A DNA stretch of 37,365 bases from an uncultured Clostridia bacterium (lineage in GTDB: Bacteria; Bacillota; Clostridia; Oscillospirales; Acutalibacteraceae), in contig CAJFUH010000114.1 of NCBI GenBank assembly GCA_904420155.1, forward strand, positions 1 through 37,365. The letters run 5' to 3'. The position numbers and the translations under genes are program-made. The notes beneath the pieces were generated by a model. It saw only the letters and a program-made list of their open reading frames with translations. It was not told the DNA's origin and searched no databases. Below, one piece after another: positions 1-37,365 of this stretch (positions are counted from its first letter, which is position 1; each line of letters begins with the position of its first letter).

Positions 1-68
1 ACAACAGGGCTCGAACCTGTGACCCCCTGCTTGTAAGGCAGGTGCTCTCCCAGCTGAGCTATGCTCCC
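1..68 (-). tRNA. tRNA-Val (anticodon TAC), 3' end truncated by the window edge
   Basis: Reverse complement GGGAGCATAGCTCAGCTGGGAGAGCACCTGCCTTACAAGCAGGGGGTCACAGGTTCGAGCCCTGT shows D-arm, anticodon loop CTTACAA and T-loop GGTTCGAGCC. Confidence 0.93.
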
Positions 69-179
69 ATCCTTTTCGCTTCCTTGCACTCCTTTTGGGA
101 GTGCTCTTTTGGCGACGCAGTATATTGTACTATATCCTGGAAAAAAAGTCAACGGATTCTACCCAAAAAATTCTTTTTT

Positions 180-2543
180 CTACATTTCTTGTTCCCAGAA
201 ATGTCGTATACTCTGGTCAATTTGTTCTATATTGCGGAAAAATCTCATTTTCTGCCAGTGCACTGGAAATAAACGCAGATATTCAGGCGTATGAAAACGA
301 TCGTCGATTAACAGCACCACCCCTTTGTCCTGTTCCCCTCGGATCACACGACCGGCCGCCTGCATTACTTTGTTCATCCCCGGATAACGGTAAGCAAAAG
401 CAAATCCTTTTCCCTTCTCCATCTCATCATAATATTCCCGGAGAATTTCCTGCTGCCAGTTTATCTGTGGCAATCCTACTCCCACAATCACAGTTCCCAA
501 CAGCCGTTCCCCCTTCAGGTCGATTCCTTCCGAAAAGATCCCTCCCAACACGCAAAACCCCACCAAAGTTTCGCTGCCCGCTTGGTCAAAATGAGATAAA
601 AAGTCCGCCCGCTGTGTTTCTTCCATATGGGATTCCTGCACTATAGTTCGGATATGGGGATAACATTCCGCAAACGCCGTATATACTTGCCTTAAATACT
701 GATAAGACGGAAAGAACACCAGATAATTCCCTCTTTTTCCTTCCACTACCGTGTAAATCAGCCGGCAAATCGGCAGAATACTGCTCTCTCTGTGCTGATA
801 GCGGGTATTTACTCCATCCGCCGCCAGCAGGCACAAATGGGATTCCTCATAAGGGGAGGGCAAGCTGTAGGTCTTAGATTTCTCGTCGCCGCCCAATACA
901 GAACGAAAATAGTCCAAAGGGGTAAGGGTAGCGGAAAATAAAATAGACGCTCTTCCTCGGTCCATAGCCTGCTTTAGTAAAAAAGAAGGGTCCAAACATA
1001 GCTGTTTGACCAGTATTTCGTTTCTCTTGCATTCCACATAGGTGACATATCGTTCATCATAAAAATCTGTGATATGCAGATAAAACAGCACGTCTAAATA
1101 AACCGAAAGCACTTTCTGGCGAATCGGGGAATCCGACGCTTGCGACAGCCACTCCTCGCAAACGGCGCTGAATTTCCAAAGCCGCCCGTTTAAAGAAGTT
1201 ATCGCTTCCTTTTGCACAAAGTTCCCTGTTGCTTCGCAAGATTTCCCCAAGGCAAGGAATTCCTTGTGAATCCGGTTGATCCCTCTGGAAAGCTCCTTGT
1301 GTTCTTTTCCTAATTCTTTTTTCAACTGCAAAAACGTAGATTTTTCCAAATACGCCGAATACATCTCCCGGGCACGATCCACCAAATTGTGGGCTTCGTC
1401 AATCAAAAAGATATACTCCCCTTGCGTATTGGAGAAAAAACGTTTCAGTGAGGCGTCGGGGTCAAACAGGTGGTTATAATCCCCAATGACCACATCACAC
1501 CATTCGGAGTAATCCAGCGCCAATTCAAAGGGACAGACTTTTTCTTCTCTGGCATAGGATTCCAATTTATCACGGGTCATATTATCTTCCTGATGGAGCA
1601 GTTTTTTTAATACCTTATTGATCCGGTCAAAGTATCCCTGCGCATAAGGGCATTGATCCGGATTGCAGGTACAATCCTCTTGGAAACAGATTTTTTCCTT
1701 TGCCGTAAGGGTAACGGCTTTTATCCGAAGACCCCGTTCCCTCAAGGTTGCAAGCGCATCTTCCGCCGCCCGGCGGGTCACAGTTTTCGCGGTTAGATAG
1801 AAAATAGTCCCTGTTTTCTGTTCTCCCATGGCCTTAATCGCAGGAAACAGGGTGGAAATCGTTTTTCCAACTCCAGTGGGGGCCTGGCAATAAAGCCGGG
1901 CTTTGGAAAGAATTGTACGATATACCGCGACAGCCATCTCCCGCTGCCCTTTCCGGTAGGAGGGGAAGGGAAAGGGAAGTGTGCCGATGGTATGGTTTCG
2001 GATCTCTTTCCACTCCGCCTGCCATCGGGCCCACTCCACATATTGCTCCAACAGCCCCTCGTAAAACTGCTGAAGGTCTTCTTTGGAAAAGTTCCGGGTA
2101 AACCGCTTGATTTCCTCTGTTTCAGTCTGATAATAAGTAAGACGCACCCCAATACGCTCCAAATCCCGCTGTATACAAAGGAAGTATCCATAACATTGCG
2201 CCTGAGCCCAATGTACTTCCTGAAAGGATTCGGTGATGGCCTCCATTGGCACATTTGTCGTCTTAATTTCGTCTACAATAATGCCATCTTCCTGCGTGAT
2301 AATCCCATCCGCTCTTCCCTCTACAAAGAAACGAACCCCTTGATAAACGCAAAGAAAGCTTAACGGTACTTCCGGTTGATAGCATTCTCCCTCTCGCTTC
2401 TGCAAAAGCCGGTGAATCCGGGCGCCTTCCTGCATGCGATTGATTCTTCCTCCAAACCGGTTATCAATACTGCCTTTCTTGAGGACAAACTCTACCAGTT
2501 GCCGCACCGAAATCTTACATTCTATGATCGGATTCTGTTCCAT
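180..2543 (-). CDS. DinG/Rad3 (XPD)-like ATP-dependent DNA helicase with N-terminal PD-(D/E)XK-like region
   Basis: Walker A APTGVGKT, DEAH-type LIDEAHN, FSATL, C-terminal QAAGRVIRGEQDKG; four-Cys cluster (CFQEDCTCNPDQC). Start set at MEQNPII (2543) rather than the longer ORF start. Confidence 0.88.
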   Translation of the reverse strand: MEQNPIIECKISVRQLVEFVLKKGSIDNRFGGRINRMQEGARIHRLLQKREGECYQPEVPLSFLCVYQGVRFFVEGRADGIITQEDGIIVDEIKTTNVPMEAITESFQEVHWAQAQCYGYFLCIQRDLERIGVRLTYYQTETEEIKRFTRNFSKEDLQQFYEGLLEQYVEWARWQAEWKEIRNHTIGTLPFPFPSYRKGQREMAVAVYRTILSKARLYCQAPTGVGKTISTLFPAIKAMGEQKTGTIFYLTAKTVTRRAAEDALATLRERGLRIKAVTLTAKEKICFQEDCTCNPDQCPYAQGYFDRINKVLKKLLHQEDNMTRDKLESYAREEKVCPFELALDYSEWCDVVIGDYNHLFDPDASLKRFFSNTQGEYIFLIDEAHNLVDRAREMYSAYLEKSTFLQLKKELGKEHKELSRGINRIHKEFLALGKSCEATGNFVQKEAITSLNGRLWKFSAVCEEWLSQASDSPIRQKVLSVYLDVLFYLHITDFYDERYVTYVECKRNEILVKQLCLDPSFLLKQAMDRGRASILFSATLTPLDYFRSVLGGDEKSKTYSLPSPYEESHLCLLAADGVNTRYQHRESSILPICRLIYTVVEGKRGNYLVFFPSYQYLRQVYTAFAECYPHIRTIVQESHMEETQRADFLSHFDQAGSETLVGFCVLGGIFSEGIDLKGERLLGTVIVGVGLPQINWQQEILREYYDEMEKGKGFAFAYRYPGMNKVMQAAGRVIRGEQDKGVVLLIDDRFHTPEYLRLFPVHWQKMRFFRNIEQIDQSIRHFWEQEM

Positions 2544-2690
2544 TGCTCTCCCCCCTTTTTCATTGTAGCATAGTTCTTCAAGGAAAGCCAAGTTGATCAT
2601 ATATATACCAAAATAAAGGCAGGAAAAATGGCAACCGTTTGATACGGTCGCCATTTTTGTGAGATCTGAGGAAAAGTATCCCTACCATTT

Positions 2691-3032
2691 TTATTTGGAT
2701 CTTTCCAGCCTTCGTTTTTCCTTTTTGCTCTCTATTACATGCCGGATTGCCATAACAGGATGATGGAAAAGCATACGAGGACCGGAAAACCGCATAACCT
2801 CCCGGATTTTTTCCCTCATTTCCGGTTTATAGCAATGTACTTTGCAGTTGGAACAAAAAGTCTTGGTTTCCATAAAAGGACAGTGGTCGCTGCGCTGGCA
2901 AGCATAAGCCTCCAGCTTTTTACAATCGGGACACAAGCCCTGTTCCGGATGGTGCCTTTTTTTACAGTAAAGAGCGATCATCTGGGAAACCATCTGTTTT
3001 TCCCTCTCCCTTTTCTCTGCAATACTTTTCAT
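2691..3032 (-). CDS. Nitrous oxide-stimulated promoter family protein (small Cys-rich)
   Basis: 113 aa with pattern MIxxYCxxxH...CxxCxxLxxYAxxRxxxCPF...TFCxxCxVHCYxPxMRxxIRxVMRFSGPRM; TAATG overlap with the upstream ABC gene. Confidence 0.8.
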   Translation of the reverse strand: MKSIAEKREREKQMVSQMIALYCKKRHHPEQGLCPDCKKLEAYACQRSDHCPFMETKTFCSNCKVHCYKPEMREKIREVMRFSGPRMLFHHPVMAIRHVIESKKEKRRLERSK

Positions 3033-4690
3033 TAGCTCATCCTTCCCTGTTCTACGGAATATACCGTATCGGCAATACGCATGGTGGAAGCCCGATGGGA
3101 CACCAGAACCACCGTCTTGCCTTTTCTCTCCTTATGCAGAGACTGCAAAATCACCGCTTCGTTCAAGCTGTCCAAATTGCTGGTAGGCTCATCCAAAAGG
3201 ACCAACGGCGCTTGATGCAGAAAGGCCCGGGCCAACCCTATGCGCTGGCGTTCTCCTCCGGATAAGGTATCCCCCAGTTCCCCTACCGGAGTATCATACC
3301 CTTGCGGCAATTTGGTAATAAAATCGTGGATCGATGCTTTTTTGCAGGCTTCCTCAATTTCCTCTCGCGTAGCGTCGCGCTTGGCAATGCGGATATTCTG
3401 CTCAATACTGTCATGAAATAAATGCGTCTCCTGCGTGACATAGCTTTCCATTTTTCGCAGATTATCGGTATTGATCTCCCCGACGTCTGTATCGGAAATC
3501 TTGACGCTGCCCTGCTGTACATTCCAAAAACGCATCAGCAATTTTAGAAGGGTGGACTTTCCGCTTCCGCTTTTCCCGACGATTCCCACCACTTGATTTT
3601 GTGGAATCTGTAAGGAAATATCGGACAAAATCATCTCTTCTCTATAAGCGAAGGTGACATGTCCCACCTCTGCCCCCGAGAAGGTTATCTCCGGCTTTCC
3701 CTTGACTTCTTCTACCACAGGGCTCTCATCCAGGATATCCAATACCCGGTTTCCAGCGGCAAAAGTATTTTGAAGGGTGCTTCCCAAATTGGCCAACGCC
3801 ACCACCGGCCCAAAAGAGCTCATCAGGGCAATCATAGGGATTAACACGCCGTCAAACCCTGTCAGCCCTCTCTGATAGAGGAGTACCGCAACCGCCAAAA
3901 GCAACAGGTCAAAAACCAGGATCGCCGTATTGGTAACCGCCATATTGCGCCCTGTGGAATATTTCATCTTTTCTTCTTCTTTGGCCAATCCATCTGTCCG
4001 CTGATTCATCTCTTCCAGGCGTTTTTCCCCCCTATGATATTGGATCGTTTCGGACAGGCCCCGCAGGCTATCCAATACATAGCTACTCAAATCGCCGGAT
4101 TTGCTTCGAAATTTGATGCCGTCATCTCCGCTGGTTTTGGAAACAACCACTGGAATCACCACGCCTACAACGAGATAAGCCACTGCCGCCACCAATCCCA
4201 AAATCCAATGGTATTGCCCAATAAAAATGCACATCACCAGCGACATCAGCACAGCGATTAAAATGGGGGAAATCGTATGGGCATAGAAGACTTCCAACAG
4301 TTCAATATCCGAGGTGATAACGGAAATCAAATTTCCTTTGTCCCTTCCCTCCAGCTTAGCTGGGCAAAGGCGGCGCAGCGCCCGAAACACATGATCCCGG
4401 ATCAACGCCAGCAGTTTAAAGGCCAAATAGTGGTTGCATGCCTGTTCCCCATAGCGCAGTATCCCCCGCAGAAGCGCAAAAGCACCGACGCAAACAAAGG
4501 CGGCGCCCGCCGCCACCGGCACGGAAAAACCCAAAGCATCCAGCACTGCATATCCCCCAAAAATGGTGATAAAAGCGGCGCACAGATGCCCGATCACCCC
4601 CATACATACCGCCAATACCATCACACCGGTCAACGGCTTGACCAGTTGGAGAAGCCGTCCGCAAATAGCTAAATTACTTCTGCGTTTCAT
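3032..4690 (-). CDS. ABC transporter permease/ATPase, CydC-like
   Basis: TM domain plus NBD: GKSGSGKST, LSGGERQRIGLARAFL, LVLLDEPTSNLD; start at MKRRSN (ATGA overlap with upstream gene). Confidence 0.85.
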   Translation of the reverse strand: MKRRSNLAICGRLLQLVKPLTGVMVLAVCMGVIGHLCAAFITIFGGYAVLDALGFSVPVAAGAAFVCVGAFALLRGILRYGEQACNHYLAFKLLALIRDHVFRALRRLCPAKLEGRDKGNLISVITSDIELLEVFYAHTISPILIAVLMSLVMCIFIGQYHWILGLVAAVAYLVVGVVIPVVVSKTSGDDGIKFRSKSGDLSSYVLDSLRGLSETIQYHRGEKRLEEMNQRTDGLAKEEEKMKYSTGRNMAVTNTAILVFDLLLLAVAVLLYQRGLTGFDGVLIPMIALMSSFGPVVALANLGSTLQNTFAAGNRVLDILDESPVVEEVKGKPEITFSGAEVGHVTFAYREEMILSDISLQIPQNQVVGIVGKSGSGKSTLLKLLMRFWNVQQGSVKISDTDVGEINTDNLRKMESYVTQETHLFHDSIEQNIRIAKRDATREEIEEACKKASIHDFITKLPQGYDTPVGELGDTLSGGERQRIGLARAFLHQAPLVLLDEPTSNLDSLNEAVILQSLHKERKGKTVVLVSHRASTMRIADTVYSVEQGRMS

Positions 4691-6429
4691 GCTGTTTCCT
4701 CCTCCCTCCGGTACTGTTCCAAACTCTGTTGGGCGCCCCATAGCCGTTCATATTCCCCATGAAGCGACAGCAGTTCCTGGTGGGCGCCGCTCTCCACTAT
4801 ATTCCCCTCCCGAACCACATAGATCCGATCCGCCGGAACTACGTTGGCCAGGCGATGGGAGATGAGCAATACCGTTTTTGACTGAGATAGTGTGTAAATC
4901 TGTTCCATAATATCGTTTTCGCTTTCTACATCGATATTGGATGTGGCCTCGTCGAAAATGTAAACAGGGCTGTCATGAAGAAGCGCTCTGGACAACGCCA
5001 AACGCTGGCACTGTCCACCGGAAAAATTAGAAGCCTTTTCCAACAGCAAGGTGTCCAACCCCTGCTCGCTTCTCAGGAAATCCGCAAGCTTTGTTTTTTC
5101 CAAAGCCTCCCACAATTGTTGATCGGTGGCTTGGGGATTGCCCATCCGCAAATTTTCCCGTACGGTCCCCTTAAATAAATAGCTATTGTGGCTGATATAG
5201 GTAATATGGCTCATTAAGCAATCCTCTTGTATTTGGGACAGCTCCACTCCACCGATGGTGATGGATCCTCGATACCCTTTTTTCCTGCCCATCAGAAGAG
5301 AAGCTATGGTGGATTTTCCGCATCCACTTTCCCCTACGATAGCGGTAAAGCTGCCCTTCGGAAATTCCATAGAAACTCCGTACAAGATCTCCCGCTCCTC
5401 TTGATAGGAAAAGGAAACTTCCCGATAGGAAATATCCCCAGACTGGGGCGGGATCATTTCTGTCTTGGGTTCCGGCTCAGGCAAGTCCAGCAAACGGAAA
5501 ATTTTATCGCTTGCCGCCATTCCATTCATGGCGATATGGAAAAAGCTGCCCAACTGCCTCATGGGGATGAAAAAATCCGCCGACAACAGAATAATAGCGA
5601 TACATCCTCCCAAAGATACATGGCCCGCCTGAAATTGGGTAACTGCCATGATCACGCCCAGCGCAGCTCCTCCATAAGCGACCAAATCCATAATGGTAAT
5701 GGAATTTAACTGCATTGTTAGAACCTTCATGGTAATCTTGCGGAATTTTTCCGCCTCCCGGTTCATCTCTTCCTGTTTATAGTCATCCGCCTGATAAATT
5801 TTCAGGGTGGTCAAACCTTGTAAATTTTCTAAAAAAGTATCGCCCATGGCGGTATATTGCCCCCAATATTTCGAGAGAAGCTTTTTGGCAAAAGTCTGTA
5901 CGCCTGCAATAGCTGCCGGGATCAACGGGACGCATACCAGCAGTACAATGGCCGCAGGAAAATTGATAAAAGATAACACCGCAAACAGCGTAATGGGGGC
6001 CAGCATACTATAAAAGAACTGGGGAAGATACGCGCCAAAATAGGTTTCCAGCTGGTCTACCCCCTCCACAGACATCTGTACCACTTCTGAGGAAGAAACG
6101 TCATCGGTATAAGAAGCGCCTAAATGCAACAGTTTCTGATAAATCTTTTCCCGTAATACTCTCTTGACCGACTTAGAGGAAAGGTATCCCATACGGCTGG
6201 CCCCTGTGGTACATAAAAACCGTATCACTAACGCGGAGGCTACCGCAACCGCCACAAAAATCAGCGCGTTCTCGTCCATATCTCCCGTTACCATTTTCTG
6301 CAAGAGGGAGGCTATGGAAAAAATCATTCCCATATTTGCAACCAGCCCGCACCATTGCAGCAGTACATTTGCCGCTATGTACTTCTTACTTTCCGGTACT
6401 GTTCCAATCAAACGTTTATTAATCATCAT
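4687..6429 (-). CDS. ABC transporter permease/ATPase, CydD-like
   Basis: GESGCGKSTIASL, FSGGQCQRLALSRALL, YIFDEATSNID; six-TM ABC exporter N-terminus; forms a pair with the downstream ABC gene. Confidence 0.85.
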   Translation of the reverse strand: MMINKRLIGTVPESKKYIAANVLLQWCGLVANMGMIFSIASLLQKMVTGDMDENALIFVAVAVASALVIRFLCTTGASRMGYLSSKSVKRVLREKIYQKLLHLGASYTDDVSSSEVVQMSVEGVDQLETYFGAYLPQFFYSMLAPITLFAVLSFINFPAAIVLLVCVPLIPAAIAGVQTFAKKLLSKYWGQYTAMGDTFLENLQGLTTLKIYQADDYKQEEMNREAEKFRKITMKVLTMQLNSITIMDLVAYGGAALGVIMAVTQFQAGHVSLGGCIAIILLSADFFIPMRQLGSFFHIAMNGMAASDKIFRLLDLPEPEPKTEMIPPQSGDISYREVSFSYQEEREILYGVSMEFPKGSFTAIVGESGCGKSTIASLLMGRKKGYRGSITIGGVELSQIQEDCLMSHITYISHNSYLFKGTVRENLRMGNPQATDQQLWEALEKTKLADFLRSEQGLDTLLLEKASNFSGGQCQRLALSRALLHDSPVYIFDEATSNIDVESENDIMEQIYTLSQSKTVLLISHRLANVVPADRIYVVREGNIVESGAHQELLSLHGEYERLWGAQQSLEQYRREEETA

Positions 6430-6579
6430 GACCTTATTGATTCACCCCTATTATTTGTTTTGATTTTTTTGTCAAAAATAAAAATAGACTTTCCCTCCTT
6501 CTTTCTGTTTACATCCCATCGAGCTCTTTCGCAGATTTGATATAACTAACCCGGAAAGGCAGCTCTCTTTTCCTGTTTT

Positions 6580-6629
6580 ATAACCCCCGTCGAAAAGTTA
6601 GATAAGGCTAACTTTTCGACGGGGGTTAT
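6580..6629. repeat. 21-bp perfect inverted repeat, 8-nt loop
   Basis: ataacccccgtcgaaaagtta / gataaggc / taacttttcgacgggggttat; no T-run follows on either strand. Confidence 0.9.
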
Positions 6630-6675
6630 CGGTTGCCTTATCGCTTTTTACTATATCATAAAGTCTACCTGTCAG

Positions 6676-6717
6676 GGGCAAATAATTTGTAGCGTATGTG
6701 CTACAAATTATTTGCCC
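6676..6717. repeat. 18-bp perfect inverted repeat, 6-nt loop
   Basis: gggcaaataatttgtagc / gtatgt / gctacaaattatttgccc; a 24-nt segment recurs at 6770-6793 (21/24 identical). Confidence 0.9.
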
Positions 6718-6819
6718 TTGAACACTTTTTGAAAAATTTCTATGATTTCTCTTTGAGGTTTTATAAGTTGCATATATGCTACAAATTATCTGCTTTTCTT
6801 TTTTGTGAAACAACCATTG

Positions 6820-7659
6820 CTAAATCATAATGGTAAAAATTGCGGTACTCTCTGGCATATAAAGCGGACCCACGCTACAATCCATTTTCAAACACACGCT
6901 TCCATGAAACATTGTCCCTATTCCGCTTCCCATATTGATAAATTGTAACATCTCCGCTGGGAACTGCAAAAAATCTCCATTGCGTTCTGCATCGCAGAAT
7001 GCCGCCCCGTCAAAGTATTTCATATTGCAGATTTTTCCCTGCATTTTCTTTCCATCTATTGTGGAAGACCGCACAACAGAAACTGCTTTCAGCCGGATCA
7101 ATCCCTGTGATTTTTTTACCACCAGTTCGCATGGATGTTCAAACCCATCGTTAGCCATGGAAATATTGTTGTGCCCTTCTACATTTTCTTTATAAATCAT
7201 AAAAGGGAATACATACGATCCATCCCTTAAATGACGGCACAAATCAGACCCGTCAAACTGTTTCCTGCCTTTCAGCACATGTTGAATATGATAGCGTTCC
7301 TCCATTCTTTGGATCATTTGAAAGGTTTCATCAGAACAATATAAAGATAGGTATCCAGCATCTATCTGTGCATTTGTGGGGCTGACCCCTTCATACATAA
7401 GATGGCTGACTGCTATTTCCATGCGATCGCGGTACCGCTCAGCCATTTGGATGCCGACACGTGTCAGCCTGGGGTGTCTACTATCGGAACGGTCTAAAAA
7501 GCCGTCCTTTTCCAAAGCTATCATGGCCCGGCTGATGGTATATTTCTCCACCACCAAAGTCTTAGATAAATTGGTGACGGTACAATTCTCCGGCGACATT
7601 TTTAAAAAACAGATCAAAATTCGCATCTTTAATAACTCTGTGCTTTCCGGCATATACAA
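6820..7659 (-). CDS. Winged-helix regulator, DtxR-derived N-terminal region lacking metal ligands, with C-terminal domain of unknown function
   Basis: 279 aa; N-terminal ~115 aa aligns by eye with the DtxR proteins at 8267 and 9875 (AERYRDRM...EGVSPTNAQIDAGYLSLYCSDETFQMI vs AEKIYERH...LGVDPKVAVEDACRMEHVISSESFAAI). Confidence 0.7.
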   Translation of the reverse strand: MYMPESTELLKMRILICFLKMSPENCTVTNLSKTLVVEKYTISRAMIALEKDGFLDRSDSRHPRLTRVGIQMAERYRDRMEIAVSHLMYEGVSPTNAQIDAGYLSLYCSDETFQMIQRMEERYHIQHVLKGRKQFDGSDLCRHLRDGSYVFPFMIYKENVEGHNNISMANDGFEHPCELVVKKSQGLIRLKAVSVVRSSTIDGKKMQGKICNMKYFDGAAFCDAERNGDFLQFPAEMLQFINMGSGIGTMFHGSVCLKMDCSVGPLYMPESTAIFTIMI

Positions 7660-7669
7660 ATTCCTTTCT

Positions 7670-8146
7670 TTATGGGGATACTGGATGTTCTTCCCTCTGC
7701 ATGCTCCGCACGGGATACCCCGCCCCCTGCATAATCTGTCTGAGCTCTTGTTCTGAAAGCTTGTGCTCCGACCATACTTTTATTTGTCTTTTTTCTAAAT
7801 TTGTTTTTACAAAAAAGCCCTTCTCCCTGCAAAAAATTTTTGCCAGCTGTTTTTTATCTTCCTGAATCATAGCGCCGTCTACTTGTATGAAATACATATT
7901 AAGGTAGTGGGAAACTTTCTGCTTTCTTTCCCGGATATATTTTTTACCTACCTCAGTGACTCCACAATACCCCAGGCATAACCTTTTGCAGTAACTTTTT
8001 ACGCCAAAAATAAAAATAAGGAAGAAAAGAAGGCAAATTAAAATAGCTATCGTCACGGAATCCCCCTGTGCCCACCTAACTGAATTAAATATAACCGTCA
8101 ATAAATTTTGTTTTGGCATATTTCTAAAACCACACTTTTGTATCAA
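7670..8146 (-). CDS. Single-TM membrane protein with degenerate HMA-like (ferredoxin-fold) C-terminal domain
   Basis: TM segment TIAILICLLFFLIFIFGV, Cys-containing juxtamembrane segment, then YFIQVDGAMIQEDKKQLAKIF...VKTNLEKRQIKVWSEHKLSEQELRQIMQGAGYPV, which has the HMA pattern without CxxC. Confidence 0.6.
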   Translation of the reverse strand: MIQKCGFRNMPKQNLLTVIFNSVRWAQGDSVTIAILICLLFFLIFIFGVKSYCKRLCLGYCGVTEVGKKYIRERKQKVSHYLNMYFIQVDGAMIQEDKKQLAKIFCREKGFFVKTNLEKRQIKVWSEHKLSEQELRQIMQGAGYPVRSMQREEHPVSP

Positions 8147-8266
8147 ACTTTTTTTACAATCGGCAAAAAGAAATAGAATTCCTTGAAAAAAGGAGTGAAG
8201 CTGTGATATAATAAATAAAATTCTTTCTTTTATTTCCCTAAAATCTATCTAAAGAACGGTGATCCC

Positions 8267-8662
8267 ATGAAAATAAAAGAATCCGCCGAAAATTATTTGG
8301 AGACTATTTTAATTTTGCACAACAAAAAAGGTTCTGTCCGATCTATTGATATCGCCACAGAATTGGAGTTTTCCAAACCCAGTGTCAGTGTAGCAATGAA
8401 AAATCTTCGGGAAAACGGATATATTGAAGTAAGTCCGGAAGGTTATATTACCTTACTAGAAAAAGGACGAGAAATCGCGGAAAAAATTTATGAGCGCCAC
8501 ACGCTCCTTTCTGAATGGCTGACCGCCTTAGGGGTGGATCCAAAAGTTGCAGTGGAGGACGCCTGCCGTATGGAACATGTCATCAGCTCAGAAAGTTTTG
8601 CCGCTATTAAGCGCCATGTCCAAGACAAAACAGACGACGATTTCTCTATATCAAATAAATAA
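8267..8662 (+). CDS. DtxR/MntR-family metal-dependent transcriptional regulator (Asn at the first ligand position)
   Basis: MKIKESAENYLETILIL...VRSIDIATELEFSKPSVSVAMKNLRENGYI...YERH...DACRMEHVIS; promoter TTGAAA-N18-TATAAT upstream. Confidence 0.9.
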   Translation: MKIKESAENYLETILILHNKKGSVRSIDIATELEFSKPSVSVAMKNLRENGYIEVSPEGYITLLEKGREIAEKIYERHTLLSEWLTALGVDPKVAVEDACRMEHVISSESFAAIKRHVQDKTDDDFSISNK

Positions 8663-8671
8663 AAAGATATC

Positions 8672-8703
8672 GCTCCTCCTGCCGAAAAGCGGGAGGAGCT
8701 TTG
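8672..8703 (+). terminator. Rho-independent terminator after the dtxR-like gene
   Basis: gctcctcctgc...gcgggaggagctttgtt stem-loop just after the stop codon. Confidence 0.6.
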
Positions 8704-8733
8704 TTCTAATCGGCTTTTTAAACAAAGATAGAT

Positions 8734-8919
8734 ATGACGTTGCATAGCGCCCAAATCAAAGAAGGCAGCTTGCAGGTAAAAAATTCCATGCGCAATATGT
8801 CAACAAAACACTGACAAAGAATGCGGAAATCATTTGTACCGCACTATATTACCGTGGCGGTAGTATCGGTATTGTGTATCGCACTGGATCGTGGGACATT
8901 TGCCAGAATGAGTGAGGTC
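8734..8919 (+). pseudogene. Putative frameshifted feoA relic
   Basis: Pieces in three frames read in FeoA order: MTLHSAQIKEGSLQVKN..., LTKNAEIICTALYYRGGSIGIVYR, IALDRGTFARMSEV; no single frame is open throughout. Confidence 0.5.
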
Positions 8920-8982
8920 AAACAATTCCTTGGCAGAGCTATCTGCACCCCCAACACCGCCAAAGCTCCCCATCGTTTGGTT

Positions 8983-9747
8983 TTACTTTGCGGCGCCATC
9001 CGCCGTATGGATTTTTCCTTGATTGGCTACTTTCTGCATTTTTTGAGCAATGACATCCGGGGTCCCCAGATAGGATCTATGGAGTACCGAGAAATCTTCC
9101 CCGAACTCGTAAACAAGAGGTATCCCTGTCGGGAGATTGACCTTCATGATCTCCTCTTTTGTCAAATGTTCAAAATACATCACCAAAGCTCTCAAAGAAT
9201 TCCCATGGGCAGCAATTAAAATACGCTTCCCATTTTTCATCTCCGGGCGGATTACTTCTTCAAAATATGGAACCGTGCGCGCTATGGTTTCTTTTAGGCT
9301 TTCTGTTAAAGGAAGCTGTGTTTTTTCTACCTCCCGATAGGCTTCCTGCAAAGCGGGATTTCTGGAATCCTCCGGGGTGAGGGCCGGAGGTTGTACGTCA
9401 AAAGAACGCCGCCAAATACGGACCTGTTCTTCCCCGTACTTTTCCGCAGTCTCTCCTTTGTTCAACCCTTGCAGAGCTCCATAATGCCGTTCATTGAGTT
9501 TCCATGTTTTAACGACTGGCAGCCATTCCCGATCCATTTGTTTCAAAATATAATTTAACGTATGAATAGCCCTTTTGAGATAAGAAGTATAACAAAGATC
9601 AAAATCAAATCCTTCCGTTTTTAAAACCCGTCCGGCTTCTTCTGCCTCTCTCACGCCGGCAGCGGATAAATCCACATCGGTCCACCCGGTAAACCGATTC
9701 TCTAAATTCCATTCACTTTCTCCATGGCGCACCAATACAAGTTTCAC
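8983..9747 (-). CDS. gpmA: 2,3-bisphosphoglycerate-dependent phosphoglycerate mutase
   Basis: [51 protein letters not shown]. Confidence 0.95.
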
Positions 9748-9815
9748 GATTGGGATTCCCCTTTCTAAAATTTCTATTTTGCCGTTTATAAAAGATGATT
9801 GATATTACCACAGGC

Positions 9816-9833
9816 GATTAGAATACACTAACC
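9816..9833 (-). promoter_or_regulatory. Candidate operator upstream of gpmA, GGTTAG-N6-CTAATC
   Basis: Minus strand GGTTAGTGTATTCTAATC, 69 nt upstream of the gpmA start; overlaps a possible -35 (TTAGTG, N18, TAATAT). Confidence 0.5.
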
Positions 9834-9874
9834 ATTAGTCGCTATGCTCCACTTCCTGTATGTTTAGAAAACTA

Positions 9875-10261
9875 TCAGCCTTTCTTTTCCAAAAACCCTT
9901 GCTGTTTCAGATAATTCTTAAAAGCTGCAAAGCTTTCCGGGCTGATGGCGTGTTCCAGGCGGCAGGCGTCCTGTACAGCCGTTTTATGTTCTACCCCAAG
10001 CGATTCTAATACCTGGGAAAACAATAAATGCCTCTCATAAATGGTTTCCGCAATTTGTTTTCCCTCTTCCGTTAACGAAATTTCATATTCTTCATCCATA
10101 GAAATATATCCGCCTTCCCGTAAATTCCGCATGGCAACACAGACACTGGCCTTGGATACCCCCATTTCCGCGGCTATATCAATGGACCGGACGGTATTTT
10201 TTCTATTTTTTAAAATTAAAATCGTCTCTAAGTAATCTTCTCCGGATTCCTTTACCTTCAC
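9875..10261 (-). CDS. DtxR/MntR-family metal-dependent transcriptional regulator
   Basis: MKVKESGEDYLETILIL...VRSIDIAAEMGVSKASVCVAMRNLREGGYI...YERH...DACRLEHAIS. Confidence 0.92.
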   Translation of the reverse strand: MKVKESGEDYLETILILKNRKNTVRSIDIAAEMGVSKASVCVAMRNLREGGYISMDEEYEISLTEEGKQIAETIYERHLLFSQVLESLGVEHKTAVQDACRLEHAISPESFAAFKNYLKQQGFLEKKG

Positions 10262-10324
10262 ATTTCATCCACTCCCTTCTCTTTTCGGAAAGCTATTCAG
10301 ATAGAATTGGCAAAATGATTATTT

Positions 10325-10342
10325 GGTTAGTATTATCTAACC
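10325..10342 (-). promoter_or_regulatory. Candidate operator upstream of the second dtxR-like gene, GGTTAG-N6-CTAACC
   Basis: Perfect 6-bp arms ggttag/tattat/ctaacc, 64 nt upstream of the start; same architecture as 9816-9833. Confidence 0.55.
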
Positions 10343-10553
10343 TACGAATAGCAATAACAAAACATTTTTCCTTTTACTCAATCAGTTATACTTACCTAAC
10401 CGCATAATACTATATTCATTTTTCTTTGTCAAGTATCCAGCTCTCAAAGATAAAAACAATGTTACTTTTCTATAGACGCTGCTCTCTGCCTTGCTCAAAA
10501 CCTTTTACATATTGGCTCTCCCCTCTTGGCACAATAGAAGGGAGGTGATTGGT

Positions 10554-10778
10554 TTGAGCTACCCAAATTTAAAATCTTTAATTCAACGCAGCAGTAGCAG
10601 TAGGACTTACTTTCTTTCTCTCCCTGTAAAAACACAAATCCTTCTTCACGAACAGGCTTCTGCCATTCATTCTGCCGATGATCTGCACAGGGCAGTTCAA
10701 AACATATCTGTTCAAGCGCGCCAATTACAAAATAGCAACCATTATAATTTTGGGTTTTCAAAAAGAAAGCCCAAATAA
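10554..10778 (+). CDS. Small hypothetical protein (74 aa, TTG start)
   Basis: Strong SD GGGAGGTGATT before TTG; LSYPNLKSLIQRSSSSRTYFLSLPVKTQILLHEQASAIHSADDLHRAV. Confidence 0.6.
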   Translation: MSYPNLKSLIQRSSSSRTYFLSLPVKTQILLHEQASAIHSADDLHRAVQNISVQARQLQNSNHYNFGFSKRKPK

Positions 10779-10980
10779 CTTTTTAATAGAATAATCAAAA
10801 AAGATTTATTCCTTTCCTTAAAATAATTCTTCTCTATTTGACTATAAATTGTGTGTTATCTCGAATTCTTGCAAAAAACAGCTTTTTTGCTTATAATACA
10901 AATAGCAATGGGCGAAGGAGCATTACTTTTGGCCTGATCCACAGCCCATTCGTATCAAGATCTGGAAAGAAGGGATTCCA

Positions 10981-11991
10981 GTGTCTTTGGAGATTTCAAA
11001 ACCACAAAAGCTGTTGGATGAAAACGGAAAATTAACCTCTTGTGGCTGGAGCGGGGAGCCTTTGCTCCAGTATGACCGGGACAATATCAAAGTTTCCAGA
11101 TTGCGTATCCAGGAATGGGAGAGCTATCTCTTGGTAAATGATTCCTGTGCCCTGCGGTTGACCATAGCAGATTATGGGACGATGGGCTTAGTCAGCGCAA
11201 CCCTTTTAGATTTCCAACGAGATTTTTATCATACGGAGACTGTCAAACAAAGAATGTCTTTAGGGAGAATGGGGCTCCCTTTTTCCTCTATCCACGGGGA
11301 CGCCACTTACACCAAAAAGAGGATTGGCATGAATTTTTCCAAAGCGGCTCGCAAACGCTATTTAAAGTGCGATCTCATCAACTTTGTCAACGGCAAAAAT
11401 CTCTATGTTCAGCTAGAACTAGAGGAAAAAGACCGTGATACCCTGGTGTGCGCCCTTCCTTTTTCCTGCGACCCTCATTGCTTTCATTATAGCCAGAAAA
11501 CGATCTATTCCCATATACAGGGAACCGTCCGATGTGGAGGAGAGGAATATTCTTTCCAAAACAATGCTTTTGGCTTATTGGATTGGGGACGTTGCGTTTG
11601 GCCCCGATCTACCTCTTGGAACGCTGCTTGTTGTCAAGGAACAATAGAGGGAAAATCTTTTTCTTTTTATATCAGCGACGGGCCCAGCGATTATAACCAA
11701 GTCAGTGAAAGCGCTTATTTTCTGGACGGAAAACTTTATAAGATAGAGGGAATCCATTTTTCCCCTCAACAGAACCTTTCTCTATGGACTATCCATTCCG
11801 AAGATCGCCGAATCATGATGACGTTTGAGCCGGCTTTTCCTTACATCAAAGAGCTTCGGTTTGGATTGGGAAGACATGACAGCCGGTTAATCTTTGGAAT
11901 CTTTTCTGGCCGGATTTGTACGGAATATAAAACGGTATCCTTTGGCCCAATCGCTGGATTTCTAGAAAACATACATCATCAAATGTGGTAA
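10981..11991 (+). CDS. DUF2804 family protein
   Basis: LLDENGKLTSCGWSGEPLLQYDRDN...FGLLDWGRCVWPRSTSWNAACC...ISDGPSDYNQVSESAYFLDGKL. Confidence 0.8.
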   Translation: MSLEISKPQKLLDENGKLTSCGWSGEPLLQYDRDNIKVSRLRIQEWESYLLVNDSCALRLTIADYGTMGLVSATLLDFQRDFYHTETVKQRMSLGRMGLPFSSIHGDATYTKKRIGMNFSKAARKRYLKCDLINFVNGKNLYVQLELEEKDRDTLVCALPFSCDPHCFHYSQKTIYSHIQGTVRCGGEEYSFQNNAFGLLDWGRCVWPRSTSWNAACCQGTIEGKSFSFYISDGPSDYNQVSESAYFLDGKLYKIEGIHFSPQQNLSLWTIHSEDRRIMMTFEPAFPYIKELRFGLGRHDSRLIFGIFSGRICTEYKTVSFGPIAGFLENIHHQMW

Positions 11992-12009
11992 TATGAGGAG
12001 TAGACAACC

Positions 12010-12888
12010 ATGATTTGTAAAAATTGCGGCAATTTTATCCCGGATTCTTCCCAATTATGCCCCATATGCGGTACAAAAAGCCCCTGTGTATACGGTGTGA
12101 GGAATCCTTATGCTTCGCCCACATCCTCCACGGGTTCTCAACCGTTTCCTCCTCTCCCTCAGCAACAGTATCCCCCTTCCGTCTCCCCTGCCTCCACTCC
12201 TCCCTATGGGGGACAGCCGGTGGCTCCTCCTTATGCCGCCAATCTGCAAGCGCCGTATCCTAATGTATATGATCCGGTGCCGACGACGCCTACGCACCAT
12301 ACACGGACGATTGTTTTGGCGATCGTTCTTCCTGTCATAGCGCTTCTTTTGCTTGGAAGTGTGTTATTTTCTTCTTTTTTTCGTTCGTTCCCTACCGGAA
12401 CCATAGACTCCTTTGACAAGGGAACGGAATATAACCCCTACATAACCGGCGAAACGGTGGTCGCTACTGGAAACCACTACGATTCCAAACTGGAAAATTG
12501 CGTCTGTACTTCTGAGATTGTGCTGCGGGAATTTGTCACTGGACGCATGGCAGGACAGTATATGGAAAGCTTGGGCGCGGACCTCTCCTTACTGGATGCC
12601 GGGGAAGAATACGCAGTAGCCAGATTCCAAGTAAAGCTACTGAGCAATAACACGCCGAACAGAGTTTATTTCGGCAGTTCTGATTTTTTCTTTTATGACA
12701 ACTATTCTCAGGAATTTATGGATTTCTATTCCTATGATTTCGAGATTAACCCGGAAAGCACCAAGTTGGCTATAGGGGAAACCGGCGAAGTGGTTCTATT
12801 TGCTGTTGTTCCTAAAAACGCGGATTTGCAGATATTATATTACACGGAGAATTCTTATATCTGTTTTGCTCCAGAAGGGATTGTTTAA
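12010..12888 (+). CDS. Zinc-ribbon, Pro-rich, single-TM protein with extracytoplasmic domain
   Basis: MICKNCGNFIPDSSQLCPICGTK, Pro/Gln-rich linker, TM IVLAIVLPVIALLLLGSVLFSSFF. Confidence 0.75.
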   Translation: MICKNCGNFIPDSSQLCPICGTKSPCVYGVRNPYASPTSSTGSQPFPPLPQQQYPPSVSPASTPPYGGQPVAPPYAANLQAPYPNVYDPVPTTPTHHTRTIVLAIVLPVIALLLLGSVLFSSFFRSFPTGTIDSFDKGTEYNPYITGETVVATGNHYDSKLENCVCTSEIVLREFVTGRMAGQYMESLGADLSLLDAGEEYAVARFQVKLLSNNTPNRVYFGSSDFFFYDNYSQEFMDFYSYDFEINPESTKLAIGETGEVVLFAVVPKNADLQILYYTENSYICFAPEGIV

Positions 12889-13055
12889 CCGGCGATGGCA
12901 GAAAAATATAAAATCAGCGTTTGTACCCAAGGGTGTTATTATCCCATGCGGCGTCAAGGGGGCTCCCTATGCGCCGTATTTCTTTTTTCATAGATGATCT
13001 CATCCTTTGCCTAAAAACTGTCATATCTATGTGATAATTACCAGGAGGTATTTTT

Positions 13056-14126
13056 TTGAAAAAGCGAGTATTGTTAGGAATGAGCGGCGGCGTGGACAGC
13101 TCCGTCGCCGCTTTGCTATTGTTAAAACAAGGTTATGAAGTGACTGGTGTCACCATGAAGCTTCGACCTGACGCCTATATGACAGAGAGCCTTTCCGGGG
13201 GATGCTGTTCCCTAGATGATATCAGCGACGCCCGCCGGGTGTGTTATAAACTGGGGATTGAGCATCTTGTCCTCAATTTTACCGACCTTTTTTCTGAAAA
13301 GGTGATCGACTACTTTGTAAAGGAATACCAGGCCGGACGCACTCCCAATCCCTGTATCGCCTGTAACACCCATCTAAAATTCGACGCCTTATTGCGCCGG
13401 GCCCTGCTGCTGGAATACGATTACGTGGCCACCGGACATTATGCGATTATCCGTCAAGACGAAAAAAGCAAGCGTTGGTTGCTACAAAAAGCCCCTTGCG
13501 CCAAAGATCAGAGCTATGTCCTGTATGGACTGACGCAGCATCAGCTTTCCCATACGCTGATGCCTTTGGGGGGAATGGAAAAGGCAGAGGCTCGCCGCCT
13601 CGCAGAAGAATACGGCCTTCCCGTGGCCGCAAAACCGGACAGCCAAGAGATCTGTTTTGTAGAAAACAAAGATTACGCTGGATTTATCGAACGATATACC
13701 GGACAGAAATTTCCAAAGGGGAATTTTGTGGATCAAGAGGGACATGTTTTGGGAACCCATCAAGGGATTGCCCGGTATACCATTGGGCAGCGTAAGGGGC
13801 TTGGCGTCACGTTTGGGAAACCCATGTACGTCACCCGCATTAACCCGCAGGATCAGACGATAGTCTTAGGGGAAGAAGGCAGCCAATACTCCTCTACCCT
13901 GACCGCCGATCAATTGAATTTTATTCCGTTCGATACGCTGTCCCAGCCTATCCAGGTCACCGCCAAAGTACGTTACCAGGCATCCCCCGCTCCTGCAAAG
14001 GTTTCCCCTTTGGAGGACGGAAAAGTACGGGTAGAATTTCAAGAACCCCAGCGTTCTGTCACTCCCGGACAAGCTGTCGTTTTTTACGATGGAGATCTTG
14101 TTGTAGGAGGAGGAACAATTTTATAA
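13056..14126 (+). CDS. mnmA: tRNA 2-thiouridine(34) synthase
   Basis: LLGMSGGVDSSVAALLL, NPCIACNTHLKF, TGHYA, KDQSYVLYGL, GQRKGLGV; TTG start with AGGAGG SD. Confidence 0.95.
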   Translation: MKKRVLLGMSGGVDSSVAALLLLKQGYEVTGVTMKLRPDAYMTESLSGGCCSLDDISDARRVCYKLGIEHLVLNFTDLFSEKVIDYFVKEYQAGRTPNPCIACNTHLKFDALLRRALLLEYDYVATGHYAIIRQDEKSKRWLLQKAPCAKDQSYVLYGLTQHQLSHTLMPLGGMEKAEARRLAEEYGLPVAAKPDSQEICFVENKDYAGFIERYTGQKFPKGNFVDQEGHVLGTHQGIARYTIGQRKGLGVTFGKPMYVTRINPQDQTIVLGEEGSQYSSTLTADQLNFIPFDTLSQPIQVTAKVRYQASPAPAKVSPLEDGKVRVEFQEPQRSVTPGQAVVFYDGDLVVGGGTIL

Positions 14127-14200
14127 AAGCGTTCTCCATTTGATTCAAGAGGACATAAGGGATTGATGGGAGATAACCCGATAACGATAAACAACAAACT

Positions 14201-14243
14201 AGAACGTATCCTTGTAAATAAAATTCAAGGATGCGTTCTTTTT
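14201..14243 (+). terminator. Rho-independent terminator downstream of mnmA
   Basis: agaacgtatccttg...caaggatgcgttctttttat. Confidence 0.75.
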
Positions 14244-14408
14244 ATAAGTGGCCATTCGGGCAACATCAACTTTATATTGTGTATTTGACTAACAGATAGG
14301 ATTTATATTTGTAAATTTTATTGAGAAAATAAAATGGAAAAATTTCTCATTCCATGGTAAAATATTCTTGACAAAAGAAAAAAGGCGTGATATGATAACA
14401 ATAATAAA

Positions 14409-14424
14409 AATAATAATTATTATT
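14409..14424 (+). promoter_or_regulatory. PerR/Fur-like AT-rich palindrome upstream of rubrerythrin
   Basis: aataataattattatt, perfect 16-bp palindrome 43 nt before the rubrerythrin start. Confidence 0.45.
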
Positions 14425-14466
14425 ATTTTTAGAGTGCTGAATAAAAAAGTAAAGGAGTCGTGAATC

Positions 14467-15000
14467 ATGGAATTAAAAGGATCTAAAACAGAAGCCAATT
14501 TGTTAACTGCATTTGCCGGCGAATCCCAGGCGAGAAATAAGTATACCTTTTTTGCTTCCAAAGCCAAAAAGGAAGGTTATGTCCAGATCGCCAATCTGTT
14601 TGAAGAAACCGCCAACAATGAAAAAGAGCATGCCAAAATTTGGTTTAAGCTGTTGGAAGGCATTGGAACCACTGCGGAAAACCTGAAAGCTGCCGCCGAG
14701 GGCGAAAATTATGAATGGACGGATATGTATGCCACCTTTGCCAAGGAAGCGAAGGAAGAAGGGTTCGATAAAATCGCCTTTCTGTTTGAAAGCGTCGCCA
14801 AAATTGAAAAAGAACATGAGGAACGGTATCGCGCATTGCTGAAGAATGTGGAAGACGGCACGGTATTCCAAAAAGGTGAAATTGTGATTTGGCAATGTTC
14901 CAATTGCGGTCACATCCATGTGGGACTAAAGGCGCCGGAGGTATGCCCGGTTTGCGCCCATCCGCAGGCATATTTCCAGCTGGTATCTAAGAATTATTAA
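14467..15000 (+). CDS. rbr: Rubrerythrin
   Basis: Diiron ExxH motifs ([20 protein letters not shown]) and C-terminal rubredoxin-like [27 protein letters not shown]. Confidence 0.95.
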
Positions 15001-15249
15001 AAGCATGTTTCTTCAATCCCTGCCGGTATTGCTGTCGGCAGGGATTTCTTATTTAAAAACAATAGGGTTTCGTGTGAAAACAGCGGGGACTTTTTTTATC
15101 CAAAGGGAAAAATACCAAAAAACTTAGGAACCATGTTTTGTTTTTTCTGTAAAGAAAAAAGACTTTCTTCCTGGAGAAGATATGGTATAATAAAGGGAAT
15201 CATATTGAGAGGAGGTCGTGAACCTCCGGATAAAGAATAGGAGCATATT

Positions 15250-16785
15250 ATGAAAGAATATGTAGAGGTATTTCGGAAAGAGCTTTCGTCGTTTGACGAG
15301 GCCACAAGGGATTTCTATACGGGAAAACTGTCTAAACAAGAGTATAAAGGGATTTCAGGAGGATTTGGCAGTTATTCGGAGAGAGGCGGACAACGGGGTA
15401 TGATCCGCCTTCGTATGACGGCCGGACGCGTGACCCAGGACAAACTGGCCTTTGTGGTGGAAACAGCGGAGCGTCTGCATGTGGATACCATCAAGCTGAC
15501 CACCTGCGAAACCATTCAGCTTCATCATTTGACAGGACGGCAAATCCTGGAAGTCGCCACCCAAGCATTAGACCACGGAATTGTTTGCCGGGGCGGCGGC
15601 GGGGACCATCCCCGCAACGTCATGGTGCCTCCCCTGTCCGGCGTGGCGCCTGGAGAAACTTTTGATGTAGTGCCTTATGCGGAAGCGGTAGGGGATTATT
15701 TGTTATCTATCTTGGAAGAAATCAAAATGCCCCGCAAACTGAAAGTCGCGTTTTCAAACCATCCTTCCAATGTAACCCACGCCACCATGAGGGATCTGGG
15801 ATTTATTGCCCGTGAAGACGGCACTTTTGATGTTTACAGTGCGGGAGGAATCGGACCCAACCCAAAGAAGGGAGTTTGTGTGGCTACCCAAGTGCCGGGA
15901 AATGAGATTCTATACTATGTCCGCGCCATGGTGGATACTTTTATTGAGCATGGGAATTATCAGCAGCGGGCGAAAGCGCGCACCCGCTATATGCAGGAAA
16001 CATTAGGGGTAGACGGGTACCGCAATGCTTACCTGGAAAAATTGGACGCGGTGAAAGCCAAGGGCGGTTTGGATCTCCATGTGGTTTCCCAGCCGGTGAC
16101 AAAATCCGGGCGGGGAGAACTCTCCGGAAAACGGATTATTCCACAAAAACAGCAGGGGCTTTATGCTGTTTCTTACCATCCTCTGGGAGGAACGCCCTCC
16201 CCCGCTACCTTGCGGAAACTGTTGGATGTGATCCAAGGTTTAGAGGCCGTGGAGATCCGTTTGGCTCCGGAAGGCACCATGTATATTATCAATTGCACCG
16301 CTGAAGAAGCAGAACGCGTACTGGAAGCGACAGACGATGGGGCGCAGACACTGTTTGAGCATTCCGTAGCTTGTATCGGCGCTTCTATTTGCCAACAGGG
16401 CGTACGGGATTCACAGGCGTTGTACCACGCCTGTGTTGATGCTGTCCGCAAAGCGGGATTGGCCGACGGGGCGTTGCCTCAAATCCATATCTCCGGCTGT
16501 CCTTCTTCCTGCGGCTCCCATCAAGTGGGAGTGATCGGTTTTCATGGCGGCGTTAAAGTGGTGGATAAAGTGGCTCAGCCGGCATTTACCCTACATGTCA
16601 ATGGTTGTGACCGACTAGGGCAGGAACGCTTTGGCGATAGCTGGGGCGTAATGCTGGAAAACCGTATCCCGGATTTCCTGGTAGCGCTGGGCAAGAAAGT
16701 ATCCGAAACAGGGAAATCTTTTATGGATTGGTATCCTGATCATTTAGAAGAAATGCATACGCTGGCAGAAGAATATATGGCATAA
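15250..16785 (+). CDS. Nitrite/sulfite reductase-like siroheme/[4Fe-4S] protein
   Basis: CIGASIC (CX5C) and CPSSC (CX3C) within HISGCPSSCGSHQVGVIGFHGG; two-half ferredoxin-like layout. Confidence 0.88.
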   Translation: MKEYVEVFRKELSSFDEATRDFYTGKLSKQEYKGISGGFGSYSERGGQRGMIRLRMTAGRVTQDKLAFVVETAERLHVDTIKLTTCETIQLHHLTGRQILEVATQALDHGIVCRGGGGDHPRNVMVPPLSGVAPGETFDVVPYAEAVGDYLLSILEEIKMPRKLKVAFSNHPSNVTHATMRDLGFIAREDGTFDVYSAGGIGPNPKKGVCVATQVPGNEILYYVRAMVDTFIEHGNYQQRAKARTRYMQETLGVDGYRNAYLEKLDAVKAKGGLDLHVVSQPVTKSGRGELSGKRIIPQKQQGLYAVSYHPLGGTPSPATLRKLLDVIQGLEAVEIRLAPEGTMYIINCTAEEAERVLEATDDGAQTLFEHSVACIGASICQQGVRDSQALYHACVDAVRKAGLADGALPQIHISGCPSSCGSHQVGVIGFHGGVKVVDKVAQPAFTLHVNGCDRLGQERFGDSWGVMLENRIPDFLVALGKKVSETGKSFMDWYPDHLEEMHTLAEEYMA

Positions 16786-16813
16786 GGCCATCATAAGGAA
16801 GATACAATGAAAG

Positions 16814-16868
16814 AAGAAGGGGTTTTCAGACGGCTGTCAAGGCCATGCTGAAAACCCCTTCTTTTTTT
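16814..16868. terminator. Bidirectional terminator between convergent genes
   Basis: aagaaggggttttcag...ctgaaaaccccttctttttttat, 16-bp stem. Confidence 0.85.
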
Positions 16869-16869
16869 A

Positions 16870-17799
16870 TTACTTTTGATACGATTGGAATATTTCCATA
16901 AGACGGCAGCCCGCCTGGTAACTTCTTTTTAAGAATTGTTCCTCCGTTTCCTCGGAATGATAGCTTAATTCCAATAATAGAGGCAGCTCATAAGGAGATT
17001 TCGCCAGAATTTTTAGAAAACTGTCCCAATGATATTTCCCGTCAAAAGGAGGCATGTGCAGGTCGCAGGAACACATAAGGGCTTCGTTACGATAATAGGA
17101 TTCCGAGGGGATGCTAAGGTTATCATTCAGATGAACACAATAGATACGGTCGCAATACCGTTCCGGCAATTCCAGCATACGGGGGCCGTTGGAAATCAGC
17201 GCATGGCCGGTATCAATACAGATGCCCATATATTCCCGGTCATAACGAGAAAATAAAAGATCGAATTGTTTTATTTGATGCTCAATCGGCGTATCCAACA
17301 TGTTTTCTATACAGATCCTTACTCCCCGCGTTTTACAGTAAGATTGCAATTCATCAAAAGAAGCGCAGGCCTGTCGATAGAAACGCTCTTCAAAAGCAGG
17401 ATCTTTTTCGAATGTCAGGTAAGGAAGCAGCATATGTAATACAATCTCAGAGGTACCAAGGGCATAAGCCAAATCTACCCGGTTTTTGATTAATTCTACC
17501 CCCGCCAACCGGTTATATTCATTTTCAGAGGTATAGTCCCTGCGGAAATCCCCCACATAGGTATCCCCACAGGGTTTCCGGGTACCTTTGGTGGCGTGTA
17601 TGGCCTTTGCTTTTAAGCCTTCTTCATCCATCCATTGACGGATCTGCATCATTTCATAAATAGAATAGGTATAATCCCCATCCCATTCATGGCACCAATG
17701 GATATGGGAGAACCCTGCATTGGCTATCTTTTTTAACGTTTCCCTGAGATCGGATAAGGTTTTTCCCTCTCCAGCATAATCGGTATTGAGAGCAAGCAT
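16870..17799 (-). CDS. Sugar phosphate isomerase/epimerase (xylose isomerase-like TIM barrel)
   Basis: CIENMLDTP, MGICIDTGHALIS, VHLNDN; AP endonuclease 2-type fold. Confidence 0.8.
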   Translation of the reverse strand: MLALNTDYAGEGKTLSDLRETLKKIANAGFSHIHWCHEWDGDYTYSIYEMMQIRQWMDEEGLKAKAIHATKGTRKPCGDTYVGDFRRDYTSENEYNRLAGVELIKNRVDLAYALGTSEIVLHMLLPYLTFEKDPAFEERFYRQACASFDELQSYCKTRGVRICIENMLDTPIEHQIKQFDLLFSRYDREYMGICIDTGHALISNGPRMLELPERYCDRIYCVHLNDNLSIPSESYYRNEALMCSCDLHMPPFDGKYHWDSFLKILAKSPYELPLLLELSYHSEETEEQFLKRSYQAGCRLMEIFQSYQK

Positions 17800-17970
17800 A
17801 AGAAATCTCCTTCATCTTTTTGGATTTGATCAGCTCTCATTGTATGCCTTTTTTGAAGGTCCGTAAAGAGTTTTTTCAGAAAATCAAAAACTTTTTCTAT
17901 GGCATGACAAGCTGTGGGTCGTTTGCCCTCTAACGCTTCTATATAACAAAGGGAATCCCCATTATAACTT

Positions 17971-18207
17971 TTACTCCTTTTTTCGGTCTTGCACTTCGTT
18001 ATCAGCAGTAATTTTGACGCGGTCAATATAATAATCCCCAGTATTCTCATCGATACTTGTGTTATAGAGAACGGATCGGATCGTATAGAACGTTTTGTCA
18101 ACAACAATTTTTTCCTTAACACGGGGAATCTGACAGGCATTTAACAACAGGCTGATTTCCCCTATGGTTTTTGTCCCATGCGTCAGTTTTACGTCTACAG
18201 TGGGCAT
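17971..18207 (-). CDS. Small beta-rich hypothetical protein
   Basis: 78 aa from ATG 18207, AGGAG SD upstream; MPTVDVKLTHGTKTIGEISLLLNACQIPRVKEKIVV. Confidence 0.6.
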   Translation of the reverse strand: MPTVDVKLTHGTKTIGEISLLLNACQIPRVKEKIVVDKTFYTIRSVLYNTSIDENTGDYYIDRVKITADNEVQDRKKE

Positions 18208-18294
18208 TGGAAGAGACACTCCTTTTTCTTTTTGGTTAGTGTTCCCCCAAATTGAGTATTAAATAGAAAAAACGGTAGAATTGATGATAAAAAT

Positions 18295-18320
18295 CAGCGC
18301 AAGGCTTTTGCCTTGCGCTG
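18295..18320 (-). terminator. Terminator downstream of folD
   Basis: cagcgcaaggc/tttt/gccttgcgctg, T-rich tract on the minus strand side. Confidence 0.75.
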
Positions 18321-18335
18321 AAAGACTATGAAACA

Positions 18336-19184
18336 TTATTTATGTTGTATTTTGGCAGCGGTAATGGTATTCTTCATCAGCATAGCGATGGTCATGGGGC
18401 CGACTCCTCCGGGAACGGGAGTAATATAAGAAGCGATAGGTTCCACTTGGGCAAAATCCACATCGCCGCAGAGTTTTCCATTCTCATCCCTGTCCATGCC
18501 CACATCGATGACCACTGCGCCGGGTTTTACCATATCCGCCTTCACAAATTTGGGAATCCCTACGGCGGCCACTAAGATATCAGCGCTGCGGCATATCTCC
18601 GACAGATTTTTGGTTTTGCTGTGGCAGATGGTGACCGTTCCATTTTGATGCAGCAGCAACATGGCCATGGGCTTACCCACAATATTACTGCGTCCAATCA
18701 CGACGCAGTGCCTGCCGCTTACTTCTATGTTGGCGGAGTGAAGCAATTCCATAACGCCGGCGGGCGTACAAGGGAGAAAATGAAAATCGCCGATCATAAT
18801 CCTGCCCACATTTTCAGCATGGAAAGCGTCGACATCCTTGATGGGATCAATGGCTTTGATAACCGCTTTCTCGTCCAGATGTTTGGGCAAAGGCAACTGT
18901 ACCAAAATACCGTTGATTTCTTTTTTATGATTGAGATTCTCTACTAAATTTAACAGCTCTTCCTGTGTAGTTTCTGCGCGCAAAGCATATTCTTCGGAGT
19001 GAATCCCAATCTCCGCACACGCTTTTTTCTTATTGTTGACATAGACACGGGAAGCGGGATCATCGCCCACAATCACCACCGCCAAACCGGGATGAATCCC
19101 CTGTTCTTTTAGCTGTGCAACCTCCTGGGCCGCCTGTGCACGCACCTGCGCGGAAACTGCTTTGCCATCTATGATTGTTGCCAT
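18336..19184 (-). CDS. folD: Bifunctional methylenetetrahydrofolate dehydrogenase/cyclohydrolase
   Basis: [81 protein letters not shown]. Confidence 0.97.
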
Positions 19185-19201
19185 ATTGAAAACCTGCCTT
19201 T

Positions 19202-20125
19202 CTAATCGTCTAAAGTATCAGAAGAACCATTGGACTTTTGGTTGTTGTCTGGGGCTGTCTCCGACAATGAAACATTCCCCGTAGGGGTAGCCCCCGCTAT
19301 CTTTGCCGCCTTTTGCTGTTCTACCCATAGACTTCTCCGTTTGCGGAAAAAGATCAAGAAGAAAATGCCCACCAAAGCGGTAGCTAACGCTAATATTTGA
19401 GAAACTCGAAGATTTAAAAAATAGAGGCTGTCTGTACGCAAACCCTCTACAACAAAACGTTCGGCTCCATACCACACCAAATACAACAAAAAGATTTGCC
19501 CGTCATACCGGCGCTTCTTACTGGCGAGATGAAGCACAAGAACGCCCAAAAGGCACCAAAGGGATTCATATAGGAAGCAAGGGTGTACCCCAACACCGCC
19601 GGTACCTTCGCTGACCATTCTCCAGGGCAGGTCAGTGGCAACGCCGTAAGCCTCTTGGTTGACAAAATTGCCCCACCGTCCGATGCCCTGGCCGATGAGG
19701 AATCCTATCACGACCAGATCCAACACGGCAAGGATATTCTGCTTATGGTGTTTGATGACCGGCAGGCCGCCCAAAAGAGCGCCGATGATCCCTCCATAAA
19801 TAGCAAGCCCGCCTTCTTTGAGGTTGAAGATACTCAAGGGATTGCTTAAATAATGAGAGAAATCATAAAAAATCACGTAATAAAGACGGGCGCCGATGAT
19901 ACCGGTAATAAAGCCAACGATAACAGCGTCGATCAGCTTATCCGGATTGATTCCAAAACGCTTACAATTCTTAAAAGCGTAGAGTAAAGCTAACAGCGCC
20001 CCCGCCGCGATGATGATACCATACCAGCGGATTTCAAAACTGCCAATAGAAAAGGCCACTGGATTGATATCAAAGGTTGCCCATGTCCCTAACCCGGGAA
20101 AGGTAATATGATAGGTTGATTCCAT
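19202..20125 (-). CDS. lgt: Prolipoprotein diacylglyceryl transferase
   Basis: [65 protein letters not shown]. Confidence 0.96.
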
Positions 20126-20248
20126 GTGGATTGAAAAGCCTCCTTATGTACGGAAAGATTCCAGATTGATCCTCTGGTTATCTTTCCCAATAACTGCTGA
20201 AAAAGGTCAAAACTCCCCTGCCTTCCCACAAAAAGGGGATCTTTTCAT

Positions 20249-21523
20249 TTATTCCATGGGGGAAACCACGGACAGAGCGGAACGGGAGCAATCAAGCTGA
20301 TGACGAAGCCTCTCGTGGACTTGTTCTAACGTAGCCTGCGCAATACAGTCGATATAATGAAATACTTCCTGATCGGCAAAGCTTAGATTGATCATCACAG
20401 TGCCAATTGCCTCCGTACTGTTAAAAATAGATAAGTTACGCCCATAAACAGCCCGGCGGGCCCTCTCGAAGGTTTCCTCAGAGATACCCTCCCGATGGAG
20501 CTTGTCTACGGCATTCCGGATCATCTGGGCCGTTTTATCAGGATCACGGGATTCCCCGGTAAAGATAACCGATGCGTATCCGGGGCCTTCAAAATACTCA
20601 TATCCGAAAGAGGAATTGATCAGTTGTGCATCCATCAATTCGCGATACAGAGGGCTGGACTTGGAAGCGAGGGCCTCTAAGATAATATCGGTCAACGCCA
20701 GCTCCTGGGCGGTAGCGCGCTGTTTTCCTGCGGTTTCTTTAAAACCTAATTGGAATAAAGGGACGGCGATCGGAAATTTTTGTTCTACGCGCTCTTTTAC
20801 AATGGTATCCGGCTCTTCCGGGAAAAAGGTTTCCACCTTTTGTTCTTTGGAAGGCTTGAGCAGCCGGTCGGCCAAACCGACGACCTGTTCCACAGTCACA
20901 TTGCCCGCCACGCATAATGCCATATTATGCAGATTATAAAAGCTGTTATAACAAGTGTACAATTTTTCCGCAGTGATCTCCGCAATGGATTCCACCGTAC
21001 CGGCAATATCTATTTTTACTGGGTGATTGTGATAGAGCGCTCCCAACAAATTGAACATAACCCTCCAGTTGGGATCGTCGTCATACATACGGATTTCCTG
21101 GCCGATGATCCCCTGCTCCTTTTGTACTGTCTGCGCGGTAAAGTAAGGAGACTGCACGAAATCCAGAAGGATTTCCAAACTTTCCTCCACTTTTTCGGTG
21201 CAGGAAAACAAGTAACAGGTGGTATCGAAGGAGGTAAACGCATTGGCGGAAGCGCCTGTTTTGGCGTAACGGGCAAATGCGTCCCCATCTTCGCTTTCAA
21301 ATAATTTGTGTTCCAAGTAATGGGCAATACCGTCGGGCACCTTGACAGGTTCCTGCCCTTCTACTTGGAAAGAAGTATTGATGGAACCATATTTGGTGCC
21401 AAAAATAGCGTAGGTGGAATGATATCCCGGTTTGGGATATACATAGATCCGCAGTCCAGAAGGATGATGGATGAGGTAATATTGCTCTCCCAGACGTTCG
21501 CTTTTTTTCTCTATCATGTTCAT
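20249..21523 (-). CDS. M16 peptidase, catalytic member (YmfH-like)
   Basis: HYLEH (HxxEH) zinc motif and downstream Glu region; ATGA overlap with upstream paralogue. Confidence 0.88.
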   Translation of the reverse strand: MNMIEKKSERLGEQYYLIHHPSGLRIYVYPKPGYHSTYAIFGTKYGSINTSFQVEGQEPVKVPDGIAHYLEHKLFESEDGDAFARYAKTGASANAFTSFDTTCYLFSCTEKVEESLEILLDFVQSPYFTAQTVQKEQGIIGQEIRMYDDDPNWRVMFNLLGALYHNHPVKIDIAGTVESIAEITAEKLYTCYNSFYNLHNMALCVAGNVTVEQVVGLADRLLKPSKEQKVETFFPEEPDTIVKERVEQKFPIAVPLFQLGFKETAGKQRATAQELALTDIILEALASKSSPLYRELMDAQLINSSFGYEYFEGPGYASVIFTGESRDPDKTAQMIRNAVDKLHREGISEETFERARRAVYGRNLSIFNSTEAIGTVMINLSFADQEVFHYIDCIAQATLEQVHERLRHQLDCSRSALSVVSPME

Positions 21524-22824
21524 GCCTGCTCCTCCTTACCTGTGAGCGTATACACCGTGTCCAACGTCACCCGTTTTGCGGCGTCGATGAGTTGCTGCCG
21601 GGTAATATGGCCGGCCTGCTCCGCACTTTCTTCCGGGCTGCACAGTTTGCCCTCCAAAGTTTGGCAAAGGTACCAATATTCCAAACCGCCCAAATAATCC
21701 GCCACACTGCGGAAACCATTGGCCACGCTCAGTTTTGCAGAATCGATTTCGCTGTCCTCCAACTGTCCCTGCTGAATCTGTTCTAGCTGGTGTAGAATTT
21801 CTTTGCGGGCCTTTTCCATATTCTGCTGCTCCACACCGCTTTCCACCAAGAGAATGCCTTTGTTGCGGTCATAGCGGGAAGAACAATAGTAGCATAAGCT
21901 CATTTTTTCCCGGACGTTCAGGAAAAGCTTGGAATGGGGCGTGCCTCCGAATACAGCGCTCATCAGGCGGGCAGCCATCACAGATTCATCCGGGCAAGCG
22001 GTTCCCGCACGGAAGCCCAACACCAGTTTTGCCTGGGCTACCTCCATGGAATCATTATATTCCCGAACCTCTTTGGCAGAGCGCACCACCTTGGTGGAGC
22101 AATCGGCGACTTGTCCCCGTTCAATCTTAGAAAACGCCTGTTCAAATACCTGCCTGGCCTGTTGGGGATCGGAATTCCCCAACATCATACATTCAATACG
22201 GGCGGTACGCAGGGCTGTCTGCCAAGCCTCATAAATCTGCTGGGCGGTGAGCTGTTCCACTTCCTCCCGTTTGCCGTACACGTTTACGCCGAATGCCTCT
22301 TCCCGGCACATCAATTCTTCACAACGCATTTTAGCAAAGGCCCGCTTGTCATTGTATTCCGCATCGATCCGCTCTATCAGCTGGCGTTTTTCCTGGGCGA
22401 TATCCTGCTCCCGGAAAACACCGTTTTCTAAAGCCGGATCGAACAGCACGCTGCACAACAGGGAAGTGAGTTCCTTGGAAACGCTTTGATGGTCCAGCGC
22501 ATAGCGGTCGTCAATCCCCACCGCGGAAAGGCACAACATTTGGACTTCTCCCACCTTATGCACGTCGGCATAGAGGGAAGCGCCGTAAAGTTCGCTTAAT
22601 TTTCGATTGAGCGCCGTAAAATCGGGATATTCCCGGCAGGAACGGCACAAAAGATAAGGAAGAATGGCATAAGCCGCCGCGGTCTCCCGAGAGAGGGGAA
22701 GCATAAGCGCTGCGGTAATCCTCCCTGTTTTGAAACGGGAATCTGGAACACTGCTAAAATAGACGCCATCACAAATTTTTTGTCTGTTTATTGCTGTCAT
22801 ATATTTCTCAACTCCAATCACCAT
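21520..22824 (-). CDS. M16 family protein lacking HxxEH (YmfF-like partner)
   Basis: M16-like LxxLYGAsL..., MSAVFGGTPHSKLFLNVREKMSLCYYCSSRYD; no HxxEH. Confidence 0.85.
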   Translation of the reverse strand: MVIGVEKYMTAINRQKICDGVYFSSVPDSRFKTGRITAALMLPLSRETAAAYAILPYLLCRSCREYPDFTALNRKLSELYGASLYADVHKVGEVQMLCLSAVGIDDRYALDHQSVSKELTSLLCSVLFDPALENGVFREQDIAQEKRQLIERIDAEYNDKRAFAKMRCEELMCREEAFGVNVYGKREEVEQLTAQQIYEAWQTALRTARIECMMLGNSDPQQARQVFEQAFSKIERGQVADCSTKVVRSAKEVREYNDSMEVAQAKLVLGFRAGTACPDESVMAARLMSAVFGGTPHSKLFLNVREKMSLCYYCSSRYDRNKGILLVESGVEQQNMEKARKEILHQLEQIQQGQLEDSEIDSAKLSVANGFRSVADYLGGLEYWYLCQTLEGKLCSPEESAEQAGHITRQQLIDAAKRVTLDTVYTLTGKEEQA

Positions 22825-22939
22825 ATTTTATCCATTTTGGCTTTTATTATAACATGGTTTTTTCTGGATTACTAGAGAGGAGGAGGGAAAGCCCTGGGAA
22901 ACAAGGAAAAGAAAACCTTTTATCCATAGATAGGATATT

Positions 22940-22980
22940 AAAAAAGCCGATGCAGCAAAATATGCTGCATCGGCTTTTTT
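22940..22980. terminator. Strong bidirectional terminator
   Basis: aaaaaagccgatgcagca/aaata/tgctgcatcggctttttt. Confidence 0.85.
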
Positions 22981-22999
22981 ATAAATTTTTTATTGCCAA

Positions 23000-23344
23000 T
23001 TACGGACTTTTTCGGACGAACTCCGTCTCATTGAGAAAGAAGCGATCCCCCTCAAACCGATACTCGTAAGTTTTTTCTTCGATGGTTCCCAACATAGAGA
23101 TACGGATCGTCATCTGACCATCATGAATCTCATAAGTGCCATCGAAAGAAGCGATCCCAATGGTAATTAATTTCAAGTTGGTGTCGTCTAAAAATTCGTA
23201 TTCGGTTAAATCATAAGTATCCTTCCAAACACCCAACAGGGGATTTTCCGGGGTAGGAGAGGCGTGTTCTTTACAGCCGGTCAGGCCGCTTAATATCACG
23301 ATGACAACCAGCAAAAGCGCCGCTTTCCGGATGATCCTTTTCAC
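23000..23344 (-). CDS. Small lipoprotein
   Basis: Signal peptide with lipobox LTGC; beta-rich domain NPLLGVWKDTYDLTEYEF. Confidence 0.75.
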   Translation of the reverse strand: MKRIIRKAALLLVVIVILSGLTGCKEHASPTPENPLLGVWKDTYDLTEYEFLDDTNLKLITIGIASFDGTYEIHDGQMTIRISMLGTIEEKTYEYRFEGDRFFLNETEFVRKSP

Positions 23345-23504
23345 GCTTTGTCCTCCTTTGAATCTCTTATCTCATGCAAAAGAAGAAGGCCCAATATCAC
23401 AGGAAAACACCGAAAAAGGGCAAGTCATTCCTTTGCCTATCCGATATTTTACCATGATTACACGTGCTTCACAAGGACTAATTTCTTACAGTTTCGTAAG
23501 GCGT

Positions 23505-26500
23505 CTATTCGCCGGCTTTCATGGATTCTACCATGCTGATTTTTTTCAGTTTACGGTACATAACCAGGTTGACTAGCAAGGAAAATACAATCGTTAGAAG
23601 CGCGGACAGGAAATAGCTGAGGACGCTGATATTCCGGCCGAACATGACCATATCGATTTCCGCTGTCTTTACCACAAAGGCGTGCAAGGCGATTCCCAAA
23701 ACCAGTCCCACCGCAGCCCCGATCAAGGTTAAAATGGCTGTTTCACGGAAAATATAGGCCGATACCTCTTTATCATAGAACCCTAACACCTTGATGGTGG
23801 CAATTTCTTTCTGCCGCTCGGTAATGTTGATATTCGTGAGATTGTAAAGCACAATGAAAGCCAGCAGGCCGGCGCTGACAATCAGCACGATGACGATATA
23901 ATCCATATTTTTGATCACGTCGGAGAAGGATTCGCTTAAATCATTGGTAAACTGCGCTGCGCTGATATCATCGGAGGTCAACAGGGTGCTGGCGATTTCT
24001 TCCCTGTTCTCTTTGGAAGTATCCGGTACTTTGGCGATTACTTGGGTAAAATCTGGCTCGGCATGGTAAGAGGAACGATAGAGATCAGGGGACATATAGA
24101 CATAAGCATATACATAATTTTCTACAATGCCGCCCACCTTGCATTCCGCTTTTACGCCGTCAGCGTTTTGAATGGTGATGGTGGAGCCATTTTTGATGTG
24201 TAGGCTTTCCGCCATTTTTTCACTCACTAAGACGGAATCCTCAGTGAAAGGAATAGAGGCACCGCTCTTTCTGTCCCGGAACTTAATAAAATCAGGGAGG
24301 CGCTGGGAGGATTCCGGGACGTAAAGGTAGACGGAACTCTGTGTATCCCCGCTTTCGCTGGTGACGTCAGCCATTTCCTGATGGACCGACAGAGAATCGC
24401 TCACGACATCAGGATCATCCAGCACGGATCGAAGGATAGGATCACTGGACAGCTGTTCACTGTCTTTGACCCCTACGATCAAATTGTATTGGAACAAATC
24501 GTTAAATTGTTTATCTATGATATCAGAAATGGAGTCCCGCATGCCAAAACCTGTCAGCAGAAGAGCGGTGCATCCTGCGATGCCGATTACCGTCATGAAG
24601 AACCTCTTCTTATAACGGATCAGGTTACGGGCGGTCACCTTATGCGTAAAGCGCATCCGGGACCAGATGGGGGTGATGTGTTCCAGCAAAATACGCTTAC
24701 CGGCTTTGGGAGCACGGGGCAGCATCAGACGGGCGGGCGTTTCCATTAAAGTACTATAGCAGGCGAAGAAAGTGGCCAGCATGGTGCAGCAGATAGCGGC
24801 TAATGACGATACCAGCGCATAATCCACCTGGAAAGCTGTAATCAAAGGAGGCAGGTTGTACATAATAGCGTACGCCTTCCAAATGACGACAGGGAAAATT
24901 TGGAATCCTACCAGCAATCCAAAGACGCTGCCCGCAATGGTGGCGATGCCTGCATAGACAACATATTTCAAAGCGATAGCGCCTTTGCCGTATCCCAGGG
25001 CTTTGAGCGTTCCTATTTGCGTGCGTTCTTCTTCAATCATACGGGTCATGGTAGTGAGGGCCACCAGTGCCGCCACCAGGAAGAAAAAGACAGGGAACAC
25101 CTTGGCAATGGCCTCTACCTTTTGTGCATTGGAATCAAAACTGGCATAACTCACATTGGTATTGCGGTCCAGCACATACCATTCCGGAATGGTTAATTCA
25201 TCAATCTGTTGTTGAGCATCTCGGAGCTGTTCCTCCGCATCCCCCAGTTGGGTATCTGCTTCTTGTTTTCCGTCCTGATACTCTTTTTCCCCATCGGCAA
25301 GCTTTTGTTTGGCGGAATCCAGCTCCTCTTGCCCCTCTTCCAATTGCGTACGATTAGCGGATAATTGTTCTTTTGCCTCTTCCAACTGCTGTTTTCCCGC
25401 CTCATATTGGGCTTTGGAAGCGGCTAAAGTTTCTTTTCCCGCCTCCAGTTGCGCCTTGCCGTCGTCTAACTGGGCGCGAGTGGCATCCAACTGGGCGCGG
25501 GCGGCGGTGATTTGAGCCTCCCCTTCTTGCAGCTGCGTGCGGGAATTTTCCAGTTGCTGTTTTCCTGCTTCCAGTTGCCGCCTTCCCGCATCCAGTTCCT
25601 GACGTTTTGTTTCCAGCTCCTGTTCCGCTTGCAGGAAAAGGGCCTCCTTTTCCTGGTAAAGCGCAAGGTTTTCCTGGTAAAGCGCTTCTTTCTGCTTTAC
25701 TTGCTCTTCCAAAGCCCGGGCTTGCTCAGTCAACCCAGATTGGTAAAGCTGTTCGATCAGCTTTTTGGCTTCTTCTATTTGTTGCGACGCGCTGTCCAAC
25801 TGCTGCTTAAACGCCTCCAGTTGGCCCCGGTTGTCCTCTAACTCCTGTTTCCCCTGCTGCCACTGGTTTTCCCCTTGGAGCAGGAGGGACTCTTGAGCCG
25901 CCAACGCGGATTCTCCCTCTTCCAATTGCTGGCGGGCAACAGAAAGTTCCGATTCTTTCTGCTGTAGGGCGGTATTCCCCTCTTGCCATTGGGCTTCTCC
26001 CAGAGCCAGTTCTTTTTCATTCTCCTGGATCGTCCGTTCCGCGGCTTCGATTTGCTGTTGTGCAGGAAGCAATTCTTGCTCTTTTTCCTGGACAGTCTGT
26101 TCCCCTGCTGTCAGTTGCTCAAAACCATCCTGCAATTCCTGCTCCGACTGTTCGATCTGGGCGCGCCCATCCTCCAATTCCTGTTGGGCGTCTTGCAGCT
26201 TCTGTTGGGTTTCCTCTTTGTTTTTATCGTATTCCTGCTGAGCGTCGTCCAGTTCGGCCTGGGCTTCGGATTTCACTTCGTCGTACCGGGCCACTGTCCG
26301 CACGCTGCCGAGATCTTCCAATTTTTCTTTCCAGGCATCGATACAATCTGTGTATGATTGGGAAAATGTATTCTCATCCTTGGCTTGTGCTACAGTTAGG
26401 AAAATATCGCTATATGCCTCCATACAAAAGCTTTTTTCATCTATATAGAGGATCAGGTCGATGGTACCGTCCCCTACCGTGGTCTGATCCCGTTCAATGG

Positions 26501-27077
26501 AGAAATAATAGGCGCTTTTTACATAACCTACCACAGTGAATTCGGTATCCGCTAAGGTATCGCTGAGATCATCCTTGTTCTCCGGGGAAATTCGTATGGT
26601 GCTGCCCAATTCCACAGGGCGGCTTCCTACCACGTCTTCCTCCAGCACGCACTCACCCGGTTTTTCGGGAAGGCGTCCTTCTGTGACGGTAACACGGTTT
26701 AAATAATCCGGATTATCGTCATTCAGATCCCCCACCGGAAGGCCGTGAATACGGGCTACGGAACTATCTTCTTCCTCAGTATTCACAAGGGCGTCGGTGG
26801 AATAGGCAGGCATGACGCCGGAGACCCCGTCCATATTGCGGATCTCCTTCACATCGTCGTCAGTCAGCCCCAAAGTGGACACCACACGGATATCCATCAT
26901 ATAGGTATCGTCATAATAGCGGTCAGCAGAAAGGCGCATATCTGGCGTAGTGGCCATTAATCCGGCAAAAAAACCTACTCCTAACGCCACAATGAAAAAG
27001 ATAGCTAAAAAGCGGCTGAAACTTTGTTTGATCTCCCGAAAGATAATTTTTCGATATGATTTTTTCAAGATTACCAC
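23505..27077 (-). CDS. FtsX-type ABC transporter permease with ~360-aa extracytoplasmic coiled coil
   Basis: N-terminal TM, MacB-like domain, heptad-rich region (about 25195-26285), then two FtsX-like TM blocks; ATPase gene immediately upstream. Confidence 0.88.
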   Translation of the reverse strand: MVILKKSYRKIIFREIKQSFSRFLAIFFIVALGVGFFAGLMATTPDMRLSADRYYDDTYMMDIRVVSTLGLTDDDVKEIRNMDGVSGVMPAYSTDALVNTEEEDSSVARIHGLPVGDLNDDNPDYLNRVTVTEGRLPEKPGECVLEEDVVGSRPVELGSTIRISPENKDDLSDTLADTEFTVVGYVKSAYYFSIERDQTTVGDGTIDLILYIDEKSFCMEAYSDIFLTVAQAKDENTFSQSYTDCIDAWKEKLEDLGSVRTVARYDEVKSEAQAELDDAQQEYDKNKEETQQKLQDAQQELEDGRAQIEQSEQELQDGFEQLTAGEQTVQEKEQELLPAQQQIEAAERTIQENEKELALGEAQWQEGNTALQQKESELSVARQQLEEGESALAAQESLLLQGENQWQQGKQELEDNRGQLEAFKQQLDSASQQIEEAKKLIEQLYQSGLTEQARALEEQVKQKEALYQENLALYQEKEALFLQAEQELETKRQELDAGRRQLEAGKQQLENSRTQLQEGEAQITAARAQLDATRAQLDDGKAQLEAGKETLAASKAQYEAGKQQLEEAKEQLSANRTQLEEGQEELDSAKQKLADGEKEYQDGKQEADTQLGDAEEQLRDAQQQIDELTIPEWYVLDRNTNVSYASFDSNAQKVEAIAKVFPVFFFLVAALVALTTMTRMIEEERTQIGTLKALGYGKGAIALKYVVYAGIATIAGSVFGLLVGFQIFPVVIWKAYAIMYNLPPLITAFQVDYALVSSLAAICCTMLATFFACYSTLMETPARLMLPRAPKAGKRILLEHITPIWSRMRFTHKVTARNLIRYKKRFFMTVIGIAGCTALLLTGFGMRDSISDIIDKQFNDLFQYNLIVGVKDSEQLSSDPILRSVLDDPDVVSDSLSVHQEMADVTSESGDTQSSVYLYVPESSQRLPDFIKFRDRKSGASIPFTEDSVLVSEKMAESLHIKNGSTITIQNADGVKAECKVGGIVENYVYAYVYMSPDLYRSSYHAEPDFTQVIAKVPDTSKENREEIASTLLTSDDISAAQFTNDLSESFSDVIKNMDYIVIVLIVSAGLLAFIVLYNLTNINITERQKEIATIKVLGFYDKEVSAYIFRETAILTLIGAAVGLVLGIALHAFVVKTAEIDMVMFGRNISVLSYFLSALLTIVFSLLVNLVMYRKLKKISMVESMKAGE

Positions 27078-27775
27078 TCAATCCTTTCCACAGGGGTCGG
27101 ATGTTCGTTGAGCTCTATTCCGTCCACACGGCCGTTTTTGATATGAATGACCCGATCCGCCATGGCTGTGATGGCTTGGTTATGGGTAATCACAATAACG
27201 GTACGCCCGGTTTGATGGCAGGTATCCTGAAGTAGTTTCAGGATATTCTTACCGGTGTTGTAGTCCAAAGCTCCGGTGGGCTCGTCACAAAGGAGGATTT
27301 TGGGATTTTTGGCCAAGGCGCGGGCGATGGCCACGCGCTGTTGTTCCCCGCCGGACAGCTGCGCGGGAAAATTTTTCATGCGGTCTTCCAGCCCTACTTG
27401 ACAGAGAGTTTCTTTTGCGGACAGAGGTTCCTTACAGATTTCCGAGGCCAGTTCCACATTTTCCAGGGCCGTCAGGTTCTGCACCAGATTATAAAATTGA
27501 AAGACAAAACCTACGTCATACCGCCGGTATTCAGTGAGCTGACGCTGGGTATATGCGCTGACTTCCTTTCCATCCAGCCAGATCTTCCCTTCATCGCAAG
27601 TATCCATACCGCCTAACATATTCAGGACAGTGGTTTTTCCGGCTCCACTTGGACCCACAATCACAGTAAATTCCCCTTTTTGAATGGAAAAACTGACATG
27701 ATCGGCGGCAACAATTTTTTGTTCCCCCATCGTATAATATTTGCATACAGAATCAAATACTACAAAATCTTGCAC
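27071..27775 (-). CDS. ABC transporter ATP-binding protein (MacB/LolD-like)
   Basis: [42 protein letters not shown]. Confidence 0.93.
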
Positions 27776-27828
27776 GAGATCTCCCGCCTTTTCTTAAACT
27801 TGACAAAATAATTGCTACCTATTACACT

Positions 27829-27844
27829 TATTAATATATTAATA
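27829..27844. promoter_or_regulatory. 16-bp palindrome in the divergent ABC/MarR intergenic region
   Basis: tattaatatattaata; followed by direct repeat aattcatat (27847, 27862). Confidence 0.45.
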
Positions 27845-27931
27845 CCAATTCATATAATCCTAATTCATATTATATATGCGGGTTAGGGAAAGTCAATCAT
27901 TTTCATAGAATGTTAACGAAAGGATCATACA

Positions 27932-28396
27932 ATGGGAAAAAATCAAGGAGAACGGTGGTTCGTAGAATATGCCGCCCTATTTATCAAAGGGTATAACCTA
28001 TGCTGCCGCTGGGCCAGCACCAAGCATACCACTTATCCTAATATTCTACTGCTGATGGAATTATATGTGCGCGGGGGATGTGAAGCGGCGGAATTGGCGG
28101 ACCATCTGTATTTGCCCCGCCAGACTATGACTTACATGTTGGATTCTTTAGAGAAGGAAGGGAATATTTACCGAGAGAGCCATCCCACGGACCGGAGGAG
28201 GAAAATTATTCGCCTGACGGAAAGGGGAAAAGGCTTTACCAAGGGGATTATGGAGGAGCTGGGGACAGAATTCCTAGGGTTTACCCAAAATCTCCCCCAT
28301 GATAAAGAGATCCTTCTTTCAGCGGTGAAAGATTTTGTAAAAGAATTGGAAGAAAAGCTTGCTCTCCAGTCCGGAGGGGAAAAGGAAAGAGCGTGA
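27932..28396 (+). CDS. MarR-family transcriptional regulator
   Basis: LADHLYLPRQTMTYMLDSLEKEGNIYRESHPTDRRRKIIRLTERGKGF. Confidence 0.88.
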   Translation: MGKNQGERWFVEYAALFIKGYNLCCRWASTKHTTYPNILLLMELYVRGGCEAAELADHLYLPRQTMTYMLDSLEKEGNIYRESHPTDRRRKIIRLTERGKGFTKGIMEELGTEFLGFTQNLPHDKEILLSAVKDFVKELEEKLALQSGGEKERA

Positions 28397-28414
28397 CAAA
28401 AGGGGAAAGAAAAT

Positions 28415-29341
28415 TTGATGGAAAATTTTTGCACGTGGTTTTTGGGATTTGCTGGATATAGTTTTCTGGGGTGGCTTTGCGAATCCATTTATTGCTCGGT
28501 TCCGGCGAAACGGTTTATCAATCGAGGGTTTTTAAACGGACCTTTTTGCCCGGTTTATGGAATAGGGGCGCTGTTGGTTATTGGACTGCTGCACCCTATT
28601 GGAAAAAATATCATCCTTATCTTTTTGTGCGGGGCTTTAATCACCACGCTGCTGGAATATATCACCGGTTTCCTGCTTGAGAAGCTGTTTCACACGAAAT
28701 GGTGGGACTATTCTAAGAAAAAAATTCAACTTCACGGGAGAATCTGTCTGCAAAACTCCCTATTGTTTGGTCTGTTGTGCGTAGTCTTGATGGTAGTGAT
28801 ACACCCCCTGGGACAGGATTTGCTGTCCCAGATCCCAGATAGCGTGCAGTGTGTGATAGCAGGTATCCTTATGATTTATTTTGTAGCCGACACTGTGATA
28901 TCGATCCATACCATCCTGCAATTCAATGGAAAGCTCCGTCAACTCCACAGTTTATTGGATGAAATTGAAGAGAAAAGGCAAACCGTACGGGAGCGTCTGC
29001 AATATAAGGTAGGGCAGAAGCTCGATACCGATACGAGAGAAAGAATCGAGAAGTTAATCCAAAAAAAGAAAGAGCTGGAAAAAAATACAAAGTTACTACA
29101 GCGCCGCTTGATTTCCGCATTCCCAACCATGCGTCCGTTACGGCACACAGAACAGTTTTTGCGTATTAAAAGGGAAATAGAAAGACGGCGGGAATATAGA
29201 AGAAAAAATAAGGGCCTTTTCCTTAATCCGATCCATACGATCCGGTTACAGGATAGGTCCTTTTTGATAAAAATAATCCGTTTCAAATCACAAACGATTT
29301 CAAAAGTTATATCCTCTTCTGTCCTCTTCTTTCCAGTATAG
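28415..29341 (+). CDS. Putative ABC-transporter type IV / CmpB-like integral membrane protein
   Basis: GYSFLGWLCESIYCSVPAKRFINRGFLNGPFCPVYGIGAL...LEYITGFLLEKLFHTKWWDYS. Confidence 0.85.
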   Translation: MMENFCTWFLGFAGYSFLGWLCESIYCSVPAKRFINRGFLNGPFCPVYGIGALLVIGLLHPIGKNIILIFLCGALITTLLEYITGFLLEKLFHTKWWDYSKKKIQLHGRICLQNSLLFGLLCVVLMVVIHPLGQDLLSQIPDSVQCVIAGILMIYFVADTVISIHTILQFNGKLRQLHSLLDEIEEKRQTVRERLQYKVGQKLDTDTRERIEKLIQKKKELEKNTKLLQRRLISAFPTMRPLRHTEQFLRIKREIERRREYRRKNKGLFLNPIHTIRLQDRSFLIKIIRFKSQTISKVISSSVLFFPV

Positions 29342-29457
29342 TCTACCTTATATATCTGTTTATCACAACTCATTTTGAGTATTTTTAACACGAATAGAGT
29401 ATATTTTTCCGTTTTTTGAATTCTCTTTATACAATAAATAATTAGGAGTTGATTAAT

Positions 29458-29826
29458 TTGGAATTTCATCAGATATTACGCAGTTTGATTGAGGAACATA
29501 ATATCACACAGAAACAGCTTGCGGCAGACTTAAACATTGCTGCTTCTACAGTAGGCAGTTATGTGCAAGGAGTCCGGGAACCAGATTTTTCCATCCTAAT
29601 GCGTCTTGCGGAATATTTTCATGTCTCTACCGATTATTTGTTGGGTTATCGCCTAAAAAGCAACATCACACCCCAGGAAGAAAATCTGCTTCAAATTTTC
29701 CGTGCTTTAAGCAGGGAACAGCAAGAGCTCTATCTGGAACAGGGAAAAGCTTTTTTGAAAGTTAACCGGAAAGAGAAATATTTTCCATCTACTTTTCTCA
29801 GAAAAAATAATATAGGGTATCGATAA
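29458..29826 (+). CDS. XRE-family HTH transcriptional regulator
   Basis: ITQKQLAADLNIAASTVGSYVQGVREPDFSILMRLAEYFHVSTDYLLGY; TTG start with TAGGAG SD. Confidence 0.88.
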   Translation: MEFHQILRSLIEEHNITQKQLAADLNIAASTVGSYVQGVREPDFSILMRLAEYFHVSTDYLLGYRLKSNITPQEENLLQIFRALSREQQELYLEQGKAFLKVNRKEKYFPSTFLRKNNIGYR

Positions 29827-29876
29827 GGATTGGCTTGGTTCTCTTCTATCTATTTCCCCTTTTTTCATCTAGTTGC

Positions 29877-29914
29877 AACAAAAGGAGGGATCCCGCAGGA
29901 TCCCTCCTTTTGTT
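29877..29914 (-). terminator. Terminator of the ctsR-clpC operon
   Basis: aacaaaaggagggatcc/cgca... 17-bp perfect stem immediately after the clpC stop. Confidence 0.8.
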
Positions 29915-29921
29915 CTTTTCT

Positions 29922-32384
29922 TTATTCCTGTGTGAAAACGAACTCGCCGTTTTTATAATCGCATAGAAGGGGTTTGCCCTGTTCCATTTTGCCTTCCAGC
30001 ATTTTCTCCGACAATTTATCTTCAATCTTGGACTGGATGGCGCGTCGCAGCGGTCTTGCGCCGTACACCGGGTCAAATCCCGCTTCCGCAATGGCTTTGA
30101 TGGCCTCCTCCGTAAAGGAAAGCGTCAGGTTCAGCCCATCCACCCTCTTTTGCAGCGTTTTGAGCATCCTTCTGGCAATTTCCTGAATGTCGTTGCTGTT
30201 GAGCTTATTGAACACAATGATGTCGTCTACACGGTTCAAGAATTCCGGGCGGAAGGTCTTTTTCAGTTCCTCCATGACGGTATCACGGATCTTCTGGAAA
30301 TCAGATTCTTCTGTCTCGTTGCTGGCAAACCCTAAACTTCCCTGCTTTTCCGTAATGAGGCGGGCGCCCACGTTAGAGGTCATGATGACGACCGTATTGC
30401 GGAAATCCACTTTGCGTCCCTGGGAATCGGTCAAACGTCCGTCGTCCAGGATCTGAAGCAGCATATTGAAGACGTCCAGATGGGCTTTTTCAATTTCGTC
30501 GAACAAGATGACGGAATAGGGCCTGCGGCGGACTTTCTCCGTCAGTTGGCCGCCCTCTTCATATCCTACGTATCCCGGAGGGGAACCTACCAGTTTCGAG
30601 ACGGTGTGTTTCTCCATATATTCGGACATATCCAGACGGATCATGGCATTTTCATCGCCAAACATAGCTTCCGCCAATGCCTTGCACAGCTCAGTCTTTC
30701 CTACGCCTGTCGGCCCCAGGAAGATAAACGAACCAACCGGGCGCTTGGGGTCTTTTAACCCTACACGGCCGCGGCGGATAGCCCTAGCTACGCTGCTGAC
30801 TGCTTCATCCTGCCCCACAATCCTCTTATGCAGGATATCCTCCATTTTCAGCAGGCGTTCGCTTTCCTCTTCCGTCAATTGGACCACCGGCACGCCTGTC
30901 CAGCTGGAAACCACATGGGCGATGTCATCCGGCGTAACTTCCCCGCTGACCTTGGCGTTCTTTTCCTCCCACAGCTGTTTCTGTTCTTCCAGGTGCTGTT
31001 TGACTTCTTTTTCCTCATCACGCACTTTAGCGGCGTGTTCAAAATCTTGTTCGTTGACTGCGGCGGCTTTCTCCTGCTCCAATTCTTTCAGCTGCTTCTC
31101 CAGCTCCTGCAAATCTTCCGGAGCGGTATAAGCCAACAAACGCACACGGGAAGCCGCTTCATCGATCAAGTCAATGGCTTTATCCGGCAAATAACGGTCG
31201 GCAATATACCGGGACGAAAGTTTCACGGCCGCCTCGATGGCCTCGTCGGTAATCTTTACTTTATGATGCGCTTCATAGCGGTCGCGCAACCCGCGAAGGA
31301 TTTCAACAGCCTCTTCCTCGCTGGGCTCTCCCACCATAACCGGCTGGAACCGGCGTTCCAAAGCCGCATCTTTCTCGATATACTTGCGGTACTCGTTGAT
31401 GGTTGTGGCGCCGATCACTTGGAAATCGCCTCTCGCCAAAGAGGGTTTCAGAATATTGGCGGCATCCGCGGAACCTTCTGCGGAACCCGCGCCCACAATG
31501 GTATGCAGCTCATCGATAAACAGGATGACGTTTCCGGCTTTTTTGACCTCGTCTATGGCGTTCTTAATGCGGTCTTCAAAGTCGCCGCGGTATTTGGTCC
31601 CCGCGATCATGCCGGTCAGATCCAAGGATACTACGCGTTTCCCCTTTAACAGTTCCGGCACATTTCCAGAAGCGATCTTCAGGGCCAATCCTTCCACTAC
31701 AGCCGTTTTACCTACGCCGGGTTCCCCGATCAGGCAGGGGTTGTTTTTGGTCCTGCGGGACAGTATCTGAATGACGCGCTCAATCTCATTTTGACGGCCA
31801 ATGACAGGGTCGATTCCGCCCTGCGCGGCAACCGCCGTCAAATCACGCCCAAACTGATCCAAGGTTTTGGTATTGCTCTTGCCCTTGCTTCCTGCCTTTC
31901 CGGCTCCCGGCATCCCATAGCCGCCTTTTTCCTCATCGCTGTCTCCGCTGCCCAGCGCATCGTTGATCTTCTTGACAATATCTTCTGCTTTTGCGCCCAG
32001 CTCATTTAAAAAGCGCATGGCATAACTGTCGGATTCTTCCAGTAAGGCCATCAGCAAATGCTCGGTTCCCACATAATTGTGGCCCATTCTTGCCGCTTCC
32101 ATCACAGCTATCTGTAAAATTCGCTTGGTACGCGGCGTAAAATCATCCATTGTGATGATGCTGCGCACGCCGGTGCCAATCTTCTGGCGCATCATCTGCT
32201 CCAGCTCGTCGGCGGTCACGCCCAGATCATTGAGCACGGTAGCCGCTACGCCGCTTTGTTCCTCCAGCAAGCCCAACAGGATATGTTCGGTCCCTACATA
32301 GGTGTGCCCCATTTCCTCTGCGCTCTCAATAGCTAGATTCAAAGCTTTGTTTGCTTTTTCCGTAAATCCATTAAAACGATACAT
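29922..32384 (-). CDS. clpC: ATP-dependent Clp protease ATP-binding subunit ClpC
   Basis: ClpN repeats, GEPGVGKTAVVEGLA, UVR-like middle region, GPTGVGKTELCKALAEAMFG, NRVDDIIVF. Confidence 0.97.
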   Translation of the reverse strand: MYRFNGFTEKANKALNLAIESAEEMGHTYVGTEHILLGLLEEQSGVAATVLNDLGVTADELEQMMRQKIGTGVRSIITMDDFTPRTKRILQIAVMEAARMGHNYVGTEHLLMALLEESDSYAMRFLNELGAKAEDIVKKINDALGSGDSDEEKGGYGMPGAGKAGSKGKSNTKTLDQFGRDLTAVAAQGGIDPVIGRQNEIERVIQILSRRTKNNPCLIGEPGVGKTAVVEGLALKIASGNVPELLKGKRVVSLDLTGMIAGTKYRGDFEDRIKNAIDEVKKAGNVILFIDELHTIVGAGSAEGSADAANILKPSLARGDFQVIGATTINEYRKYIEKDAALERRFQPVMVGEPSEEEAVEILRGLRDRYEAHHKVKITDEAIEAAVKLSSRYIADRYLPDKAIDLIDEAASRVRLLAYTAPEDLQELEKQLKELEQEKAAAVNEQDFEHAAKVRDEEKEVKQHLEEQKQLWEEKNAKVSGEVTPDDIAHVVSSWTGVPVVQLTEEESERLLKMEDILHKRIVGQDEAVSSVARAIRRGRVGLKDPKRPVGSFIFLGPTGVGKTELCKALAEAMFGDENAMIRLDMSEYMEKHTVSKLVGSPPGYVGYEEGGQLTEKVRRRPYSVILFDEIEKAHLDVFNMLLQILDDGRLTDSQGRKVDFRNTVVIMTSNVGARLITEKQGSLGFASNETEESDFQKIRDTVMEELKKTFRPEFLNRVDDIIVFNKLNSNDIQEIARRMLKTLQKRVDGLNLTLSFTEEAIKAIAEAGFDPVYGARPLRRAIQSKIEDKLSEKMLEGKMEQGKPLLCDYKNGEFVFTQE

Positions 32385-32439
32385 AGGTCAATCCTCCTTT
32401 TAATTCGGATCGTTGCTTTTTCCTTCTTTTACAAAAATC

Positions 32440-33462
32440 TTAATGCGTCAACTGGCTGTGTACCAGATCTGCCCTCCGCTGATCCCGCTGGGACGGGGAC
32501 AGGTTTTTTCCTGCGTGTTTCATCAGGGTAGCAGGCTGCGCCTCGATCATCAAGGTGTTGATTTGATCATAAGAAATATGGTCAATTAATCCCATCGATA
32601 TACCAAGACGTACGTTGGAAATCAATTTCATAAACTCATCGTTGTTCAGTAACTTTGCATACAGCAAAATCCCTAAAGAACGACCGATGGCGTCTTGCGT
32701 CTCTACATGTTTCACCAAAGTTTCCCGGGCGGCACGTTCCTGCGCCACCAGCTGGAGCGCAATATCTTTTAGATTGCTGATAGCCGCCTGTTCCGATAGT
32801 CCCAAGGTTACCTGATTAGACAGCTGATACAGCGCCCCTTTCGGCTGGGTGCCTTCCCCATAGATACCGCGAATGGTCATCCCCAGTTTGGAAAGATTTC
32901 CCGCAATGCGGTTCATAGCCCCGCTGTCTTGCAACGCCGGCAGATGCAGCATCAAAGACGCCCGCATCCCTGTTCCCAAGTTCGTAGGGCATTGGGTCAG
33001 ATATCCCAGCCGATCATCAAAGGCAAACTTTAAACGTTCGTCCAATAGGGTATCCAAGTGATCCGCCATCTGATAGGCCTCATCCAACGCTAACCCCTGC
33101 TGCATCACCTGGATACGCAAATGGTCTTCTTCATTGATCATAATGCTCACTGATTCGTCTTTCATCAGGAGCAGCCCCCGGCCTTCCCGATCAGAAGCAA
33201 ACTCCGGGCTGACCAGATGCCGTTCCACCAGGGAAACCGCGTCGGTTTGGGTCAAAGACCCCATATCAATATAATCAAATTCCCCCGCAATAGCGGAATT
33301 CCCATTTAATACCGCATCTTTGACCGCAGCATCCACTTTTAACATACCGTCCTTCTGTAATTTACAGGGGAACGGGCAGTTTCTCAGATTTCTGGCAAGC
33401 CGAATACGGGTACTGACAATGATATCTCCCTGGTCTCCTGCTTTTTCATACCATTTTTTCAT
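32440..33462 (-). CDS. mcsB: Protein-arginine kinase
   Basis: IIVSTRIRLARNLRNCPFP, CPTNLGTGMRASLMLHLPAL; operon context. Confidence 0.95.
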   Translation of the reverse strand: MKKWYEKAGDQGDIIVSTRIRLARNLRNCPFPCKLQKDGMLKVDAAVKDAVLNGNSAIAGEFDYIDMGSLTQTDAVSLVERHLVSPEFASDREGRGLLLMKDESVSIMINEEDHLRIQVMQQGLALDEAYQMADHLDTLLDERLKFAFDDRLGYLTQCPTNLGTGMRASLMLHLPALQDSGAMNRIAGNLSKLGMTIRGIYGEGTQPKGALYQLSNQVTLGLSEQAAISNLKDIALQLVAQERAARETLVKHVETQDAIGRSLGILLYAKLLNNDEFMKLISNVRLGISMGLIDHISYDQINTLMIEAQPATLMKHAGKNLSPSQRDQRRADLVHSQLTH

Positions 33463-33967
33463 CGGAGTTTCCCTTCCCTTCCAACTCTTTGATACGGTCT
33501 CTCAATTCTGCGGCTTTTTCAAATGCCTGTTCCTGAATCGCTTTCTTTAACTCTTCCTTGGCTTTTTCCAATTCATTTTCCCGTTTGGCTTCAACGCCTG
33601 CACAAGAGGCTATTTTCCCTGTATGCGTAGTGTTTCCATGTATCCTTTGAATAGAGGGCATCAGCCGGTCGTAAAATGTGTGGTAACATTCCGCACATCC
33701 AACTTTCCCTGTCTTTGCGATTTCTTCAAAGGAAGACCCGCATCCTTTGCAGCGGACTGTATTCACCGGAGCTTCCGGCATCTCTTCCCCCAGGAAGCTC
33801 CCCAAGAAATTTCCCAAATTAAAACCGAATCCGTCAAACAGGCTACCATAGCCCATTTTTTTTGCGCATTCAGGACACAGCATATATTCCCTTAATTCTC
33901 CATTGACAATCGACTTCACATGGGTTGTCGCTTGATTTTTTCCACAAGATTGGCACAACATAAACAA
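33446..33967 (-). CDS. mcsA: McsA, activator of McsB (zinc fingers plus UVR domain)
   Basis: Four CxxC motifs (CQSCG, CPECA, CKGCG, CAECY) and C-terminal UVR-like helix. Confidence 0.93.
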   Translation of the reverse strand: MFMLCQSCGKNQATTHVKSIVNGELREYMLCPECAKKMGYGSLFDGFGFNLGNFLGSFLGEEMPEAPVNTVRCKGCGSSFEEIAKTGKVGCAECYHTFYDRLMPSIQRIHGNTTHTGKIASCAGVEAKRENELEKAKEELKKAIQEQAFEKAAELRDRIKELEGKGNSDEKMV

Positions 33968-33978
33968 TGCCTCCTTTT

Positions 33979-34428
33979 TTATATCTGGGTTAACAACATA
34001 TTCTTAAAAACTGCGGCCCGCAAATGATCCCGTATCTGGGGCGGGACGCATTGATAAGCGCGATCCGATATCGCCGCGCTTATTAACCTTGCATTCTCCG
34101 GGGAAAGAATCTTTTGGTGCTGCATATTGACCAGCATTGCCCGGGCGGTGGCTTTATCCAATTTTTCACCCACTGAATTGATGATATGCATCATTGCGTT
34201 ACCCTGATCCATTTTTACTCTTGTAATGCGGATATAACCGCCCCCGCCCCGTCTGCTCTCCACGATATATCCTTGTTCCGGAGTAAACCGAGAGGTAATC
34301 ACATAATTAATTTGGCTGGGTACGCATCCAAGTTCCCCCGCCAGTTCATTCCTTTGAATTTCCGCATTTCCATCGCTCTCTTCCAATACATGCAAAATAT
34401 ATTGAGCAACTATATCGCTCATTTTCAT
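33979..34428 (-). CDS. ctsR: Transcriptional repressor CtsR
   Basis: MKMSDIVAQYILHVLEES...LAGELGCVPSQINYVITSRFTPEQGYIVESRRGGGGYIRI; start at 34428 with GAGAGGT SD. Confidence 0.95.
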   Translation of the reverse strand: MKMSDIVAQYILHVLEESDGNAEIQRNELAGELGCVPSQINYVITSRFTPEQGYIVESRRGGGGYIRITRVKMDQGNAMMHIINSVGEKLDKATARAMLVNMQHQKILSPENARLISAAISDRAYQCVPPQIRDHLRAAVFKNMLLTQI

Positions 34429-34449
34429 ACCTCTCACCTCTTTTTTGAT

Positions 34450-34466
34450 TTTGACTTTCTTTGATC
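34450..34466 (-). promoter_or_regulatory. CtsR operator (heptad direct repeat)
   Basis: Minus strand GATCAAA-GAA-AGTCAAA; matches RGTCAAANANRGTCAAA with one mismatch in the heptads. Confidence 0.8.
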
Positions 34467-34491
34467 TTAGTATATAAACAATCTCTTTATA

Positions 34492-34514
34492 AGTCAAAGT
34501 CAGTTAAAGTCAAT
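34492..34514 (+). promoter_or_regulatory. Second CtsR-like heptad cluster, opposite orientation
   Basis: AGTCAAA-GTC-AGTTAAA followed by overlapping AGTCAAT. Confidence 0.55.
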
Positions 34515-34879
34515 TTAAGATCATTTGCCTTAATTTTTGCAATGTTTGCTCCTGTTTGCTCGGGTTTTCTCATAATTGCTTAAATTTTCAATTTTTTGTT
34601 TTCTAAATTTTTAAAGGTCTCTACATTCTTTTGGAACCTCTTTTACCCCAACGCATACTCTGTTAGTACGGAACCCCACTGGAAAGCAATCTTCTTTATT
34701 TTACGAAAGCCAATTTGGGTTTATTCCTTGTTTCCTATCGTCTAAAGTAAAGAAAGATGCTCCTTTCCTTTTCGGATTGGCCAACAAGCTTCTCGATAAA
34801 ATCAAATAAAAAAACTTGTAACCAATCCCCTCGGTAATCCGTATACTGTATCAAATGCTTTTAAAGGAGGCAATACACA

Positions 34880-35035
34880 ATGGCTTGTAACAATTTGTTT
34901 GGTGGATGCGGCGGAGGATGCTCCTGGATTATTATCCTGATTATCATCCTGTTGGTCTGTGGTTGTGGTAACGACGGTAACTCTTACAACAACGACGGAT
35001 GCGGCTGCGGTAACTCCTGTGGCTGCGGCTGCTAA
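34880..35035 (+). CDS. 51-aa Cys/Gly-rich membrane miniprotein (not in supplied ORF track)
   Basis: MACNNLFGGCGGGCSWIIILIIILLVCGCGNDGNSYNNDGCGCGNSCGCGC*; AAAGGAGG SD 8 nt upstream; terminator downstream. Confidence 0.85.
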   Translation: MACNNLFGGCGGGCSWIIILIIILLVCGCGNDGNSYNNDGCGCGNSCGCGC

Positions 35036-35059
35036 TTACCGTTTTCTTCCCTAACCAAC

Positions 35060-35095
35060 GGGCTCCCCGGAAATGCTTCCGGGGAGCCCTTCTTT
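35060..35095 (+). terminator. Terminator of the Cys-rich miniprotein gene
   Basis: gggctccccggaa/atgc/ttccggggagcccttcttt, 13-bp perfect stem. Confidence 0.88.
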
Positions 35096-35098
35096 CAT

Positions 35099-35485
35099 TT
35101 AATCAAGCAATGATGTTCCATATGAATTGTCTACAACACACAACCATTTTCCATTTGTATTTCTAAATACATAGGTGGCTTTCCGTTCCATGCTGTACTG
35201 AGAAGTTTCTTTATTATCCGCATCTAATAATGTCTGTGACAAAACCAATATCGTATCCCCGGCTTCTATCATGATCATTTTTCCCTGTGTCGGAACGACA
35301 CTATTTTTAAAATAAGCGGCTATTTTTATAAAGGCGTCTTTGATGGCCGCCTTTCCTCTCGCTTCTAACCCGGGCTTTACAATCAATACGGCATCATCGG
35401 AATAAAAATTCAACAGGTCGTCAAATCTTTCTTCTCTGATTGCTTGATCGGCTTTTTCAATCAATAATTTTACTTCTTCATTCAT
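35099..35485 (-). CDS. SnoaL/NTF2-like (DUF4440-type) protein
   Basis: [41 protein letters not shown]...WLCVVDNS. Confidence 0.8.
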
Positions 35486-35530
35486 ATATGAAATCCTCTT
35501 CCCGCGAACTGGCGTTTATTTATCAAAAAA

Positions 35531-35559
35531 TTCCTACAAAAACAAACTGTTTGTAGGAA
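35531..35559 (-). terminator. Terminator of the M23 peptidase gene
   Basis: ttcctacaaa...tttgtaggaa with A-run on the plus strand (T-run on minus). Confidence 0.75.
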
Positions 35560-35571
35560 CTTTTTGACCTG

Positions 35572-37266
35572 TTAATTAACATAAGATAAAGGATCTACCC
35601 GGGAACCATTCCGATATACTTCAAAGTGGAGATGGTTTCCTGTAGAATCACCTGTAGTGCCAACCGTAGCGATCACTTGGCCCTTGGCTACTTTTTGGCC
35701 CGGAGACACTAAAATAGTATTGCAGTGGGCATACAAAGTAGACATGCCATTTCCATGGTCTATCATCAGATGGTATCCATATCCATAATTGTGATATTTT
35801 ACATAAGTGACTGTTCCGCCATCCGCCGCCACAATAGACTGCCCGCGAATGCCGCTGGAGGAAATATCAATGCCATTGTGCATTTTTCCCCAACGCATTT
35901 GGTAGGTACTTACCACACGATGAGTATAAGGGACCGGCCACGTCATTGTTCCGGTAGCTACCCCTTCCTGGATCACCGGCTCTTCCTTTTTTTGGGTCCC
36001 TACCGCGATAACTTTATCTACCGGCTCTTGAATGGTTGTACGGCTCACCGTTTCCCTGGAAACTTCCACGCCGTCAATGTATGTAACTTCGTCCACACAT
36101 TGCTCTTTTCCGTCGGCTCCCTCTTGGGTTACAGACGAGTAATCTGTAGTTTGAGTGTCGTCATTGACCGTGACAGTGGTAAAGGGGATGGTTGATTCAT
36201 AAGTTTCTTCTTTCACAATTTTCACCGTCAACAGGGGATTTTGCTGCATAAGGAGAATCTGATCCCCCACCGCCAACTGTTCTATTGATACTCCGCCCAA
36301 AGAAGTATCCAGTACTTCAAGCGATACCTGAAACTTTTCGGCAATTCCTTCCAAGGTATCCCCTTCTTCTATGGTATAGGAACCAATCTGTTCCGGACTC
36401 CCTTGTAACAGTTCTTTCACTTCACTCGCGGAAAGGATTTTCTCCGCAGGATAGAGGCCGCTGACACTTTCCACATTCTCTACAAAGGAAGCTTTAGCGG
36501 TTGGATCTCCTCCCTTTGCGTCGCTCAGAATGCCCTCCAGCAAATAGCTGAGATCCGCGTTGCTTTTGATCGCTCCCATCAGTTCCCCATTGATATAAAG
36601 TCCTGTGGCCTCTTCAATGATTCCGCCGGATTTCTCAATCATCTTATCACAAAGGGAAGTAGCGGTAGCGTAATGATTTTTGTCTACGATAGAAAGCCGG
36701 TAGCTGGGAGAAAAAGCCACCGCATCCCGGGCTTCCACTGCGTCGGAAACCAGCCTCTGGTTTACCATATCCGCGGCTCGCTCTAGAGTCTGTTCGCTTT
36801 CTACCGTGGCAATCTGTTCGCCGCCTAAATCCAACACCAACCCGAATTCCTGGTTCATCCAAAAATGGATGGTAAACACCAGGGCTATAACGGCGAGAAT
36901 CGGAGCCGCTATATTTCCTATCCTCATCAATAAGTCTTTATGGCGAACCACGCTCTTTCCCGTCACTTTAAAGTATTCCGCAATATACGGGACTTTCCCT
37001 CTTTTTTTCGCCTGCTGAATTCGGTCTTTGGCAATAGAAAATCCGTGATCTACCCGGCGCAATTCACGCCGCAAAATACGGAACCTCTTCCTGAAAAAAG
37101 CACGGCACAGACGCGTCCCCCATTCTAAAGCGGGACGGAAAAAACGAATGCTCCTTCGTTGTATGCGTTTGCATATGCGTACGGATTGTATTCCTGCAAC
37201 ATAACAGAAACGGCATATCTTCGCATCATATATCGTTTTGGTTCTATGAGAGAACCCGTTCCGCAT
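35572..37266 (-). CDS. LysM-G5-M23 cell-wall endopeptidase
   Basis: One TM; LysM YTIEEGDTLEGIAEKFQVSLEVL; G5-type region; M23 HNGIDISS...DHGNGMSTLYAHC...VGTTGDSTGNHLHFEV. Confidence 0.93.
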   Translation of the reverse strand: MRNGFSHRTKTIYDAKICRFCYVAGIQSVRICKRIQRRSIRFFRPALEWGTRLCRAFFRKRFRILRRELRRVDHGFSIAKDRIQQAKKRGKVPYIAEYFKVTGKSVVRHKDLLMRIGNIAAPILAVIALVFTIHFWMNQEFGLVLDLGGEQIATVESEQTLERAADMVNQRLVSDAVEARDAVAFSPSYRLSIVDKNHYATATSLCDKMIEKSGGIIEEATGLYINGELMGAIKSNADLSYLLEGILSDAKGGDPTAKASFVENVESVSGLYPAEKILSASEVKELLQGSPEQIGSYTIEEGDTLEGIAEKFQVSLEVLDTSLGGVSIEQLAVGDQILLMQQNPLLTVKIVKEETYESTIPFTTVTVNDDTQTTDYSSVTQEGADGKEQCVDEVTYIDGVEVSRETVSRTTIQEPVDKVIAVGTQKKEEPVIQEGVATGTMTWPVPYTHRVVSTYQMRWGKMHNGIDISSSGIRGQSIVAADGGTVTYVKYHNYGYGYHLMIDHGNGMSTLYAHCNTILVSPGQKVAKGQVIATVGTTGDSTGNHLHFEVYRNGSRVDPLSYVN

Positions 37267-37307
37267 TGCTTACACATCCTTTCTTTCTGGCATTGAAAAG
37301 CAAAAAG

Positions 37308-37324
37308 GTTACAAACTTGTAACA
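37308..37324 (-). promoter_or_regulatory. WalR-type direct repeat TGTTAC-N5-TGTAAC upstream of the M23 gene
   Basis: Minus strand TGTTACAAGTTTGTAAC fits TGTWAH-N5-TGTWAH exactly. Confidence 0.55.
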
Positions 37325-37336
37325 CAGTATAGTTCT

Positions 37337-37364
37337 ATTATACTGAATTGTTACAATTTTGCAA
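37337..37364 (-). promoter_or_regulatory. Sigma-A-type promoter of the M23 gene
   Basis: Minus strand TTGCAA (37359-37364), 16-nt spacer, TATAAT (37337-37342). Confidence 0.65.
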
Positions 37365-37365
37365 C

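Follow-up and report, generated by a model that had tools for sequence, protein, structure and literature searches.

Which signal does a DtxR-type regulator follow when none of its metal ligands is left and an additional domain has been joined to its C-terminus? The question is raised by gene P0001 in a 37,365-nucleotide stretch of DNA (the window) from an uncultured Clostridia bacterium of the family Acutalibacteraceae. The explanation that best fits the evidence, and one that we consider probable as a whole, is that P0001 represents a family, so far without a name, of repressors that descend from DtxR and work as dimers, and that it acts as a cytosolic haem sensor for haem acquisition or trafficking. 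The regulator, its DNA-binding half and the neighboring genes that matter here are as follows.

6820 to 7653, reverse strand: P0001 regulator, 277 amino acids, with a DtxR/MntR-type winged helix-turn-helix (wHTH), dimerisation helices and a C-terminal NEAT-like domain.
7468 to 7653, reverse strand: wHTH, residues 1-62, from the MntR profile match and the AF2 model (helices 5-18, 26-33 and 37-49 plus a wing).
7273 to 7461, reverse strand: DtxR-type dimerisation helices, residues 65-127, from the profile match and the model; metal ligands all replaced.
7670 to 8146, reverse strand: P0004, a membrane protein directly upstream of P0001, gap of 16 bp.
8267 to 8662, forward strand: P0002, an ordinary small DtxR with intact metal ligands.
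9875 to 10261, reverse strand: P0003, an ordinary small DtxR with intact metal ligands.

The P0001 reading frame is open over 6820-7659 on the reverse strand. An AAAGGA ribosome-binding site lies 8 nt 5' of the ATG at 7653, which is the likelier start since the TTG at 7659 is too near this site. Full-length homologues exist (64%, 43% and 38% identity), so the frame is not due to chance. P0004 and P0001 are probably co-transcribed. P0004 has no match in Pfam or NCBIfam; its end is a stretch resembling an HMA (heavy-metal-associated) domain without the CxxC motif.

The profile of the P0001 family matches MntR, IdeR and DtxR across the wHTH and the dimerisation region, with an E value of 1.1e-12 for E. 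coli MntR (2h09, spanning residues 14-119) and about 3e-9 for B. subtilis MntR. The dimerisation helices (65-127) are present in the AlphaFold model of P0001 (pLDDT 86), and the best Foldseek matches of the whole model are all DtxR, IdeR or MntR; a Foldseek search of a viral structure library with the model gave nothing below an E value of 0.001. MarR models match only the HTH (residues 22-61), for P0001 below the cut-off, and the MntR match is far better. A MarR assignment is not supported, as there is no whole-protein MarR match and the dimerisation helices are of the DtxR type. Matches of P0001 to a GFP/calcium sensor, an alanyl-tRNA ligase and Gp22 were set aside as noise. A first-pass annotation had aligned P0001 with P0002 by eye and inferred a DtxR-type N-terminus. 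The relatedness is real (28% identity over 97 amino acids, E 6e-8 for this single pair), and the profile and model evidence agrees on the N-terminus. No single Pfam or NCBIfam model covers the whole length of P0001, and no known family describing the entire protein was found among them. At the level of sequence, these comparisons show that the wHTH half descends from DtxR. P0001 thus shares a wHTH and dimerisation helices with MntR, DtxR and IdeR, which are repressors of metal acquisition, but it lacks their metal ligands and an SH3-like third domain and carries a NEAT-like domain instead.

The loss of the metal ligands is a property of the whole family. Ordinary DtxR proteins from related genomes (26 sequences) keep D/N/M, E, H, C, E and H at the six metal positions almost without exception. 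The corresponding residues of P0001 are L, R, M, G, S and L, so that no ligand is kept. In 36 NEAT regulators, D/N/M is replaced by L/F/I, E by R/Q and H by M/I/R at positions 1-3, and C is replaced by L/Y/M, E by A/S and H by A/L at positions 4-6; metal-ligand residues persist only as stray single ones. The first-pass annotation had listed L, M, M, G, S and L for P0001, which agrees at five sites and differs at the second, read here as R. The register of the N-terminal helix can slip by one at this site, and a non-ligand is found in either register. The substitution that it had described is therefore sound and extends to all six positions in about 36 homologues. Judged by these residues, the metal switch has been lost in the P0001 family.

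The features of the C-terminal half are given below.

6823 to 7260, reverse strand: NEAT-like beta domain, residues 132-277, from Pfam, family and neighbor-NEAT profiles.
7150 to 7161, reverse strand: SMAN, residues 165-168, without variation in alignment A2; it corresponds to the SM/SSM lip motif found in NEAT domains.
6847 to 6861, reverse strand: YMPES, residues 265-269, containing the candidate axial haem ligand (inferred).

NEAT domains are the haem-binding modules of Isd and Shr surface proteins. The separate C-terminal domain that had been noticed but not assigned is confirmed as residues ~132-277, mostly beta strands. P0001 alone matches the Pfam NEAT model (PF05031) with an E value of 1.9e-4 and 22.3 bits, which is under the gathering cut-off of 32.8 bits. 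The model is matched by 19 of 22 family members, and the best single relative reaches 2.4e-7 and 31.6 bits, covering most of the model. The domain profile of the family matches the IsdA NEAT chain 4myp (E 5.7e-7) and the NEAT chain 3sik (E 8.6e-7), presumably B. anthracis IsdX1. The clearest test of the relationship is a seed profile built solely from the NEAT domains of surface proteins encoded beside the regulators, and so independent of Pfam; it matches the C-terminus of every regulator with E values of 1e-11 to 1e-5. The direct profile similarity to these Shr-like neighbors is also seen with hhalign (97.7%). Since Foldseek with the whole model gave only DtxR matches, the C-terminal domain was modeled separately. 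The top three matches of the isolated domain are IsdA NEAT domains (from IsdA-haem structures), although they are weak (E 0.05-0.07, TM about 0.34-0.38); for a predicted structure this is consistent with a NEAT fold and not conclusive. Profile comparison thus shows residues 132-277 to be a divergent NEAT domain, by this measure related to the neighboring haem-acquisition surface proteins. The domain shares the DGxY...SM...lip, and putatively the beta sandwich, with the NEAT domains of IsdA, IsdC, IsdX1 and Shr. Known NEAT domains are secreted or surface-anchored haem carriers, whereas that of P0001, which has a wHTH at its N-terminus and neither a signal peptide nor an anchor, is cytosolic and fused to a DNA-binding domain. 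Together, the lost ligands and the new domain support the earlier proposal that a DtxR scaffold has moved from metal to another signal.

Both the NEAT-like nature of the domain and the haem context of the loci make haem or porphyrin the likely ligand. Among the 33 complete members, 27 have His and two (the window and L054) have Tyr at position 265, for a total of 29; the other four (L062, L065, L068 and L069) have neither. In P0001 the last strand reads Y265-x-x-x-S269, with Ser in place of the second Tyr of the NEAT YxxxY motif, which is reduced to (Y/H)xxxS in the family. The residue is inferred to align with the first Tyr of YxxxY. This equivalence rests on an ungapped by-eye comparison of the last strand, as the MAFFT alignment of the last two NEAT strands is unreliable across the families. 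Most likely, P0001 binds haem or porphyrin via Tyr/His265, an inference for which there are no ligand data.

An alignment query recovered 26 regulator loci from a species-level genome collection, where a single-sequence query of genome contigs had found no regulator. Within Acutalibacteraceae, 16 of 398 genomes carry a regulator. A class-wide scan, in which most matches were ordinary DtxR proteins, added about half a dozen full-length members, distant ones included. In a tree of the DtxR part, a single branch (SH-aLRT 95) separates the regulators from the rest; the resolution of the tree is weak because it is built on only 122 columns. The genome of the window encodes one more member of the P0001 family (G000:C127:3-821; L031), which is 38% identical and meets the contig end just before the expected site of an uptake operon.

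The family is linked to haem acquisition loci. In most loci, genes on one strand follow the order regulator, NEAT surface protein, Shp, FecB-like substrate-binding protein, FecCD and ATPase, an operon that resembles Shr-Shp-HtsABC of streptococci. The Shp homologues match PF11545 (1e-42 to 1e-51), the FecB-type protein is a lipoprotein, and some of the surface proteins, such as that of locus L036, combine NEAT with HID, LRR and FIVAR domains. The linkage extends to distant families and to one Coriobacteriales genome. Of 24 control loci of ordinary DtxR proteins, none has a NEAT gene within +/-1.5 kb. A pair of genes with the ABC-exporter fold and a YgbA-family gene recur near the regulator-linked haem operons. 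Downstream of the regulator, the window resembles L033 and L055 in having this pair and YgbA alone, and the assembly (91.7% complete) has no other NEAT (uptake) gene. The genes in the window are as follows.

4687 to 6429, reverse strand: CydD-like half of a heterodimeric ABC transporter (TIGR02857, 2e-118, below its cut-off).
3032 to 4741, reverse strand: CydC-like half of the ABC pair (TIGR02868, above its cut-off).
2691 to 3032, reverse strand: YgbA_NO-family protein (PF11756, 1.4e-48), a recurrent partner in regulator loci.

Genes of the YgbA_NO family ("nitrous oxide-stimulated promoter") were observed in haem-acquisition loci L033, L034, L047, L055, L144, L145 and L151, a recurrence hinting at a role for the family in haem or iron metabolism.

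Inverted repeats in the window are as follows.

6597 to 6612, no strand assigned: GTTAG-N6-CTAAC box, upstream of the CydD-like gene and contained in a perfect inverted repeat of 22 bp (6580-6629).
10326 to 10341: GTTAG-N6-CTAAC box ~65 bp upstream of P0003.
6672 to 6721, no strand assigned: second long inverted repeat, perfect, with the core TTTGTAGC-N6-GCTACAAA.

Regulator loci totalling 575 kb contain 107 copies of the GTTAG-N6-CTAAC box, near-duplicate loci included, compared with 0-3 copies for any other spacing. Its usual position is 40-130 bp ahead of the regulator, with another copy before the next gene. The box is also found upstream of ordinary DtxR genes in regulator-free genomes and, in the genome of the window, precedes feoA/feoB and a flavodoxin gene (L077, L080, L081 and L083). 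For this reason it was dropped as proof of an operator of P0001 itself. Given its presence at Feo and ordinary DtxR genes, the strongly conserved box is most readily interpreted as the iron box of an Oscillospirales Fe-DtxR, the binder here being unproven. The GTTAG half-site resembles that of the DtxR/IdeR box; the classical 19-bp box differs in spacing. The descent of the NEAT regulator from DtxR allows it to share the box, a point that remains open without DNA-binding data. The G792, G704 and G618 regulator loci have an intact operon and no exact box, with near matches in some. A dyad search around the regulators found no second recurring site. The TTTGTAGC-N6-GCTACAAA half-site recurs about 100 bp away at 6778-6793, and the repeat at 6672-6721 could serve either as an additional operator or as an intrinsic terminator. 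The Coriobacteriales regulator has a GTTAT-N6-ATAAC variant immediately upstream; this variant is no more than a hint, as it occurs at chance frequency (2 genome-wide versus 2 in the control).

The proposed mechanism starts from a dimeric DtxR-derived repressor that, as sequence and profile comparison show, has lost its metal switch and has a cytosolic NEAT domain in its place. By binding haem or porphyrin through Tyr/His265, this domain would inform the wHTH of the state of the cytosolic haem pool. The regulator is inferred, in the absence of DNA-binding data, to act at the promoters of the adjoining haem genes, namely the Shr-Shp-HtsABC-like operon in relatives and the CydDC-like ABC pair and YgbA in the window. 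Haem most likely serves as a co-repressor, that is, as feedback on haem acquisition, and an ordinary Fe-DtxR would cover iron via the GTTAG-N6-CTAAC boxes of the same promoters. Of all the steps, the switch direction is inferred with the least certainty, at little better than even confidence. The co-repressor is favored because the promoter of the ABC pair has the iron box common to feoAB and the flavodoxin gene, suggesting induction by iron starvation. Alternatively, haem may be an inducer, in which case the apo-regulator would repress the ABC pair and haem would relieve this repression, allowing the pair to export excess haem (detoxification). This possibility, which has the haem-sensor core in common with the preferred explanation and differs in the switch direction, is less probable but well worth retaining. 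In its favor, the window contains the CydDC-like pair without any uptake genes, CydDC has been reported as a haem transporter (PMC10374445), and Streptococcus agalactiae provides a known case of haem-controlled efflux (PMC2858704). Apart from the iron box, it has to contend with the ABC pair of relatives, which sits with haem uptake genes.

Two loci contain a second regulator beside the first.

Locus L144, 7805 to 9512, and locus L145, 9979 to 11625: tandem regulators.

In G792 and G704, a DtxR that retains its metal ligands stands directly before the metal-blind NEAT regulator. The C-terminus of this DtxR resembles a NEAT domain that has diverged strongly (hhalign E 1e-4, probability 58%). 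The metal site has been kept by one subunit and the NEAT motifs by the other, which suggests, from two loci only, a duplication followed by a division of labor. The tandem looks like a split of metal and haem functions between two subunits, and it lends some weight to an unlikely reading in which haem binding has been lost from the NEAT-like domain, leaving a protein-interaction or dimerisation module and making the regulator responsive to a partner or, as a heterodimer with a metal-loaded DtxR, a modulator of the iron response. The iron boxes at the same promoters and the four members without the ligand candidate also speak for such a module. However, the SMAN lip, the C-terminal HMPES and H/Y265 are among the best-conserved residues of the family, and the tandem is seen in just two sampled loci. 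Decay of a DtxR paralogue to a state without signal input would account for the missing metal ligands and for the regulator copies that are in fragments or truncated at contig ends (L051, L053 and L070), but it is barely credible given full-length ORFs conserved in dozens of genomes, residues of the new domain that do not vary and a place in the operon that is conserved as well. In a tentative extension of the haem-sensor explanation, metal-blind DtxR-NEAT fusions would be an intracellular haem-sensor class of gut Clostridia, and sporadically of other phyla, some of them paired with a metal-sensing sister whose NEAT domain has decayed; as a heterodimer or competing pair, the two would read iron and haem at shared promoters.

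The proposed working of P0001 is like that of PefR (MarR family), HrtR and FhtR (TetR family), one-component intracellular haem sensors that control haem transporters, but their ligand domains are unrelated and they belong to other HTH families. MtsR of Streptococcus pyogenes, a DtxR-family regulator of haem-utilisation genes, controls shr-shp-hts; it senses metal and is not known to have a NEAT domain. Haem genes are included in the MtsR regulon of group A Streptococcus (PMC6593403). No description of a NEAT domain within a transcription factor was found in the literature, subscription papers and preprints not being covered. If the haem-sensor explanation is true, an extracellular transport module has been recruited as the intracellular input domain of a transcription factor, and there would be a testable answer to how haem and iron are regulated separately in anaerobic gut Firmicutes. 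The loci also reveal a conserved haem-locus architecture in commensals, comprising Shr-Shp-HtsABC, the ABC pair and YgbA, and offer a route toward the function of the YgbA family.
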